From an uncultured Litoreibacter sp. (GTDB taxonomy: Bacteria > Pseudomonadota > Alphaproteobacteria > Rhodobacterales > Rhodobacteraceae): DNA of 64,000 nt. Numbering within the stretch: position 1 is the stretch's first letter; every line of letters begins with the position of its first letter. Of the stretch, positions 1-64,000 are shown piece by piece. A program made the position numbers and the translations under genes. The notes below the pieces were generated by a model. That model was not told the origin of the DNA and made no database searches. It saw only the letters and a list, made by a program, of their open reading frames with translations. The DNA lies in contig CANMWQ010000002.1 in assembly GCA_947501685.1 (NCBI GenBank), positions 434,001 to 498,000 of the forward strand. The letters are read 5' to 3'.

Positions 1-311
1 ATTCCGCCGCCAAACATGGGGTGCTGGGGCTTGTGCGCTCCACCGCCAAGGAAATCGCAAAATCCGGTGTCACCTGCAACGCGGTCTGCCCCGGCTTTGT
101 GGACACTGAGATGGCGCAAGGGGCCGCACAAGGGGTCTCGCAGAAATTCGGGATCACAGAAGACAAAGCGATGGAGATGATCGTTGCGGCCAACCCAATG
201 CGCCGCCTGATCGCCCCCGAAGAGGTCGCGGCCACGGTGATGTTTCTGGCCTCCGAGGGTGCGGCATCAGTGAACGGCCATGCGCTGAGCGTCTCGGGAG
301 GGGAAATATGA
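1..311 (+). CDS. SDR family oxidoreductase, C-terminal part (5' end outside window)
   Basis: The reading frame is open from base 3, so the gene starts upstream of the window; the GTG at 21 is internal. The first residues, SAAKHG, are the end of the YxxxK catalytic motif of short-chain dehydrogenases. The segment NAVCPGFVDTEM is the usual post-catalytic loop, and the C-terminus ends in the typical 'FLASEGAASVNGHALSVSGG' cofactor-domain strand. The family reduces or oxidises hydroxyl/keto groups with NAD(P). The stop overlaps the next ATG (ATGA), so it belongs to the same operon as the MarR, hydratase, dehydrogenase and ligase genes. A 3-hydroxyacyl-CoA dehydrogenase role in the aromatic-CoA pathway is inferred from context. 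Confidence 0.85.
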   Translation, partial: SAAKHGVLGLVRSTAKEIAKSGVTCNAVCPGFVDTEMAQGAAQGVSQKFGITEDKAMEMIVAANPMRRLIAPEEVAATVMFLASEGAASVNGHALSVSGGEI

Positions 312-787
312 GCAAACCACTGGCCCAGATTCCGCTGGAGCACGCGGACAAAGAACGCCTGCGGCTTTGGCTGCGGCTGCTCAAGACGACACGCGGCATC
401 GAGGCCACCCTGCGCGAGAATTTTCGCGACGCATTTGGCACCACTCTGCCCCGGTTTGATGTCATGGCCGCCCTGTCCCGGTTCGAAGAAGGCCTGAAGA
501 TGAGCGAGATTTCCGGCGTGCTGAAAGTGTCCAACGGCAATGTCACGGGCATTGTCGACCGGCTGGCCGATGACGGCATGTTGGTGCGTGTGGCCGTGCC
601 GGGTGATCGGCGCGCCCAACGGGTACGGCTGACACAGCGCGGGCAGGAAGAATTCGCGCGGCAAGCCGCAGCCCATGAAGGGTGGATTTCGGACGCGCTC
701 GAAAACTTTTCAGCCGAAGAAGCGCGCGATGTTCTGACCCGCTTCTCCGCGCCCGACCTAATGACGGAGGATGATGATGCGCAGTGA
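308..787 (+). CDS. MarR family winged-helix transcriptional regulator
   Basis: This 159-aa protein has a winged-helix core at about residues 55-120: recognition region [17 protein letters not shown] followed by the wing sequence [11 protein letters not shown]. The length and layout are those of MarR regulators, which are usually dimeric repressors released by small aromatic ligands or CoA thioesters. The start at 308 has a strong ribosome site (GGAGGGG) and overlaps the SDR stop by 4 bp. It sits inside an operon for an aromatic-CoA pathway. A regulator answering to the CoA-thioester intermediate is likely by analogy with BadR/HcaR-type MarR proteins, but this is inference. Confidence 0.88.
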
Positions 788-1577
788 CGTCACATATTTC
801 AAATGCGACATCGCGGACCGGATTGCCACGGTCTCCCTTGATCGGCCTGATCGCAAAAACCCGCTGACCTTCGACAGCTATGCAGAGCTGCGCGACTGGT
901 TTCGGGATCTGGTCTATGCCGACGACGTGGACGCGGTGGTCTTTGCCTCGAACGGGGGCAATTTCAGCTCGGGCGGGGACGTGCATGATATCATCGGCCC
1001 GCTGACCAAAATGTCGATGAAAGAGCTGTTGGCCTTTACCCGCATGACCGGCGATCTGGTCAAGGCCATCGTCAATTGCGGCAAGCCCGTGATCGCGGCG
1101 ATTGATGGCGTCTGCGTGGGCGCGGGTGCAATAATTGCAATGGCCTCGGATCTGCGCATTGCAACGCCAGAGGCCAAGACCGCCTTCCTGTTTACGCGCG
1201 TCGGTCTGGCGGGCTGCGATATGGGTGCCTGTGCGATCCTGCCGCGCATCATCGGGCAGGGCCGCGCGGCGGAGCTGCTTTATACCGGTCGGTCCATGAG
1301 CGCGGAGGAGGGCCACGCCTGGGGCTTCCACAACAAGATCGTGGCGGGTGCCGATCTGGATGCCGAGGCGCTGAGCCTTGCCAAACGCATCGCCGCAGGC
1401 CCGAATTTTGGGCATATGATGACCAAGACCATGCTGGCGCAGGAATGGTCCATGTCCATCGAGCAGGCCATTGAGGCCGAAGCACAGGCGCAGGCCATCT
1501 GTATGCAGACGGCGGATTTCGAGCGCGCCTACAATGCGTTCGTCGCCAAAGAAAAACCCGTTTTCGAGGGCGACTGA
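777..1577 (+). CDS. enoyl-CoA hydratase/isomerase (crotonase) family protein
   Basis: This is a crotonase-fold protein of 266 aa. The CoA and oxyanion-hole elements are visible: [10 protein letters not shown] (residues 62-71) and DGVCVGAGA (110-118). Three ATGs lie in tandem at 771, 774 and 777; the last is chosen because GGAGG at 766-770 then has a 6-nt spacing. It overlaps the MarR gene by 11 bp, and its stop overlaps the next start (TGATG). The two acidic residues used by classical hydratases (rat Glu144 and Glu164) seem to be replaced here by Ile119 and a TRV segment near 140. It may therefore be a hydrolase or isomerase of the superfamily rather than a hydratase. Context puts it in the 2-aminobenzoyl-CoA/aromatic-CoA degradation operon. 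Confidence 0.85.
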
Positions 1578-2728
1578 TGGCCGATACCTCTTTCCTCAGC
1601 TGGCCCTTCTTTGACGACGCCCATCGCGACTGGGCCGCAAAGGTGGAAGAGGTTGCAAAAGGGCTGGCGGTGGATCATTCCGACACTGACACAGCCTGCC
1701 GCGCCTTGGTCACGACATTGGGCGAGATGGGCGTTTTGGGCCCGACGGCCAGCCATGAGGGCAAGCTGGATGTGCGCCAGCTTTGTCTCGCGCGCGAGAT
1801 TTTGGCGCGTCACGACGGCTTGGCCGATTTCAGCTTTGCCATGCAGGGCCTGGGCACGGGCGCGATCTCGTTGTTCGGCTCTGAAGCGCAGAAAGCGGCG
1901 TGGCTTGACAAGACACGGCAGGGGCGGGCGATTGCGGCTTTTGCGCTGACCGAACCGCAATCGGGATCAGACGTTGCCAATTCCACCATGACCGCGACGC
2001 TGGACGGCAACCATTATGTGTTGAACGGCCAGAAGACTTGGATTTCAAACGGCGGCATAGCTGATCTCTACACCGTGTTCGCGCGGACCGGTGAGGCCCC
2101 CGGCGCGCGGGGCCTTTCGGCCTTTGTCGTCACGCCCGATATGCCCGGTTTTGACGTGACGGACCGGCTGGAGACGATCGCGCCGCATCCGCTTGCCACA
2201 CTCACGTTCAACGATCTGCGCCTGCCTGCTGATGCGATGATCGGCGCGCCGGGGCACGGGTTCAAGATTGCCATGTCGGTGCTGGATGTGTTCCGCTCCA
2301 CGGTGGCTGCCGCAGCCCTCGGCTTCGCGCGGCGTGCGCTGGATGAAGCCCTTGCACGGGTCACGGCCCGCCATGTGCAAGGCGCGCCCTTGTTCGATTT
2401 GCAGATGGTGCAGGGGCATATCGCCGATATGGCGCTGGACGTGGATGCAAGCGCCTTGCTGATCTACCGCGCCGCATGGACCAAAGACAGCGGCGCGCCG
2501 CGTATCACCCGCGAGGCCGCAATGGCCAAGCTGTTTGCGACGGATCACGCGCAGCAGGTCATCGACAAAGCGGTGCAGCTTTTTGGCGGGGACGGGGTGC
2601 GCAGCGGCGTCATGGTCGAACGCCTCTACCGCGAAATCCGGGCCTTGCGGATCTATGAGGGAGCCTCCGATGTGCAGCGCGTCATCATCGCGCGCCAGGC
2701 CCTGTCAGAGTTTGAAGGAGCGTCATGA
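1577..2728 (+). CDS. acyl-CoA dehydrogenase family protein
   Basis: An FAD-dependent acyl-CoA dehydrogenase of 383 aa, the usual length. Visible signatures are [14 protein letters not shown] (flavin/substrate binding), [15 protein letters not shown] and, near the C-terminus, [10 protein letters not shown], in which Glu361 is the expected catalytic base. The family desaturates an acyl-CoA at the alpha-beta position and passes electrons to ETF. It lies between the crotonase-family gene and the CoA-ligase gene with translational overlaps on both sides. The likely job is the oxidation step in the beta-oxidation-like part of aromatic-CoA breakdown. Exact substrate cannot be read from the sequence. 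Confidence 0.9.
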
Positions 2729-4368
2729 TGCTAGGCAGAACCGCACATGTAGACACGTTCGCGCGCGACCATCTGCCCCCGCCTGAGCAGCAACCCGATT
2801 ATCTGCTGGATGGGTTCGACTACCCCGAAACACTGAACGTTGGCTTTGAGCTGACCGATGCCATGGTGGCCAAAGGGTTTGGCGACAACACCGCGCTGAT
2901 CGGGAATGGGCGGCAGCGCACCTATAAGGAGCTCGCCGATTGGACCAACCGGCTGGCCCATGTGATGGTGGACGAGCTTGGGATCAAGCCGGGCAACCGG
3001 GTGCTGATCCGCTCTGCCAACAACCCGGCGATGGTGGCCTGCTGGCTGGCCGCAACCAAAGTGGGCGCGGTTGTGGTCAACACGATGCCGATGCTGCGGG
3101 CCGTCGAGCTGAGCAAATATGTCGACAAGGCCGAGATTGAATTCGCCCTCTGCGACACCCGCCTGCTGGAGGAAATGGACAGCTGTGCGGCACAGAGCAG
3201 CCATCTCAAGCGCGTTATTGGATTTGATGGCACATCGAACCACGACGCCGAGCTGGACCGCCTTGCCCTTGAAAAATCCGTGCGGTTTGAGGCGGTGCAA
3301 ACGGGCCGTGAAGACGTGGCCCTGCTGGGCTTTACGTCAGGGTCGACCGGCGATCCCAAAGCCACGATGCATTTCCACCGGGATCTGCTGATCATCGCGG
3401 ATGGCTACGCCAAAGAGGTGCTGGGCGTCACGCCCGAGGATATCTTTGTCGGTTCGCCGCCCTTGGCCTTTACCTTTGGGTTGGGGGGGCTGGCGATCTT
3501 CCCGCTGCGGTTTGGGGCGACGGCCACATTGCTGGAGACGGCAAGCCCGCAGAATATGATCGAAATCATCGAGAAATATAAGGCGACGGTCTGCTTTACC
3601 GCGCCAACAGCGTATCGCGTGATGCTGCGCGCCATGGACGAGGGCGCGGATCTCAGCAGCTTGCGGGCGGCAGTGTCCGCAGGCGAGACCCTGCCCAAAC
3701 CGGTCTATGACGACTGGATCGCACAGACCGGCAAGCCGATGCTGGATGGCATTGGTGCCACGGAAATGCTCCATATCTTTATCTCGAACCGCTTCGATGA
3801 TCACCGCCCCAGTTGCACCGGCAAACCGGTGACGGGCTATGAGGCGAAAGTGCTGGCCGAGGATGGCTCGGAGGCGCCGGTTGGCGAGGTGGGTCGGCTT
3901 GCCGTGCGCGGGCCGACCGGGTGCAGATATTTGGCCGATGATCGCCAGGCGGGCTATGTAGAGGGCGGATGGAACATCACCGGCGATAGCTTCATGCAGG
4001 ATGCAGACGGCTATTTCCACTTTGCCGCGCGCAATGACGATATGATCGTCTCTGCGGGGTACAACATTGCCGGGCCCGAGGTTGAGGCCGCTTTGCTGGC
4101 GCATGAGGCAGTGGCGGAATGCGCGGTCGTGGGCGTGCCGGATGTGGAACGCGGCCACATTGTCGAGGCGCATATCGTGCTGTCATCCGGTCTCGACGGA
4201 TCAGACGCGTTGATTGAGGACCTCAAGACCCATGTGAAGGCGACGATTGCCCCATATAAATATCCGCGATCCGTTGTGTTCCGCGACACATTGCCAAAGA
4301 CTGCGACGGGCAAAGTGCAACGTTTCGTCATCAAGAGCGAACGCGCTGACCAATTGGCAAAGGCCTGA
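2725..4368 (+). CDS. AMP-binding CoA ligase, benzoate/2-aminobenzoate-CoA ligase type
   Basis: Acyl-adenylate-forming ligase of 547 aa. The A3 phosphate loop [11 protein letters not shown] is at about 203-213, the A5 region GIGATEMLH follows the mid-domain, the A7 motif is [14 protein letters not shown], and the A10 lysine is Lys530 in KTATGKVQ. These make it a complete enzyme that activates an acid to its CoA thioester through an acyl-AMP. The region [14 protein letters not shown] and overall layout resemble benzoate-CoA ligases, including 2-aminobenzoate-CoA ligase (AbmG). kynA and kynU nearby produce anthranilate, so 2-aminobenzoate is the most likely substrate. The start overlaps the dehydrogenase stop (ATGATG; GGAG upstream). 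Substrate assignment is inference from neighbours. Confidence 0.85.
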
Positions 4369-4426
4369 CGAAAGGCCCCAGACCAATCCCGAGGCCGTTC
4401 GGGGCAAAAACAAAAGGGAGTTCACA

Positions 4427-5557
4427 ATGAAACATCTTCTACTTGCGACAGCCGCAGCCGTATTTTGCGCGGGCTCTGCTCTGGCAGACACCAAGATCGG
4501 CATGATCACGACCTTGTCGGGCGGCGGTGCCGGACTGGGCATCGACGTGCGCGACGGCTTTATGCTGGCGATAGCGCAATCTGGCCGCAACGACGTCGAG
4601 GTGGTGATCGAAGACGATCAGCGCAAACCCGACATCGCCGTGCAACTGGCGGACCGGATGATCCAATCCGAGCGTGTCGACATCATGACCGGCATCATCT
4701 GGTCGAACCTTGCCATGGCGGTTATTCCGTCTGCGGTGAACCAGAATGTGTTCTATCTGTCGCCCAACGCAGGCCCTTCCCAACTGGCCGGGCCCGGCTG
4801 TCATCAGAACTATTTCAACGTGGCATGGCAGAACGACAACCTGCATGAAGCGGCCGGGTCTTATGCCAATAGCGCGGACTATACCAACAGCTTCATCCTT
4901 GCGCCGAACTATCCTGCCGGTCAGGACGCGCTGACCGGATATAAGCGCATGTATGAGGGCGCGCTCGCGGGCGAGGTCTTTACCCAGCTTGGCCAAACCG
5001 ATTACGCCGCCGAGATCGCCCAGATCCGCGCCTCCGGGGCGGATAGCGTGTTTTTCTTCCTGCCCGGGGGCATGGGGATTTCTTTCCTCAAGCAATATGC
5101 AGATAGCGGCGTTGATCTGCCGGTTGTTGGCCCGGCGTTCAGCTTTGACCAAGGCATCTTGCAAGCGGTCGGCGACGCCGCATTGGGGGTTGTGAACACC
5201 TCCCAGTGGAACAAGGACATCGACAACCCGACAAACGCGGCCTTTGTTGAGAGCTTCTCGGCTGAATACGGGCGCCTGCCGTCGCTCTATGCAAGTCAGG
5301 GCTTTGACACGGCGAACCTGATCCTGTCGGCGTTGGACAAGGCGAGCCCCTCGGATGCGGATGCTTTCCGCGAGGCCTTGCGCGCCGCAGATTTTGACAG
5401 CACACGCGGCGATTTCGCCTTTGATACGAACCAGCACCCGATCCAAGACATCTATGCCCGAGAAGTCATTCAGGAAGGCGATGTCTTTACCAACAAGATC
5501 ATTGGTGTGGCGCTGGAAGATCACTCCAACGTCTATGCCGATCAGTGCAAGATGTAG
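4427..5557 (+). CDS. ABC transporter periplasmic substrate-binding protein (LivK-like)
   Basis: This 376-aa protein starts with a clear signal peptide (MKHLLLATAAAVFCAGSALA, cut before DTK). It is followed by a type-I periplasmic binding fold: KIGMITTLSGGGAGLG and a second lobe with QGFDTANLIL. The start at 4427 is chosen for the AAAGGGAG ribosome site and the signal peptide; an upstream in-frame extension overlaps the ligase gene and is unlikely. It is the substrate-catching part of a LIV/HAAT-type ABC importer with the four genes that follow. LIV-type transporters next to aromatic-CoA operons often carry aromatic acids, so anthranilate, kynurenine or a related compound is a reasonable but unproven ligand. 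Confidence 0.9.
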   Translation: MKHLLLATAAAVFCAGSALADTKIGMITTLSGGGAGLGIDVRDGFMLAIAQSGRNDVEVVIEDDQRKPDIAVQLADRMIQSERVDIMTGIIWSNLAMAVIPSAVNQNVFYLSPNAGPSQLAGPGCHQNYFNVAWQNDNLHEAAGSYANSADYTNSFILAPNYPAGQDALTGYKRMYEGALAGEVFTQLGQTDYAAEIAQIRASGADSVFFFLPGGMGISFLKQYADSGVDLPVVGPAFSFDQGILQAVGDAALGVVNTSQWNKDIDNPTNAAFVESFSAEYGRLPSLYASQGFDTANLILSALDKASPSDADAFREALRAADFDSTRGDFAFDTNQHPIQDIYAREVIQEGDVFTNKIIGVALEDHSNVYADQCKM

Positions 5558-5568
5558 CTGAAAAGATT

Positions 5569-5595
5569 GGCCTGCCCCGTGATATGGGGCGGGCC
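5569..5595 (+). promoter_or_regulatory. intra-operon RNA hairpin after the binding-protein gene
   Basis: GGCCTGCCCC (5569-5578) pairs with GGGGCGGGCC (5586-5595) across a 7-nt loop, with only one G-U pair. It lies between the binding-protein stop and the permease start and has no T-run. Such hairpins in ABC operons usually protect the upstream mRNA or attenuate read-through, so that binding protein exceeds the membrane subunits. The role here is inferred. Confidence 0.65.
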
Positions 5596-5609
5596 GATGA
5601 GGTAGAACC

Positions 5610-6530
5610 ATGTCCGCAATCCTTATCATCGAGCAGGTCCTGAACGGGCTGCAATTCGGCGTGATGCTGTTTTTGATGGCCGCAGGGCTGACGCTGATCT
5701 TTGGCGTGATGGGGCTGATCAATCTTGCGCATGGGTCGCTCTATATGGTCGGCGCCTTCGCGGCGGCGGCTGTGGCGGGCGTGACAGGCTCCTTCGTGCT
5801 TGGGCTGATCGCGGCGCTCATTGCTGCGGCCTGTGCCGGAGCGATTGTGGAAATGGTCGTGATCCGGCGGCTCTATAAGGCCGCGCATTTGGATCAGGTT
5901 CTGGCGACCTTTGCGCTGATCTTGATCTTTTCCGAAGGCACCCGTTGGGTGTTTGGCTCCTTCCCGCTCTTTCTTGATATCCCCGACGCGCTTTCTGGTC
6001 CGGTCACTTTGCCCGGCGGCATTCAATATCCCCTTTATCGGCTGACCCTGATTGCGATTGGCCTGGCTGTTGCCATTGGGCTTTGGGCGCTGATCGAGAA
6101 GACGCGCATCGGCATTCAAATTCGTGCCGGTGAAAATGACCGGGAGATGATTGCGGCCCTCGGCGTCGATATCTCGAGGCTCTATACAATCATCTTTGCG
6201 CTCGGTGCCGCCCTGGCAGGTCTCGCGGGCGCTTTGGTCGGGGCCATTCAGTCGGTGCAGGTCGGCATGGGTGAGCCCGTTCTGATCCTCGCCTTTGTGG
6301 TCATCGTGATCGGCGGCATCGGATCCATTCGCGGGGCGTTTATCGGCGCGCTTTTGGTCGGGCTGACCGACACGCTGGGCGGGGTGTTCCTGCCGGAGCT
6401 CTTCAAGCTGTTCATGGACACAGGGGCCGCGCAGAAAAGTGGCTCGGCGATTGCGTCGATGGGTATCTACATCCTGATGGGGCTGGTGCTGATCTGGCGG
6501 CCTACTGGGCTGTTCGGCACCCGCGCATGA
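5610..6530 (+). CDS. branched-chain amino acid-type ABC transporter permease (LivH family)
   Basis: Integral membrane protein of 306 aa with about eight hydrophobic segments. The early signature GVMGLINLAHGSLYM and the late loop GEPVLILAFVVIVIGG-IGSIRG are characteristic of LivH permeases. GAGG lies 8 nt before ATG 5610. It overlaps the next permease by 4 bp (ATGA). It forms the membrane channel with the LivM-like partner, driven by the two ATPases downstream. Substrate is not evident from the permease itself. Confidence 0.92.
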   Translation: MSAILIIEQVLNGLQFGVMLFLMAAGLTLIFGVMGLINLAHGSLYMVGAFAAAAVAGVTGSFVLGLIAALIAAACAGAIVEMVVIRRLYKAAHLDQVLATFALILIFSEGTRWVFGSFPLFLDIPDALSGPVTLPGGIQYPLYRLTLIAIGLAVAIGLWALIEKTRIGIQIRAGENDREMIAALGVDISRLYTIIFALGAALAGLAGALVGAIQSVQVGMGEPVLILAFVVIVIGGIGSIRGAFIGALLVGLTDTLGGVFLPELFKLFMDTGAAQKSGSAIASMGIYILMGLVLIWRPTGLFGTRA

Positions 6531-7513
6531 GGCTGAAGGAGACATATCTCAACGCCGCCGTTCTGTTGGGCTTGCTGGCGGTGCCGCTCTTTGCGCTTGT
6601 CACGGACGAGCCGTTCACCATCACCCTTGTCACCCGCGCCGTGATCTTGGCGCTTGCCGCCGTGGGTCTGAATATTGCGCTGGGGATTGGCGGCCTTGTC
6701 AGTTTCGGACATGCAGTGTTTTTTGGGCTTGGGGGCTATGCGATGGGCATCCTGGCTCATCACGCGCAGACCTATACGGCGATGGATTTTGGCGCTTTCA
6801 GCATTGCCGGCACCAAAGTAATGCCGGTCATTTGGGTCGTGGCCGTCACGCTCTGCGCGCTAGTGGCGTTGCTGATCGGGCTTTTGTCGCTGCGCACCAG
6901 CGGCGTGTATTTCATCATGATCACCCTCGCCTTCGGGCAGATGTTTTTCTATTTCGCGATCTCTTGGGCGCAATATGGCGGCGAGGACGGGCTGTCGATC
7001 TATGTGCGCAACGACTTTCCGGGGCTGAACACATTGGTGCCGATCCAGTATTTCGGCATTTGCTTTGTCCTGCTCGCCCTTGCCTTGCTGCTGTTTCACC
7101 GGTTGCAGAACGCGCCTTTCGGGCTGGCGCTCAATGCCGCGCGCCAGACAGCGGCGCGGGTCGAGACGGTTGGCCTTACCCCCATGCACCTGAAGCTGGT
7201 GGCCTTCGTCATATCGGGGGTCATCACGGGGTTGGCGGGCGCGCTTTTTGCGGATCTCAACCGCTTTGTGTCGCCCTCGATGTTCAGCTGGCAGCTGTCG
7301 GGTGAGCTGATCGTTTTGATCATCATCGGCGGTGTCGGCCGCTTGATGGGGCCGGTGATCGGGGCCTGCGTCTTTGTAGCGCTTGAACATCTTCTGGGCG
7401 GGCTGACCGTCTATTGGCACATTTATCTGGGGCTGATCTTGCTGAGCATCGTGTTGTTTGCGCGGGGCGGAGTGATCGGCCTGCTGACGGGGAAGGAGGG
7501 CGCGCATGTCTGA
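6527..7513 (+). CDS. branched-chain amino acid-type ABC transporter permease (LivM family)
   Basis: Second permease, 328 aa, highly hydrophobic. The LivM signatures are GIGGLVSFGHAVFFGLGGYA near residue 60 and, near 200, ARQTAARVETVGL followed by the ABC-contact region. The C-terminal stretch GGVGRLMGPVIGACVF matches the family. Start overlaps the LivH-like stop (ATGA) and the end overlaps the ATPase start by 8 bp, so all subunits are translated together. It pairs with the previous gene to form the transport path. Confidence 0.92.
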   Translation: MRLKETYLNAAVLLGLLAVPLFALVTDEPFTITLVTRAVILALAAVGLNIALGIGGLVSFGHAVFFGLGGYAMGILAHHAQTYTAMDFGAFSIAGTKVMPVIWVVAVTLCALVALLIGLLSLRTSGVYFIMITLAFGQMFFYFAISWAQYGGEDGLSIYVRNDFPGLNTLVPIQYFGICFVLLALALLLFHRLQNAPFGLALNAARQTAARVETVGLTPMHLKLVAFVISGVITGLAGALFADLNRFVSPSMFSWQLSGELIVLIIIGGVGRLMGPVIGACVFVALEHLLGGLTVYWHIYLGLILLSIVLFARGGVIGLLTGKEGAHV

Positions 7514-8255
7514 CCCTGTCCTCGACATCTCCAACCTAAGCAAGAGCTTTGGCGCGCTGAGGGCGACCGACGATGTGTCGCTGACGCTGATGCCAGGCGA
7601 AATCCATGCGATTATCGGGCCGAACGGCGCGGGCAAATCAACCTTGATCAAACAGATTTGCGGCAACCTGAGATCAGATGCGGGCCGGGTACATCTGATG
7701 GGGCGCGATGTGTCCTCTTTCAGCACGCAGGCGCGCGCGAATGCGGGGCTTGCGCGGACCTTCCAGATCTCTGAGCTGGCGATGGAAGACAGCGTGTTGG
7801 AAAACGTGGTGTTGGGCGCCATCGGGGCAGAGGCGCGCCCATGGCGGTTCTGGCGCAAGGCGCTGGACACGCCCGCCTTGGTCGAGCGCGCGGATGCCGC
7901 GTTGGACCGCGTCGGGCTGCAGGGCGCGCGTGACGTGATTTGTGCCAATCTCAGCCATGGGCAAAGACGCCAGCTTGAGGTGGCCGTTGCGCTGACCTTG
8001 GCCCCGAAAGCCTTTGTCATGGACGAACCCATGGCCGGTCTGGGCGCGGAAGGCTCCAAGACGCTGACCGGGTTTTTGGACAGCTTGCGCGACGAGGCCC
8101 CGATCCTGCTGGTCGAGCACGATATGGATGCGGTGTTTGCCTTGGCCGACCGGATCAGCGTCTTGGTTTACGGCAAGATCATCGCGACCGGCACCGTTGA
8201 CGATATCCGCAGCAGCGCGGTCGTGCGCGACGCCTATCTGGGGGAGGAGGCATGA
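7506..8255 (+). CDS. ABC transporter ATP-binding protein (LivG family)
   Basis: ATPase of 249 aa with Walker A GPNGAGKST (residues 38-46), ABC signature LSHGQRRQLE near 152, Walker B AFVMDEP near 171 and the switch histidine in LLVEHDMD. The MAGLG after Walker B and the C-terminal 'VYGKIIATG' are LivG traits. It hydrolyses ATP on the inner face of the membrane to drive the LivH/LivM-like permeases. It overlaps both neighbours by a few bases. Confidence 0.93.
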   Translation: MSDPVLDISNLSKSFGALRATDDVSLTLMPGEIHAIIGPNGAGKSTLIKQICGNLRSDAGRVHLMGRDVSSFSTQARANAGLARTFQISELAMEDSVLENVVLGAIGAEARPWRFWRKALDTPALVERADAALDRVGLQGARDVICANLSHGQRRQLEVAVALTLAPKAFVMDEPMAGLGAEGSKTLTGFLDSLRDEAPILLVEHDMDAVFALADRISVLVYGKIIATGTVDDIRSSAVVRDAYLGEEA

Positions 8256-8938
8256 GCCTGCTGACGCTGGAGAATCTGACCGCCAGTTACGGCTCCTCTC
8301 AAGCCCTGTTCGGCGTTGATCTGACCATGGCGGAGGGCGAGGTGACCGCCCTTATGGGGCGCAACGGGATGGGGAAATCCACCACCGTGAAGGCGATTTG
8401 CCGCATGATCGCATCACAGGGGGGCTTGGTCCTTGATGGTCAAGACCTGCACCGTTTGCCCAGTCATAAAGTCGCGCAGCTTGGCGTGGGTCTGGTGCCG
8501 GAAGGGCGGCGCTGTTTTGCGGATCTGACGGTGCGCGAAAACCTGATCGCGGCGGCCCGGCCCGGGCAGTGGAGCTTGGCCAGCGTGACGGCCCTGTTCC
8601 CACGTTTGGGGGAGCGGGCAGGGCAGCGCGCGGCCTCATTGTCAGGTGGCGAACAGCAGATGCTGGCCGTTGGGCGCGCCTTGATGACCAATCCGCGCCT
8701 GTTGATACTGGACGAGGCAACCGAAGGGCTGGCCCCGATCATACGCCAGGAAATCTGGGCCGCTTTGCGCCATTTGAAGCAAGAAACCGGCATGGCGATT
8801 TTAGTGATCGACAAATCGTTAAAAGAGCTGCGCCGCGTGTCTGACCGCGCGGTTCTGCTTGCCCGTGGCAAGACCGCCTGGGCGGGGAGAATGGCGGATC
8901 TGACCAGCGACATTTCTGAAAAATATGTGGGGGTCTAG
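8252..8938 (+). CDS. ABC transporter ATP-binding protein (LivF family)
   Basis: ATPase of 228 aa, the second nucleotide-binding subunit. Walker A is GRNGMGKST (near residue 32), the signature is LSGGEQQMLAVGRAL, and Walker B is LLILDEATEGLAP. The 'SHKVAQLGVGLVPEGRRCF' stretch is diagnostic of LivF. The switch histidine position reads VIDKSL rather than the common V-x-E/Q-Q/H form, so the H-loop may be degenerate and this site partly inactive; that is worth an alignment. It starts within the LivG-like stop (ATGA) and ends the transporter set. Confidence 0.9.
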   Translation: MSLLTLENLTASYGSSQALFGVDLTMAEGEVTALMGRNGMGKSTTVKAICRMIASQGGLVLDGQDLHRLPSHKVAQLGVGLVPEGRRCFADLTVRENLIAAARPGQWSLASVTALFPRLGERAGQRAASLSGGEQQMLAVGRALMTNPRLLILDEATEGLAPIIRQEIWAALRHLKQETGMAILVIDKSLKELRRVSDRAVLLARGKTAWAGRMADLTSDISEKYVGV

Positions 8939-8977
8939 GCGTGATGTTCTGTGCTCTGATACCAGCCGTGGTGCCCA

Positions 8978-9382
8978 ATGTTTGAAATGAGGCAGAAGGT
9001 GCTGTTCAAACATTGCGACCCTGCGGGGATCGTCTTTTATCCGCGCTATTTCGAGATGATGAATGATTGTGTCGAGGCGTTTTTTGACGCGGCGCTTGGG
9101 GTCCCTTTTGAGGATCTGCACGGGACGGGCGCGGTGCCTACGGCGCAGATCGAGACGCGGTTCACGGCCCCCTCGCGGCATGGGGACAAGTTGGTTTTGA
9201 GGTTGTCCATCCTCTCAGTCGGTCGCAGCTCCGCCGCCTACCGGATGATTGCGTCCTGTGCGGAGCAGCGCAGGTTCGAGACGACGGCGACGCTGGTGCA
9301 TGTGAATTCAGACGGCAAACCTACGCCTTGGCCTGACGGGCTGGGCGCAAAATTACGTGATTTCAAGGATAAGAGCCAATGA
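8978..9382 (+). CDS. acyl-CoA thioesterase, 4-hydroxybenzoyl-CoA thioesterase-like hotdog fold
   Basis: Single hotdog-domain protein of 134 aa. Its N-terminal motif HCDPAGIVFYPRYF carries the Asp of the 4HBT family active site. The family hydrolyses acyl- or aroyl-CoA thioesters. The start at 8978 follows a 39-bp gap from the LivF-like gene, the ribosome site is weak, and Met4 at 8987 is an alternative. The stop overlaps the RidA gene (ATGA). In this operon it could rescue CoA from stalled aromatic-CoA intermediates or carry out a pathway hydrolysis; which of the two cannot be decided here. Confidence 0.85.
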   Translation: MFEMRQKVLFKHCDPAGIVFYPRYFEMMNDCVEAFFDAALGVPFEDLHGTGAVPTAQIETRFTAPSRHGDKLVLRLSILSVGRSSAAYRMIASCAEQRRFETTATLVHVNSDGKPTPWPDGLGAKLRDFKDKSQ

Positions 9383-9774
9383 CACATAAAACGATCCACC
9401 CCGAAGGTTGGTTGCCTGCCCTTGGATATGCGAACGGGATGCTGACCAAGGACGGCACGTTGCATATTGGTGGGCAGATCGGCTGGGACGCAAACAAGAC
9501 ATTCGTGGAGGGCGGTTTTATCGGCCAGATGACGCAAGCGTTGCAAAATATCGCGGATATTGTCCGGGAGGCCGGGGGCGAGGTCACTGACGTGACGCGG
9601 CTGACGTGGTTTGTGACCGACAAGACCGAATATCTCGCCCGCCAGTCAGAGATCGGGGCCGCTTACCGCTCGGTCTTTGGCAAACACTTCCCGGCCATGT
9701 CGATGATCATCGTGGCAGGTTTGGTGGAAGATGAGGCCGTGATCGAAATCGAAGCGACGGCCCATATCGGCTAA
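9379..9774 (+). CDS. RidA/YjgF/YER057c/UK114 family protein
   Basis: This 131-aa protein has the whole Rid fold: HIGGQIGWD near the start, QTALQNIADIVREAG-like helix, and the C-terminal strand VIEIEATAHI. Classical RidA deaminates reactive enamines/imines with an Arg in the C-terminal strand (x-R-V-E-I-E). Here the aligned position is Val (AVIEIEA), so canonical deaminase activity is doubtful and it may be a divergent Rid subgroup. As the last gene of a pathway expected to release amino groups from 2-aminobenzoyl-CoA derivatives, an enamine/imine-handling role is attractive but unproven. The start overlaps the thioesterase stop by 4 bp. Confidence 0.88.
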   Translation: MTHKTIHPEGWLPALGYANGMLTKDGTLHIGGQIGWDANKTFVEGGFIGQMTQALQNIADIVREAGGEVTDVTRLTWFVTDKTEYLARQSEIGAAYRSVFGKHFPAMSMIIVAGLVEDEAVIEIEATAHIG

Positions 9775-9826
9775 ACGAGCCACTGTGCAATTGAGGCCGA
9801 CCACGTGATCTGCCAGCCCCCTGCGC

Positions 9827-11029
9827 TCAGGTCACGGCGTTGCGCTTCCTGAATTCCGGCGTGTCCCAAAGCCTGTCCCGCATGACCTTTGCCAAAATAT
9901 CGACCGCCTTCAGCACATCATCCTCGTCCAGATAAAGCGGTGTGAAGCCAAAGCGCATGATGTTGGGCGCGCGGAAATCGCCGATGACGTGATGCGCAAT
10001 CAGCGCCTGCATCGCGGCATAACCTTCGGTAAAGGCAAAGGACACCTGGCTGCCGCGCATCGCCGCGTTGCGGGGACTGACAAGGGTGAGGTCTGGGCAT
10101 TGCGCCTCGACCTGTTTGATAAACAGCTCTGACAGGCGAATGCTGGCCCCGCGCAGCGCTTGCATGTCGATGCCGTCCCAGACCGACAGAGCGTGTTCAA
10201 GGGCCGTCATCTGCATCACGGGCGGCGTTCCAACGCGCATCCGGGCAATGCCGGGGGCAGGGCGATAGTCAGGCTCAAACGCAAAGGGCGCGTCATGGCC
10301 AAGCCAGCCTGCGAGCGCGGGTTGCATGATTTCGGCCACGTCATCGCGGGCATAGATAAACGCAGGCGCGCCCGGCCCGCCATTGAGGTATTTATAGGTG
10401 CAGCCAACGGCAAATTCGCAATTTGATCCCGCCAGATCGACCGGCACCGCGCCCGCGCTATGGGCCAAATCCCACAGCATAACGGCACCGGCCTGCTGGA
10501 CGGCTTGGGTGACCGCATTCATGTCGTGCATCCGGCCCGTGCGGTAATCCACCTGCGTGATCATCACGACGGCGACGGTGTCATCCATCGCGCCTGCCAC
10601 CTCTTCGGGGTCAACGACGCGCAGCTCGTACCCTTGGCCAAGTTGCTGAACAAGCCCCTGCGCCATGTAAAGGTCAGACGGAAAGTTGCCATTATCCGAC
10701 AGGATCACCCGGCGGTCAGGGCGCATTTTCAGCGCGGCTGACAGGGCCTGATAAACCTTGACGGAGAGCGTATCGCCCATGGTCACGCTGCCCTCGGGCG
10801 CGCCGATCAAGCGGGCCACCATATTGCCGACGCGGGCGGGCTGATCCATCCAGCCGTCCTTGTTCCAGCCGGTGATCAGGTGATCGCCCCATTCATCCTC
10901 AACCATCTGGCCAAGCCGCGCGGTGGTGCCCTTTGGCAATGGGCCAAGCGAGTTGCCGTCCAGATAGATCATCCCCTCCGGCAGGATGAAATGGTCCTTG
11001 ATGGGCAAAGTACGCGTCGTGTTTTTCAT
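9827..11029 (-). CDS. kynU: kynureninase
   Basis: PLP enzyme of 400 aa that splits kynurenine to anthranilate and alanine (also 3-hydroxykynurenine to 3-hydroxyanthranilate). The PLP lysine lies in [13 protein letters not shown] (Lys213), and the ring-nitrogen Asp in [10 protein letters not shown] (Asp187). The motif [10 protein letters not shown] near residue 25 is typical. The start at 11029 is preferred over the longer form at 11050: AGAGGT lies just upstream and the ATG overlaps the kynA stop (ATGA). It faces the RidA/transport operon end to end, with a 52-bp gap in which I see no terminator. Confident assignment. Confidence 0.95.
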
Positions 11030-11856
11030 AGCTGACCTCTGAGGTTCCAAAGCTCGGGGAAGAGTTCCACTTCGAGCATTTTGCGCAAATATTTGACACC
11101 GGATGTGCCGCCCGTGCCGCGTTTGAAGCCGATGATCCGCTCAACCGTGGTCACATGATTGAACCGCCAACGGCGGAAATAATCCTCGATATCGACCAGT
11201 TTCTCGGCCAATTCGTAAAGCGTCCAATACTGCTCCGGGGCTTCATAGACTTTCGTCCAGGCATTCATCACAGCGTCATTGGCCTGATGCGGCTGATCCA
11301 GGCGGTAGACCTCGGGCGCAAACTCCAGATCAAGATGGCCCGCTAGCTGGTCAATGGCCACATGATACATGGATTTCTGCCCCAGCTCTTGGGTCAGCAT
11401 GTGGTGCAGTTCGGGGCGGTGTTCGTGGACCTTCAACATCGCCAGGTTGCGGTTGCCAAGGATGAACTCGATCAGGCGGTATTGATGCGACTGAAACCCG
11501 GATGACTTGCCCAGATCCTCGCGAAAGGCCGTGTATTCGCTTGGCGTCATCGTCCGCAGAACATCCCACGCGTTGTTGAGCTGCTCAAAGATACGGGCCA
11601 CGCGGGTCAGCATCTTGAAGACCGGGGGGAAGTTGCCCTTTGCCAGCTCTGTCCGCGCGACCGAGACCTCGTGCAAGGCCAGCCGCATCCACAGCTCGGA
11701 GGTTTGGTGCTGGATGATGAACAGCATTTCGTCATGGGCGTCAGATTGTCGGTTTTGCGCGCCCAGAATGGGGTCAAGCGCAAGGTAGTCGATATAGGAC
11801 ATGTCCTTGTCAAAGGACATCTGCGCCCCTTCTTTCGACGGGTCATAGGCGGTCAT
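11026..11856 (-). CDS. kynA: tryptophan 2,3-dioxygenase
   Basis: Heme dioxygenase of 276 aa (family about 280) that opens the indole ring of L-tryptophan to N-formylkynurenine. Visible signatures are [26 protein letters not shown] and the C-terminal heme-His region [19 protein letters not shown]. The start at 11856 overlaps the gntR stop (ATGA). Met13 at 11820 has a better ribosome site (AGAAGG) and is a fair alternative. It is first enzyme of the kynurenine pathway and is co-transcribed with kynU. The kynurenine formamidase that normally sits between them is not in this operon. Confidence 0.96.
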
Positions 11857-12626
11857 GACAGGGCCTTTTGTGTTTGGGTTTGAAGGGTTGTCGCCACCAC
11901 TGTCTCGGCCGGGATCAAGCAGCCCAGCTCCTGAAACGCGCAGATCGACAGATTGACATGCTGTTCAAACACCGTCCGTGCGCGGGCTGCGTCACGCGAG
12001 AGCACGACCTCGTAAAGGTCTTGATGCGGGTCGGTCGCCATTGCTTTGGCATAGATATCGGCCACGGCAGGGGCGTTGTCGGGGTGGCTTTCGAACAGAT
12101 CGCGCAGCCCGATCTGGATAAACAGTTGATAGCGGCCCAGTTGGTCGGCCAGTTGGCGCTGGAAATGTTGCAGCCACGACGCCTCTGCCGCACTGATCAG
12201 CGCCGCGTGAAAGGCGCTATGGCGCCGGTTCCACAGATCAATATCGCCCTGCGTGCCGGTCACAGACATCGCAGGTGTGCTGGAAAGCTGGTGAAACGCC
12301 CCAATAACGCGCGCCTCCCACGCATCATCCCCGCGCGCGACGGAGCGTTGGAACAACGTGCCCTCAATCGCGCTGCGACTATGTTCAAGATCAAGCAGCT
12401 CGCTGAAAGAGATACCGGCGACGCGAAACCCTTTGTTATGCGTGATGGCGACCAGCTTTTCCGTGCTGAGACGGTTGAGACATTCGCGGATCGGCGTCAC
12501 CCCAACCCCGTAACGCTCAGCCATAGCGGGCAGGCGCAGGGGGCTATCGGGCGCGAGGCTTAACGACAAGATATCGCCCCGCATCTGCGTATAGAGCGCG
12601 TCCGATTTTGATTGGAGTCTGTCCAT
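11853..12626 (-). CDS. GntR family transcriptional regulator, FadR/FCD type, probably of the kyn operon
   Basis: This 257-aa protein has an N-terminal winged helix (residues 10-75, with [22 protein letters not shown]) and a C-terminal all-helical FCD ligand domain ([16 protein letters not shown] onward). FCD regulators bind organic acids or amino acids and usually repress catabolic operons. It is the first gene of the gntR-kynA-kynU unit, overlapping kynA by 4 bp, so self-regulation together with kynAU is likely. A perfect palindrome 49 bp upstream of its start is the candidate operator. Effector (kynurenine, tryptophan or anthranilate) is unknown. Confidence 0.9.
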
Positions 12627-12674
12627 GGGGCCTCACACTGCCCGATGGGTGTATGTATTTCATATGAAGCTGTC

Positions 12675-12688
12675 AATCATATATGATT
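12675..12688. promoter_or_regulatory. candidate GntR operator upstream of gntR-kynA-kynU
   Basis: AATCATATATGATT is a perfect 14-bp palindrome in an AT-rich stretch of an otherwise GC-rich window. It lies 49 bp before the gntR start, inside the 176-bp gap 12627-12802. Dimeric GntR/FCD regulators bind palindromes of this size, and autoregulation is common. No experimental support can be read from sequence. Confidence 0.6.
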
Positions 12689-12802
12689 TAGCAGGATCTG
12701 CGCGATACGACCAGGTGATAGCGCGTGAAACGGGCCCGCGACTGTAACCATCCAATTCGTGCAACAGTCCCCTCTGTATCCAGTGGTCAGTTGCTCAAGC
12801 GG

Positions 12803-14491
12803 CTAGCACAAATCCAACACCCGGTCGCGGTCCAGCAATCTGTTTTGCCGCATCAGCGAGACAGGGTAGGCGGGGTCATTGGCCAGCCGGTCGGGGGAGA
12901 AATCGGGTTCCAGCCGGACCAGATGCTCCACCTTCTTGGAGGCTTTCTCCAGCTCGTTCTTGGTGGCATAAAGCGCGATGAGATAGCGCAGCGGCGGCTT
13001 GAAATTCGGGGCCAGCGCGACGCAGCGTTCGGCCAAGGTGATCGCCTCCTCAATGCGGCCCGTAACCGCCGCCGACAACGCGCTTTGCAAATCCCACCAG
13101 AAGGAATGCTGCGAATGGGAGGCCAGCGCCCGCGCGTGTCTTGCATGATCATAGGCCTCATCAAGCTTGTCGGCATAGACCGCCGCCGCTGATCGCGCCC
13201 ACCATGCCAGCGGGTTGGCGATATTGGTACTTGTGCCCTGCTGCGCCAACATGCCCGCGCCCTCGACGTCGCGAGCAAGGATCAGCCGCGCATTGGCCAC
13301 CGCCGCCAGCACCACCGAATTGCACCGATCCATCTGGATCGCGTCGGTGGCCAGCTGCAAGCCTGTCTCTATCAGTTGCTCTTGGTCCACGGCGTGGCGC
13401 TCCACGAACTGGATCCCCTGCAGCTGCGCGCGCCACGCGAGAAACACAGCGCGATTGTCGCGCGCATAGGCGTCTTGCAGGTTCCGGTCGGCCTCCATCA
13501 CCCGCGCCTCGTCCATCGTGAACAGGTTCCGGATCGCCAAAAGCCCGAGCATCGTGGCATCACGTTTGGTGCGGTCACCGGTGTCTTTGACCATGATCGT
13601 CTCAAGGATTGCGTCGACCAGCTCGTTGCCGCTGCGCAGCACCTCAAGGTCGTTCAGGCAATCGAGCCCCGGCCCGTTGATGGTTTGATAGCCCGACCAG
13701 ATCAGCCGGTGGTCGTCGCGATTCTCTGCCGTCACCCGCAGCAGCATCTGGTCTTCACTGGTCTGGATCGCCCACACCCGCGCAATCAACATACCTTTCT
13801 TGGGGGCCTCTGGCGTCTTGGTCAGAACATCAATCGACACCTGCTCGCGCAATGTCCGTGCCACGCAATCGACAAAGAAGGTTTCCATCGCCGCCGCAAT
13901 CCCACCAGACGCGCCGCTGACTTCCAGCACAATCGCGCCACAGGGTGCTGTCTGCGCCGAGGTGCTGGGTGTCGGGAAAGGCAGATCACGCCGCGAGCGC
14001 TCAACCGTCAGCCAATCGTCAAATTGGCCGTCATGCGCGTCCATCCCTTCGAGAAACTCGCGAAACGGGTCGGAATTGTCGAGGACGAAGGCATCCGGGT
14101 CAAAACACAGCGCCTGACCGCGCGTTTGAAGCGCCTCGCGATACGGCCCAAGCCGTTTGCGAATACTGTACAGCGCTTGGCGCAAACTGTCTCCGGCCTG
14201 CTTCGCGCCGCGTGCACTCCACAAATGGGCTTGCAGCCAGGCCCGGCTGCGTTCGCCCGAAGGTTCCGTCACCAGCAAGGCCAGCAAAGCCTGCTCTTTC
14301 ACCGCGATGGGCGTCAAATCCGTGCCGTCAGCGGCGGTGACCTTGAACCGTCCATGCAGCCTGAAAGAGGCTGGCCGAAGCGCAGTTCCGGTCAATGGAT
14401 CGACCAATTCCCTCAAACCCGGTCCCCTCTGGCAGCTCAAATTACGGTGGACGCGCCTCGCATGACTGAAGAAATCGTAAACGAAAACCAT
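12803..14491 (-). CDS. BTAD/SARP-like winged-helix transcriptional regulator with helical-repeat C-terminus
   Basis: About 562 aa if it starts at ATG 14491; the ribosome site is weak and a longer GTG form to 14569 is open. Residues about 35-125 form an OmpR/SARP-type winged helix: KEQALLALLVTEPSGERSR, then HLWSARGAKQAGDSLRQAL and IRKRLG. The rest is a long helical region with TPR-like segments (ITLAERCVALAPNFKPPLRY and neighbours near the end), as in BTAD-domain regulators. There is no receiver domain. It is divergently placed to the PAP2/S8-peptidase unit across 144 bp and is its probable activator. Nothing links it to the kyn genes. What signal it senses is unknown. Confidence 0.75.
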   Translation of the reverse strand: MVFVYDFFSHARRVHRNLSCQRGPGLRELVDPLTGTALRPASFRLHGRFKVTAADGTDLTPIAVKEQALLALLVTEPSGERSRAWLQAHLWSARGAKQAGDSLRQALYSIRKRLGPYREALQTRGQALCFDPDAFVLDNSDPFREFLEGMDAHDGQFDDWLTVERSRRDLPFPTPSTSAQTAPCGAIVLEVSGASGGIAAAMETFFVDCVARTLREQVSIDVLTKTPEAPKKGMLIARVWAIQTSEDQMLLRVTAENRDDHRLIWSGYQTINGPGLDCLNDLEVLRSGNELVDAILETIMVKDTGDRTKRDATMLGLLAIRNLFTMDEARVMEADRNLQDAYARDNRAVFLAWRAQLQGIQFVERHAVDQEQLIETGLQLATDAIQMDRCNSVVLAAVANARLILARDVEGAGMLAQQGTSTNIANPLAWWARSAAAVYADKLDEAYDHARHARALASHSQHSFWWDLQSALSAAVTGRIEEAITLAERCVALAPNFKPPLRYLIALYATKNELEKASKKVEHLVRLEPDFSPDRLANDPAYPVSLMRQNRLLDRDRVLDLC

Positions 14492-14551
14492 CTCATTGGG
14501 GAGTCTGCGTGAATAATTCGTGAAAAACCTCCCGTGGCCACGGCCGGTAGA

Positions 14552-14557
14552 TTGACA
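14552..14557 (+). promoter_or_regulatory. possible -35 element of the PAP2/peptidase promoter
   Basis: TTGACA matches the sigma-70 -35 consensus exactly and lies 84 bp before the PAP2 start in the divergent gap 14492-14635. The -10 hexamer at the right distance is poor, which would fit a promoter that needs an activator such as the divergent regulator. Weak evidence alone. Confidence 0.3.
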
Positions 14558-14635
14558 GGGGCACAGCACAAATTGACCTTAGGGCAGGCGAACAATCGGG
14601 AACGTGTATCTGCGCACAGTGAGGGGAGAGAGTGA

Positions 14636-15859
14636 ATGACTGAATTCGGTGTAGGCCAAGGTGGCGGCCAAGGTGGCGGGCAGGGCGGAGGCCAAGGCGG
14701 CGGGCAAGGTGGAGGCCAAGGTGGCGGGCAGGGCGGAGGCCAAGGCGGCGGGCAAGGTGGTGGCCAAGGCGGCGGACAGGGCGGAGGCCAAGGTGGCGGA
14801 CAAGGCGGCGGACAGGGCGGAGGCCAAGGTGGTGGACAAGGTGGCGGCCAAGGTGGTGCACATGCAGGTGGGTCGAACTCTACGCTGCTCAACAACGCAT
14901 TGGCGATCCAGCACGACTCGGTTGTGGGCTATTGGGAAGGCACGCCAAACCTGCGGCCCCCGAATTTTGGAACACCGGGCGAGGACGCTGACCTGAGCTA
15001 CCTTCCGGGCGGGCTGAGGAACACGATCGTCGATTTTGAGCTGTCCCAGCTGTGCAAAATCGGCGGCTCCGATGGCAAGGCCAAGCTGAAGATCAACAGC
15101 ACGCGGGTCTTCACCCTGCGCCGCCCGGACCGGGCCTTCTTTGAAAGCCAGCTGACATGGCTACGCGCCTATTCCGATCTGCGCGGTGACCGGATTGCCG
15201 AGATCCATGTCCAGATGACCGATATTCTGTCCTTCTTTGGGGCGGCCTTTTATCTCAATGACGGCAGGCGCAAAGCCACATTAGAGCTGCTCTTTACCGT
15301 CTACCGGCTGGTCTACACTTTGGAGCAAACGGTCAAACATCTGTGCCGCTCCGCGCGGCCGATGGATTTCAGCAATGAGGTCCAGCCGATCATCCAGACC
15401 CCGGCGCATTCTGCGTTCCCGTCCGGCCACGCTACGGAAGCCTTTGTCTTCGCGACCGTGCTGCACCGTCTGACGCATGACCAATCCCCCAAAGAGGCGC
15501 TGACCCCGCCGCAAGTGCCGATGGCATTCCGCATCGCCAGCCGCATAGCGATCAACCGCACCGTGGCAGGCGTGCATTTCCCGGTCGACACTTTCGCGGG
15601 GGCCGCCCTTGGCTGCGCGATTGGCGACGCCGTCTATGCGCTGGCCAATGGCAAGACTGCCTCGGGCGGGTCGTTCAAACCGCAAACCGACGGCACGGTG
15701 GCGCCTGAGGATGATTTCTCCATCGCGGCGCTGCATGCGATCCTGGCCGACGCCCCTACAGAGCCGGGGGGCAGCGCCAAGAAACCGAAAGCGCCCATCT
15801 TTGCGGAGCTGTGGAAGAAGGCGGCGGCGGAATGGGGGGAGCTCAATGGCGGGGCGTAA
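14636..15859 (+). CDS. PAP2/vanadium-haloperoxidase-fold protein with N-terminal (GGGQ)16 repeat
   Basis: This 407-aa protein starts after a strong GAGGGGAGAG site. Residues 9-72 are sixteen GGGQ units. The rest is a PAP2 domain with all three signatures: K-x6-RP (KHLCRSARP), PSGH (AFPSGHATEAF) and R-x5-H-x3-D (NRTVAGVHFPVD). These are the phosphate/vanadate ligands and catalytic His pair shared by acid phosphatases and vanadium chloroperoxidases. No signal peptide and no clear membrane helices are seen, so a soluble enzyme is likely, closer to the haloperoxidase/soluble phosphatase side than to membrane lipid phosphatases. The end overlaps the S8 peptidase gene by 14 bp. The substrate is unknown. 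Confidence 0.85.
   Translation: MTEFGVGQGGGQGGGQGGGQGGGQGGGQGGGQGGGQGGGQGGGQGGGQGGGQGGGQGGGQGGGQGGGQGGGQGGAHAGGSNSTLLNNALAIQHDSVVGYWEGTPNLRPPNFGTPGEDADLSYLPGGLRNTIVDFELSQLCKIGGSDGKAKLKINSTRVFTLRRPDRAFFESQLTWLRAYSDLRGDRIAEIHVQMTDILSFFGAAFYLNDGRRKATLELLFTVYRLVYTLEQTVKHLCRSARPMDFSNEVQPIIQTPAHSAFPSGHATEAFVFATVLHRLTHDQSPKEALTPPQVPMAFRIASRIAINRTVAGVHFPVDTFAGAALGCAIGDAVYALANGKTASGGSFKPQTDGTVAPEDDFSIAALHAILADAPTEPGGSAKKPKAPIFAELWKKAAAEWGELNGGA
14660..14851 (+). repeat. 12-bp tandem repeat, 16 units, coding for GGGQ
   Basis: Sixteen in-frame 12-bp units of the form GGN-GGN-GGN-CAR. Higher-order copies are visible: units 2-5 and 6-9 differ by one base in 48, and units 10-12 and 13-15 by one base in 36. 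This shows recent block duplication, so unit number probably varies between strains. All changes seen are at third codon positions, so the protein repeat is kept intact. Confidence 0.95.
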
Positions 15860-17900
15860 ACCTAAAACGCAGTGGCGCGCGACGAAGGCGGAGGAGACGG
15901 GCGGCGAGGAGATCACCCTCACGCCCTACATGCATTGGTGGCTGGAACGCCAAGCGCCTGATCACCAGTCGCTTTCAGTGCGCTCGGCCCCCTGCGCCGC
16001 AGCGCTTTGCCCCGATGGGGAGGACGCGCCCATCAAAGAGGTCGTGCCGCTGCCCGATTTCGCGTGGAACCCGGTCGAAGGCCCCCACGGCCCGCCCACG
16101 GGCGCCGCCGCCAAGACCGACAAACCGCCCAAGGATGCGGTGATCATCGGGGTGATCGACGAGGGTATTGCGCTGGCGCATGAACGGGTGCGCCTTGTCA
16201 ACGGCCAACGCAGCCGGATCATCGCGGCGTGGCAGCAGGGTGGCCGCTTCGGCGGCCCGAATGGCAGCACCCCGCAAGACCTGCCTTTTGGCCACGAGCT
16301 CTACCAGTCCGACATCAACACGCTGATGGACACCCATAGCCATGCAGGCTGGCTGGATGAGGACGCCTTCAACCGCGCCGCTGGCCTAACCGAAATGCAT
16401 TACCCGATGGGGGCCAACGCGCTGGAGCGCGTCATTGCCCATGGCAGCCACGTGATGGACTTGGCGGCGGGTGAGGAGGCAAACGAGATAGAGCCCAAGC
16501 GGCTGGCCCGCATGCCCATCATCGCTGTAAACCTGCCCCGCCGCGAGACCATCGGCATGGCGGGCACCTTCCTGCAATTCTTCGTGGTCCACGCCATGCA
16601 GCGCATCGTCGACATGGCCGACGCGATGTGGGCGGAGCACTACCCGGACGACGCGCAGGGCGGCTTTCCCGTCGTGATCAACCTGTCCTTTGGCCAGCAT
16701 GCGGGGCCCAAGAATGGCACCTCGCAGATAGAGAAAGCCTTCGCGCGGCTGACCGCTGGGCGGGACAAAAAGAGCCCCGTCCGGTTGGTCATTCCGGCGG
16801 GCAATGGCAACCTGTCACGCGGCAACGCGATTGCCCCTATTGTCAAAGATACCCCGGTTCAGATACCTTGGCGGATGCTGCCAGAGGACCAGTCCTCCAA
16901 TTTCGTTGAGCTTTGGGTCGAGATGGACGGTGAGGTCGCCTCCGACACCCATCCGGTGATCGTCACGCTGACCGCGCCGAACGGGCAGGTGTTTGGGCCA
17001 TTTCAGGGCCAGGACGGGCATCACACGGATGTCTCCGGCGCGATGCGGATTTACGCCGAAAAACTGTCTCGCTTTGATGACGACCCGCCGCATGGCATCA
17101 AGAAAACGCTCTTCCGCTACGTGATCTGTGCGGCTCCGACGCTGGACTACCACACGCCGCTCGAAAGCTGCGAGGCGGGGCTGTGGCAGGTCGCCTGCGC
17201 ATGGGATGAAACCGGGTTCAAGACGTCTGAGCGGCCGGTGCTCTATGGCATGGTGCAGGTAGATCAGGCCGCGCAACCGGGCAGCTTGCGCAACAAGCGG
17301 TCCTTCTTCGACGCGAAAGCCTACCAGCTTTATGACCCCACCGGGCGGCGCGGCGACGCCTATGCCTATCCGGCGAAAGGCGACGCCTCTGATGATCTGG
17401 AGCCGGAGGCCACCATGGGCCCAGTGCAACGCAAAGGCACGCATAACGCGCTGGCAAGCGCGCCCGAGGTGATCGTCGTGGCAGGGCATCGCGAGTCCGA
17501 TGGCAGGCCCGCGGAGTATTCCGCCGCGACCTACGCGCCAGAGCGGCAGCGCTACGGCGCGGCCCCCACCGTCACGGCCAGCTTCCCAACGGAGCGCGCG
17601 CCCGCCCATTTCGGCCTGCGCGCCGCCGGGCCTCGCAGCGCCGCCACGATATTGTTGAGGGGCACCAGCTTCGCGGCGGGTCTGGTCACGCGGCACGTGG
17701 TCTCCGAGCTCTTGGCATGGCGCGACGCAAATTCGCCTGAGGGTGGCACGGATGGCTCGCCCCGCAGCATTGCTAAACAGGCCGCGGCCCATGAAGCGAC
17801 GACGCCCTACCAAGGCCCGGCGGCGGCAGGCAAAGTGGGGGCGGGACGCATGCCCTACACCACCTTGCGCCGGGTTGACCGGTTGACATGGGGGGCATAG
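15846..17900 (+). CDS. S8 family (subtilisin-fold) serine peptidase
   Basis: Protein of 684 aa with the full S8 catalytic set: Asp105 in GVIDEGIAL, His199 in IAHGSHVMD, oxyanion Asn320 in VIPAGNGN and Ser608 in RGTSFAAG. Motifs are slightly off consensus (DEG for D-T/S-G, HGSH for HGTH). There is no signal peptide and no I9 propeptide-like start, so it is probably cytoplasmic. The Asn-to-Ser distance is 288 residues against about 66 in subtilisin, so an extra domain of about 220 residues is inserted there. Start 15846 overlaps the PAP2 gene by 14 bp, which suggests translational coupling; an upstream extension lies wholly in PAP2 coding sequence. Target protein unknown. Confidence 0.88.
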   Translation: MAGRKPKTQWRATKAEETGGEEITLTPYMHWWLERQAPDHQSLSVRSAPCAAALCPDGEDAPIKEVVPLPDFAWNPVEGPHGPPTGAAAKTDKPPKDAVIIGVIDEGIALAHERVRLVNGQRSRIIAAWQQGGRFGGPNGSTPQDLPFGHELYQSDINTLMDTHSHAGWLDEDAFNRAAGLTEMHYPMGANALERVIAHGSHVMDLAAGEEANEIEPKRLARMPIIAVNLPRRETIGMAGTFLQFFVVHAMQRIVDMADAMWAEHYPDDAQGGFPVVINLSFGQHAGPKNGTSQIEKAFARLTAGRDKKSPVRLVIPAGNGNLSRGNAIAPIVKDTPVQIPWRMLPEDQSSNFVELWVEMDGEVASDTHPVIVTLTAPNGQVFGPFQGQDGHHTDVSGAMRIYAEKLSRFDDDPPHGIKKTLFRYVICAAPTLDYHTPLESCEAGLWQVACAWDETGFKTSERPVLYGMVQVDQAAQPGSLRNKRSFFDAKAYQLYDPTGRRGDAYAYPAKGDASDDLEPEATMGPVQRKGTHNALASAPEVIVVAGHRESDGRPAEYSAATYAPERQRYGAAPTVTASFPTERAPAHFGLRAAGPRSAATILLRGTSFAAGLVTRHVVSELLAWRDANSPEGGTDGSPRSIAKQAAAHEATTPYQGPAAAGKVGAGRMPYTTLRRVDRLTWGA

Positions 17901-17942
17901 CGCTTAGCTAGAAAGTGTCCGACCCCCACCGAGAGCGGCCCA

Positions 17943-20140
<2,198 letters not shown>

Positions 20141-20144
<4 letters not shown>

Positions 20145-20446
20145 AGCTCCATTTCCGCCAGCAGCGCCGCCCAGGAGGCCCCATGCATGTCGCGGTCATC
20201 AATCGCCCCTTGCGTGGCAGGCCGTGGCAGGGAGATCTTGACTACGTTCAAATCCGCCATCTCGAACCGTTTCAAAAGCTGAGTTTCCGCCCCATACAGC
20301 CGCGCCACGGCGTCGGTTTTCAGCCGGGTCTGCACCTGCTCAAACGCCTCAGGCGTGCCGCAGAAAATATCAATCGTCAGCCAGAACGGCCCGGCATTCT
20401 TGCTGCGCACTTTTTGGGCAATGTCGCGGAGCTTAGGCAATGTCAT
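20141..20446 (-). CDS. DUF4387 domain-containing protein
   Basis: Small protein of 101 aa whose start region [21 protein letters not shown] is the hallmark of DUF4387. Start 20446 is chosen because GGAGG sits just upstream and the family begins here; the longer open frame to 20494 lies in the AtuA gene. It overlaps the AtuA-family gene by 14 bp. DUF4387 proteins are usually encoded as the partner of DUF1446/AtuA proteins and resemble the extra C-terminal part of longer AtuA proteins, so the two probably form one complex. Biochemical function is not known. Confidence 0.85.
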
Positions 20447-21788
20447 GGACCTCCAACGCGAACGCCGCCATCGGGTCATCCAGATGCAGCACATGGTTCA
20501 ACGCAAACTCGTATGTCTGCCCGCGCGGCATCTCGGCAGGGGAGAAAAGGAAGGCAAATGTCGGCACCTCCTCCTCAAGCGTCAGGGGATGGTGCAGCAG
20601 GTAGGGGTTCAGCATCTTGCCGATCTCTTGGCTCAGGCTTTCCGTCTTGGCGGTGACGATACCGATGGCCCCGACCTCGGGCGGCGTGGCGTGGTTGGTC
20701 TCCAACGTGCCGAAGCTGGCGGTTTTGCCGATGATGCGGATTTCTATGGTGAAGTCGTCCGGGCCGACCGCAAGCCGGTCCAGCACCTTGGCGGAACACT
20801 TAGTCACAATATCAGCCGCCCAGCGCTCGGAGTTCTCAACGTAATGCGCGTCACGGATCAGCGCCATCAACACCGTCTGAAACCCGGCCCCCCGCGCGCC
20901 TTCCAGCTTGACCGTGTAGTCAACGGAGGCGACCCATTCCGACCCTGTCACCCGCACGGAGGTGTCGTCCAGCGCCGTATATGCGGCACCCGTCACATCC
21001 AGATACCCGCCCGGTTCATAGAGGATAAACGGGTCGGAATTCTCATAGAGCATATGCGCGGAGACCGTATGCGGCGTGGCATGCGCGCCATCGGCCAAGG
21101 GCGTCACGGTGAAGCCATCCGTGTCAAAGTCGATCAAGATGACGCCCGATTGTGGGTTGGTCGCACAAAGCGCGCCGCATTCGCCGATCTTGGCTCCATG
21201 CCAAGCGCCGCCCGCATGACAGGCTTTTTGCAAGGGCAGGGCTGCGATGATCGCGGTATCTGTGGTGCGGCCCGCAATGATGATGTCGGCCCCGGTGTTC
21301 AAAGCCTCCGTGATCTGTTCGACCCCGGCCAGCGCCACGATATTGGTGCAGCTTTCGATCAGGCCCGCGTCAATCTCAGGCGCGTTTGGCAGCGGCGTAA
21401 CCTTCCCCGCGCCATAGGCTTTCGCGATAGCGGCAGGTTCTTGTGAGCTGCGGAGCACGGCGATTTTCAACGGGCGGCCCTGCTCGGCCGCGATCTCCCG
21501 CGTGATGTCGAGCATCCAGTCCACCGCACTGTCGGTCCCACACGTGCCTGCCGTGCCGATGACCAGCGGGCAGCCCGCCTGCGCGCGGGCCTCCATCAGC
21601 CCGGCCCATTCGATCTTGGTCGAGCTGCGCGCATATTTCGACACGCCGCGCCCCAGATAGGACGGCCCGCTATCGGTGGAGCCGCCATCAATCGCGATGA
21701 TATCAGGCTTGGCCGCGACCCCGCGCGCCAAAGCCTCCTTGTCATAGTTGAGACCCAGCGCCCCGGAGGGGACCAGCACGCGCACCAT
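20433..21788 (-). CDS. acyclic terpene utilisation AtuA family (DUF1446) protein
   Basis: Protein of 451 aa with the AtuA/DUF1446 features AIDGGSTDSGPSYLG near the N-terminus, VIGTAGTCGTDSAVDW, AGRTTDTAIIAA and ESCTNIVALAG. AtuA is needed for citronellol/geraniol use in Pseudomonas but its reaction is unresolved. Here it is encoded with DUF4387 and directly after a TctABC transporter (start overlaps the tctA stop, TGATG), which suggests processing of an imported carboxylic acid rather than a terpene. No other terpene (atu/liu) genes are in the window. Function remains open. Confidence 0.85.
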   Translation of the reverse strand: MVRVLVPSGALGLNYDKEALARGVAAKPDIIAIDGGSTDSGPSYLGRGVSKYARSSTKIEWAGLMEARAQAGCPLVIGTAGTCGTDSAVDWMLDITREIAAEQGRPLKIAVLRSSQEPAAIAKAYGAGKVTPLPNAPEIDAGLIESCTNIVALAGVEQITEALNTGADIIIAGRTTDTAIIAALPLQKACHAGGAWHGAKIGECGALCATNPQSGVILIDFDTDGFTVTPLADGAHATPHTVSAHMLYENSDPFILYEPGGYLDVTGAAYTALDDTSVRVTGSEWVASVDYTVKLEGARGAGFQTVLMALIRDAHYVENSERWAADIVTKCSAKVLDRLAVGPDDFTIEIRIIGKTASFGTLETNHATPPEVGAIGIVTAKTESLSQEIGKMLNPYLLHHPLTLEEEVPTFAFLFSPAEMPRGQTYEFALNHVLHLDDPMAAFALEVHDIA

Positions 21789-23293
21789 CAGTCCGTCACC
21801 GCCTGCGGTTTCTTCAGGATGCCGCGCAAGAACATCGGCGCGACAAACCCGAGGATGGCTGCGATCCAGAGCCCAATGGCGATGGGGCTGGAGAACAGAT
21901 AAGTCGGGTCGCCGTCAGACAATGTCATGGCGCGCCGCAGCGCGTCTTCCATATTGCCGCCCAGCAAGATGCCCAAGATCACCGGCACCGTCGGCACGTC
22001 CAATTTACGCAGGAAGTATCCCAGCACCCCAAAGCCGATCAGCATCAACAGGTCGAAATAGCTGCCCGTCAGGGCGAAAATGCCGGTGGTCGAGATCATC
22101 GTGACCCCCGGCAGCAATATCCACGCGGGCACCGACAGGATTTTCACGAAGATTTTCACCATAGGCACGTTCATGATCAGCAAGACGACGTTTGCGATCA
22201 GCAGGGAGGCGATCAGCCCCCAGACCACATCCGGGTTATCGCGAAACAGCGTCGGCCCCGGCGTGATGTTCAGCGTCATAAGGAGCGCCAGCAGCACGGC
22301 GGTGGTCCCGGAGCCGGGCACGCCCAGCGTCAGCATGGGCACCAAGGCCCCGCCCGCCGCCGCGTTATTGCCCGCCTCGGGGGCGGCAATGCCCTTGGGC
22401 ACCCCGGTGCCGAACTTGCCCTTTTCGCCCGCGATGGATTTCTCCGTCATATAGGCGAGGAAGGACCCAAGCGAGGCCCCCGCGCCCGGCAAGACGCCCG
22501 CGACAAAGCCAACACCGGAAGACCGCAGCATCGTTGGAAATGTTTGCCTGATGTATTTCCAAGGGATCGACACCTTGTCGAGCACCACCCCGATGGAGGA
22601 CCCCTTGCCGTGGCTCTCGATGAAGAAGAACAGCTCGGCGATGGCGAAAAGCCCGACAATGGCAACAAGGAAGTCCACCCCGTCATAAAGGTGCAAATTG
22701 CCCCCCGTCAGCCGCGGCAGGCCGGAGGAGGAATCCACCCCGATCATCGCAATGCCAAGCCCGATACAGGCCGCAATCGCGGATTTGGCTTGGTTGTTCG
22801 ACGCCATGCCGCCAAGGGTGCAGAAGGCCAGCAGGTACAAAGCGAAATACTCCGCCGGGCCAAACAGGAACGCGACGCGTGCCAGTACCGGGGCCAGCAG
22901 GATCAACCCGACGGTGGCCAGAAACGCGCCGACAAAGGAGGCGACGCCAGACAGCACCAGCGCATTGCCCGCCTCGCCATTCTTGGCCATTGGGTAGCCG
23001 TCGAGGGTGGTCATCAGGGCCGGCTCGTCTCCGGGGATGTTGAGCAGGATCGAGCTGATCCGCCCGCCATACATCGCGCCGTAATAGACGGCGGTCATCA
23101 GTACCAAGGCGGCGGTGGCATCAAGGCCCAACGCAAAGGAAATGGGGATCAGGATCGCCACGCCATTTGACGGGCCCAAGCCCGGCAGCGCTCCGATGAT
23201 GGTTCCAATAAAGCAGCCGACCACCGCCAGCATCAGCGTGTAGGGCGACAGCGCCACGGAGAAACCGAGTGCGAGATTTGCGAGCGTTTCCAT
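21788..23293 (-). CDS. tctA: tripartite tricarboxylate transporter permease, large subunit TctA
   Basis: Membrane protein of 501 aa with about twelve hydrophobic segments. It carries the TctA signature near the N-terminus (GALPGLGPSNGVAILIP) and the repeat-related GFVAGVLPGAGASLGSF in the middle. It is the main ion-coupled permease of a TTT-family system together with TctB and the binding protein TctC encoded upstream. Such systems import citrate, tartrate or aromatic/aliphatic carboxylates. It overlaps the AtuA-family gene and follows tctB after 35 bp. Confidence 0.94.
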   Translation of the reverse strand: METLANLALGFSVALSPYTLMLAVVGCFIGTIIGALPGLGPSNGVAILIPISFALGLDATAALVLMTAVYYGAMYGGRISSILLNIPGDEPALMTTLDGYPMAKNGEAGNALVLSGVASFVGAFLATVGLILLAPVLARVAFLFGPAEYFALYLLAFCTLGGMASNNQAKSAIAACIGLGIAMIGVDSSSGLPRLTGGNLHLYDGVDFLVAIVGLFAIAELFFFIESHGKGSSIGVVLDKVSIPWKYIRQTFPTMLRSSGVGFVAGVLPGAGASLGSFLAYMTEKSIAGEKGKFGTGVPKGIAAPEAGNNAAAGGALVPMLTLGVPGSGTTAVLLALLMTLNITPGPTLFRDNPDVVWGLIASLLIANVVLLIMNVPMVKIFVKILSVPAWILLPGVTMISTTGIFALTGSYFDLLMLIGFGVLGYFLRKLDVPTVPVILGILLGGNMEDALRRAMTLSDGDPTYLFSSPIAIGLWIAAILGFVAPMFLRGILKKPQAVTD

Positions 23294-23328
23294 GGTCTAG
23301 TGCCCTCTCTTTGAGTGCTTTGCGGGCA

Positions 23329-23817
23329 TTAGTGCCCGACGAAAGGAATGAGAATTGAGATCGCGTCCCACAGTTTTGCAGGCGTCGGGCTGCGGTAGGC
23401 CACGACATTGCCCAGCATCAGCACGAATTTGAACACCACGAACAGGCCCAGCGACAGGCCGATGCCCGCAAGAACGGCGCGCTTGGCGTTCGGTGAAATT
23501 TGGTAGCTCAGGATCGACGCGGCCACCGCCGTGGGCAGGATGAACCCAAGCGGCGTCATCAGCACGGCATAGAAGGCCAGCACCACCACCGCGACCAGCA
23601 AATTGCCCCATGTGCGTGCCATAGGCCAATCCGGATCCGGGTCGGGTTTGAAGATCAAAACAAGAGAGCAGATCGCGGCCACACCCCCTATCATCAGCGG
23701 GAACAGTTTGGGTAGGAACTCGCCGGAGAAGAAGTTGGTCTGGATCTGAGTGGCGGCCGCGATATACGCGGCCGCCGTGATCAGAGTGATCAGACCGAAA
23801 ATACGGTCTGATGCCAT
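23329..23817 (-). CDS. tctB: tripartite tricarboxylate transporter small subunit TctB
   Basis: Small membrane protein of 162 aa with four hydrophobic segments (for example ITLITAAAYIAAATQIQ and VVVLAFYAVLMTPLGFILPT), the size and layout of TctB. Sequence conservation in this family is low, so the call rests on topology and on its place between tctC and tctA. Start overlaps the tctC stop by 1 bp. Confidence 0.88.
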   Translation of the reverse strand: MASDRIFGLITLITAAAYIAAATQIQTNFFSGEFLPKLFPLMIGGVAAICSLVLIFKPDPDPDWPMARTWGNLLVAVVVLAFYAVLMTPLGFILPTAVAASILSYQISPNAKRAVLAGIGLSLGLFVVFKFVLMLGNVVAYRSPTPAKLWDAISILIPFVGH

Positions 23818-24797
23818 TACTGGGTGACCCCAAGCTCTTTGGACATGGAAGCGATGTCGGCAACCAGACCATCAACATAGCCCTGGAAGTCGCCACCAAC
23901 TTTGGTGAACGGCGCCAGGCCATTGTCTTTCATGGCCTGCGCCCACTCGTCCGAGTCGGCAACTTGCTGCAGCTTGCCCGCCCATTCGTCAAAGCGCGCA
24001 TCCGAGATGCCTTTGGGCACGTAAAGCCCGCGCCAGTTCACCGCAATCACGTCGAAGCCTTGCTCCTTGGCGGTGGGGATCTGCTCAAAGCCCGGCACCC
24101 GCTCGTCGGTCAGCACCGCGATGACGCGGATGTCGCCATTGGCCAGGAACGACACGACTTCCGACATGTCGCCGGTCATCGCTTGGGTAAAGCCGCCAAC
24201 GGTCTGCGTGATCGCATCCGCACCGCCGTCCACACCGATATATTTGACCTTCGTGATGTCCGTGAAGCCAGCCTTTTGCAGCACCATCAGCGGTTTCATG
24301 TGGTCAAACCCACCAACAGCCGAGCCGCCCGCAAAGGCAACGGAGCCGGGGTCGGCTTTGATCATCTCGACCATCTGGCCCAGATCCTGGATATCGCTGT
24401 CAGCAGCAACGGCGATGATACCCGGATCCGCACCAATAGCACCCACAAAGCGCACCTGATCAGCGGTCATGCCCGCATAGGCGTTTTGCGCCAGACGTGT
24501 GGTGGTCGCCGAGGACGCCGCCACGATCAGGTCAGCATCATCGCCGCGCTCGTTCACGACCGTACCGTAAGCCAAGCCGCCACCGGCGCCGGGCATGTTG
24601 GTGACCTGCACAGGCTTGTCGACCGCACCGATATCGAACAGAATTTTGCCGATCTGACGGCAGGTGAAATCCCAGCCACCGCCGGGGTTTGCAGGTGCGA
24701 TGCATTCAGCAGCCGAGGCCGCGCTTGTGGTCACACCGGTTGCCGAAACGGCCACAACGGCACTCGTCATGAGCGCCTTCAAAAGCGTTTTTGTCAT
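23817..24797 (-). CDS. tctC: tripartite tricarboxylate transporter substrate-binding protein TctC (Bug family)
   Basis: This 326-aa periplasmic protein has a signal peptide (MTKTLLKALMTSAVVAVSA..., cut after ASAA-like residues). The Bug-family first-lobe motif is present: ANPGGGWDFTCR followed by NMPGAGGGLAYG. Start 24797 is chosen for the GGGAGGA ribosome site; a longer form to 24821 lacks one. It delivers substrate to TctAB. First gene of the minus-strand operon, divergent from the tctD-like regulator gene across 101 bp. Confidence 0.93.
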   Translation of the reverse strand: MTKTLLKALMTSAVVAVSATGVTTSAASAAECIAPANPGGGWDFTCRQIGKILFDIGAVDKPVQVTNMPGAGGGLAYGTVVNERGDDADLIVAASSATTTRLAQNAYAGMTADQVRFVGAIGADPGIIAVAADSDIQDLGQMVEMIKADPGSVAFAGGSAVGGFDHMKPLMVLQKAGFTDITKVKYIGVDGGADAITQTVGGFTQAMTGDMSEVVSFLANGDIRVIAVLTDERVPGFEQIPTAKEQGFDVIAVNWRGLYVPKGISDARFDEWAGKLQQVADSDEWAQAMKDNGLAPFTKVGGDFQGYVDGLVADIASMSKELGVTQ

Positions 24798-24811
24798 TGG
24801 TTCCTCCCATT

Positions 24812-24877
24812 TGACAGGCACGGTTTTATCCGCGCATGTGAAGAGCAGAGGCTAACAACCTGTCACCAACCTGTCAC
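24812..24877. promoter_or_regulatory. candidate TctD-type binding boxes in the tctC/tctD divergent promoter
   Basis: AACCTGTCAC occurs twice as a direct repeat, at 24857-24866 and 24868-24877, an 11-bp period that fits one turn of DNA and tandem OmpR-family dimers. A third, inverted CCTGTCA core (TGACAGG) lies at 24812-24818. The repeat is placed between the transporter operon and its own two-component regulator, the expected location for the response regulator site. Confidence 0.65.
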
Positions 24878-24898
24878 GCGTGAGGGACCATCGCCAAA

Positions 24899-25567
24899 AT
24901 GCGGTTTCTGCTGGTCGAAGATAATCTCAAGCTCGCCAAGGCGCTGTGCGACCGCTTCGCGTTGGAAGGCCATGTGGCTGACCATGCCGCCCGTCTTGCC
25001 GACGCGGAGACCGCAATCCGCACGGTCGCTTACGATATGATTTTGCTCGATATTATGCTGCCCGACGGCGACGGGCGGGAGTTCCTGCGCAGCCACCGTA
25101 ACAAGGATGACCCGACGCCTGTCATTGTGCTGACGGCCCGTTCCGAGGTGTCCGACCGGGTGGGTCTGCTCGACCTTGGGGCGGATGACTATATCACCAA
25201 ACCTTTCGATTTTTCCGAGCTTCAAGCCCGTATCCGGGCCGTCATGCGCCGCCTTGGCGGGGTCGCAAACAACGCCAAGACCTATGGCGACGTGGTGTTT
25301 GATTCGACCACCGGGGCGCTTGTTGTTGCTGGCGCGCCCGAGCAATTGCGCAATCGTGAGATGCGTTTGCTCGAGGTTTTCTTCGCAGCCCCCGGCCAGA
25401 TTTTCTCCAAAAGCCATCTGATGGACCGGCTGTTTTCGTTCAGCGAGGAGGTGTCGGAAAACGCGATCGAGGTCTATGTCGGCCGCCTGCGCAAAAAGCT
25501 GGAACCCTCCACCGTTGCCATTGAGACGGTGCGCGGGCTGGGCTACCGCATGGTGCTGACGCCGTGA
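24899..25567 (+). CDS. OmpR-family response regulator, TctD-like
   Basis: A 222-aa protein with a receiver domain (acid pocket VEDN at 6-9, phospho-acceptor Asp51 in ILLDIMLPDGDG, Lys in YITKPF) and a C-terminal OmpR/PhoB winged helix (ENAIEVYVGRLRKKLE, IETVRGLGYRM). It is the partner of the kinase encoded 4 bp inside its 3' end. Position beside tctC and similarity in layout to TctD/TctE suggest control of the tricarboxylate-type transporter. The start ATG at 24899 has only a weak ribosome site. Confidence 0.92.
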   Translation: MRFLLVEDNLKLAKALCDRFALEGHVADHAARLADAETAIRTVAYDMILLDIMLPDGDGREFLRSHRNKDDPTPVIVLTARSEVSDRVGLLDLGADDYITKPFDFSELQARIRAVMRRLGGVANNAKTYGDVVFDSTTGALVVAGAPEQLRNREMRLLEVFFAAPGQIFSKSHLMDRLFSFSEEVSENAIEVYVGRLRKKLEPSTVAIETVRGLGYRMVLTP

Positions 25568-26937
25568 AACTGCGCAACCCCACCGGATCAATCCGCCGCC
25601 GCCTCGTGGTGCAGCTTGGTCTGATCGCGGCGCTTTTGTCCGTGGCCTTCTTTCTGGCCATTCGCGTCGTTGCCGAAGGGGCCGCGACCGACACCCAAGA
25701 CAACATCCTCGCGGCCTCCGCCACCTCTATTGCCGAAGCCGTCTATTCCGACAGCGGCGAGGTGCGGCTGGAACTGCCCTATTCCGCGATCACCATGCTC
25801 AGCACCGTCAGCGAGGACCGCGTGTTCTACCGTGTGCTCGTCGATGGTCAAACGCTGACCGGCTATGACGACCTGATACTGCCGCAAGGACGCAGAGGGC
25901 CTGCCTTCGATACGTTCGAATATCGCGGCGAAGACCTGCGGGCGGTGCGCGTCACCCGGATGCTCAGCGTGCAGGATCAGCCCCGGCAGGTGGAAGTCGT
26001 GGTTGGCCAGACCCGGCTGGGCCTCAGCGCAATCTCCTCCCGGATCACCACCAACGCGGTGGCTATCGGCACGGTGTTTTTTCTTGTGGCCACGGCGCTC
26101 AGCTTCTTCGCCGCGCAAAACGCGATGCAACCATTGGATCATCTGGCCCAAGCCGTGGCGCGGCGTGGCCCCAACGACCTGCGTCCTGTGACCGCCGCGA
26201 CACCGGCCGAGCTGGTGCCATTGGTCGGCGGGCTTAACGGTTTCATGGGGCGTTTGAGCCAAGCGCTGACCCGCTCCGAGGACCTGATCACTGAGGCCGC
26301 GCACCGGGTCCGCACCCCTTTGGCCACCGTGCGCACGCAAGCGGAAGTGATCCATCGCAAGATGAAACACCCCTCCAACAAGAAGGCCCTGCGCGAGATG
26401 ATCCGCGCGGTGGATGAAAGCTCCCGCTCCGCCGGTCAATTGCTGGACCACGCGATGGTGACGTTCCGCTCTGATCAGCTGGAGAGGCAAAGCATCTCAG
26501 CCGCTGACTTGCTACGCGACGTGGTTGACCGTCTGCAACCCACCGCCGAGCTGAAAGACATTCAGGTCACCCTCGATTTGCCCTCCGAGCCCGTCTCCGT
26601 ACAAGGCGACGCCATCCTACTGCAAAACGCGGTGCGCAATGTGCTCGATAACGCGATCAAATACTCGCCCGTCGACAGTGATATCGCCGTACGTCTTGAG
26701 GCCGATACGCAATGCCGCATGGCCTTTATCGACCAAGGCCGCGGTTTTGGGCAGGCGGATTTGGCGCAGCTGACGGCAAGGTTTTCGCGCGGCAGCAATG
26801 TCGATGACGTGGTGGGCTCCGGCCTTGGCCTGACCATCGCCGATGACGTGGCCCGCGCCCATGGCGGTGCTTTGGACATCACCTCGAACACGGAGGGGCC
26901 CGGCGCATGCGTCACTTTGGTTTTGCCGCTCTCCTGA
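25564..26937 (+). CDS. sensor histidine kinase, TctE-like
   Basis: Kinase of 457 aa starting at GTG 25564, overlapping the regulator stop (GTGA). One membrane helix at about 15-37, a periplasmic sensor region (about 40-160), a second helix (165-183), then HAMP-like linker, HisKA with His247 in EAAHRVRTPLA, and HATPase_c boxes NVLDNAIKYS, DQGRGFG and GSGLGLTIA. It is a complete membrane kinase. The periplasmic part has the TctE_N-like size. The next gene, a periplasmic binding protein, overlaps it by 31 bp and may be a co-sensor. Confidence 0.92.
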   Translation: MKLRNPTGSIRRRLVVQLGLIAALLSVAFFLAIRVVAEGAATDTQDNILAASATSIAEAVYSDSGEVRLELPYSAITMLSTVSEDRVFYRVLVDGQTLTGYDDLILPQGRRGPAFDTFEYRGEDLRAVRVTRMLSVQDQPRQVEVVVGQTRLGLSAISSRITTNAVAIGTVFFLVATALSFFAAQNAMQPLDHLAQAVARRGPNDLRPVTAATPAELVPLVGGLNGFMGRLSQALTRSEDLITEAAHRVRTPLATVRTQAEVIHRKMKHPSNKKALREMIRAVDESSRSAGQLLDHAMVTFRSDQLERQSISAADLLRDVVDRLQPTAELKDIQVTLDLPSEPVSVQGDAILLQNAVRNVLDNAIKYSPVDSDIAVRLEADTQCRMAFIDQGRGFGQADLAQLTARFSRGSNVDDVVGSGLGLTIADDVARAHGGALDITSNTEGPGACVTLVLPLS

Positions 26938-27935
26938 GCCTGCTCACCGTCAGCGCGAACGCGCTCGAACTGGAAGAAAGCCGCAGCTACCCGGCAGAGG
27001 CCGCAGCCTCTGAGCTGCGCATTCTGTCGACCGCCGATGTGGAGATATTCGAGCCGATCATTCTGGCCTTCCAATCCGAGAATCCCGGCGTCGCCATCCA
27101 ATATGACGTGGCCAGCAGCGCTCAGGTGATGCGTGGGCTTTATGAAGAGGGCGCGGAATATGATTTGGCCCTCTCCTCCGCGATGGATCTGCAGATCAAG
27201 TTGGCCAATGACGGGCTGGCGCAAAGCTACAGCTCGCCAATTACGGAGCGTCTGCCCGACTGGGCCACATGGCACGATCAGGTCTTCGCCTTCACGCAAG
27301 AGCCCACCGTGCTGGTGATCTCCAAGGCCGCGTTCCAGAACACCCCCGTCCCCCATAGCCGCAGCGCGTTGATAGAGCTGTTGCGCACCCGGCCAGAGAC
27401 ATTCGACGGTAAGGTCGGCACCTATGACGTGCGGGTCTCCGGCGCGGGGTATCTATTTGCCACCCAAGACAGCCGCAACTCGGAGAATTTCTGGCAGCTG
27501 ACCGAAGTGATGGGTCGCCTGAACGCCCGGCTCTATTGCTGCTCCGGCCAGATGATCCGTGACGTGGCCGACGGCACGCTGGCCGTGGCCTATAATGTGC
27601 TGGGCAGCTACGCGCAGTCGCAACTGGCCGACAATCCCGGCATCGAGATCGTCGAGATGGATGACTACGTGTCGGTCATGCTGCGCTCTGCCGTGATTCC
27701 GGTCACCGCCCGCTCCGTGGCGGACAGCGGCGCGATGATCGACTTTCTGGCCAGCCTCAGCACACGCCCGGATCTGGCCGCCCAAACAGGGCTGCCCCCC
27801 GTCGAAAAGCTGCGCCCCGACGAGGCACCGGAGCGTCGCCCGATCAGGCTGGGACCGGGGCTTTTGGTGTTCCTCGACAAAATGCGGCGCGAAACGTTCC
27901 TGCGCAGCTGGACCAGCTCAATGGAGCAACGTTAG
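26907..27935 (+). CDS. periplasmic extracellular solute-binding protein, probable accessory sensor of the TctDE-like system
   Basis: Protein of 342 aa with signal peptide (MRHFGFAALLSLLTVSANA). The following type-II binding fold resembles Fe3+/iron-type solute-binding proteins: LRILSTADVEIFEPIILAFQ near 40-60, and later YDVRVSGAGY and AYNVLGSYAQSQLA. No permease or ATPase gene accompanies it. Its start overlaps the kinase gene by 31 bp, so kinase and binding protein are made together. A ligand-bound binding protein touching a sensor kinase is known in other systems (for example ChvE-VirA), so a sensory role is the better guess. Its ligand is unknown. Confidence 0.8.
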   Translation: MRHFGFAALLSLLTVSANALELEESRSYPAEAAASELRILSTADVEIFEPIILAFQSENPGVAIQYDVASSAQVMRGLYEEGAEYDLALSSAMDLQIKLANDGLAQSYSSPITERLPDWATWHDQVFAFTQEPTVLVISKAAFQNTPVPHSRSALIELLRTRPETFDGKVGTYDVRVSGAGYLFATQDSRNSENFWQLTEVMGRLNARLYCCSGQMIRDVADGTLAVAYNVLGSYAQSQLADNPGIEIVEMDDYVSVMLRSAVIPVTARSVADSGAMIDFLASLSTRPDLAAQTGLPPVEKLRPDEAPERRPIRLGPGLLVFLDKMRRETFLRSWTSSMEQR

Positions 27936-28981
27936 CGAGCGCGTTTCACCATCCCGAACAGGTCGCGCGGATCATCCGGGTCGGCCAGCATGTCGAGCAG
28001 GGTGAAATGCCCCGTGCCCTCCAACTGGTCCCGCACATAGCGCAGGGCGGAGAAATCCTCCGTCGCAAAGCCCACACTGTCAAACAGGGTGATTTGCGCC
28101 GCGTCCCGGCGTCCCTCCACCTTGCCCGCAATCACCTTCCACAGCTCGGTCACCGGATGGTCTTCTGCAAGCTGCTGGATCTCCCCCTCGATCCGGGTTT
28201 GCGGCGGGTATTCCACGAAAATATCAGAGCGCAGCAGGATATCGTGATGCAGCTCCGTCTTGCCGGGGCAGTCGCCGCCGATAGCGTTGATATGCTGGCC
28301 TGCACCGACCATGTTGTCGGTCAGAATCGTCGCATATTGCTTGTCGGCGGTGCAGGTGGTGATGATCTCCGCCCCCGCCACAGCCTCCTGCGCAGAGCCG
28401 CAGGAGATCACGGTCAATCCCGTCTCTGCAAGGTTCCGCGCGGCCTTCGCCGTGGCCTCTGGGTCGATGTCGTAAAGCCTGACTGTGTCGATGCCGATCA
28501 CCTCCTGGAAGGCCAGCGCTTGAAACTCGCATTGCGCCCCGTTGCCGATCATCGCCATGGTCTTGGAACCCTGAGGCGCGAGGTATTTCGCCGCCACCGC
28601 CGAGGTCGCCGCCGTGCGCAACGCCGTCAGCACGGTCATTTCCGACAACAAGACCGGGTAGCCATTATCCACCCGCGCCAGCACGCCAAAAGCCGTCACC
28701 GTCTGAAAGCCACGCGCCATATTGGCGGGGTGGCCGTTGACGTATTTGAAACCGTAAGTCTCCCCATCCGAGGTGGGCATCAGCTCGATCACCCCCTCCT
28801 CCGAATGCGCGGCGACGCGTGGGGTTTTGTCGAATTGCTCCCAGCGCAGAAAGTCCGCCTCGATATAGGCGGCGATCTCCGCGATCATCTTGGCGGGGCC
28901 GATGGTGTTCACGATCTTCATCATGTGATCAACGCTGACAAAGGGGACCATTGCCAGTTTCGAGGGGGCCAATGTGTTCAT
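27932..28981 (-). CDS. ornithine cyclodeaminase
   Basis: NAD-dependent enzyme of 349 aa that turns L-ornithine into L-proline and ammonia. Visible elements are the substrate lobe EGVIELMPTSDGETYGFKYVNGHP, the Rossmann glycine region MAMIGNGAQCEFQ and LYDIDPEA. Start 28981 is used because it overlaps the arginase stop (TGATG) and drops an unlikely N-terminal tail. With arginase it forms a two-step arginine-to-proline route. A few bases overlap the convergent binding-protein gene. Confidence 0.93.
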   Translation of the reverse strand: MNTLAPSKLAMVPFVSVDHMMKIVNTIGPAKMIAEIAAYIEADFLRWEQFDKTPRVAAHSEEGVIELMPTSDGETYGFKYVNGHPANMARGFQTVTAFGVLARVDNGYPVLLSEMTVLTALRTAATSAVAAKYLAPQGSKTMAMIGNGAQCEFQALAFQEVIGIDTVRLYDIDPEATAKAARNLAETGLTVISCGSAQEAVAGAEIITTCTADKQYATILTDNMVGAGQHINAIGGDCPGKTELHHDILLRSDIFVEYPPQTRIEGEIQQLAEDHPVTELWKVIAGKVEGRRDAAQITLFDSVGFATEDFSALRYVRDQLEGTGHFTLLDMLADPDDPRDLFGMVKRAR

Positions 28982-29913
28982 CAGTAACTCCGTGTTTTGC
29001 GGTCCAGAACCGTGCGGCCCATAAGGCTGGCGCACAGATCCACCATCAGCTTTGCGGTGCGTCCGCGCTCATCGAGAAACGGGTTCAGCTCCACCAGATC
29101 AAGGGAGCTCACCAACCCACTATCGCATAGCATCTCCATCACCAGATGCGCCTCCCGGAAGGTTGCGCCACCGGGCACCGTGGTGCCGACAGCGGGCGCA
29201 ATGTCAGGGTCCAGAAAATCGACGTCGAGCGAAACATGTAGCGCACCACCTGCCGCCTGTACCCGCTCCAGAAAAGCCCTTAGCGGCGCGCGGATACCAT
29301 GCTCGTCAATCGCCCGCATGTCATGCACGTCAATGCCGGTCTGCGCCAAAGCCTCCCGCTCCGCCGGATCAACCGAACGGATACCCAGCATGCAAACCTG
29401 CTCTGGCGGCACGGTCGCGGCCAGCTTGGGATAGACCCCGTCAAAGCCGGGTTGCCCGGTGAAATACGCCACCGGCGTGCCATGCAGATTGCCGCTTTCG
29501 GTGCTTTCAAGCGAATGAATGTCAGGATGGGCATCAAGCCAAAGCACGAACTGAGGCCGCCCCATCGCCGCACTATGCTGCGCCACCCCCGGAACCGTGC
29601 CGATCGACAGGCTGTGATCGCCTCCCAGAAAGATCGGCAGGTCACAGCCCTGTGCGGCCTCAACTGCGGCATCGCGCAACGCTTCTGCCCAGCTCACGGT
29701 TTCCGCCAGATCATGCACCGCCGGATTGGGGTGTGACAGCGTGCCCAGCGCTGGCAGCACCACATTGCCCGCGTCGCGCACGCTATGGCCAAGGTCCTCC
29801 AGCGTCTCCGCCAGCCCCGCTGTTCGAAACGCGTCCGGCCCCATAAGACAGCCCGGCTGGCTTGCCCCCGATTGCACCGGGGCGCCGAGAAGAATGCAGG
29901 ACTTATGCGACAT
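28981..29913 (-). CDS. rocF: arginase
   Basis: Ureohydrolase of 310 aa with all Mn-binding motifs: FLGGDHSLS, WLDAHPDIH and SLDVDFLDPDIAP. It splits arginine to ornithine and urea. Start 29913 has AAAGGAG upstream; the longer frame to 29946 lacks a ribosome site. It is the first gene of the arginase-ornithine cyclodeaminase operon. The divergent Lrp/AsnC regulator is the obvious controller. Confidence 0.95.
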   Translation of the reverse strand: MSHKSCILLGAPVQSGASQPGCLMGPDAFRTAGLAETLEDLGHSVRDAGNVVLPALGTLSHPNPAVHDLAETVSWAEALRDAAVEAAQGCDLPIFLGGDHSLSIGTVPGVAQHSAAMGRPQFVLWLDAHPDIHSLESTESGNLHGTPVAYFTGQPGFDGVYPKLAATVPPEQVCMLGIRSVDPAEREALAQTGIDVHDMRAIDEHGIRAPLRAFLERVQAAGGALHVSLDVDFLDPDIAPAVGTTVPGGATFREAHLVMEMLCDSGLVSSLDLVELNPFLDERGRTAKLMVDLCASLMGRTVLDRKTRSY

Positions 29914-29970
29914 AAGAGTCTCCTTTGGGGGCAGAATACCAATCATTTTTGTGGCGTATCAGGGGACAAA

Positions 29971-30055
29971 ATGATCAAAAAGAGAGATAGTTTGAACGAA
30001 ACGCTATATTGATCAAACAAACTGACAGGATCGCTATGCAAAACCTTGATCAAAC
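29971..30055. promoter_or_regulatory. TGATCAAA repeats in the arginase/lrp divergent region
   Basis: TTGATCAAAC appears twice, at 30009-30018 and 30046-30055 (the second inside the start of the lrp-like gene), each with the palindrome TTGATCAA. A related ATGATCAAAA is at 29971-29980. Copies about 37 bp apart are compatible with several Lrp-type dimers binding on successive turns and with autoregulation. Binding is inferred. Confidence 0.5.
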
Positions 30056-30461
30056 CGACCACAAGCTTCTGGCCGCCCTCACCGCCGATGGCCGTGCCTC
30101 CGTGACCACTTTGGCCGCCATGCTGGGGCTGGCCCGCGCCACCGTGCAAACCCGGCTGGAGAGGCTGCAAACCAGCGGCGTGATCCGGCGTTTCACCGTC
30201 GAGCTGAGCGCCGAGGCGACCCCCGATCTGGTCCATGCGGTGATGCTTATCCAACTGCAAGGCGCGCTGGCGCGTCGGATTGCCAAAGCCCTGCGGGCCA
30301 TGCCGGAGATCACCGACCTGCATTCCACCAATGGCAGCTGGGATCTCGTCGCCCAGATCGAGACCGCAACCCTGCCCGATTTCGACCGCGTCCTGCGCCG
30401 CGTGCGCGAGATCGACGGCGTGCTGAACAGCGAAACCTGCCTTCTGCTCGATCACGCCTGA
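30036..30461 (+). CDS. Lrp/AsnC family transcriptional regulator
   Basis: A 141-aa Lrp-type regulator: N-terminal helix-turn-helix (LDQTDHKLLAALTADGRASVTTLAAML-like region with ARATVQTRLERL) and C-terminal RAM ligand-binding domain (ITDLHSTNGSWDLVAQIE). Start 30036 is selected over an upstream in-frame codon at 30009 because it matches the family's N-terminus and has ACAGGA upstream. It is divergent from arginase/ornithine cyclodeaminase, so it probably senses arginine or ornithine and activates that operon. Confidence 0.92.
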   Translation: MQNLDQTDHKLLAALTADGRASVTTLAAMLGLARATVQTRLERLQTSGVIRRFTVELSAEATPDLVHAVMLIQLQGALARRIAKALRAMPEITDLHSTNGSWDLVAQIETATLPDFDRVLRRVREIDGVLNSETCLLLDHA

Positions 30462-30478
30462 GGGTTTTTCAAGCGCCG

Positions 30479-30493
30479 TTAAGGGAGGCTTCA
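30479..30493. promoter_or_regulatory. CtrA-like box upstream of motB
   Basis: TTAA-N7-TTCA, one mismatch from the CtrA consensus TTAA-N7-TTAA, 47 bp before the motB start. Similar boxes occur in the other main flagellar promoter regions of the window. Confidence 0.5.
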
Positions 30494-30540
30494 ACATATC
30501 GCGCTAGGCCAAGGGCAACCGACCCAGCTTGAGTGCCCCC

Positions 30541-31332
30541 ATGTCCGACGACGCCCTCCGCCCGATCATCATCAAACGCAAGAAAGTTGTCGGGGGCGGT
30601 GGGCATCACGGCGGCGCATGGAAAGTCGCCTACGCGGATTTTGTGACGGCTATGATGGCGTTTTTCATGCTGATGTGGCTGCTCAACGCCACCACCGAAA
30701 AGCAACGCAAAGGGCTGGCTGATTATTTCAGCCCGACCATCGCCGTCGCACGGGTGTCAGGCGGTGGCGACGGCGCGTTCTCCGGCAGCAGCTTCCAGTC
30801 GGAGGACTCGCTGGCCCAAAACGGCACCGGCGGGTCCAGTAGTGCCATGTCCGCGCGCGGGCTGACGCAGTTGGAAGACGCGCAGCTGGCCATTGAAAGC
30901 CGCAGCGGTGACAGCGTCACCAAGAACCGCGCCAAGCAACATATCGCGACCCGTCTCACTGACGAGGGGCTGGTGATCGAGGTGTTTGATCTTGAAGGCT
31001 CGCCGCTTTTCGACCCCGGCACCACGACGCCAATGCCCGTGATGCAGGCCGTCGCTGAAGTCTTGCAAGAAGGGTTTGACCTGACCCCGAACGCAATCGC
31101 GGTGGCCGCTCACAGTCAGGCCTTCAGCCCTTTGTTGATCGAAAACCCGTCCTGGTCGCTGACCACAGGCCGCGCGCAGGTAACACGCGAACTTCTGGAG
31201 GGTGCGGGCCTCAGCCCGGAGCGCACCGCGCGATTGACCGGGCACGGGCAAAACAAACCGGTCTCAGATGACCCGATGTCCGTGCGGAACAACCGGCTGG
31301 AAATCATCCTTCTGCGCAGCGACCTGCAATGA
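30541..31332 (+). CDS. motB: flagellar motor protein MotB
   Basis: Stator protein of 263 aa. A basic cytoplasmic start (IIIKRKKVV) is followed by the single membrane helix with the proton-carrying Asp33 in YADFVTAMMAFFMLMW. The C-terminal OmpA-like peptidoglycan-binding domain includes TGRAQVTRELLEG and VRNNRLEIILLR. ATG 30541 is preferred to GTG 30529 because it gives the standard MotB start. It is the first gene of the flagellar supercluster; its partner motA lies 11 kb away at 41687. Confidence 0.93.
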   Translation: MSDDALRPIIIKRKKVVGGGGHHGGAWKVAYADFVTAMMAFFMLMWLLNATTEKQRKGLADYFSPTIAVARVSGGGDGAFSGSSFQSEDSLAQNGTGGSSSAMSARGLTQLEDAQLAIESRSGDSVTKNRAKQHIATRLTDEGLVIEVFDLEGSPLFDPGTTTPMPVMQAVAEVLQEGFDLTPNAIAVAAHSQAFSPLLIENPSWSLTTGRAQVTRELLEGAGLSPERTARLTGHGQNKPVSDDPMSVRNNRLEIILLRSDLQ

Positions 31333-31354
31333 AAAATAGATCAGATTTTAGCTG

Positions 31355-31369
31355 TTAGCTGCCCATTAA
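31355..31369. promoter_or_regulatory. CtrA-like box upstream of flgE
   Basis: TTAG-N7-TTAA (followed by C, as in the extended consensus TTAAC), one mismatch from TTAA-N7-TTAA, in the 92-bp gap between motB and flgE and 55 bp before the flgE start. Confidence 0.55.
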
Positions 31370-31424
31370 CTGGCCCTCTCCCATAGTCGGCCAAAGAGAA
31401 ATTCGCTTGAGAAAGGCGCCACCT

Positions 31425-32729
31425 ATGACCATTTCCTCGTCTCTGAATGCCGGCGTAGCCGGGCTTGCTGCCAATGCCAGCCGTTTGTCGACCATCTCCG
31501 ATAATATCGCGAACTCCAACACATTCGGATATAAGCGCGCCGAAACCGGCTTTCATTCCATGGTGATCTCCAACGGGACCGGCACCTATTCCGCAGGCGG
31601 CGTCCGCGTCACCTCGCAGCGGCTGATTGATCAGGCAGGGTCCTTGGTGACCACGGCAAACTCCACCGATCTGGCCGTCCGGGGCAGGGGGTTCCTGCCG
31701 GTCACCACATCGGCGGCAATTGGCGACAATACCGGCGATGACTTCCCCTTCCGACTGGCCACAACTGGGTCGTTCCGGACAGACGCGCAAGGCCATCTTG
31801 TCACGGAAACAGGCATGGTCCTGCTGGGCTGGCCTGCCAATGCGGACGGCACGGTCTCGACCTATCCGCGCGATACATCAGACGGGTTGGAACCGATCCA
31901 GATCAACGTGAACCAATTCGCAGGCGAGCCGACCACCCGCATGAATCTGGGCGTCAACCTGCCCGCCACGGACACGGAATCCGATGCATCCGGCGAACCG
32001 TTGGAGCTGTCGGTTGAATATTTCGACAACCTCGGCACGTCGCAAAACGTGGCTGTGACCTTCACACCCACAGTGCCTGCCACTGGCAGCTCGAACGAAT
32101 GGACGATGGTCTTGTCAGACAGCGCCAGCGGTGGGGCCGTTATCGGAGAATATGTCTTGGAATTCGACGATTCCCGCGCGTCCGGTGGGACATTGAACAG
32201 CGTTACCACCACGTCTGGCGGGGCCTATGATCCGGCGACCGGAACATTCTCCGTCAACGTTGCGGGCGGGCCAATTGACATCACCATCGGCGGCCTGAAC
32301 GAAGGTACTGGGCTGACGCAGCTGTCCGACAGTTTTGCGCCCACACAGATCAGCAAGGACGGCTCACCGATCGGCAATATGACCTCCGTTGACGTCGATG
32401 CAAACGGCTTCGTACAAGCGACCTTCGACATCGGCATCACCCGCACAGTCTACCAGATCCCGTTGGTTGATCTGCCGAACCCCAACGGGTTGCAGGCGCT
32501 CGACAACCAGACCTACCAAACCACGCGTGACAGCGGATCGTTCTTCTTGTGGGACGCGGCAGATGGCCCGACAGGTGACATTGTCGGCTACGCCCTGGAG
32601 GAATCCGCCACCGACGTTGCGGGGGAACTGACCCAGCTGATCCAAACGCAACGCGCCTATTCATCCAATGCGAAGGTCATCCAGACCGTCGATGAGATGT
32701 TGCAAGAAACCACAAATATCAAACGCTGA
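31425..32729 (+). CDS. flgE: flagellar hook protein FlgE
   Basis: Protein of 434 aa with the rod/hook family N-terminus (SSLNAGVAGL, then STISDNIANSNTFGYK) and C-terminal helix LIQTQRAYSSNAKVIQTVDE. The length fits a hook protein rather than the shorter rod proteins. ATG 31425 gives the correct family start; a longer frame from 31407 adds six residues without support. It polymerises into the hook outside the cell. Followed by flgK after 27 bp. Confidence 0.93.
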   Translation: MTISSSLNAGVAGLAANASRLSTISDNIANSNTFGYKRAETGFHSMVISNGTGTYSAGGVRVTSQRLIDQAGSLVTTANSTDLAVRGRGFLPVTTSAAIGDNTGDDFPFRLATTGSFRTDAQGHLVTETGMVLLGWPANADGTVSTYPRDTSDGLEPIQINVNQFAGEPTTRMNLGVNLPATDTESDASGEPLELSVEYFDNLGTSQNVAVTFTPTVPATGSSNEWTMVLSDSASGGAVIGEYVLEFDDSRASGGTLNSVTTTSGGAYDPATGTFSVNVAGGPIDITIGGLNEGTGLTQLSDSFAPTQISKDGSPIGNMTSVDVDANGFVQATFDIGITRTVYQIPLVDLPNPNGLQALDNQTYQTTRDSGSFFLWDAADGPTGDIVGYALEESATDVAGELTQLIQTQRAYSSNAKVIQTVDEMLQETTNIKR

Positions 32730-32756
32730 TCCACCGGTCTGAGGGAGCGATAGAAA

Positions 32757-34202
32757 ATGAGCCTGACAAGCGCCTTGTCCAACGCCACCTCCGGCCTGAC
32801 CGCTGCCACGCGTGCCGCACAGCTGGTCTCGTCCAATGTCGCCAACGCCAATACCGACGGCTACGGACGCCGGGAATTGCAGCTTGCCCCTCATGTGGTG
32901 GGCGGTGTCGGTGCGGGCGTCAGCGTCACAGGTGTGTCCCGCGTCGTGGATCAGGTGGCCATTAATGATCGGCGTCTGGCCGACGCTCAGCTGGGCGCCT
33001 CCACGCAGAATGCCGCCTTCTTCCGCTCGCTCGAAGCAGCTATCGGCACCCCAGATGATCCGGGCTCTCTCTCTGCGGCCGTCTCCAAACTTGAGGCGGA
33101 GCTGATCACGGCCGTCTCCATGCCTCAAAACGAAACCCAACTTGGGGCGGCCGTGGCGGCAGCGGACGGTTTGGCCTCACGCATCCAGACCGGTGCGGCG
33201 CGCATTCAACTGGAGCGCCAACAAGCCGATACGCGTATTGGTCAGCAAGTTTCGCAGATCAACGGGGCACTCTCGCAAGTGGCCGAGCTGAATGTGCAGA
33301 TCCAGCTGCACACTGCGTCGGGTGGCGACGCGTCCGGTCTGATGGATCAACGCCAACGTGCGATTGACAGCATTTCCAGCCTGATCCCTGTCAAAGAAGT
33401 GCCCCGCGACAACGGTATGATTGCGCTGATCACCCCCAATGGCACCACTCTGGTCCAGCAGGACTCGGCTCAGTTCTCATTTACGCCCACCCCGACAATC
33501 GTCCCGGAGATGAGCCTCGCTTCCGGCGCCTTGTCTGGACTGACCCTCACGGGGGCCTCCAGCAGCGCAGGCTCTGCAATGCAAGCCATCGCAGGCGGCG
33601 CGCTGGCGGCCAACTTCACCTTGCGCGACGAGACCGCAGTCACCGCCCAGGCAGGCCTTGATACGCTGGCCCGAAATCTGATTGAGCGCACATCCAGCGT
33701 TGAAGCCGATCCGAACCTGGCAGGCGCAGCAGGCCTTTTCAGTGACAATGGTGCGCCTTTTGATCCCGGCCTTGAGATTGGGCTAAGCAACCGCATCTCG
33801 GTCAATCCGGCAGTGGACCCGAACCAGGGCGGCGACGTATGGCGGTTGCGCGATGGCATCACCGCACTGGCGCAAGGCCCCCAAGGAGAAACCGAACGAC
33901 TGACGGCCCTTGTAGACGTCTTGTCAGGCCAAGCAGCAGGTGCTGCACCCGAATTAGATGGATCGTTTTCCGGAAATGCGGCAAGTTTCCTGTCCGGCAT
34001 TTCCCAATCGCGTATCCATGCAGAAAACGAAATCAGTTTCGCGTCCTCACAGGTTGTCACCTTCTCAACCCAAGAGCAGGCCTTCGGCGTCGATACCGAT
34101 CAGGAAATGCAGAAACTTCTCACCATTGAGCAAAGCTACGCGGCCAATGCCAAACTGATCGAGACGATTGATCAGATGATTCAATCATTGCTGAGGATAT
34201 AA
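32757..34202 (+). CDS. flgK: flagellar hook-associated protein FlgK (HAP1)
   Basis: Protein of 481 aa, with the hook-family N-terminus SALSNATSGLTAATRAAQLV plus NVANANTDGYGRRE, a long coiled middle region and the C-terminus EQSYAANAKLIETIDQMIQS. It joins hook and filament. GAGGGA lies before ATG 32757. Somewhat shorter than enterobacterial FlgK (about 550), as is common in this order. flgL starts 1 bp after its stop. Confidence 0.93.
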   Translation: MSLTSALSNATSGLTAATRAAQLVSSNVANANTDGYGRRELQLAPHVVGGVGAGVSVTGVSRVVDQVAINDRRLADAQLGASTQNAAFFRSLEAAIGTPDDPGSLSAAVSKLEAELITAVSMPQNETQLGAAVAAADGLASRIQTGAARIQLERQQADTRIGQQVSQINGALSQVAELNVQIQLHTASGGDASGLMDQRQRAIDSISSLIPVKEVPRDNGMIALITPNGTTLVQQDSAQFSFTPTPTIVPEMSLASGALSGLTLTGASSSAGSAMQAIAGGALAANFTLRDETAVTAQAGLDTLARNLIERTSSVEADPNLAGAAGLFSDNGAPFDPGLEIGLSNRISVNPAVDPNQGGDVWRLRDGITALAQGPQGETERLTALVDVLSGQAAGAAPELDGSFSGNAASFLSGISQSRIHAENEISFASSQVVTFSTQEQAFGVDTDQEMQKLLTIEQSYAANAKLIETIDQMIQSLLRI

Positions 34203-34203
34203 T

Positions 34204-35211
34204 ATGGGACCGATCGGCGTAGGAGACCTGCAGTCCAGCCTTAGCTTGCAACGCCGCAATGCCGAATTGCGAGGCCAGTTGAACCGCCTGACCGAAGAGC
34301 TGTCCTCAGGGCGCACCTCGGATGTCAGCAAGGCAACATCTGGCAATCTCAGCCCTCTGGCCGGGATCGAGCGATCCTTGTCATTGGTCAGCGCCTACGA
34401 CACATCGGCGAACGTCGCGGCGACGGCTCTTTCGATTACCAGTTCGGCGCTGGGCACTTTACGCCAGACCACCGACAATCTGGGCGCTGAAATCCTTGCG
34501 GCGACCAGTCTGGGTGACGCCTCTCTAAGGCAATCCATTTCGGGTGGCGCCAACGCGTTCGAGGCTGCGCTGTCGGCACTTTCGGCCAGATCGGGCGAGA
34601 CATACCTGTTCTCTGGAACCGCCACGTCGCAGGCTCCTTTCCTGCCAGCCGCCGATATATTGCAGGAACTGGAAACGGCAACGGCGGGTCTAACCGATGC
34701 GGCGGATTTCTACGCGGCCGTAGACGATTGGTTCATGTCGCCGGGCGGCGGGTATGAAACGCTGGGATATCTGGGCGGTGATGCGCCTGTATCTGGCGTA
34801 TCCGTCAGCGCAACCGAAGCCGTAAAGCTGGACCTGACGGCGCAAGACCCGGCGCTGCGCGCAACCCTGCGGGATTTGTCGGTTGTCGCACTTTTGGATC
34901 GTGACGCCTTTGCGGGCGATGAGGATCAATCACGGATCCTCAGTGAAACCATGGCAGCCGGCCTGATCTCAGGCGCCGGGTCGTTGATCCAGGTCGAAGC
35001 CCGTCAGGGTGCGATTGCGGCGCAGGTGGACCAGGCTCAATCACAAAACGCATCAGAGCGGTTTGCCTTCCAAGACGCCCGGAATTCAGTCGTTGGGATA
35101 GATCTGTTTGACACCGCGACCCAGCTAGAAGACGCGCAAACGCGCCTTGAAAGCCTGTATCTTTTGACCGCACGCATGTCGCGGCTCAGCCTGACGGAGT
35201 ATTTACGATGA
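34204..35211 (+). CDS. flgL: flagellin/hook-associated protein FlgL (HAP3)
   Basis: Protein of 335 aa of the flagellin superfamily: N-terminal coil with LQRRNAELRGQLNRLTEELSSG and C-terminal coil with TQLEDAQTRLESLYLLTAR. Its position directly after flgK and its size identify FlgL rather than a flagellin. Start 34204 has GAGG 7 nt upstream. It overlaps flgI by 4 bp. Confidence 0.88.
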   Translation: MGPIGVGDLQSSLSLQRRNAELRGQLNRLTEELSSGRTSDVSKATSGNLSPLAGIERSLSLVSAYDTSANVAATALSITSSALGTLRQTTDNLGAEILAATSLGDASLRQSISGGANAFEAALSALSARSGETYLFSGTATSQAPFLPAADILQELETATAGLTDAADFYAAVDDWFMSPGGGYETLGYLGGDAPVSGVSVSATEAVKLDLTAQDPALRATLRDLSVVALLDRDAFAGDEDQSRILSETMAAGLISGAGSLIQVEARQGAIAAQVDQAQSQNASERFAFQDARNSVVGIDLFDTATQLEDAQTRLESLYLLTARMSRLSLTEYLR

Positions 35212-36314
35212 CGCTTAGAACTTTCCTGGCGATGATGGTCGCATTGATTTGCGCAACGACCGCGACGGCGGGACCGGTGCGCTTGAAAGATCTAGTCCAA
35301 TTCGACGGTGTACGTGGCAATGACCTTGTCGGCTACGGATTGGTCGTGGGCCTGAACGGCACTGGCGACGGGATCAGAAACGCGCCCTTCACCGAAGAAA
35401 TGATGTCATCAATCCTGGAACGTTTGGGTGTGAACATCGCGGGAGAACGCTTTCGCCCCAAGAACGTGGCGGCCGTCCTTGTCACTTCTGTATTGCCGCC
35501 ATTTGCGCGCACCGGAAATCAGGTCGATGTCACGGTTTCGACCATTGGTGACGCCAAGAGCCTGCTGGGTGGTACGCTGATCATGACGCCGCTCAGCGGC
35601 GCAGATGGGGAGATTTACGCCGTCGCACAAGGCACCGTTATCGCGGGAGGTATCTCTGCCGAGGGCGATGCCGCGCGTGTTGTGCACGGTGTTCCGACAG
35701 CTGGAACAGTTGTCTCGGGCGCGCGGGTGGAACGTGAAGTGGATTTCGACTTCGCGGCCCTCACACAGATGCGGCTTGCACTGCGGGACCCTGATTTTTC
35801 CACCGCAGAACGGATTGAGCGCGCGATCAACCGCCAATTCGGACGCCAGATCGCCATCATGCGCGATGCGGGCACGGTCGAGCTGGATTTGGCCCGCTCA
35901 AATGCAATATCGCCCGCCCATCTGCTGAGCCAAATCGAAGGGATCACGGTGGAGCCTCAACGCTCTGCCCGCGTTGTGGTGGATCAGCGCTCTGGTACGA
36001 TCGTCATGGGTGAGGACGTCCGTATTTCGCGCGTCGCTGTCGCGCAGGGCAATCTGGCACTGACCATCGAGGAAACTCCGGTCGTCGTCCAGCCCAGCCC
36101 GTTCTCCGACGGAGAGACGATTGTTGTCCCCCGCACCGCTGTAGGCATCACGGAAGAGCCCGGAACTGGGCTTGCAGAATTGCCCAACAGCACGTCCTTG
36201 TCGGAGGTCGTCGCCGGGCTGAACGCCTTGGGGGTCTCTCCGCTTGATATGATCGATATCCTGAAAAGCATCAAAGCGGCGGGTGCGCTGCATGCAGAAT
36301 TCGTCGTGCAGTAA
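35208..36314 (+). CDS. flgI: flagellar P-ring protein FlgI
   Basis: Periplasmic ring protein of 368 aa with signal peptide (MTLRTFLAMMVALICATTATA). The FlgI core is clear: VRGNDLVGYGLVVGLNGTGD, NVAAVLVTSVLPPFARTGN and the C-terminal LNALGVSPLDMIDILKSIKA. It forms the bushing of the rod in the peptidoglycan layer. It ends the motB-flgE-flgK-flgL-flgI operon, convergent with the next minus-strand gene; the 39-bp gap has no good terminator. Confidence 0.95.
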   Translation: MTLRTFLAMMVALICATTATAGPVRLKDLVQFDGVRGNDLVGYGLVVGLNGTGDGIRNAPFTEEMMSSILERLGVNIAGERFRPKNVAAVLVTSVLPPFARTGNQVDVTVSTIGDAKSLLGGTLIMTPLSGADGEIYAVAQGTVIAGGISAEGDAARVVHGVPTAGTVVSGARVEREVDFDFAALTQMRLALRDPDFSTAERIERAINRQFGRQIAIMRDAGTVELDLARSNAISPAHLLSQIEGITVEPQRSARVVVDQRSGTIVMGEDVRISRVAVAQGNLALTIEETPVVVQPSPFSDGETIVVPRTAVGITEEPGTGLAELPNSTSLSEVVAGLNALGVSPLDMIDILKSIKAAGALHAEFVVQ

Positions 36315-36353
36315 GCGAGGTGGCGTATCGGCAACCTAACCCTGCGCTCCGCC

Positions 36354-36794
36354 TCAGAATTTATGCGTCAACAAATACCGGACCTGACGCGCAAGAGGGC
36401 CAGAGCATGACGCAAGAGCCTCGCGCCGTTCCTCTTCGCTTTGTCCCATCATTTGCTGGGCCAAGATAGCCGGGTGCTCATCCATCAAGAACCCCAGCGA
36501 AGCAGGATGATTCGAGCGGGCGGCTGCAGGCAGGGCAGCGGATGTGTTGAGCTGTTCGCGCGACGCAGAATGCACTGGCTTGCGTGGCTCCGCGTCCAGA
36601 CCTGCGGGCGCAGCAGCGGGGACCTCGGATTGTGCGCCTCTCGCCTGAAACAGCTCTGCCTCCAGTTGGCGTAGGTCAGGCCGATCTTTCGTGCCCCGCA
36701 ACAGGTCCAACACAATCTGGACCCGGTCAGCGCGCGTCATCTGCACGGGTTTCGGAAGAATAGCGGAGCCTGTCCGCTTTGGCTGAACTGTCAT
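36354..36794 (-). CDS. uncharacterised flagellar-operon protein with a FliG-like EHP segment
   Basis: Protein of 146 aa that I cannot assign firmly. The N-terminal half is low-complexity (Ala/Pro-rich, about 60-95). The C-terminal 45 residues, LMDEHPAILAQQMM followed by EEERREALASCSGPLARQV, resemble the EHP-x-x-I-A helix of the FliG middle/C-terminal armadillo domains and MgtE_N-type repeats. ATG 36794 overlaps the fliP stop (ATGA). It is the last gene of fliF-fliH-fliN-fliP, an operon that lacks a normal fliG. A small FliG-related switch or export protein is possible. Confidence 0.6.
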   Translation of the reverse strand: MTVQPKRTGSAILPKPVQMTRADRVQIVLDLLRGTKDRPDLRQLEAELFQARGAQSEVPAAAPAGLDAEPRKPVHSASREQLNTSAALPAAARSNHPASLGFLMDEHPAILAQQMMGQSEEERREALASCSGPLARQVRYLLTHKF

Positions 36795-37525
36795 TGCAAA
36801 TACCCTCTCACCAGGGCCGAGGACAAAAGCGTCCACCCATCTGCTACGGCAAAGAAGGCCAGCTTGAACGGCAGCGAAACGATCGCCGGCGGCACCATCA
36901 TCATCCCCATCGACATCAAGATCGCGGCAACCACGAGGTCAATGATCAGGAAGGGAAGGAAAATCAGAAACCCGATCTGGAATGCGCGCTCAATCTCGCT
37001 AAGCATGAACGAGGGGATCAGGATGGACAGGTCCGCCTGCGCCGGGGCCGCCCCGTTGAATTCGGGCCGCAGCGCGGCAAGGGCTTGGAACGTGTCCCCA
37101 TCAACACGCGCGGCCATGAACACCCGAAACGGAGACAGCGTTAAGGAAAACGCGGCCTCTGGTTCGATCTCCCCGTCAATCAGCGGCTTCAGCCCTTCGG
37201 CCCATGCGACCTGAAACACAGGGTCCATCACGAAATAGGTCAGGAACAATGCCAATGACACGATCAACATATTCGGAGGCGCTTGCTGTAGCCCGATCGC
37301 CTGACGCAAAATTGACAACACTGTCACCACGAAGGGGAAGCAGGTGATCATGATCGCCAGTCCCGGCGCAAGGCTGAGCACGGTGACAAGGGCGATCAGT
37401 TGAAACGTGCGCGCCGTCAGGCTGTCTTCGTCGCCAAGGGACAAAGAGATATCTTGCGCGAAAGCGGCCTCGCCCAGAACTGCAAACGCCGCGATCAGAA
37501 GAAAAAGAGAGTGGCCCCGCGTCAT
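36791..37525 (-). CDS. fliP: flagellar type III export membrane protein FliP
   Basis: Protein of 244 aa with cleavable signal peptide (MTRGHSLFLLIAAFAVLGEAAFA) and four membrane helices. Family signatures are RVFMAARVDGDTFQAL, LIPSFMLSEIERAFQIGFL and DLVVAAILMSMGMMMVPP. FliP pentamers form the export-gate core with FliR and FliQ, both encoded elsewhere in the window. It overlaps fliN and the following gene by 4 bp each. Confidence 0.95.
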   Translation of the reverse strand: MTRGHSLFLLIAAFAVLGEAAFAQDISLSLGDEDSLTARTFQLIALVTVLSLAPGLAIMITCFPFVVTVLSILRQAIGLQQAPPNMLIVSLALFLTYFVMDPVFQVAWAEGLKPLIDGEIEPEAAFSLTLSPFRVFMAARVDGDTFQALAALRPEFNGAAPAQADLSILIPSFMLSEIERAFQIGFLIFLPFLIIDLVVAAILMSMGMMMVPPAIVSLPFKLAFFAVADGWTLLSSALVRGYLQ

Positions 37526-37809
37526 TTACCCGTCTGCGACTGATCAAACACACGGGTGATCCGCACGGCGATCCCGGTGCCATCCGGGCCGTCAACCTCT
37601 TCCAATTCGCCCGCGGCAATCAGGTTCGCGCCCACGTAAAGATCAACCGGATCGTCAATCGCGGTGTCCAGCGGCAGCACCATATCGGGCCCAAGCTGGG
37701 ACAGCTCGAACATCGTAGGCTGCGCTTTGCCGATGCGCACTGTGACCTCGACCTGAACAGCGCGGAGAATAGCGTCTTCCGGCGAGGTGGTGGGGGTGGG
37801 GTCAGGCAT
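37522..37809 (-). CDS. fliN: flagellar motor switch protein FliN
   Basis: A single SpoA domain of 95 aa: VQVEVTVRIGKAQPTMFEL, GADM-like LGPDMVLPLDT, and DLYVGANLIAAGELEEVDG. The upstream in-frame region to 37881 overlaps fliH and is not used; ATG 37809 starts the family-like sequence. FliN forms the lower C-ring with FliM. fliM itself is not found in this window. Confidence 0.88.
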   Translation of the reverse strand: MPDPTPTTSPEDAILRAVQVEVTVRIGKAQPTMFELSQLGPDMVLPLDTAIDDPVDLYVGANLIAAGELEEVDGPDGTGIAVRITRVFDQSQTGK

Positions 37810-38395
37810 ATTGTGCGCCCTCCTGCATGTTGGGCGCAAAGAACTGCGTGACAGCCTCATTGATCCGGGTTTGCGCGGCATGAGTGTCGAGCATCCAGTC
37901 CCCCTCTGCCCACAAAACGCGGATTTGGGCGTCTGTCAGCGTGTCTTCGACGACGACTTTGGCCGGGGTCGAGCTGTTGGCCGCCAAATGCTCTTGCAAC
38001 CTGTCGGCGGTCCCGGCCGCGCAGCGCAGCTCGATCGGGGCATCGGTTTTCTTGGCGATGGCCTCGAATTCGGCCACAGCCAAAGGGATCAGCGCCTCTC
38101 TGGCGGCACTGGGCAAGACGCTGTTCATCATCGCGCCAATCAAAGGCCTCAGCGAGGCCAGTACGTGGTGGCGCGCCTCGAAATAGGTGAAATCCAAGGT
38201 CTGCAACGCCGCCGAAATCTGCGCCTCGGCCTTGGCCGCGTCACTTTGGGTCTGCTTGACAGCGTCATCCCAACCGGCGGCATATCCCTCGTCAAAGGCC
38301 TCCTTCCGGAAGGCGGTGGGGTTCCAGTTTGGGGTCGGATGCGCCTGAACCGCCGCAGCAAGCGCGAAGTTTTCAAGTTGAACAGCTTGTCCCAT
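37802..38395 (-). CDS. fliH: FliH-like flagellar export ATPase regulator
   Basis: Protein of 197 aa placed right after fliF. It has the acidic-start helix AFRKEAFDEGYAAGWDDAV typical of FliH/HrpE proteins (GxxxG-type helix), and a C-terminal domain with DTLTDAQIRVLWAEGDWMLD that matches the FliH region binding FliI. Sequence similarity across FliH proteins is low, so the call also rests on position and length. It overlaps fliF by 1 bp and fliN by 8 bp. Confidence 0.75.
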   Translation of the reverse strand: MGQAVQLENFALAAAVQAHPTPNWNPTAFRKEAFDEGYAAGWDDAVKQTQSDAAKAEAQISAALQTLDFTYFEARHHVLASLRPLIGAMMNSVLPSAAREALIPLAVAEFEAIAKKTDAPIELRCAAGTADRLQEHLAANSSTPAKVVVEDTLTDAQIRVLWAEGDWMLDTHAAQTRINEAVTQFFAPNMQEGAQYA

Positions 38396-40023
38396 TAACC
38401 AGTCTCCTCAGGTGTTTCGATCCAGCCACGCAAAATTTCCACGGTGTCGTCCTGACGCTCATCAATCAGCTGTTTGAGCCTTTGGACCGGGTCCGCGTCC
38501 TCTGCCAAAGGGGTCATGCGGGTGACCCCCGGCGCGGCAGCCCCTTGAGGCGCGGGCAGTGCGGCAGGCGAGCTGACATCGCCGTTCAGCCCGCCACCCA
38601 GGCCTCCATTTTGGCCCCCATCAGCCGCGCCGATTTGGCTGGCTTCGGGCAGGATCGGCGGAGCCTCCGCGCGGGCCAAGGCCCCTACGACGATAGGTCG
38701 GATCACGAACAACCCCAGGACCAGAACGACCATCCCGGTCACCGCCAATTGCACCAATTTCATCACGTCCAGATTTTGCGACGCGGCCCAGCCCGGCGCG
38801 GCGAGATCCAGCTCTGTCACGTCGAGCGCAGGCAGTTCCATCGAGCGGATGGTCACGCTGTCGCCGCGCGCCTCGTCAAACCCGACGGCGGATTTAACCA
38901 AGTCTTCCAGCATCACCAGCTCTTCTTGAGGGCGCGATTGCCAGACAGGTTGCCCGTCCTCGTCCGGCGTCTCGATGCCGTCGACCAGCACCGCAACGCT
39001 GATCCTGCGGATCGAGCCCGGCAATTTGCGCAGCTCGCGCGTGGTCTCGGACAGCTCGTAATTGATGGTCTCCTGCGTTTCCGTGTTCTCGCTGTTGGAC
39101 TGCCCCGCGCCGCCGCCATCGCCTTCGGGCAGGTTGGAGGCCACAGTGACGTCGCCCGCCTCAGAGTTTTGCGAATTCCGGCTGGTTTCATTGGTCTGCG
39201 TGCTCACGACAACCCGGCCTTCGGGGTCAAACAGCCGCTCCGTGATCACCTCGTCATCGGTGAGCGTTTCGACATTCACCTCGACCACCGCATTGCCGGT
39301 GCCGGTGCGCGCCTCGACGATCCGCTCGACATTGCGCTTCAGGATATCAGCGCGGTCCAGCCCCAATTGCTGCGGCGAGGCCGTGTCGTTTTCCGAAATC
39401 ACCGTGCCCCGGTCCGCGTCGATCACCGACACATTGCCGGGCTGCAACCCTGATACCGCCGAGGACACCAGAAACCGGATGGCCTCCGCCGTGTCATCCG
39501 ACACACCGCCGCCCGCGCCGCGGAGGGACACTGACGCGGTCTGCGTTTCCGCCCGCTTGAACGGAGAGTTTCCCGCCGCCGCGATATGCACCCGCGCCGC
39601 TGTGATCTGCGGATTGGCCATGATCGTGCGGGCCAGCTCACCTTCCTTGGCACGCATGTAAGCCGCGTCGAACATCTGCGACGTCGTGCCAAACCCTGAC
39701 AGCGTGTCGAGCAGCTCATACCCATTCACATCGCCCGCCGGCAGCCCTTCGGCGGCAAGCGTTAACCTTAATGTGTCGCGCTGCGTGGCGTCGACATAGA
39801 TGGCCGAATTGCGCACGTCATGCGCCACCCCCTGCGCATCCAGTGCAGCCAGCACCTGACCCGAGGCTTTCGGGCTCAGCCCACTATAAAGCAGCGCGTA
39901 ATTGGGTTGGGCGGCGAGGCGGGCCAATCCAATTACGCCAAGAAAAACAATGGCCGTGGCCCCCAAAACGATCACCCTGCGGCGGCTGTCAAGTTGGGTC
40001 CAAAGGTGGGCGAGCTGCTGCAC
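38395..40023 (-). CDS. fliF: flagellar MS-ring protein FliF
   Basis: Ring protein of 542 aa with two membrane helices (about 20-42 and 420-440). The conserved ring-building motif region LARTIMANPQITAARVHIA is clear, followed by SVSLRGAGG and the long periplasmic domain. The C-terminal tail, which normally binds FliG, ends in EILRGWIETPEETG with the usual Trp. That tail suggests a normal FliG exists somewhere, although fliG is not the next gene. First gene of its minus-strand operon, divergent from fliL. Confidence 0.94.
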   Translation of the reverse strand: MQQLAHLWTQLDSRRRVIVLGATAIVFLGVIGLARLAAQPNYALLYSGLSPKASGQVLAALDAQGVAHDVRNSAIYVDATQRDTLRLTLAAEGLPAGDVNGYELLDTLSGFGTTSQMFDAAYMRAKEGELARTIMANPQITAARVHIAAAGNSPFKRAETQTASVSLRGAGGGVSDDTAEAIRFLVSSAVSGLQPGNVSVIDADRGTVISENDTASPQQLGLDRADILKRNVERIVEARTGTGNAVVEVNVETLTDDEVITERLFDPEGRVVVSTQTNETSRNSQNSEAGDVTVASNLPEGDGGGAGQSNSENTETQETINYELSETTRELRKLPGSIRRISVAVLVDGIETPDEDGQPVWQSRPQEELVMLEDLVKSAVGFDEARGDSVTIRSMELPALDVTELDLAAPGWAASQNLDVMKLVQLAVTGMVVLVLGLFVIRPIVVGALARAEAPPILPEASQIGAADGGQNGGLGGGLNGDVSSPAALPAPQGAAAPGVTRMTPLAEDADPVQRLKQLIDERQDDTVEILRGWIETPEETG

Positions 40024-40084
40024 GATAATCCTCTGATTCTGGGCGAGCCCTTCTGGCTGGCCTCCCCACTTAGATCGCTCAGTC

Positions 40085-40099
40085 TTAACAATCGGTTAG
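40085..40099. promoter_or_regulatory. CtrA-like box in the fliF/fliL divergent promoter
   Basis: TTAA-N7-TTAG, one mismatch from TTAA-N7-TTAA, in the middle of the 123-bp divergent gap. An overlapping inverted repeat TAGCC-N7-GGCTA lies at 40097-40113. Confidence 0.55.
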
Positions 40100-40146
40100 C
40101 CAGTTGTGGGCTATAGGACAAAAAGTGAACTTCGTGAGAGATTCGA

Positions 40147-40650
40147 ATGGCCGACCCAGATCCAAATGCTGAAACAGGTGCGGAAGACGCTCCGCCCAAG
40201 AAAAGTAAGAAGGGGCTGTTGATCGGTGCGGTCGTGGCAGCTCTCGGCGGTGGCGGCGCGTTTTATGCGGTGAATTCCGGCATGATCCTTGGTGCGGCCG
40301 ACGTCGCGGACACGCATGAGGGCGAGGACAAGCCGATGCTTGAAGACACCAAGCTCGCCAGCTTCGTGCCGATCGACCCGCTGGTTATTTCGCTCGGCGG
40401 GCAGTCCCAACACCAGCTTCGGTTCAACGCCCAGCTGGAGGTCGCCTCGGAAAAACAAGCCGATGTGGAGAACCTGATGCCGCGCATTCTCGACGTGCTG
40501 AACGGCTACCTGCGCGCGGTCGACGTGGCGGATCTGCAAAGCCCCACCGCCTTGGTAAAACTGCGCGTGCAAATGCTGCGCCGCATCCAATTGGTCACCG
40601 GCGACGGGCACGTCAAAGACCTGCTGATAACGGAGTTTGTGTTCACATGA
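40147..40650 (+). CDS. fliL: flagellar basal body-associated protein FliL
   Basis: Protein of 167 aa: basic cytoplasmic start, one membrane helix (GLLIGAVVAALGGGGAFYAV) and the periplasmic FliL domain (FVPIDPLVISLGG, LRFNAQLEVAS, KDLLITEFVFT). FliL rings surround and stabilise stators. It leads the operon fliL-orf-motE-like-motA, fitting a stator role. A second, divergent FliL-like gene is at 49170. Confidence 0.9.
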   Translation: MADPDPNAETGAEDAPPKKSKKGLLIGAVVAALGGGGAFYAVNSGMILGAADVADTHEGEDKPMLEDTKLASFVPIDPLVISLGGQSQHQLRFNAQLEVASEKQADVENLMPRILDVLNGYLRAVDVADLQSPTALVKLRVQMLRRIQLVTGDGHVKDLLITEFVFT

Positions 40651-41069
40651 TGACTTTCGGACTGGATATTATTGCCGATATTTTGCTGGGCGTGGGCGCG
40701 CTGGCGGCGGCCTTCTACTGCGTGGCTTTGTCGCGCAAATTGAGCCGCCTCACCGGGCTGGATCAGGAGCTTGGCACCGCCATCGCCGTGTTGTCTCAAC
40801 AGGTCGATGAGATGACCCAAGTGCTGCAAACCGCGCAGGCCTCCGCCAATGACGCGCGTGAAAAACTGTCGGAGATGACCGAACGCGCTGAGGACGCCGC
40901 CATGAAGCTGCAGGCTGAAACCGCGCAACCCGCGCCAGCCGCGCAGGACACGCTGGTCCTGGACCAACCCGTCCAGCAGCCTGCGCCAGACCCTGAGCCG
41001 CGAGACAGTGGCGGGCTTGCCGATGGCAACACCTCCATCTTTATGCGCCATACGCGGGTCGCGTCATGA
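40647..41069 (+). CDS. uncharacterised membrane-anchored coiled-coil protein in the stator operon
   Basis: Protein of 140 aa that I do not recognise. One N-terminal membrane helix (about 5-27: DIIADILLGVGALAAAFYCVAL) is followed by a coiled coil (about 30-90) and a Pro/Gln-rich tail ending SIFMRHTRVAS. It overlaps fliL (ATGA) and the next gene (ATGA), so expression is coupled. Position between fliL and motE/motA suggests a stator-assembly or motor accessory role. No catalytic motif is visible. Confidence 0.7.
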   Translation: MMTFGLDIIADILLGVGALAAAFYCVALSRKLSRLTGLDQELGTAIAVLSQQVDEMTQVLQTAQASANDAREKLSEMTERAEDAAMKLQAETAQPAPAAQDTLVLDQPVQQPAPDPEPRDSGGLADGNTSIFMRHTRVAS

Positions 41070-41644
41070 AAATGTCCCGCCCCCTGACCAAATTCGGTCC
41101 GCTCCCGGTGATCGTTTTGGCCCTGATCCTGTCGGGCAGCCTCAGGCTGGGCGGCATCGGCCTGGCCAATGCAACGGAGCCTTCAGAAACGCCGCCCGAC
41201 CCCCCGACCGCCGCCAATGCGGCACAAAAGGAGGACCCGGACGTCTCCGCCCTTTTGGCTATGGTGCAGGCGCGCAGCAAGCAGCTGGACGCCAAAGAAG
41301 CACAACTCGCCGCCCGCGCCAGCGATCTGGCCGCGGCACAAGAGCTGATCGAAAACAACATGCGCAAGCTCGAGCAGGCAGAGGCAAGGCTGGCCAGCAC
41401 CATCAGCAAGGTCGATGGCGCCTCAGAAGCTGATCTTGAACGCCTCACGGCTGTGTACCAAGCGATGAAACCAAAGGTCGCCGCGCCCTTGTTCGAGCAG
41501 ATGACGCCCGAATTTGCCGCAGGGTTTTTGGGCCGCATGGCCCCGCAAGCCGCCGCTGGCATCATGTCAGGCCTCTCCACTGATGCGGGCTACGCCATCA
41601 GCGTCGTGCTGGCCGGACGAAACGCCAAGGCCCCGTCGCACTAA
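41066..41644 (+). CDS. MotE-like motility protein (MgtE_N-type C-terminus)
   Basis: Protein of 192 aa with N-terminal hydrophobic segment/signal (VIVLALILSGSLRLGGIG), a coiled coil (about 65-125) and a C-terminal helical segment VYQAMKPKVAAPLFEQMTPEFAAGFLGRM, the MgtE_N-like repeat seen in MotE of rhizobia. MotE is a periplasmic chaperone of MotC there. The gene lies just before motA. In this window no obvious MotC homologue is named, but the large secreted protein after motA sits where MotC would be expected. Confidence 0.75.
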   Translation: MKMSRPLTKFGPLPVIVLALILSGSLRLGGIGLANATEPSETPPDPPTAANAAQKEDPDVSALLAMVQARSKQLDAKEAQLAARASDLAAAQELIENNMRKLEQAEARLASTISKVDGASEADLERLTAVYQAMKPKVAAPLFEQMTPEFAAGFLGRMAPQAAAGIMSGLSTDAGYAISVVLAGRNAKAPSH

Positions 41645-41686
41645 CCCTCCCCCGTTTTCTATTCATTGAAGTGAGTACATCCTCCC

Positions 41687-42556
41687 ATGATCGGTATTGT
41701 TGGCATCATCATTGTTTTCGTCATGGTCTTTGGCGGCTATCTCGCGGCGGGCGGGAAGATGGCGATCATCATGAAATCGCTGCCCTATGAAATGACCATG
41801 ATCGGCGGCGCGGCGCTGGGAGCGTTCGTCATCAGCAATGATATGGGCGGCATCAAGCACACGTGCAAAGACATCATGAAGGTCTTCAAGGGCCCCAAAT
41901 GGAAAAAGGCCGATTTTCAGGACCTGCTCTGCCTGCTTTACGAACTCGTCCGGCTGGCCCGCAAAAACCCGGTGGAGCTCGAACCCCATATCGAGGCGCC
42001 GGAGGACTCGGCCATTTTTGCGCGCTACCCGAAAATCCAGAAAGACAAGGAAACTGTGGAGCTGATCTGCGACACGCTGCGTTCCGCCAGCATGAATTAC
42101 GACGATCCGCATCAGGTCGAAGAGGTACTGGAAAAACGTCTGGAGGCAAATTTCCACCACGCCCTGCATTCCAGCCACGCACTGCAAACCATTGCCGACG
42201 GCCTGCCCGCTCTGGGCATTGTGGCGGCGGTTCTGGGCGTGATCAAAACCATGGGTTCGATTGACCAACCACCTGAAGTTCTTGGCAAACTCATCGGCGG
42301 CGCGCTGGTCGGCACCTTCCTCGGCGTGTTCCTCGCCTACGGGTTTTTCGGGCCCTTCGCATCCAAGGTGAAAACCATCACCGAGCAAGAGGCACAGTTC
42401 AACCAGCTGATCCGCGAGGTGCTTGTGGCCAATCTGCACAACCACGCGGTCAATATTTGCATCGAAGTGGGCCGCCAGAACACGCCCGGCGACATGCGCC
42501 CCAGCTTCTCCGACCTCGAACAAGCCATCAAAGAAACCAAACAGGTCGCCGCATGA
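41687..42556 (+). CDS. motA: flagellar motor stator protein MotA
   Basis: Protein of 289 aa with four membrane helices (start IGIVGIIIVFVMVFGGYLAAGG; late pair around GLPALGIVAAVLGVIKTMG and LVGTFLGVFLAYGFFGPF). The large cytoplasmic loop with EPHIEAPEDSAIF carries the charged face that contacts FliG. This is the long MotA subfamily with VGTFLGV near the last helix. It overlaps the following gene by 4 bp (ATGA); motB is far upstream, outside this operon. Confidence 0.94.
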   Translation: MIGIVGIIIVFVMVFGGYLAAGGKMAIIMKSLPYEMTMIGGAALGAFVISNDMGGIKHTCKDIMKVFKGPKWKKADFQDLLCLLYELVRLARKNPVELEPHIEAPEDSAIFARYPKIQKDKETVELICDTLRSASMNYDDPHQVEEVLEKRLEANFHHALHSSHALQTIADGLPALGIVAAVLGVIKTMGSIDQPPEVLGKLIGGALVGTFLGVFLAYGFFGPFASKVKTITEQEAQFNQLIREVLVANLHNHAVNICIEVGRQNTPGDMRPSFSDLEQAIKETKQVAA

Positions 42557-44679
42557 TCCGTCTTTTCCTGTGTCTGGCCTTTCTAAGCTGCGCCACGGCG
42601 GCCTCGGCGCAAAGCCAGATTTCGGTGCGGGGCGGGGAGCATGACGGCTTCACCCGCCTCGTTCTCAACCTGCGCCAAACCCAAGACTGGAGCATGGTTG
42701 AAACGCCAAGCGGCTACCGGATCGAGCTGTCCAGCTGGTCGGCGGGGTTCAACCTTTCAGGGGTTTTCCAGAAAATGACCCGCGACCGGATCAGCGCTGT
42801 CGCCGCCACCCAAAATGCCATCTCCTTTGACGTGGCTTGCCAATGTCAGGCGGAGGCCTCGCAACTGACCTCCGGCGTCATCTTCGTGGATATCTCCCCT
42901 GCTGATCTGCCCGAGCCTGAAGCCGAGCCAGCCCCCGAACAGATGGAGGTGACGCCAGAGCCCGTGACGCTGCCCGCCTTCACGTCCCGAACCGCCGAAT
43001 TGGCAACCCCCACCACACCCGCCGACAACGCACCCGCACCTCAGCTCGACGGCTTGCGCGAAAGCCTGCTGAATGGCCTGCAACGCTCTGCCGGGTTGTC
43101 CTTGATCGAGCTGGACACCGACCCGTCAGACGCCCTTCCCGCGCCAGACGCCCTGACGGGGAAGGCCAGAGACCGCATAAAAATTTCCGACGCTTTCGAG
43201 AGATCGGAGACCGTCCCCAACGGCGCGCGCCCTGAAACCGAAACACAGCCATCCCTTGCCACATGCCCCATGCCGGAAAGCTACGACATCAGCCTGTGGG
43301 GCGAGCCCGATACATTTGCGACCCAACTTGCCACCCTGCGCCGCGACATGCTGTCGGAATTTGATCGCATCAACCCGCAAGATGTCATCCGCTTGGCGCA
43401 GCTTTACCTGTATTTTGGCCTCGGCACGGAGGCCCGCATGGTCACACGCACCTTCGAGACACCGGCCAGCGACACCACCCGCATCACGGCTCTGGCCCAG
43501 ATCATCGAGCCGGACAGCAACGGGCCAAACAAGCAAGGACCAGACCACGCCCCGTTTGGTGATCTGGCCCATTGCGCGGGCACCCTGACCCCGTGGCTGC
43601 TGCTGGCCTCTCCCAAGACGGCGACGCTCACAGACACGACGCTTCGGGACCTCATCACCACATTCTCCACCTGGCCCGCACATCTGCGCAGCCTGCTCGG
43701 CCCCCCGATTGTCGCCACATTGACCACGAGAGGCTTCGACACGCCCGCCAGCGTGATCCGGTCGCTGGCTATGATGTCGCAACCTGCTGACACCGACACC
43801 CCGTTCGAGAATACGGATTTCGACGACATGCCCATGGCCAAGCTGCGCGATCTCATTGATGAGGGCGGTGACAAAACCGCAGCGGCGCTCAGCACATATC
43901 TCGCGCGCGCCGCACGCGACCGCGCGCCGCTTGACCCCATCTATATCGAGCTTGCCGAAGCATATGAGCGCGAAACCCAAGGCCTGCCCGTCAGCGACGC
44001 CCTGAACCTGTCGCGCATCGCAGCCCTTGGCCATATCGGGCGTTTCTCCGATGCAAAGGCCGTCCTGCAAGAGCGCCTGGACCTCGACGCGCCCGTCCCC
44101 GGCGACGTTCTGGAAACTCTTGTGACACAAGCCCTGTTCCAAGCCGATCCGTTCGAGATCGCCAGCACCGCCATGTTTGCCGCGCGCATCAACCGCCTGT
44201 CCGACCTGCCTGAGGGGCTCATCCTCGAGCTGTCGAAAGCGGCGCTCGACGCAGGGTTGCCCGACCTCAGCGCCAAGCTCATGGCCGTGCTCGACACACC
44301 GCCCGCGCAGCTACAGGCCGAAATTGAAGCGGCGGAGTTTGATCCCGATACGGCCCTTACGACGCTGGACGCGCTGTCGGACATCCAAGCCGATGCGCTG
44401 CGGGTGCAGTTACTGCTAAATGCCGGTCGTGCAGAGCAGATTTGGGCCGAAGATCAGAACCGCCTGCGTCCCGAGCAAAAGTCTCAGGTCGCATGGGCCG
44501 CCAAGGAATGGGCGCAGGTTGAAGGCGATGCGTTGCGGGGCGAACTGGCGCAGCTACTGGACGGTGCAGACGCGCCTTTCGATGCCGATAAACCCATTGC
44601 GCAGGCGACAGAGCTTGAGGCCTCCAGCGCGAAAGCGCGGGCTTTGATTTCAGAAATGCTGGCCCCGCCGCCATCTTAG
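42553..44679 (+). CDS. large secreted helical-repeat protein encoded after motA, function unknown
   Basis: Protein of 708 aa starting at 42553, where ATGA overlaps motA; an upstream in-frame extension lies in motA. A signal peptide (MIRLFLCLAFLSCATAASA) leads into a beta-rich domain (about 20-115: RGGEHDGFTRLVLNL, YRIELSSW, ISFDVACQCQAEA) that resembles an AMIN-type wall-binding domain. A Pro-rich linker follows, then from about 240 an all-helical region with TPR/Sel1-like character. I cannot name a family with confidence. Secretion plus coupling to motA and motE-like suggests a periplasmic stator or motor cage component, comparable in position to MotC/MotK-type proteins. Confidence 0.75.
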   Translation: MIRLFLCLAFLSCATAASAQSQISVRGGEHDGFTRLVLNLRQTQDWSMVETPSGYRIELSSWSAGFNLSGVFQKMTRDRISAVAATQNAISFDVACQCQAEASQLTSGVIFVDISPADLPEPEAEPAPEQMEVTPEPVTLPAFTSRTAELATPTTPADNAPAPQLDGLRESLLNGLQRSAGLSLIELDTDPSDALPAPDALTGKARDRIKISDAFERSETVPNGARPETETQPSLATCPMPESYDISLWGEPDTFATQLATLRRDMLSEFDRINPQDVIRLAQLYLYFGLGTEARMVTRTFETPASDTTRITALAQIIEPDSNGPNKQGPDHAPFGDLAHCAGTLTPWLLLASPKTATLTDTTLRDLITTFSTWPAHLRSLLGPPIVATLTTRGFDTPASVIRSLAMMSQPADTDTPFENTDFDDMPMAKLRDLIDEGGDKTAAALSTYLARAARDRAPLDPIYIELAEAYERETQGLPVSDALNLSRIAALGHIGRFSDAKAVLQERLDLDAPVPGDVLETLVTQALFQADPFEIASTAMFAARINRLSDLPEGLILELSKAALDAGLPDLSAKLMAVLDTPPAQLQAEIEAAEFDPDTALTTLDALSDIQADALRVQLLLNAGRAEQIWAEDQNRLRPEQKSQVAWAAKEWAQVEGDALRGELAQLLDGADAPFDADKPIAQATELEASSAKARALISEMLAPPPS

Positions 44680-44755
44680 ATAGATTTGGTTACGCATTTT
44701 AAAGGCTTTGTCCTCAAATTCAGCTCAGCTGCCCCTGACTTGTGAGACCTCTCCT

Positions 44756-44896
44756 ATGCGCCACGTCCAAAGACCCGCAAATATCGCCGTTTTCTTCGTG
44801 CTGCTTGTCAGCGCCTGTCTGATTATCGCCTTGGACGCGGATGCCTCCCAGCCAAGGGCTGCAACCACGCCCGACGTGAGCGTCACAACGGACTGA
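44756..44896 (+). CDS. possible small single-pass membrane protein upstream of flhA
   Basis: An ORF of 46 aa starting MRHVQRPANIAVF, with one hydrophobic helix (about 9-26) and a short polar tail. It lies between the 708-aa protein and flhA, and ends 4 bp before the flhA ATG, as expected for a coupled upstream gene. A longer in-frame start at 44708 exists. Ribosome site is weak and no family is recognised. It may only be a leader peptide, or chance. Confidence 0.35.
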   Translation: MRHVQRPANIAVFFVLLVSACLIIALDADASQPRAATTPDVSVTTD

Positions 44897-44900
44897 TCCC

Positions 44901-46973
44901 ATGACACTCCGCGCAATTTTCCAGCCCACGGTCCTTCTGGCGATGGCGCTGATGGCGATCATCGTGATGATGGTGTTGCCGATGCCCGCTTGGGTGCTCG
45001 ACTTGGGCCTTGCCGCCAGTTTCGGCATCGCGATCCTGATCTTCACCGTGACGCTGTTTCTGGACCGGCCGCTTGATTTCTCAGCCTTTCCGACGATCCT
45101 GCTGGCGTCACTGATGCTGCGCCTGTCGCTCAACGTGTCGTCAACCAAGCTGATCATCGGCAACGGCCATAGCGGCAGTGCCGCCGCCGGAGAGGTCATC
45201 GAAGGCTTTGCCATGTTCATCATGGGCGGCAGCGTGGTGCTGGGCCTCGTCGTGTTTTGCGTGCTGCTTATCGTCAATTTCATCGTCATCACCAAAGGCG
45301 CGGCCCGCATGGCTGAAGTGGGCGCGCGCTTCGCGCTTGATGCGATGCCGGGCAAACAACTGGCCATCGACAGCGACATGTCCGCAGGTGCCATTGATCA
45401 TGCCGAGGCCAAAGCACGCCGCGAGCGTGAGCAACAGGAAACCACCTTTTTCGGGTCGCTGGATGGGGCCTCGAAATTCGTCAAAGGCGACGCGATTGCG
45501 GGCCTGTTGATCACGCTGCTGAACCTCGTGGTGGGCCTGATCATCGGGGTCACGATCCACGGCATGCCGCTTGGCAAGGCGTTTGAAACCTACGCAATCC
45601 TGACGGTCGGCGACGGGCTGGTCACGCAAATCCCGGCGGTGATTATCTCCATTGCGACGGCTTTGCTGTTGGCGCGCGGGGGCGTAAAAGGCGCCACCGA
45701 TCTGGCTTTGACCGCCCAACTTGGCCGCTACCCCGCAGCCCTCGCCACGGTCGGCGTGCTGATGGGCGTCTTCGCGCTGGTCCCCGGCCTGCCGTTCTTT
45801 CCGTTTCTGTTCGGCTGCGTCGCGCTGCTGGGCTGTGCATGGGTCGCACATACCAACGCGCCCAAAGACACCACGCCAGATGCAGAGGCCCTGCCAGCAC
45901 CAATCCCCGCCGACAAATCCATGGGAGACATCCTTGACCTCGACGACATCCATGTCGAGTTCGCCCCCGATCTGGTCAACATGGCGCTGGACCCCGCGAC
46001 CGGGCTGGACGCGCGGATTTCCAACATGCGCCGCCACGTCGCCAGCGCCTTCGGCCTTGTGCTGCCAGAAGTGCGGCTGACCGATAATCCGGTGCTGCCG
46101 CCCGGCAAATACCGCATTCGCATCCACGGGGTCGACCACGCTGAAGACTTGCTCCGCCCCGAGCAGGTCTTGGCGCTTATGCCCCCCGAAGGCGGCACCG
46201 CGCTGACAGGCGAATCCGTCCAGGAACCGGTCTACGGCGCGCCCGCGCTTTGGATTGATCGTGACCATCAGGAAGACGCGTCGATCGAAGGGTGCACCGT
46301 GGTGACCTCCGCCGAAATTCTGGCGACACATCTGCTGGAAACCATCAAAGGCAACCTTGCACGGCTGCTGACCATGCGGGCCTTGCGCCGGTTGCTGGAC
46401 GAGTTCACCAACCTCTCCGACGAGGCGCGCAACGCCGCCAACCGCAAGCTTCTGGACGATGTGATCCCCGAAAAAGTGTCGACCGATCTGCTGTTGCAGG
46501 TGTTGCGTCTGTTGCTGGACGAGCAGGTTTCCATCCGCAATCTGGCCCTGATCCTTGAGGCGATTGCCGAGGGTCGCAGCACTTTCAACTCCGCCGATAC
46601 GCTATGCGAATACGTGCGCCAGCGGCTGGGGTTCCAGATCGTGGCGGGGCTGAAACGCGATGACGGGACATTGCCGCTGCTGCAACTTGCGCCCGAATGG
46701 GAAAGCACGTTTCAAAAATACCAGCTCGACCCTGATCACGGCGGTGATGTCGCTTTGCCGCCCGAAGATTTTAACCGGCTGGCGGGCAACGTGTCCGAAA
46801 AGCTGAACAAATCCTCGGAAAACGGGGTCTTCCCGGCCATCGTCACGACGCTGCAAAGGCGCAGGTTCTTGCGCACCGTTCTGCAATCCAAAGGCATCGC
46901 CGCCCCCGTGGTCTCGTTCGAGGAAATCGCGCGCGACGCCAAACCCTCCGTCGTGGGGCAAGTCGCCGCGTGA
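44901..46973 (+). CDS. flhA: flagellar export gate protein FlhA
   Basis: Protein of 690 aa: eight membrane helices in the first 330 residues with the FHIPEP-family signatures DRPLDFSAFPTILLASLMLR and GDGLVTQIPAVIISIATALLL, then the cytoplasmic export-substrate domain (LPEVRLTDNPVLPPGKYRI, LLDDVIPEKVSTDLL, VLQSKGIAAPVVSFEEI). It is the nonameric cytoplasmic ring of the flagellar type III export apparatus. It overlaps fliR by 4 bp (GTGA). Confidence 0.96.
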   Translation: MTLRAIFQPTVLLAMALMAIIVMMVLPMPAWVLDLGLAASFGIAILIFTVTLFLDRPLDFSAFPTILLASLMLRLSLNVSSTKLIIGNGHSGSAAAGEVIEGFAMFIMGGSVVLGLVVFCVLLIVNFIVITKGAARMAEVGARFALDAMPGKQLAIDSDMSAGAIDHAEAKARREREQQETTFFGSLDGASKFVKGDAIAGLLITLLNLVVGLIIGVTIHGMPLGKAFETYAILTVGDGLVTQIPAVIISIATALLLARGGVKGATDLALTAQLGRYPAALATVGVLMGVFALVPGLPFFPFLFGCVALLGCAWVAHTNAPKDTTPDAEALPAPIPADKSMGDILDLDDIHVEFAPDLVNMALDPATGLDARISNMRRHVASAFGLVLPEVRLTDNPVLPPGKYRIRIHGVDHAEDLLRPEQVLALMPPEGGTALTGESVQEPVYGAPALWIDRDHQEDASIEGCTVVTSAEILATHLLETIKGNLARLLTMRALRRLLDEFTNLSDEARNAANRKLLDDVIPEKVSTDLLLQVLRLLLDEQVSIRNLALILEAIAEGRSTFNSADTLCEYVRQRLGFQIVAGLKRDDGTLPLLQLAPEWESTFQKYQLDPDHGGDVALPPEDFNRLAGNVSEKLNKSSENGVFPAIVTTLQRRRFLRTVLQSKGIAAPVVSFEEIARDAKPSVVGQVAA

Positions 46974-47746
46974 ATGCGCTGGCCGAGCAGCTGGTGGCCC
47001 TGTCGCAAGACGGCATCTGGGTGATCGCCCTTGTGTTCGTGCGCATCAGCGCGGCCATGGCCTTGCTCCCCGCCTTTGGCGAGCAGGTCACCCCGATGCG
47101 CGTCAAACTGGCCGCCGCCATTGCCTTCGCACTGATCGTCACACCCGCCGTGATGCCGCACATGTCACAAGCCTATGCGCAACAGGGCTGGATCAGCCTG
47201 CTGGCGACGGAAGTGACAGCCGGGCTGGCCATCGGCATCCTGTTCCGCCTCTTTGTGATCGCCTTGCAAATCGCGGGCACCGTCGCCGCGCAAGCCACCT
47301 CGCTGTCGCAAATCTTCGGTGGAGGCCTTGGCACCGAACCGCAACCCGCAATGAGCACATTGCTCGTCGTCGCAGGCCTCTGTCTGGCTGTCATGGCCGG
47401 CCTCCATATACGCGTGGCCGAGGCGCTGATCATGTCCTACGAGGTCTTCCCCGCAGGCCAATCCATCCTCGCCGCAGACCTTACACGGTGGGGTATCGCG
47501 CAAATCGCGCAGGCCTTCTCGCTGGGGCTGACGCTGGCCATGCCCTTCCTGATCGCCTCCGCGATCTACAATCTGGCCCTTGGCGCGATCAACCGGGCCA
47601 TGCCGCAGCTGATGGTGGCACTGGTCGGCGCACCGGCAATCAGCCTCGGCGGCCTCGTGCTGCTGATGATCGTGGCACCCGCCATGATCAGCGTTTGGCT
47701 GGCGGTGTTCTTTGACGCCATTCAAATGCAGCCTGGACTTCCTTGA
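46970..47746 (+). CDS. fliR: flagellar export protein FliR
   Basis: Membrane protein of 258 aa starting at GTG 46970 inside the flhA stop. About six hydrophobic helices and the family features VRISAAMALLPAFGEQ, ATSLSQIFGGG and LPFLIASAIYNLALGAINRAMPQ-like region are present. FliR completes the FliPQR gate. The stop overlaps the flhB start (TGATG). Confidence 0.93.
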   Translation: MNALAEQLVALSQDGIWVIALVFVRISAAMALLPAFGEQVTPMRVKLAAAIAFALIVTPAVMPHMSQAYAQQGWISLLATEVTAGLAIGILFRLFVIALQIAGTVAAQATSLSQIFGGGLGTEPQPAMSTLLVVAGLCLAVMAGLHIRVAEALIMSYEVFPAGQSILAADLTRWGIAQIAQAFSLGLTLAMPFLIASAIYNLALGAINRAMPQLMVALVGAPAISLGGLVLLMIVAPAMISVWLAVFFDAIQMQPGLP

Positions 47747-48825
47747 TGGCCGAGGAAGAAGAAGCCGAAAAGTCCCATGAGGCCACGCCGAAAAAGCTGG
47801 AAGAGGCGCGAAAGCGCGGCGAGCTGTCGAAATCGACGGACCTGACCGCCGCCGCCTCCTATCTGGGGTTGATCCTCTCCTTCGTGGTGCTGGGCCCCTT
47901 CGCCATCAACACAATCGGGTTCGCGGGCATCTTGCTGTTTCAGAGCGCAGATCTGGGCCTGATCACGGATGCCGAACTGTCCGGCGCGGTGTTGATCGGC
48001 CATCTTCTGGGTCAGGTCGTCATCGCGATGACCGCCATCATGGCAATCCCCGTCATCTTTGTGCTCGCCGCCCTGACCGCGCAGCGGGCCTGGGTTTTTG
48101 CGCCCAACAGGATCGAGCCAAAGCTGTCCAAGATATCCATGCTGTCAGGGGCAAAGAACAAATTCGGCGCCAATGGGCTGTTCGAATTTGCAAAATCCGC
48201 GTTCAAGCTCTGTGTCGTCTGCGGCCTTCTGGGCTGGTTCGCCGTGCAAAATGTCGAAAGGCTTCTGGCCGCCGTCGCCCTGACCACGGAGCAGGGGTTT
48301 TCGTTATTGGGCGACCTGATCGTGCAGTTTTTGCTGATGGTTTTCGTGCTGACATTGCTGGTCGGCGGGGTGGACTATCTTTGGCAGGTCGCGAGCCATC
48401 TGCGCAAAAACCGCATGTCGCGCAAAGAGGTGGAGGATGAGACCAAATCCACCGAAGGCGACCCGCATCACAAACAGACCCGCCGCCAGCGCGGCTATGA
48501 AATCGCCATGAACCAGATGCTGGCGGAGGTGCCCAAGGCGGATGTCATTCTGGTCAACCCGACGCATTATGCTGTGGCCCTGAAATGGAGCCGTACCTCC
48601 AAGGGCGCCCCTGTTCTTGTGGCCAAAGGCGCGGACGAAATCGCCGCGCGTATCCGCGAAATTGCGCAGGTCTCGAATATCCCCATACACTCCGACCCGC
48701 CGACCACCCGCGCCTTGCACGCCACAATTGAGATCGGCCAGCAAATCGCGCCGGAGCATTACCGTGCCGTCGCCGTGGCGATCCGTTTTGCAGAGAAAAT
48801 GCGCAGCAAGGCCGCGCGCAGATGA
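47746..48825 (+). CDS. flhB: flagellar export switch protein FlhB
   Basis: Protein of 359 aa with a charged start (EATPKKLEEARKRGEL, the FlhB signature), four membrane helices, and the cytoplasmic autocleavage site NPTH near residue 271 (ILVNPTHYAVAL), followed by the PPTTRALHATIEIG region. Cleavage at NPTH switches export from hook to filament proteins. ATG 47746 is preferred over TTG 47743. It overlaps the next gene by 4 bp. Confidence 0.95.
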   Translation: MAEEEEAEKSHEATPKKLEEARKRGELSKSTDLTAAASYLGLILSFVVLGPFAINTIGFAGILLFQSADLGLITDAELSGAVLIGHLLGQVVIAMTAIMAIPVIFVLAALTAQRAWVFAPNRIEPKLSKISMLSGAKNKFGANGLFEFAKSAFKLCVVCGLLGWFAVQNVERLLAAVALTTEQGFSLLGDLIVQFLLMVFVLTLLVGGVDYLWQVASHLRKNRMSRKEVEDETKSTEGDPHHKQTRRQRGYEIAMNQMLAEVPKADVILVNPTHYAVALKWSRTSKGAPVLVAKGADEIAARIREIAQVSNIPIHSDPPTTRALHATIEIGQQIAPEHYRAVAVAIRFAEKMRSKAARR

Positions 48826-49166
48826 CCCGTGGGCCGAAAAAAGACCCGCGGCTTGCGCAGCTAACCGCCTTGTTTGAGGCCTCGTTTCAAGCGGCCCAGG
48901 CCGTGCATATCGAAGCAAACGCGCAGGTCGCCGCACTGGAACAGGAAATTGCAGACCTTCGGGAACGTCACGCGCTGTTGGGCCAGACCGCAAAATTCGA
49001 CGCTGCAGATGTTCTGAGCGCCGGGCGTCACAAAGCGTGGATCATGCAACAGATCAAGGCGCTGAACCTTGAACTGGCGCGGGCAATGGTGGTGGAACAT
49101 GAATGCCGCGAGGCCCTTGCGCTGGAAAACGGGCGCAAGCAGGTGCTCGGCAAGCTGGTCGACTAG
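48822..49166 (+). CDS. small coiled-coil protein after flhB, possibly FliJ-like
   Basis: Protein of 114 aa that is almost wholly helical, with heptad-like spacing (HIEANAQVAALEQEIADLRERH; later ALNLELARAMVVEHECREALALE). The length and two-helix coiled-coil form fit FliJ, the export ATPase stalk, which is otherwise missing in the window. FliJ is usually beside fliI, not flhB, so the call is tentative. The start overlaps flhB (ATGA), and the gene ends 3 bp before the convergent second fliL. Confidence 0.6.
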   Translation: MTRGPKKDPRLAQLTALFEASFQAAQAVHIEANAQVAALEQEIADLRERHALLGQTAKFDAADVLSAGRHKAWIMQQIKALNLELARAMVVEHECREALALENGRKQVLGKLVD

Positions 49167-49169
49167 GCC

Positions 49170-49685
49170 TTACGTGTCCTGCCGAATAATGTCGGTGATC
49201 AGCACGTCATGCACCTTGCCACCGGACAATTCATTGACCGCATCGCGCAAATTCATCCGCAATACATCCAGCTTTTCCGGCGTCGTGAAATGCCCGTCAA
49301 ACCCGCCGGAATAGGCGTGGTTGAACAGCACCCGCAGGGCCATGTCACGGATTTTGGGCTCTTGGTTGTAAAGGCTCGTCGTCGCGTCCGCTGTGGTCTC
49401 CAACGTCAGCGACAACACCACCAGCGCGGAGACCTCGTCCTGATAGACCACCGGCACGATGAACTGGTTGTTCAGCTTCACATAGGCCGGCAAATCGGCC
49501 TCTTCCGAATGCCCGTCATCCTTATGTCCGCCGTCATGGCTGTCAGCGCTATGCGCATCGGTCTCATGCGCCTCACCAGTCTCTGACGCGGGCTGCTCAA
49601 CCGGGGCAGGGCGCAGCACGTAGCCCGCGCCGCCGCCGCCGCCAATGCCGATCAGCACCAAGAGTACAGGAAGAAGTTTACCCAT
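49170..49685 (-). CDS. second FliL-like flagellar protein with His/Asp-rich linker
   Basis: Protein of 171 aa with one membrane helix at the N-terminus (LLPVLLVLIGIGGGGGAGYVL), a His/Asp/Glu-rich linker (about 38-62, containing HSADSHDGGHKDDGH) and a FliL-type periplasmic domain (YVKLNNQFIVPVV, LSLTLET, DVLITDIIRQDT). It differs from the first FliL (40147) in linker and domain sequence. It ends the flgB-flgC-fliE-fliQ-flgF-flgG-flgA-flgH operon. The His-rich linker could bind metal, but that is speculation. Confidence 0.8.
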   Translation of the reverse strand: MGKLLPVLLVLIGIGGGGGAGYVLRPAPVEQPASETGEAHETDAHSADSHDGGHKDDGHSEEADLPAYVKLNNQFIVPVVYQDEVSALVVLSLTLETTADATTSLYNQEPKIRDMALRVLFNHAYSGGFDGHFTTPEKLDVLRMNLRDAVNELSGGKVHDVLITDIIRQDT

Positions 49686-49694
49686 GCGTGCCTC

Positions 49695-50423
49695 TCAAAA
49701 CGGCAGCAAAATGTCGGCGACTTGCTGGCCGTATCGCGGTTGTTGCACGTCGGTGATCTGGCCACGCCCGCCATATGAAATGCGCGCGGCGGCGATCTTG
49801 TCATAGGTGATCTCGTTCTGGCGGCTGATATCTGTGGGGCGCACATAGCCCGAGACCAGCAATTCGCGCAGCTCGAAATTCACCCGAACCTCCTGCGAGC
49901 CCTGAACGACCAGCACGCCGTTTGGCAAAATCTCCGTCACCGTGGCGGCCACGCGGAGGGTCAGTTTTTCATTGCGCCGCACCGAGCCGTCGCCATTGGA
50001 CGCACTGCTCGAATTCGCCGAGACCGCGCTGTCCAAAGACGCGCCATCCGGCAGCCTGTCATTGATGCGCTGAGGTATGCCCAAAAGGTTTGGCACGCTC
50101 AGGTCTTCCGACCCGCTGCGGCTGCGCGAGGAGCTGTTCGAAATCTCGGCCTTGTCGTCAATCTCGATCACAACGGTCAGGATGTCGCCGATTTGCTCAG
50201 CCCGTTGGTTGCCCAGCAGTGACCCGCGCCCCGAACGCCAAAGAGACGCCTCGTAGGTAGCTCGTTTCGGCCCTGTTTCCTCCGGCAATGGCGTACGGAT
50301 CATCGCAAAATGCTCATTGCCCTGCTGTGGACTTTTGAATTCCGGTGCTTTGCCGACCTGGTCCAATCTGGCGCATCCGCTGACCAAGACCGCCGCCGCG
50401 AGTGCTAAGATAATACTCTTCAT
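49695..50423 (-). CDS. flgH: flagellar L-ring lipoprotein FlgH
   Basis: Outer-membrane ring protein of 242 aa with a lipobox (AAAVLVSGC, Cys near 17). Family motifs are SLWRSGRGSLLGNQRAEQIGDILTVV-region, NEKLTLRVAATVTEILPNG and VSGYVRPTDISRQNEI. GGAGCGG precedes ATG 50423. It is encoded just after flgA and before the second fliL. Confidence 0.94.
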   Translation of the reverse strand: MKSIILALAAAVLVSGCARLDQVGKAPEFKSPQQGNEHFAMIRTPLPEETGPKRATYEASLWRSGRGSLLGNQRAEQIGDILTVVIEIDDKAEISNSSSRSRSGSEDLSVPNLLGIPQRINDRLPDGASLDSAVSANSSSASNGDGSVRRNEKLTLRVAATVTEILPNGVLVVQGSQEVRVNFELRELLVSGYVRPTDISRQNEITYDKIAAARISYGGRGQITDVQQPRYGQQVADILLPF

Positions 50424-50432
50424 ATTCCGCTC

Positions 50433-50855
50433 CTATTGCCCGACCCATACGGTGCCGTTGGCATCAATTGTTCCGCTGACGGTTGTGCGTGATTCAAGGT
50501 TGATGACGCGGACCCGCTCGCCCATCCCACCCCGTGACATGGCGCGCCCGTCCGTGGTGATCGTCAGCCCGCCAACCCGAAATCCAAGCAACACGATCTG
50601 GTTGCGTTCCACCAAAGCCGGCGGCCCCACGTCCTGGGGGGACACAGGCCGCCCCGCATAAAGAATGCGCCGCGCCTCAAGCCCCGCGATCTGGCCAATC
50701 TCGTCTGCCATGCCGGGCGTCACGCCCGCCACCACACGCAAATCATCGGCCATCACGATCTGCTGCGCGCGGATCGTGCGGGTGGCAACGACCGTCTCAG
50801 CCCACAGGGGCTGTACACAGGCGCATAGGCTTACAAGGCAGGCGAAAACTCTCAT
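50433..50855 (-). CDS. flgA: flagellar P-ring assembly chaperone FlgA
   Basis: Protein of 140 aa with signal peptide (MRVFACLVSLCACVQPLWA). The SAF-type domain has RTIRAQQIVMADDLRV and LEARRILYAGRPVSPQDV. It ends with the C-terminal FlgA motif MGERVRVINLESRTTVSGTI. It helps FlgI assemble in the periplasm. It is shorter than enterobacterial FlgA (about 220), as usual in this order. Overlaps flgG by 4 bp. Confidence 0.9.
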   Translation of the reverse strand: MRVFACLVSLCACVQPLWAETVVATRTIRAQQIVMADDLRVVAGVTPGMADEIGQIAGLEARRILYAGRPVSPQDVGPPALVERNQIVLLGFRVGGLTITTDGRAMSRGGMGERVRVINLESRTTVSGTIDANGTVWVGQ

Positions 50856-51637
50856 CGGATTTGTGTCGTGGCCCCCAGCATCTGGTCGGCGGCGGTGATC
50901 ACTTTGGCGTTCAGCTCATAGCCGCGCTGCGCCTCGATCAGGTCGGTAATCTCGCGCACCGGATCAACGGAGCTGTCCTCGAGATAGCCGTGCCGAAACA
51001 CGCCCAACCCGTCCGTCCCGGCATCGCCCACCAAAGCGGGGCCAGAGGCACCGGTCTCGGTAAACAGGTTCGACCCGATGGCCTCCAGACCCTTTTCGTT
51101 GGTAAAACCCGCCAGTGTCATCTGGCCCAGCAATTCCGGCTCCACCCGGTCGGCGAAATAGGCGTAAATCTCGCCCTCCGCGCTGATCGAGATCGACCGC
51201 GCATCTTCCGGAATCGTCGTGTTTGGCACCACCGGGTAGCCGTCCGAGGTCACGATCAAACCGTCGCCCGTGCGCTTCAACGCCCCATCGCGGGTGTATC
51301 CCGAGATACCCGAGGGCAACGTGACCTCGATATAGCCGCGCCCCTCGATGGCCACGTCCAGATCGCCACCGGTTTGCGACACGGCACCTTGCGCAACATT
51401 GACGCTGACGGCTGTGGGCCGCACGCCCAGACCAAGCTGCACGCCAGCGGGCACCAAAGTGCCGTCCACCGCGTTGATCGTGCCCGCACGGGTCATCTGC
51501 TGGTAATGCAGGTCGGCGAATTCGGCGCGTCTTGTGTTGTAGCCCGTCGTCGACATGTTCGCGAGGTTGTTGGAGATCACCTCCACCCGCGTTTGTTGCG
51601 CCGACATGCCGGTTGCTGCGATTTTCAATGCGTTCAT
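50852..51637 (-). CDS. flgG: flagellar distal rod protein FlgG
   Basis: Protein of 261 aa, the standard FlgG length. N-terminus ALKIAATGMSAQQTRVEVIS plus NNLANMSTTGYNTRRAEF and the family loop LYQQM-like YQQMTRAGTI; C-terminus ITDLIEAQRGYELNAKVIT. It makes the distal rod. GAGGAG precedes the start. Follows flgF after 15 bp. Confidence 0.95.
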   Translation of the reverse strand: MNALKIAATGMSAQQTRVEVISNNLANMSTTGYNTRRAEFADLHYQQMTRAGTINAVDGTLVPAGVQLGLGVRPTAVSVNVAQGAVSQTGGDLDVAIEGRGYIEVTLPSGISGYTRDGALKRTGDGLIVTSDGYPVVPNTTIPEDARSISISAEGEIYAYFADRVEPELLGQMTLAGFTNEKGLEAIGSNLFTETGASGPALVGDAGTDGLGVFRHGYLEDSSVDPVREITDLIEAQRGYELNAKVITAADQMLGATTQIR

Positions 51638-51652
51638 CTAACTGCTCCTCAC

Positions 51653-52369
51653 TTAGCGGGTGATCAGGGCCATCACGCCCCGCACCCGTTCGTCTTCTTT
51701 TTCCAAGAATCCCTGGCCCATCTCATAGGCGCGCTGCACTTGGATCATCCGCGCGATCTCGGACACCGGATCGACATTCGACCCTTCCAGAAAACCTTGC
51801 ATGACCGTGGGCGTCTCCACGGGCTCGACCTCGCCATTTACCACGAACCGAACGCCGTCCTCGCGTTCCAGCATGGCGCCTTCGGCGGGGGTCACGATAC
51901 CCAGTTGCGCCAGCGGGTTGCCGTCCACGCTCAACGTTCCATCCGGCGCCAGCGCAATCGTGCCCGCATCCGCTGGTACAAAAACCGGAGCACCGCCCGC
52001 GTCCAGAACCCGGTGCCCGTCAGCCGTCAAAAGCTCGCCATTGGGCGAAGGGAAAAACGCGCCGGAGCGGGTGATACGTTGCCCTGCCGGCGTCTCGATC
52101 TGAAAAAATCCGTCGCCTTCGATGGCAAAGTCGAACGTGCCGCCAGTCTGCGCCATGCTGCCCTGCGCAAACCGCGTGGCATGGCTGTCGGCCGTGGCAA
52201 AGGAGATTGACGGCTGCCCTGCGCCCGTGGCCCGAACATGCTCGGAAAATACCAACCCTTCGGAGCGGAACCCCGTCGTGGCCGAGTTGGCCATGTTATG
52301 CGCGATGGTCTGCATCTCTTTCATCAACCCGCTTTGGCGGGTCAGCGAGGCGTAGATCGAATTGCTCAT
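51653..52369 (-). CDS. flgF: flagellar proximal rod protein FlgF
   Basis: Protein of 238 aa with the rod family start IYASLTRQSGLMKEMQTIA and HNMANSATTGFRSEGLVF, and the C-terminus IARMIQVQRAYEMGQGF. ATG 52369 fits the family; the longer frame to 52396 overlaps fliQ. It starts 1 bp after the fliQ stop with a G-rich ribosome site. Confidence 0.93.
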   Translation of the reverse strand: MSNSIYASLTRQSGLMKEMQTIAHNMANSATTGFRSEGLVFSEHVRATGAGQPSISFATADSHATRFAQGSMAQTGGTFDFAIEGDGFFQIETPAGQRITRSGAFFPSPNGELLTADGHRVLDAGGAPVFVPADAGTIALAPDGTLSVDGNPLAQLGIVTPAEGAMLEREDGVRFVVNGEVEPVETPTVMQGFLEGSNVDPVSEIARMIQVQRAYEMGQGFLEKEDERVRGVMALITR

Positions 52370-52370
52370 G

Positions 52371-52640
52371 TCACCCCCCCACCACCAACGGCACAATGCC
52401 GTCGGACCAAAAACTGGTCAGCATCCGGGTCATGAAGGTCATCGATACCCAGAACACGCCCAGCATCGCGGCCACTTTCGGCACGAAGGTCAGCGTCATT
52501 TCCTGAATCGAGGTCAGCGCCTGAAACAGACCGACCAGCAGCCCCACGGCCAAGGCGGTCAGCAAAATCGGCGTCGAGATCACCACGGAGACCCAAAGCC
52601 CCTGACGCAAAATATCGAAAAACTCGGCTTCAGCCATCAT
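52371..52640 (-). CDS. fliQ: flagellar export protein FliQ
   Basis: Small membrane protein of 89 aa with two helices (VISTPILLTALAVGLLVGLF and VPKVAAMLGVFWVSMTFM) joined by the FliQ loop QALTSIQEMTLTF. It is missed if only the longest open frame is read, because that frame runs upstream through fliE. The start at 52640 overlaps the fliE stop (TGATG); 52637 is also possible. It completes FliPQR. Confidence 0.92.
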   Translation of the reverse strand: MMAEAEFFDILRQGLWVSVVISTPILLTALAVGLLVGLFQALTSIQEMTLTFVPKVAAMLGVFWVSMTFMTRMLTSFWSDGIVPLVVGG

Positions 52641-52912
52641 CAGACGGGCATTCTCAGAATTTCCTGATAGGCCTCGACCACCTTGTCGCGCACTGTCACC
52701 GCCGTTTGCACGGCCAGCTCGGTCTGCGCCAACGCCTGCACCAATGTATGCGGGTCCACGCCGCCGGTGACGGCCTTTTGCGCGGCCTGCTCGCCTTGCT
52801 GCATCACTTGGGCAAAGTCCTTGACCGCCGCTATCGCAGAGCCCGCCTCCGCTTGCGTTGCAGGTTTGGCGGCGCCGTAGCTTTGGGCGGCAAATTGGGC
52901 TGTTATGTTCAT
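52640..52912 (-). CDS. fliE: flagellar hook-basal body protein FliE
   Basis: Protein of 90 aa with the FliE C-terminal signature HTLVQALAQTELAVQTAVTV and VVEAYQEILRMPV. It links the MS ring to the rod. Start 52912 is 8 bp after the flgC stop. Overlaps fliQ. Confidence 0.93.
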   Translation of the reverse strand: MNITAQFAAQSYGAAKPATQAEAGSAIAAVKDFAQVMQQGEQAAQKAVTGGVDPHTLVQALAQTELAVQTAVTVRDKVVEAYQEILRMPV

Positions 52913-52920
52913 GGGGGTTC

Positions 52921-53313
52921 CTATCTGCGAAGAATATCAAGGACGGCGGAGGACATTTTCCGCGTCTGTTCAAACATTTTGAGGTTGGCTTCATAGCTGC
53001 GCTGCGCCTCGCGCGCGTCGGCGATCTCCACCACGATGTTGATGTTTGACCCGTCGTAATAACCCTGCGGGTCGGCCATCGGGTGGGAGGGGTCATAAAT
53101 CTTGGGCAGGGCAGTGCGGTCCAGCCGGACTTGGCCCTGCTTCACCATGCCCTGACCCGGCCCGGCCATCAGCTCCTGCTCGAAACTGGCGGTCTTGCGG
53201 CGAAAGCCGGGCGTGTCGACATTGGCCATGTTTTCCGACACCAGCCGCAGCCGCGCCGATTGCGCCTGCATGCCGCTGGCCGCCATCATCAAGGATTTGC
53301 TCAGATCACTCAT
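52921..53313 (-). CDS. flgC: flagellar rod protein FlgC
   Basis: Protein of 130 aa: SLMMAASGMQAQSARLRLVS with ENMANVDTPGFRRK at the start, the FlgC-specific DPSHPMADPQGY segment, and C-terminal YEANLKMFEQTRKM. It is a proximal rod component. The standard flgB-flgC order is kept with a 12-bp gap. Confidence 0.95.
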   Translation of the reverse strand: MSDLSKSLMMAASGMQAQSARLRLVSENMANVDTPGFRRKTASFEQELMAGPGQGMVKQGQVRLDRTALPKIYDPSHPMADPQGYYDGSNINIVVEIADAREAQRSYEANLKMFEQTRKMSSAVLDILRR

Positions 53314-53325
53314 GCTAAAACCCCT

Positions 53326-53718
53326 TTACCTTCCGCGCCCAAGGCTGGTGCGCAAAATGCCCAGCGCGCTTTGATAGACGGTGACGGCGCGCGAATGCTG
53401 CCGCTCCGCATCAATGGATTTCAGCAGCTCGCCTTCCAGCGAAACTGAATTCCCGTTCGGCGCAATCTCAGAAGAGCGGTCAATCACCGGCGCAGGCATC
53501 ATCCCCATGCCGCTTGTCGCGATATGTCCGGGGCGCGGCACAAGGGCCGCCCGTGCCATCGGCAGGGCTTGCGCAGTGCTCTCACGGTCGGGCATTGTCA
53601 TGGCCCGAAAATTTGGGGTGTCGGCGTTGGCAATATTGCCCGCCACGACCGCCTGCTGGCTGGCCGCGTGCTGCGCCATCTTATGTGCTGCCTGAAACAG
53701 CTCGATAGATTTGAACAC
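53326..53718 (-). CDS. flgB: flagellar rod protein FlgB
   Basis: Protein of 130 aa. It starts at GTG 53718 (FKSIELFQAAHKMAQHAA), which is the family N-terminus and has GGAGA upstream; the longer open frame to 54048 is antisense to fliI. The rod signature is NIANADTPNFRAM and the C-terminus SRAVTVYQSALGILRTS. First gene of a long minus-strand operon, divergent from fliI across 88 bp. Confidence 0.92.
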   Translation of the reverse strand: MFKSIELFQAAHKMAQHAASQQAVVAGNIANADTPNFRAMTMPDRESTAQALPMARAALVPRPGHIATSGMGMMPAPVIDRSSEIAPNGNSVSLEGELLKSIDAERQHSRAVTVYQSALGILRTSLGRGR

Positions 53719-53741
53719 CGGGGCTTCTCCCTCGATTGCTT

Positions 53742-53756
53742 TCAACGAAGCCTTAA
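53742..53756. promoter_or_regulatory. CtrA-like box in the flgB/fliI divergent promoter
   Basis: TCAA-N7-TTAA, one mismatch from TTAA-N7-TTAA, in the 88-bp divergent gap, 24 bp from flgB and 51 bp from fliI. Confidence 0.5.
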
Positions 53757-53806
53757 GGGTGATTCCTTTAGAAACGGTAATCGACGCGACATTTTCAGGA
53801 CCGCCC

Positions 53807-55138
53807 ATGTATTCCAGCTTTGCCCCCCTCATCAGCGAGATGGAGGATATCTCCCCGCTCGAGCGCCGCGGCCATGTCACCGCCACCCATGGTGGGCTGA
53901 TCGATGTCAGCGGCCTGTCCAGCTTTGCGCGGGTCGGTGATTTGGTGGAGATGACAGGCCCCGATGGCCCCGCACCTGCCGAAATTCTGTCGCTCAGCGA
54001 CGGCATCGCACGCGTGCTCCCCGCCGCCGGGCCGCGCGGGACGGCCATCGGCGACGTGGTGCGCTACATAGGCGACGGTCATATCCGCCCCGATATGTCC
54101 TGGGTCGGCCGGGTGATTGACGCCTATGGCCGCCCGCTCGATGGCCGCCCCATGGCAAAAGGTCCCGACAAACGCAGCGTGCTCACCTCCCCGCCTGAGG
54201 CCACGTCCCGCCGCAGGCTCGGCGCGCGGGTGGAAACCGGGCTGGCCGCGTTCAACACGTTCCTGCCCATCGTGCGCGGGCAACGCATCGGGCTCTTTGC
54301 TGGCTCCGGCGTGGGCAAATCCACCTTGCTGGCCCAGCTGGCCCAATCCGTAGAGGCGGATTTCATTGTCATCGCCCTCATCGGCGAACGCGGCCGCGAG
54401 GTCCGTGAGTTTATCGAAGACACGCTTGGCGCAGACGGGCTCGCCCGCTCCGTCGTTGTGGCGGCCACGTCGGACCAGTCACCGGTCGCGCGTCGCCGCG
54501 CCTCCTGGACGGCCATGGCGGTGGCGGAATATTTACGCGATCAAGGCGGCCACGTTCTGTTTCTGGCCGATTCCGTCACGCGGTTTTGCGAAGCCCACCG
54601 CGAAATAGCCCTCAGCATCGGAGACCCCCCCGGCGCCCAAGGCTATCCCGCCTCCACCGCGCAACAGGTCATGAGCCTATGCGAACGCGCGGGCACCGGG
54701 CCACAGGACAAAGGCGACATCACCGCGATTTTCTCTGTGCTGGTCGCGGCCTCTGATATGGACGAACCCGTCGCCGACATGGTGCGCGGCGTCCTTGACG
54801 GCCACGTCGTCCTTGATCGCAGCATTGCTGAACGGGGCCGGTTTCCGGCCATCGACATCCTGCGCTCCGTCTCGCGCAGTTTCACCAAGGCCCACAACAC
54901 TGAGGCGCAAGAGATCATCTCAGCCGCCCGCGCCCAAATGTCGGTCTACGCCCAATCAGAACTGATGATCCAAGCCGGCCTTTATAAACCCGGCGCGGAT
55001 GCGGCCATAGACCAATCCATCCGCCTGCGGCCAAAACTGGAAAGCTTCCTCTCCGCCAGCGCCAAACCCAAAAATCCAAGCGGCGCGCATGATCTTGCGC
55101 GCCTGGCCGAAATCCTGACGGATGCGGTGCCAAAATAG
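53807..55138 (+). CDS. fliI: flagellum-specific export ATPase FliI
   Basis: ATPase of 443 aa with Walker A GLFAGSGVGKSTLL near 165, the catalytic-Glu region LIGERGREVREFI, Walker B VLFLADSVTRF and the FliI/SctN motif GDPPGAQGYPAS. ATG 53807 has AGGA upstream and fits family length; a longer frame to 53711 crosses the divergent flgB promoter. It energises substrate unloading for flagellar export. It stands alone as a plus-strand gene. Confidence 0.95.
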   Translation: MYSSFAPLISEMEDISPLERRGHVTATHGGLIDVSGLSSFARVGDLVEMTGPDGPAPAEILSLSDGIARVLPAAGPRGTAIGDVVRYIGDGHIRPDMSWVGRVIDAYGRPLDGRPMAKGPDKRSVLTSPPEATSRRRLGARVETGLAAFNTFLPIVRGQRIGLFAGSGVGKSTLLAQLAQSVEADFIVIALIGERGREVREFIEDTLGADGLARSVVVAATSDQSPVARRRASWTAMAVAEYLRDQGGHVLFLADSVTRFCEAHREIALSIGDPPGAQGYPASTAQQVMSLCERAGTGPQDKGDITAIFSVLVAASDMDEPVADMVRGVLDGHVVLDRSIAERGRFPAIDILRSVSRSFTKAHNTEAQEIISAARAQMSVYAQSELMIQAGLYKPGADAAIDQSIRLRPKLESFLSASAKPKNPSGAHDLARLAEILTDAVPK

Positions 55139-55465
55139 GTATGGGGGCAATGGATGAGACTTGGGCAATCCGCATCTCCAACGGAGCTGAGCGGGATGCA
55201 TCCCAGCCACGCAACCGCTTGGCGCGGACCGCGACCTGATCCCCAAACGCGGCCAAAGCCCCGTCGACAAAAGCACTGCTGACCGAACTCCAGTCGGCCA
55301 AAACCCCGTCTCCCAAAACCCCGTCTCCCAAAACGCCGTCTGCCAAAACGTCGTCTCCCAAAACACCGTCTGCGAAAATACCGTCCGCAAAAGACCCGTC
55401 GGGCAGAACCCAGCCGGCCAACACTCCAGCCGGCCAAGCCCTTTCGGACAGCCCCCATCACTCGT
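55139..55465. other. 327-bp intergenic region between convergent genes
   Basis: No credible gene is seen here. The stretch separates fliI from the convergent DUF1217 gene and is dominated by a 15-bp tandem repeat and decayed copies of it on both sides (about 55255-55450). Open frames on both strands exist only because the repeat length is divisible by three. Confidence 0.6.
55300..55404. repeat. 15-bp minisatellite, about seven units
   Basis: The consensus unit is AAAACCCCGTCTCCC. The first two copies are identical and later copies drift by 2-6 bases. Less regular 15- to 16-bp copies extend upstream to about 55255 and downstream to about 55435. Unit length divisible by 3 produces five-residue periodic peptides in every frame, for example FWETG-like units on the minus strand. 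Confidence 0.85.
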
Positions 55466-56266
55466 TTAGAAAAGCCGTCCCGTGTTAGACGCCTGCAACA
55501 ACTGCAACGCAACTGACCCGCTGCTGGCCGTCACCGTTTGCGCAACCTGCGCTTGCAGCAAGAACCGCTGCACGATGTCTTCCTGCTTCTCAGCCGTCCC
55601 CAACTCGGACACGTTATCTGTCCCGAAAGCTGACGCCGCGCGGTCCTTCAGGATATTCAGTTGGTCATCAATTGGCAGGCCGCCAAAAGACGAGGGCAGG
55701 CTCAGCGCTGTCTCGAACACTTTGCGCAGCGGCGGGTTGCCCATGATCGAGAACCATTTCGTATCCTCTGAAACCGGACGATCCGCCAGCTCTCCAAAGC
55801 TGCGCTGCAGGTTCAGCGCCAGACGGAACTCTTCGTTCTGATTGCCGACGCTGACCTCAAAACTCTGTTCAAGATAGGCCGAAGCGATCCGGTCCATAAA
55901 CGCCTCTGAGCGAATGTCGGGATTGCTGAAATCAAACGCCGTTGCCAGTTCAATATAGCGCGTGTCCGACAGCAGGTTCGCCAATGCGTCCGGGGCCTCG
56001 GTGCCTTCGTCCAGAATGCGCTGAATGAAGAACCGGTTGTCGATATCATCCTGCAATCCAAACGCGCCCAATGCGACAGACAGCGCCGCGCGGTTGTTGA
56101 CCAAATCTTCCGGTGTCTCAATCGACCCAAAATCAGCGCGAAACTGATCGACCTCGCGCGCCACCTGGCCGCTGGCCGCAAAGGCCTCGCGCTGTGCCTC
56201 GCCGGTGCGGTTGAGAAACACCCAGCCCGTGAAGCCACCAAAAGGAACGATCGCGGAAAACGTCAT
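55466..56266 (-). CDS. DUF1217 flagellar protein
   Basis: Protein of 266 aa with the DUF1217 features: N-terminal GWVFLNRTGEAQREAFAASG region, AFGLQDDIDNRFFIQRIL, and a C-terminal segment KQEDIVQRFLLQAQVAQTV. DUF1217 proteins are found in flagellar clusters of Rhodobacterales and rhizobia and resemble hook/rod-associated helical proteins; their role is not settled. It overlaps flbT by 4 bp, so it belongs to the flagellin-flaF-flbT unit as last gene. Confidence 0.85.
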   Translation of the reverse strand: MTFSAIVPFGGFTGWVFLNRTGEAQREAFAASGQVAREVDQFRADFGSIETPEDLVNNRAALSVALGAFGLQDDIDNRFFIQRILDEGTEAPDALANLLSDTRYIELATAFDFSNPDIRSEAFMDRIASAYLEQSFEVSVGNQNEEFRLALNLQRSFGELADRPVSEDTKWFSIMGNPPLRKVFETALSLPSSFGGLPIDDQLNILKDRAASAFGTDNVSELGTAEKQEDIVQRFLLQAQVAQTVTASSGSVALQLLQASNTGRLF

Positions 56267-56667
56267 CCCGCGGCCCGCTGCAACATCATGTCTTCGCGCG
56301 GCAACAATTGCCGCAACAATTTCAACGCAGGATAGATCTTCTGATCCTCGAACAGCGACCGCGTCCCATCCAGAATGTCATGCGATGTTGTGTCCTGAAA
56401 CGCGGATTGCAGCGGGGCAAGGCCTTGCATGACCTGATGCTTGGCCTGCTCATATTGCGTGTCGCCGCTCAGGATCAGTTGCATGATGTAGCAGACGCGG
56501 CGGACCGGGGTGTTTGCCTCCTCAGGGTGGATCGCGTCGCGCAGGCGCAAGATGTTTGCATCTGGCGTCAGGATGCTGACCCGTGTGCGGCGGTCTCCAT
56601 TTTCAAGGACGACGCCGTTGACCAGCACGCGCTCTTTGGGGCCAAGTTTCAGGACGAGCCCTGTCAT
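56263..56667 (-). CDS. flbT: flagellar biosynthesis repressor FlbT
   Basis: Protein of 134 aa with FlbT features LVLKLGPKERVLVNGVVLEN near the start and YIMQLILSGDTQYEQ in the middle. In Caulobacter FlbT binds the 5' leader of flagellin mRNA and lowers its stability or translation until the hook is finished. Overlaps flaF by 4 bp. Hairpins in the flagellin leader of this window are candidate targets. Confidence 0.93.
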   Translation of the reverse strand: MTGLVLKLGPKERVLVNGVVLENGDRRTRVSILTPDANILRLRDAIHPEEANTPVRRVCYIMQLILSGDTQYEQAKHQVMQGLAPLQSAFQDTTSHDILDGTRSLFEDQKIYPALKLLRQLLPREDMMLQRAAG

Positions 56668-57032
56668 CTTGCCACGGCCGCATTCAGGCCCCGCATAACG
56701 GCAAGGTTCACATCGATCAGCGCGCTTGCATCCTCGCCCTCTGTCAGGACTTTGCGGGACTGCACTGTCGTGAATTCGGACAGGTAAAACAGCGTCGCCT
56801 TCACGTCATCTGGCAACCTGTTCTCCGTGTCTGTGACGCTGGCCGCGATGGTGGTCCACATGCGGCGGTTGGTGTCGATAGCGGCTGCCAGTTGGTTAAA
56901 ATTGCCTTGCTCGGCGGCGAGGCGCAGACGGGAGGTCACACGTGCGACCGTGTCATACTCACCAGACCGTTCGGTCTTGGTCGGCGCGCCGGAGGATTGG
57001 TAGGCATGTTGTGCAAGTTGCATAGCGGACAT
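56664..57032 (-). CDS. flaF: flagellar biosynthesis regulator FlaF
   Basis: Protein of 122 aa with the FlaF core YDTVARVTSRLRLAAEQG and NRRMWTTIAASV. FlaF works opposite to FlbT as a positive factor for flagellin synthesis in alphaproteobacteria. No standard Shine-Dalgarno is visible: the 14-bp palindrome 57034-57047 occupies the region just before the ATG, so translation may be controlled or coupled. It is 68 bp downstream of flagellin, behind a terminator-like hairpin. Confidence 0.9.
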   Translation of the reverse strand: MSAMQLAQHAYQSSGAPTKTERSGEYDTVARVTSRLRLAAEQGNFNQLAAAIDTNRRMWTTIAASVTDTENRLPDDVKATLFYLSEFTTVQSRKVLTEGEDASALIDVNLAVMRGLNAAVAR

Positions 57033-57033
57033 G

Positions 57034-57047
57034 AAGCGATATCGCTT
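57034..57047 (-). promoter_or_regulatory. palindrome covering the flaF ribosome-binding region
   Basis: AAGCGATATCGCTT is a perfect 14-bp palindrome starting 2 bp before the flaF ATG. As RNA it can form a 5-bp stem with a 4-nt loop that would occlude ribosome binding. It could equally be a protein-binding site. Confidence 0.5.
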
Positions 57048-57067
57048 TCTTGAAAAAGGTCAGGGAA

Positions 57068-57092
57068 TGGGACGCCGCGACACGGCGTCCCA
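57068..57092 (-). terminator. Rho-independent-type terminator after flagellin
   Basis: TGGGACGCCG pairs perfectly with CGGCGTCCCA across a 5-nt loop. Reading in the flagellin direction it starts 9 bp after the stop and is followed about 10 nt later by a short T-run (CCTTTTTC). It probably ends most flagellin transcripts while allowing some read-through into flaF-flbT. Confidence 0.75.
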
Positions 57093-57100
57093 AAGTGGTA

Positions 57101-58579
57101 TTACCGGAACAGCGACAGGATGCTTTGCGGTGCCTGATTGGCAATCGACAGCGCCTGAACACCAAGCTGCTGCTGAACCTGCAGCGCTTGCAACCGGGCG
57201 GAGGCTTCCTCCATATCGGCGTCGACCAAAGTGCCGATACCAGTCTTCAGCGAGTCCGTCAGCTTGCCGACAAATTCAGACTGAATTTCGATCCGACCTT
57301 GAGCGGAGCCGAACTCAGCCGCGCCATCAATCGAGTTCTGGATCAGCACCTCGATATTGGCCAAAGCCGCATCTGCACCGCCATTGGTCGACACGTCGAT
57401 ATCGTCGAGGCCAAACAGACCGCCAGATGCTTCACCACCTGCCGCGCCAACCGCGTTGAACGTGGCAATCGGGGTCGCACTGTCATTGTCGATCTTCAGC
57501 ACTTGCGCGCCTGTATCATCGGTCGTGACCAACGTGGTCAGCCCTTCGATACCAGCCGAGTCAATCGCCGCTTTCAGGCCATTTGCGACATCCTCAAAGG
57601 TCTCGCCCTTGCCAGCAATATACGTGGCAACATCGGACCCGACAGTGATGCGGTAGCCATCGCCTTCATTGACATTGGCAACGGTCGAGAACGTCACATT
57701 CTCGGCCCGCTCGCCGATCGCCACGGTATCATCAGTCACGGTCGAGCCGGAGAAGTCCACTGCGACATCCTCAAAGGCACGGGTGGAGGTCAGCTCAAGA
57801 TCGCTGCCGTTGCGTGCCGCAGTGACACCCTCAAGGCCAAGCGCGTTGATCGCCCCTGCGATCTGGTCGATCGCTGCCTCTTCCGTGATGGCGCCAAAGT
57901 CAGCACCGGCAAAAGACAGCGAAGACCCCGCCACGGTAATGTCGAAGGTTTCACCAGACATATCTGCGCTGTCGGTAAAGGTGATCGCCTCAACATTGCC
58001 TGCGTTCGAAACGGCCGCGCCACTTGCAACAGCGTTGGCGCTCAACGCGGTGCCGGTGCCGTACACGCCTGCGTCTGTTGACAGATCCTGGCGTGCAATA
58101 GTGATATTGGCCGCAGTCACCTGACCGTTTTCGCCACGATCCAGCGAGGACAGGATGTTCAGATCATCCGTGCCGGACAGCAGGTTCAGCCCGTTAAACT
58201 GGGCGGCCCCCACAACCGAGCCGATTTGCTGGGACAGCGCATCAATATCGGTCTGGATCTTGTCGCGGTCCACGTTTTCTTCCTGTGCTGCGACGATCTT
58301 GCCTTTGATCTCCGTCAGCAGGTCGGTCACTGTTTCGGCACCTTGGCGGGCAACCGCGATGGTGGATTCGCCCAGTGACAGGCTTTCAGAGATGGATTTG
58401 AAGCCCTGCACATCCGACTCCATGACCTTCGAGATGGCCCAAAGCGCGGAATTGTCCTTGGCGGACCCGACCGATTTACCGGTAGAGATCTCGGACTGGA
58501 CTTTCGACAGGTCGGAGTTGATGGATTTCAGGGTTTGCAGCGCAACCATCGCGCTGCTGTTGGTCAGAATACTAGACAT
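57101..58579 (-). CDS. fliC: flagellin
   Basis: Filament protein of 492 aa. The conserved N-terminal coil (SAMVALQTLKSINSDLSKVQ, STGKSVGSAKDNSALWAISK) and C-terminal coil (RLQALQVQQQLGVQALSIAN, ending QSILSLFR) are complete. A variable middle (about 165-400) is rich in Asp, Ala and Thr with beta-type repeats. AAGGAAAT is placed just before the ATG. Only one flagellin gene is in the window. Expression is likely tuned by FlaF/FlbT through the leader. Confidence 0.95.
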   Translation of the reverse strand: MSSILTNSSAMVALQTLKSINSDLSKVQSEISTGKSVGSAKDNSALWAISKVMESDVQGFKSISESLSLGESTIAVARQGAETVTDLLTEIKGKIVAAQEENVDRDKIQTDIDALSQQIGSVVGAAQFNGLNLLSGTDDLNILSSLDRGENGQVTAANITIARQDLSTDAGVYGTGTALSANAVASGAAVSNAGNVEAITFTDSADMSGETFDITVAGSSLSFAGADFGAITEEAAIDQIAGAINALGLEGVTAARNGSDLELTSTRAFEDVAVDFSGSTVTDDTVAIGERAENVTFSTVANVNEGDGYRITVGSDVATYIAGKGETFEDVANGLKAAIDSAGIEGLTTLVTTDDTGAQVLKIDNDSATPIATFNAVGAAGGEASGGLFGLDDIDVSTNGGADAALANIEVLIQNSIDGAAEFGSAQGRIEIQSEFVGKLTDSLKTGIGTLVDADMEEASARLQALQVQQQLGVQALSIANQAPQSILSLFR

Positions 58580-58595
58580 TATATTTCCTTCAGGT

Positions 58596-58612
58596 TGGCG
58601 CTTTCGACGCCA
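58596..58612 (-). promoter_or_regulatory. leader hairpin 1 of flagellin mRNA
   Basis: TGGCG and CGCCA pair across a 7-nt loop, about 17 bases before the flagellin ATG and just upstream of its ribosome site. It could modulate translation initiation. Confidence 0.5.
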
Positions 58613-58623
58613 TGGTTTTCATG

Positions 58624-58650
58624 CCGCCCCGGCTTGAAGCCTAAGGGCGG
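58624..58650 (-). promoter_or_regulatory. leader hairpin 2 of flagellin mRNA
   Basis: CCGCCC (58624-58629) pairs with GGGCGG (58645-58650), and inside lies the near-perfect inverted repeat GGCTTGAAGCC. The result is a two-part stem 45-71 bases before the flagellin ATG. Alphaproteobacterial FlbT acts on a structured flagellin leader, and flbT is encoded in the same unit, which makes this a candidate site. Confidence 0.55.
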
Positions 58651-58738
58651 AGCGAGTGCCATTCTGACAATTGGAAACGTCGCGATGTGCGGGTTTCAGC
58701 CCCTTCTGAAGGCGTGGGGGCACTTGACCGCAGCGACC

Positions 58739-58753
58739 CTAATGAAACCCTAA
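58739..58753. promoter_or_regulatory. weak CtrA-like box upstream of flagellin
   Basis: On the minus strand TTAG-N7-TTAG, two mismatches from TTAA-N7-TTAA, 160 bp before the flagellin ATG. A match this loose is expected fairly often by chance, so the support comes mainly from better boxes at the other flagellar promoters. Confidence 0.25.
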
Positions 58754-58792
58754 AGTCGCCCGGAGAAACCCGGTCAGTTTTAATCGAATGCC

Positions 58793-59140
58793 TCAGGCCT
58801 TGATAGAGACAGAAGGACCCCCGATCCCATCAGATCGAATCGTACCACGCCCGCTATATGTCTTGAGTTCGCTGAGCACGCTTTTGACGTCATGCAGCCG
58901 CGTGTTGGCCCGCCGAATGCCCCTCAAAGCGGCCTCGTAAAGCTGACCGTTTTCATGCGCGCGCCGCCGCAAAGCCGCGCTTTGTGCAGCATTTGGGGGC
59001 ATATCGCTGCGCTGTATCTGCTCCAAAAGCACTAATTTTTGCGCCGCGAGATGCTCTAAGCCATCAAGCTGACCGCTCAGGAGCAGCTGTTTTTCCGCGT
59101 CCAGCAACGCGCCGATCTGGTCCAGAATGTCATGGGTCAT
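58793..59140 (-). CDS. FlgN-like flagellar protein
   Basis: Protein of 115 aa, largely helical: ILDQIGALLDAEKQLLLSGQLDGLEHL at the start and LYEAALRGIRRANTRLHDV later. This resembles FlgN-type export chaperones for FlgK/FlgL, which bear an N-terminal helix pair starting with a run like 'LLxxExxxLxxGxxxxL'. FlgN proteins vary greatly, so this is tentative. It overlaps the rod-binding gene by 4 bp. Confidence 0.65.
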   Translation of the reverse strand: MTHDILDQIGALLDAEKQLLLSGQLDGLEHLAAQKLVLLEQIQRSDMPPNAAQSAALRRRAHENGQLYEAALRGIRRANTRLHDVKSVLSELKTYSGRGTIRSDGIGGPSVSIKA

Positions 59141-59409
59141 GTCGCGCGTGCCACCATTGCTTTGAAGATATGTTCCGCCAGCCCGACGCCGCCTGATTGC
59201 GCGAAGGCCCGCGCCTGTTGATCCGCCAGAAACGAGGAAAACTGCTCTTCGCCGATGCCGCCGCCAAACGCCTCGCTGGTTTTGCCGACGCCTGCGGATT
59301 TCAACATCTGCGCCAAAAAGACGGCCTCAAGCTCTGCGGCGGCCTCCCTAAGGCCCGCGTGTTTCTTTGTAAGCGCCAAATCCGGCGCGGTGGCACTGGG
59401 TATATCCAT
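59137..59409 (-). CDS. rod-binding protein, FlgJ N-terminal domain only
   Basis: A 90-aa protein equal to the rod-binding half of FlgJ: LREAAAELEAVFLAQMLKSA, then GGGIGEEQFSSFLADQQARA. The muramidase domain of enterobacterial FlgJ is absent, as is usual in alphaproteobacteria, where a separate lytic enzyme opens the wall. Start 59409 is ATG with GAGG upstream; a TTG start at 59424 is less likely. Divergent from fliK. Confidence 0.85.
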   Translation of the reverse strand: MDIPSATAPDLALTKKHAGLREAAAELEAVFLAQMLKSAGVGKTSEAFGGGIGEEQFSSFLADQQARAFAQSGGVGLAEHIFKAMVARAT

Positions 59410-59434
59410 CTGCAACTGCCTCAAATTCTATCGA

Positions 59435-59449
59435 TTAAACGCAAGATAA
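59435..59449. promoter_or_regulatory. CtrA-like box in the flgJ/fliK divergent promoter
   Basis: TTAA-N7-ATAA, one mismatch from TTAA-N7-TTAA, in the 107-bp divergent gap between the rod-binding gene and fliK. Confidence 0.5.
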
Positions 59450-59516
59450 GGGCAGGCGGGTAAAGAAGCGGTAACCAGTGATGTGCATTTTGGGAAAAAA
59501 GAGGAAACGGAACGCT

Positions 59517-61037
59517 ATGCAGCTTATGGATCAGTTGGTCTTGGCTAGGGGTGCCAGCGCAACAGCGCCGGGCCAGTCGTCAGAGGCAGCGCAGGCCGAA
59601 CAGGCCGCCTTGTTCCAGCTTGATCTTGAAGCGCTGGAGCAGGCGGAGGTGCCTGTTCCAGAAAGCCCCACACAAGGCCAGCCTCTTGAACCGGAGCCGC
59701 CCGAGATTGAGGGCGCCGTCATTCCATTCCTGTCTGAACCCGTCAAAACGGCAGACCCCAAGGGGGTCGAGCTTTCGGCGCTGGTGGTAGATGATGACAA
59801 CATCCCCAACCAGCCGATGCCGGAAAAAAGCGATATCCAACCTCTCTCAGTTGAGGCGATTACGGCCGTGCCAGTGGATACTCCGCCCCAAGACGGGCTT
59901 GAAACTCAACCGCCCGCTCAGTTGGCAACAGCGCCGAACCCAGCGGACCCAAGACCCGCTATATTGCCAAAGACGGCTCCAATTGTGCCTGTAGAAGGTC
60001 CTTCAAAAGACCAGCCACAGGCCATGCTGAAACCCGAGCTTGCAACCGGGCAGACGCCACCCCAATCGCCGGCGCAAACAGAAATGCCGCGCGCTCAGGA
60101 CGCCCAAACGCAGCCATCGCGGCAAGATCTGGCCCCGACGTTGCCGCCCCCGGCCGCGACGCAGAAACAGACCACGGGCCACGAAACAGCGCCCACAGCT
60201 CCGGCAAACCTAACAAACCAGCAGCCTGCAATGGCCAAGCGTCAGGCCGAAACCCCTTCTGCGCCCAAAGCCGCGCCGACCCAATCGGCGACGCCTGTGG
60301 TCACGCCACTGACAGGACAATCGAGTACGGTGCTTGAAACCTATGCGCGCCCAGCCGCCACATCTGCCGCACCTCTTGCCCCGGCAATTGCACAGGACCC
60401 GCGTGCGCCCAAGGATTTCGATACGCCATTGCGCGATGTGCCCGCCCGCCTGACGGTCACAATGGCACCGCTCCACGCAGGCGGCCCGGCAGGGCACCAA
60501 AGGATCCAAGCGCCGCTAACAATACAGCCGATGATCGTCAAAGACCTGACCGAGCCGGAACCGCTGGCCGCGCTCTCTGCCCTGCAACCGTCGAGCCCGT
60601 TGAGCCCCACATCCCCCTCCATCGCGCAACCCGTCACGCCCGCGCAAACCTCATATGCGGTGCATCAGATCACCGCCCAAATCACGGCGGAGCTGGGTGC
60701 AAAATCAGGCCGCGACATCGAAGTGCGCCTCGACCCTGAAGAGCTTGGTCGCGTCAGGATCACCGTCCACCCGCGCGAGGCGGGTCTCTTCATCGCCCTC
60801 GCCGTAGAGCGGCCTGAGACATTGGACCTGTTGCGCAAAAACGCGGATGAGCTGATGTCCAACCTGCAAGAATTTGACCTCTCCGGTGCCACGCTTGAAT
60901 TCTCTCAAGAGGGCGACAGCCCGTCATCCGACACCCAGCACAACAGCCTCGAAGAGGCTGCCATTCAACTCTCAGCCAAGCCACACCCGGTCAGCGCGCC
61001 CTCCGCCGCAGACGGTCGGCTTGATCTTCGACTTTAA
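59517..61037 (+). CDS. fliK: flagellar hook-length control protein FliK
   Basis: Protein of 506 aa. The first 380 residues are low-complexity (Pro, Ala, Gln, Thr), as in the ruler part of FliK. The C-terminal Flg_hook domain is clear: GRDIEVRLDPEELGRVRITVHP and LDLLRKNADELMSNLQEF. It measures hook length and triggers the FlhB switch. ATG 59517 has GAGGAAAC upstream; an earlier frame start at 59478 is not supported. It is followed by flgD after 18 bp. Confidence 0.9.
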   Translation: MQLMDQLVLARGASATAPGQSSEAAQAEQAALFQLDLEALEQAEVPVPESPTQGQPLEPEPPEIEGAVIPFLSEPVKTADPKGVELSALVVDDDNIPNQPMPEKSDIQPLSVEAITAVPVDTPPQDGLETQPPAQLATAPNPADPRPAILPKTAPIVPVEGPSKDQPQAMLKPELATGQTPPQSPAQTEMPRAQDAQTQPSRQDLAPTLPPPAATQKQTTGHETAPTAPANLTNQQPAMAKRQAETPSAPKAAPTQSATPVVTPLTGQSSTVLETYARPAATSAAPLAPAIAQDPRAPKDFDTPLRDVPARLTVTMAPLHAGGPAGHQRIQAPLTIQPMIVKDLTEPEPLAALSALQPSSPLSPTSPSIAQPVTPAQTSYAVHQITAQITAELGAKSGRDIEVRLDPEELGRVRITVHPREAGLFIALAVERPETLDLLRKNADELMSNLQEFDLSGATLEFSQEGDSPSSDTQHNSLEEAAIQLSAKPHPVSAPSAADGRLDLRL

Positions 61038-61055
61038 TCAAAAGGACGCAATATC

Positions 61056-61706
61056 ATGGACGTATTGACCCCAAATGGCCTCGGCGCGACCACCGCCGCA
61101 AACACCGCTGCGAAAGACGCAACCATTGGCGCGGATTTTGAGACCTTCCTCGTCATGCTGACCGCGCAGATGAAAAACCAAGACCCGCTCAACCCAATGG
61201 ACTCGCAGGATTTCGCAACCCAGCTGGCAACCTTCTCAGGCGTTGAACAGCAGGTGAAAACAAACGACCTTCTCGCGGCCTTCTCCTCGCAATTTGCAAC
61301 GTCAAACCTGGGCGAGATGGCGGGATGGGTCGGCATGCACGCCCGCATGGCCATCCCCGGTGACTTCGATGGCACCCCGATCGAGATCGTGCCAAACCCG
61401 CCTGTTTTCGCCGACAAGGTGGAGCTTGTCGTCTGGGACAGCAGCGGCACCGAACGCCAGCGCATCACCCTTCCGACCGGCGATGATCCGTTCCAATGGG
61501 CGGGCGTGGACGACGCAGGCCAACCCTTCGCTGACGGGGAATACAGCTTTGGCATCGTGTCCTACGCGGGCGGCGAAATCATCGACGAAGCCACGCCAGA
61601 AATCTTCGCTGAAATCGCGGAAGTGCGCACGATCAACGGGCAGGCCATCGTGGCACTAGACAGCGGCGCGCTCTACCCGGCGACGCTGGTCCGCGGGCTG
61701 CGCTAA
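61056..61706 (+). CDS. flgD: flagellar hook assembly (capping) protein FlgD
   Basis: Protein of 216 aa with the FlgD N-terminal signature FETFLVMLTAQMKNQDPLNP, then DSQDFATQLATFSGVEQQVK, and a C-terminal beta domain. It caps the growing hook. AAGGA precedes ATG 61056. It ends the flagellar supercluster, and its stop overlaps the convergent ubiB stop by 4 bp. Confidence 0.95.
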   Translation: MDVLTPNGLGATTAANTAAKDATIGADFETFLVMLTAQMKNQDPLNPMDSQDFATQLATFSGVEQQVKTNDLLAAFSSQFATSNLGEMAGWVGMHARMAIPGDFDGTPIEIVPNPPVFADKVELVVWDSSGTERQRITLPTGDDPFQWAGVDDAGQPFADGEYSFGIVSYAGGEIIDEATPEIFAEIAEVRTINGQAIVALDSGALYPATLVRGLR

Positions 61707-63235
61707 CCCAGATTAAGCCATAGCAGCCACGCATTCGACGCCAGCAACCCGCCAATCGCCAAAAGAGCTGCGCGTTTCGGCCAACGGTTTTCCGGCTCAG
61801 GCGCGCGCTCGTTGCTTTGCGCGGACAAAAGCCGCTCCACCGTCCCAGGCAGTTTCGGGCCAAACCGGGCCAACACCAAAGCGGTCTGGCCAAGGTCTTT
61901 CAGCACAGCCGCCGGGCCAACCTGTTGGCGGATATATTGCTCAACCACCGGCTGGGCCACGCTCCAGATGTTGATCTGCGGATGCATCGTGCGCGCCACG
62001 CCTTCAACCACCACCATGGTGCGCTGCAACAAAATCAGCTCGGTGCGGGTCTCCATGCCGAAACGCTCCGTCACCTCGAACAGATAATTCAGCAGCCGCC
62101 CCATGGAAATTTGGGAGGCATCCATCCCGAAAATCGGCTCCCCCACGGCCCGCAGGGCCTGCGCAAATTCGTCAATATCGCGGTCCGCAGGCACATAGCC
62201 CGCCTCGAAATGTACCTCCGCCACGCGGCGGTAATCTTTGCGGATAAACCCCATCAGAATTTCTGCATAGACCCGACGGGTATAGGCGTCGAGCCGCCCC
62301 ATAATGCCAAAATCATAGGCAATAATGTCGCCGCTCGGGCTGACCTTCAGATTGCCCTGATGCATATCCGCATGGAAATACCCGTCATTCAGCGCGTGGC
62401 GCAAGAACAGCTGCAACACGCGCTCGCCCAGCGCTTGGCGGTCATGCCCCGCGGCCCCGATGGCCTCCACCTCGCCAAAAGCGGTGCCCTCTGCCCAATC
62501 CATCACCATCACCCGGCGCGAGGACATGTTGAAATCGGCGCGCGGCACCAAAAAGCCCTCGTCATTTGCCGTGTTCGCCGCATATTCGCCCGCCGCAGCG
62601 GCCTCCAGCCGCAAATCCAGCTCGCCCTGCACAACGCCGTCAAAATGGGTGATCACTTCCATCGGGCGCAAGCGGCGCGAGGCGGGCGACAGGATCTCAA
62701 TGATCGAGGCCGCGAAGTAGAACGCGTCCACATCCTTGCGAAACGCTTTCTCGATGCCGGGCCGCAGAATTTTCACGGCCACTTCAGCGCCGGAACTTGC
62801 CAGCCGCGCGCGGTGTACCTGCGCAATTGAGGCCGCCGCAATCGGGTCGGAAAATTCGGAAAACAACCTATCTACCGGCGCGCCCAGCTCCGCCTCCACC
62901 ATGGCCCGCGCCTCCGCCACAGAAAACGGAGGCAGCTTGTCCTGCAACACCCGCAACTGCACCGCCAACTCGTCGCCCACCACGTCGGGCCGGGTAGACA
63001 GCACCTGACCGAATTTGATGTAAGCCGGGCCCAACGCCGTCAGCGCGCGCGTCGCGGGCGGCATCGACGGATCACCCTTCAGCCCCAGCCATTTGAACGG
63101 CCAGCCCAACACCCGCGCCGCAAAACGCAGCCGGGGCGGGGCCTGAAACGCGTCCAGCACCACGCCCATGGCGCCTGTGCGCTCCAGCGTGGCACCCGTG
63201 CGGATCAGCCGCCAGATATTATGCGGTCCGCGCAT
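61703..63235 (-). CDS. ubiB: ubiquinone biosynthesis protein UbiB (ABC1/ADCK kinase-like)
   Basis: Protein of 510 aa with the KxGQ motif in YIKFGQVLSTRPD, the kinase-like motifs GYFHADMHQGNLK and AYDFGIMGRL, and a C-terminal membrane helix (ALLAIGGLLASNAWLLWL). It is an ATPase-type accessory factor needed for coenzyme Q synthesis, attached to the inner membrane. It begins directly after the ubiE stop; ubiE-ubiB is a common pair. Confidence 0.95.
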   Translation of the reverse strand: MRGPHNIWRLIRTGATLERTGAMGVVLDAFQAPPRLRFAARVLGWPFKWLGLKGDPSMPPATRALTALGPAYIKFGQVLSTRPDVVGDELAVQLRVLQDKLPPFSVAEARAMVEAELGAPVDRLFSEFSDPIAAASIAQVHRARLASSGAEVAVKILRPGIEKAFRKDVDAFYFAASIIEILSPASRRLRPMEVITHFDGVVQGELDLRLEAAAAGEYAANTANDEGFLVPRADFNMSSRRVMVMDWAEGTAFGEVEAIGAAGHDRQALGERVLQLFLRHALNDGYFHADMHQGNLKVSPSGDIIAYDFGIMGRLDAYTRRVYAEILMGFIRKDYRRVAEVHFEAGYVPADRDIDEFAQALRAVGEPIFGMDASQISMGRLLNYLFEVTERFGMETRTELILLQRTMVVVEGVARTMHPQINIWSVAQPVVEQYIRQQVGPAAVLKDLGQTALVLARFGPKLPGTVERLLSAQSNERAPEPENRWPKRAALLAIGGLLASNAWLLWLNLG

Positions 63236-63988
63236 CTAAATCTTCCAACCGGCATGCAGCGCGGCGACGCCAAAGGTCATGTTGCGGTAGCTGACATTGT
63301 CAAAACCCGCGTCACGGATCATGCCCGCAAACGTCTCTTGATCGGGAAACTGCCGGATCGATTCCACCAGATATTGGTAGCTGTCGCTGTCGCCCGCAAT
63401 CACCTGCCCCATGCGCGGGATCACGTTGAACGAATACAAATCATAGGCCTTCTGCATCGCTGGGTTCGGCAATTGCGAGAACTCCAGCACCATCAGCCGC
63501 CCACCGGGGCGCAGCACGCGAAACGCTTCCGAAAGCGCGTCCGAAACACGCGTGACGTTCCGAATGCCAAAGCTGATCGTGTAGACGTCAAAGCTGTTAT
63601 CCTCAAAAGGCAGCGCCATCGCGTCGCCCACGATCCAGTCCAGCTGGGCCGACAGGGCCTCCGCCTCCGCGCGTTTGCGCCCTTCGATTAGCATGTTTTC
63701 GGTCATATCAAGCACCACGGCCTCCGCCGCACCGGCGCGCTTCAAAAACCGAAACGCAATATCGCCGGTCCCACCCGCCACATCCAGCAGCCGCTGCCCC
63801 GACCGAGGTGCCAGCCAATCCATCATGGCGTCTTTCCACAGCCGGTGGATGCCGCCCGACATGACGTCATTCATAATGTCATATTTCGACGCCACATTGC
63901 TGAACACGCCATGCACCATCCCGGCCTTGTCGGCCTCGGGGACGTCTTTATACCCGAAATGGGTGGTTTTTTCGGATTTGTCTGTCAT
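63236..63988 (-). CDS. ubiE: ubiquinone/menaquinone C-methyltransferase UbiE
   Basis: Methyltransferase of 250 aa with SAM-binding motif [16 protein letters not shown] and the UbiE signatures [25 protein letters not shown] and [15 protein letters not shown]. It C-methylates the quinone ring (2-methoxy-6-polyprenyl-benzoquinol). ATG 63988 is used with AAGGCGAG upstream; a TTG at 64000 is in frame but unlikely. Complete within the window. Confidence 0.95.
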
Positions 63989-64000
63989 CTCGCCTTGCAA

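Follow-up and report, generated by a model that had tools for sequence, protein, structure and literature searches.

Three genes lie between positions 12,803 and 17,900 of the window (the whole stretch of 64,000 nucleotides that was analysed): a regulator (REG) on the minus strand, and a PAP2-fold enzyme and an S8 subtilase on the plus strand, all of them present as initially annotated. REG extends from 12803 to about 14491, with an uncertain start and an ORF open to 14569, and combines an N-terminal winged helix of the SARP/OmpR type with C-terminal TPR-like repeats. A Pfam scan of REG, first proposed as a BTAD regulator, gave sub-threshold matches to Trans_reg_C and TPR models and none to any BTAD model, but REG homologues carry the NCBI name "SARP family". 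In the intergenic region read from the sequence (14492..14635), a sigma-70 consensus scan gave no site, and inspection revealed the Shine-Dalgarno-like AGGGGAGA ahead of PAP2 (14622-14629, plus strand).

The PAP2 gene (14636..15859, plus strand), delimited by its ORF, Pfam and a structure model, encodes 407 aa. It carries an N-terminal peptide array (14654..14857, plus strand) made of 17 exact GQGG copies written with varied codons, or 16 copies in the GGGQ register, followed by a catalytic core (14858..15856, plus strand) defined by invariant alignment columns, with K234, R241, S263-G264-H265, R308, H314 and D318 as catalytic residues. Its end overlaps the start of S8 by exactly 14 bp (15846..15859, plus strand), as had been noted. 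The S8 gene (15846..17900, plus strand) encodes a Csp-like subtilase that starts with the ATG at 15846 and has 684 aa, the TTG at 15609 of the ORF list being an over-extension; its catalytic residues are D105, H199, N320 and S608, with a beta-rich insert between the last two. Inspection by eye showed no hydrophobic signal at the N-terminus of PAP2 or S8, in agreement with the earlier view that neither has a signal peptide.

Both active sites are complete, as claimed at the outset. The PAP2 superfamily is recognized by the motifs KX6RP, PSGH and RX5HX3D; the window protein scores 57.3 bits against a Pfam PAP2 cut-off of 27.2. In the alignment, K, R, S, H, R, H and D are kept in 48/48 homologues and the glycine of SGH in 39/48. 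The initial annotation hesitated between phosphatase and oxidase. In a structure search with the core, acid phosphatases came first (E 6.4e-6), and the best match of vanadium haloperoxidase type was weaker (E 1.2e-2). With class A acid phosphatases at the top of the list, the core is more likely a phosphatase than a haloperoxidase or other oxidase. Haem- or vanadium-type peroxidases sit near some modules. The subtilase matches Peptidase_S8 with 23.9 bits (cut-off 21.8) and has the D-H-S triad and the oxyanion N, conserved in 44/45 (D), 45/45 (H), 45/45 (N) and 44/45 (S) aligned homologues; the only sequence lacking the serine is cut by a contig end, and the 45 include three relatives outside the module (L036, L039, L040). 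By Foldseek, the S8 model is closest to Csp proteases (4i0w CspB, E 1.1e-20, with alignments spanning about 590-630 columns), then to Kex2, itself a subtilase.

Conservation and plasticity of the module

The three-gene module is bacterial and widespread, and 548 relatives of PAP2 were counted. Among 295 genomes of the family, at least 65 of 72 S8 places had a PAP2 homologue within 3 kb, second fragments of one S8 gene being left out and PAP2 matches below 60 bits dropped (88 of the matches listed were kept). REG, PAP2 and S8 were all in view at 144 of 160 distinct PAP2 genes, obtained by collapsing 169 hits by identical C-termini. The adjacency of S8 and PAP2 rules out a chance neighbourhood, and the three genes, being neighbours at most loci, are supported as one functional unit, as first proposed. 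REG homologues are divergent from PAP2 or upstream of it. By contrast, PAP2 and S8 are encoded on different strands in 43/144 complete modules, so that the 14-bp overlap cannot be general and the fixed co-production formerly deduced from it is not supported. A literature search on the module and its array found no description of either among the papers listed, which were unrelated, some of them judged by title.

The distribution is patchy, and the module also occurs on plasmids (L265-L282, outside the 160 genes): the array is present in 11/12 of L265-L276, L268 lacking it and having its PAP2 in pieces, and NK or NR arrays are found in five of L277-L282, L278 being a fragment without array. Some genomes have two modules. 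Broken copies occur in Phaeobacter M647, where S8 and REG are in pieces and the PAP2 frame is open and somewhat shortened, and in Parasedimentitalea. Three array-bearing PAP2 genes (L045, L047, L087) have no S8 within 3 kb; in L087, S8 lies about 5.5 kb away and a caspase-like gene, whose position we regard as chance, adjoins PAP2. Two further genes follow the module in Rhizobium and Sinorhizobium, one for an aKG-HExxH peptide beta-hydroxylase (the Rhizobium copy scores 72.2 bits against a cut-off of 40), the other for a protein of the ThiF family; these neighbours are found at 2/169 loci only, the ThiF-family models scoring below their own cut-offs. A peptide-modifying enzyme is a hallmark of RiPP biosynthetic clusters.

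Two of the components are replaceable. The protease is a Csp-like S8, a short S8 or an unrelated A4/G1 glutamic peptidase, the latter at 5 loci where the PAP2 array is kept (AGN, TGN, NTG, TSN). Similarly, the regulator output is either a winged helix or a class III cyclase. As an unrelated protease can stand beside a PAP2 that still bears its array, action of the protease on PAP2 itself fits better than action of both enzymes on a shared outside target.

A peptide array under selection

The GGGQ repeat appeared in the title of the initial annotation, but its role as the main clue was missed. Arrays of near-exact copies are nearly universal, being found in 156/160 PAP2 homologues (at least 3 copies and 9 aa; hits with a profile score <100, i.e., second PAP2-like proteins, left out) with 92 different units; the exceptions are L058, L074, L124 and L132. 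Units of 3 aa dominate (101 arrays), followed by 4 aa (43), 2 aa (10), 6 aa (1) and 8 aa (1), mostly in 4-21 copies without spacer. Under a stricter rule (at least 4 copies and 12 aa), arrays occurred in 117/122 PAP2 proteins, for which the N-terminal part only was searched, versus 1/1087 control genes, searched as whole proteins, and 0/123 S8 proteins. In two regulator ORFs (L041 and L045), repeats also passed this rule; as both ORFs run across the PAP2 array in antisense, they were taken as its antisense readings. The units differ so much in their chemistry (GGGQ, EAV, GRS, SR, TGW, GGA) that no cleavage residue is common to all arrays. In the structure model of the window PAP2, residues 1-75 have a pLDDT <50 and 259/407 residues a pLDDT of at least 90, and the array is predicted to be a disordered tail.

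Among 1482 compared units, only 21 deviate, and synonymous sites have reached saturation (pS 0.83) with few amino-acid replacements (pN 0.016; pN/pS 0.019), indicating that selection keeps the peptide and not the DNA. The DNA identity of units (0.775) is close to that expected from random synonymous codons (0.784), and adjacent units are less alike (0.732) than units at larger spacing (0.772-0.789); such random-looking codons and avoided adjacent identity also make it less likely that the repeat acts as DNA or RNA. A neutral low-complexity tail, generated by replication slippage and tolerated because unfolded, would agree with short repeats of variable copy number (5 versus 6 in Phaeobacter; 7 in L081 versus 17 in the window), with a 48-bp period in the DNA of the window array and with the 8% of arrays whose DNA is more alike than random codons predict (z >2). 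However, no array consists of DNA-identical units (0/154), NSQ arrays mix serine codons of both families, neighbouring units are the least similar ones, and the low pN/pS and near absence of arrays from control genes point the same way, so that this origin is rejected as very improbable.

The unit is inherited, with the same unit in 12/12 pairs at a PAP2 distance of 0.15-0.30. Taken singly in a pairwise model of unit sharing, in which pairs are not independent, regulator distance was the best predictor (log-likelihood -343.3), ahead of PAP2 (-349.2) and S8 (-361.1), and S8 distance added almost nothing in the three-way version of this model of non-independent pairs. The nearest neighbour shared the unit in 62/139 cases by S8 and 65 by PAP2, the corresponding REG figure (57) being unreliable because of missing distances. 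The protease is thus not supported as sole reader of the unit, and the rank of the regulator may give a weak hint that it does the reading. No copies of the own unit beyond permutation level were found in S8 or REG, which were searched with a pseudo-substrate in mind.

Proposed function and rival readings

The array resembles a peptide tag that is kept by selection and processed by a protease. As best explanation, to which we give roughly even chances, the protease would clip the PAP2 array within one modular system, and this cut would switch the phosphatase, set free a self-encoded peptide, or both. A TPR sensor, its output being either a winged helix of SARP-like type or a class III nucleotide cyclase, would control both the soluble PAP2-fold phosphatase and the protease dedicated to processing. 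On the phosphatase, a short peptide repeated exactly many times forms a tail, predicted to be unfolded, which we infer to be the substrate of the protease (mostly a Csp/Kex2-like subtilase, A4/G1 in one branch); the latter would recognize and clip it when triggered. Clipping may unleash the phosphatase, freed or activated in the way that CspB acts on pro-SleC, and would yield a short peptide, specific to the lineage, in many copies; speculatively, this peptide might be sensed by the TPR domain. In favour of clipping are the adjacency of the genes, the near-universal, inherited and selected array with its predicted disorder, the Csp/Kex2-like fold, the exchange for an A4/G1 peptidase, the hydroxylase and ThiF-family neighbours and the rank of the regulator, with fungal KEPs and RRNPPA propeptides as precedents for tandem peptides matured by proteases. 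Against it are the lack of a common cleavage residue, the absence of own-unit copies from S8 and REG, the poor prediction of the unit by S8 distance, the rarity of the hydroxylase, and the PAP2 genes without array or without S8 nearby. It is doubtful, though conceivable, that the array as such is a multi-copy peptide signal, cut by the protease into identical di-, tri- or tetrapeptides whose lineage "word" the regulator or cyclase would read through its TPR part.

Alternatively, the array might be a homotypic assembly tag, by which PAP2 proteins of the same module would associate with one another, or with a common scaffold, but not with those of another module, the protease dismantling or pruning the assembly. 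Copies would then have to match each other and the unit would be free to differ between lineages, as would suit the two different units seen in 15/15 inspected genomes with two modules, although with 92 units chance alone makes two modules differ almost always. Some units (GGF, GSF, SAY, NSY, GGY) presumably resemble sticky low-complexity repeats, whereas charged ones (SR, NR, NK, GRS, GKS, DAR, EAV) would not be expected to self-assemble; the array model displays no structure, but a single-chain model cannot show assembly. Altogether, an assembly role appears unlikely. A conflict or anti-phage system, in which the protease would activate a PAP2 effector that damages lipids or nucleotides and the array would be an inhibitory pro-segment, has a parallel in gasdermin-protease pairs, where the effector is activated by a protease. 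It would account for the patchy distribution, plasmid carriage and paired modules, for the interchangeable protease and sensor, and for the broken copies in Phaeobacter M647 and Parasedimentitalea, even though in M647 the PAP2 frame is still open beside the disrupted S8 and REG. Yet PADLOC, run on 141 flanking genes, returned 17 families with one member each and none recurrent, which would speak against a defence island; among the window genes, the sole PADLOC match is a weak one, of S8 to IetS (E 0.017), and a viral collection gave just 13 weak and partial PAP2 matches, against phage carriage. We consider a conflict role, which the initial annotation named as possible along with stress and development, quite improbable.

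It is rare that sequence alone points to a recognition code as does this repeat, almost exact within a protein, differently spelled between lineages and nearly always located beside a TPR sensor and a protease. Should the array be a protease-processed tag or signal, marine and soil bacteria would have a novel principle of regulation; should the TPR domain read the unit, Gram-negative bacteria would harbor a peptide code in the tail of an enzyme. The 92 natural unit variants can be used for specificity tests, and N-terminal peptide arrays with saturated synonymous change provide a general search rule.

Comparison with known systems

The best structural matches of the window PAP2 core, the class A soluble acid phosphatases (PhoN, PhoC and that of E. 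blattae), are 14-19% identical to it and presumably share its active-site motifs; they are exported and, to our knowledge, have neither an array nor a protease partner. The clostridial Csp germination subtilases, whose substrate is pro-SleC, activated by CspB, are the best match of the S8 model, but with 14% identity and, unlike the module S8, no known PAP2 or array. The Csp family is characterized by a beta insert, a retained prodomain and a role in spore germination. SARP/AfsR-type regulators combine a winged helix and helical repeats as REG does, except that the window REG has no BTAD match and that the winged helix can give way to a class III cyclase.

RRNPPA quorum-sensing systems likewise have a TPR regulator beside a gene with repeated short peptides, which are matured by proteases (PMC11343458). 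Their propeptides are small and secreted and comprise 1-4 copies, and the TPR receptor binds the peptide. In the module, a TPR regulator is present, but of SARP or cyclase type, and the repeat is on a 407-aa enzyme and not on a small propeptide. Finally, fungal KEPs, such as the precursors of alpha-factor and ustiloxin, bear a signal peptide for the ER, their units measure at least 8 aa and stand between KR, KK, RK or RR sites, and they are not described as enzyme-fused in the sections seen of the source (PMC7329392), whereas module units are mostly of 2-4 aa without spacer and the array is borne by a phosphatase without evident signal peptide. With their tandem short peptides, diverse between species and cut by Kex2 (PMC7329392), KEPs nevertheless resemble the module in associating tandem copies of a lineage-diverse peptide with a protease.

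Gene arrangement and distribution of the module

In the window, the PAP2 gene (14636-15859, plus strand), encoding a PAP2-fold enzyme with an N-terminal peptide array, overlaps by 14 bp the S8 subtilase gene (15846-17900 counted from ATG, plus strand), and REG, a TPR-containing regulator, occupies the minus strand between about 14491 and 12803, all three as placed by the initial annotation. Both enzymes exceed the Pfam cut-offs (PAP2, 57.3 bits; Peptidase_S8, 23.9 bits); REG has winged-helix and TPR matches, all sub-threshold. Its earlier designation as a BTAD regulator is fair in kind, because several homologues are named "SARP family transcriptional regulator" by NCBI, although BTAD is absent from its Pfam matches. 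Beside the module (9827-12626) lie kynureninase-like and tryptophan 2,3-dioxygenase-like genes, recognized by eye, and a Phaeobacter plasmid module (locus L032, 1820-2386) is flanked by a 3-hydroxyanthranilate dioxygenase; these kynurenine-pathway neighbors may be there by chance. Elsewhere in the window (55293-55400), a tandem repeat of about 15 bp, CCAAAACACCGTCTC, lies directly downstream of an ORF (53711-55138) that by eye is flagellar/secretion ATPase-like.

The proposal that the three genes form a module was examined in 295 genomes of the same family, where S8 was matched in 59, the PAP2 core in 121 and REG in 132, the last two counts including weak, probably unrelated proteins. Among the matches listed, 65 of 72 S8 places have a PAP2 place within 3 kb (chance expectation, about 0.2% per place) and 66 of the 88 PAP2 places of at least 60 bits have an S8 match nearby. 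Twenty of the other 22 were fetched, leaving out the second place of genome G097 and that of G215; an iterated profile recovered a diverged S8 in 17 of them and found none in L045, L047 and L252, the last because its contig ends there. S8 was the best Pfam family for 9 of 10 third genes from L041-L060, and over cut-off in four of the ten.

In all sets together, REG and S8 both lie within 3 kb of 144 of the 160 distinct PAP2 genes, and with this frequency and that around S8 the three genes hold as a unit. The 16 incomplete modules are cut by contig ends (L099, L252), carry a shorter S8 (L055-L058, two confirmed by Pfam) or an A4/G1 glutamic peptidase (L237, L238, L240, L241, L244), or, in five cases that defy clear classification, have S8 out of reach of PAP2 (L045, L047, L087), miss REG (L050) or show a weak S8 match located beyond REG (L239). 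Two modules appear broken: REG and S8 are in pieces in Phaeobacter inhibens M647 (L274), where PAP2 is open but shorter (359 aa), as are PAP2 and S8 in Parasedimentitalea marina (L268); sequencing error instead of true breakage could account for them.

Orientation varies among the 144 complete modules: 65 have S8 co-stranded with PAP2 and REG facing the other way, REG and S8 are both opposite PAP2 in 42, all three genes are co-stranded in 36 and S8 alone is opposite in one. Therefore the 14-bp overlap, which had been taken to imply fixed co-production, is not a general rule.

A PAP2 match of at least 130 bits was present in 19 of 398 Pseudomonadota genomes, two of the 19 belonging to another class, and the array was found in all 18 whose DNA was inspected (all except G075). 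Plasmids of Phaeobacter, Paracoccus, Pontibrevibacter, Roseibium, Bosea, Microvirga, Rhizobium and Sinorhizobium are among the carriers of the module, as are the betaproteobacteria Paraburkholderia phymatum and Caballeronia. Across genome contigs, a pattern-based scan put the number of PAP2 relatives at 548, of which the best 80 were retrieved; a viral collection yielded 13 PAP2 matches, all weak and partial. A record titled Enemella evansiae, an actinobacterium by name (L129), contains a module with a Rhodobacterales-like NSQ array, probably through contamination.

The peptide array and its evolution

A tandem peptide repeat of at least 12 aa was present in 125 of the 129 PAP2 homologues first examined, and an array of at least three copies and 9 aa in 156 of the 160 distinct proteins of the final set, none being found in L058, L074, L124 and L132. 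The GGGQ stretch of the window is not a local oddity. These 156 arrays use 92 different units, such as GGGQ, GQ, GRS, NSQ, NHQ, GTQ, SAY, FNS, GGF, TGW, EAV, TGV, AGV, WEN, SR and NR, with a length of 3 aa in 101 arrays, 4 in 43 and 2 in 10, the two remaining arrays having units of 6 and 8 aa. A stricter rule (at least four exact copies and 12 aa) retained 117 of 122 PAP2 proteins versus 1 of 1087 other genes predicted in these loci, and no S8 protein out of 123; the two of 131 REG ORFs that pass it as well (L041, L045) are over-extended and overlap the array of PAP2 from the opposite strand. The array mostly lies near the start codon, or 60-130 residues in for modules with a short S8, and is predicted to be disordered in the window PAP2 model (residues 1-75, pLDDT below 50). 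A compound array, (NAH)3(TAQ)4, opens the PAP2 protein of Paracoccus sp. AK26 (L273, 3650-4717) and perhaps represents a unit change half way through.

Among 154 arrays with at least four copies, none has DNA-identical units. Peptide-identical units share a mean DNA identity of 0.775 versus 0.784 expected were every codon a random draw from the synonymous codons used at that locus, with 8% of arrays more than two standard deviations above this null and 10% below; in the 93 arrays with at least eight copies, identity is lower between adjacent units (0.732) than at spacings of two to seven units (0.772-0.789). Therefore, no general trace of recent unit duplication is seen in these arrays and DNA repetition between neighboring units is avoided, the window array being a partial exception with its 48-bp period. 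Amino-acid deviations affect 21 of 1482 units, and per-site differences are 0.83 for synonymous and 0.016 for non-synonymous sites, in a count that took in a unit only where a perfect one adjoined it, a rule favoring a low pN. NSQ arrays mix both serine codon families. Taken together, these figures speak for selection on the peptide.

The unit is inherited, being common to 12 of 12 pairs at PAP2 distances of 0.15-0.30, and the closest pair with differing units (AGV/TGV) stands at 0.31. Copy number changes faster, as with five versus six copies in Phaeobacter. Units differ in all 15 two-module genomes inspected, which is weak evidence since 92 units exist.

Constant and replaceable elements

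The PAP2 active site, reported as complete in the window, is conserved, with catalytic residues kept in 48 of 48 homologues. Phosphatase and oxidase had both been considered for this enzyme; the structural likeness of the core model to soluble class A acid phosphatases (E 6.4e-6), against haloperoxidases at E 1.2e-2 or worse, favors the former. Fourteen of 169 loci, the query L281 among them, encode an animal-type haem peroxidase close to the module (L061, L082, L121, L068, L115, L100, L077, L056, L261, L049, L055, L230 and L231 being the others). A second, diverged PAP2-like protein is encoded past the S8 gene in 22 of the 169 loci (L041, L042, L046, L070-L072, L110, L129, L130, L133, L136, L142, L144-L146, L148, L150, L151, L158, L159, L245 and L251) and also in L060. 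Both active-site motifs are present in 4 of the 17 that were motif-scanned (L046, L110, L245, L251), and that of L110, judging from its match at 1.6e-106, is a vanadium bromoperoxidase.

The window S8 model (mean pLDDT 87) finds its best structural matches in clostridial Csp proteases (E 1.1e-20), followed by Kex2 (E 3.2e-4); this predicted likeness in fold to Csp suggests a protease that carries out specific processing. A shorter S8 is present in four loci, and a similar short S8 adjoins (NK)n or (NR)n arrays on Rhizobium-type plasmids. In five loci the slot adjoining PAP2 is filled by the A4/G1 peptidase, unrelated to S8, with 82.7 (L237), 97.0 (L238) and 74.7 bits (L244) and 39.1 bits for a fragment (L240) at a Pfam cut-off of 22.3, the L241 peptidase being assigned by profile only; PAP2 there still starts with an AGN, TGN, NTG or TSN array. 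The regulator is of winged-helix type in 139 of 159 cases, cyclase type in 16, both in three and unclear in one, and cyclase-type regulators co-occur with S8 and with A4 proteases. Constant throughout are the TPR part and the array-carrying PAP2 core.

Possible processing of the array

An unrelated protease in the equivalent slot, adjoining a tail of like kind, argues for a shared substrate, and most simply the protease would have the array-bearing PAP2 protein as its client. It would clip the array, and the cut may switch the activity of the phosphatase, set free short peptides of identical sequence, or do both. Directly after the module, Rhizobium and Sinorhizobium encode an aKG-HExxH peptide beta-hydroxylase together with a ThiF-family protein; RiPP pathways employ HEXXH enzymes of this type (PMC12636437). 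Several observations count against array clipping: such peptide-modifying neighbors are rare (2 of 169 loci), the 92 units have no common chemistry, copies of the unit were looked for and not found in S8 and REG, and unit sharing is explained no better by S8 distance than by PAP2 distance, its best single predictor being REG distance, in comparisons whose pairs are not independent.

Each domain family is known, and nothing relevant on the gene combination and repeats was found in the open-licence literature; to our knowledge, this combination has not been described before, nor have the near-universal array and the way in which it evolves. Processing by the neighboring protease, as proposed for the array, would resemble the maturation of tandem peptides by proteases in two known systems: the fungal Kex2-processed repeat proteins (KEPs; PMC7329392) and the tandem RRNPPA propeptides (PMC11343458).
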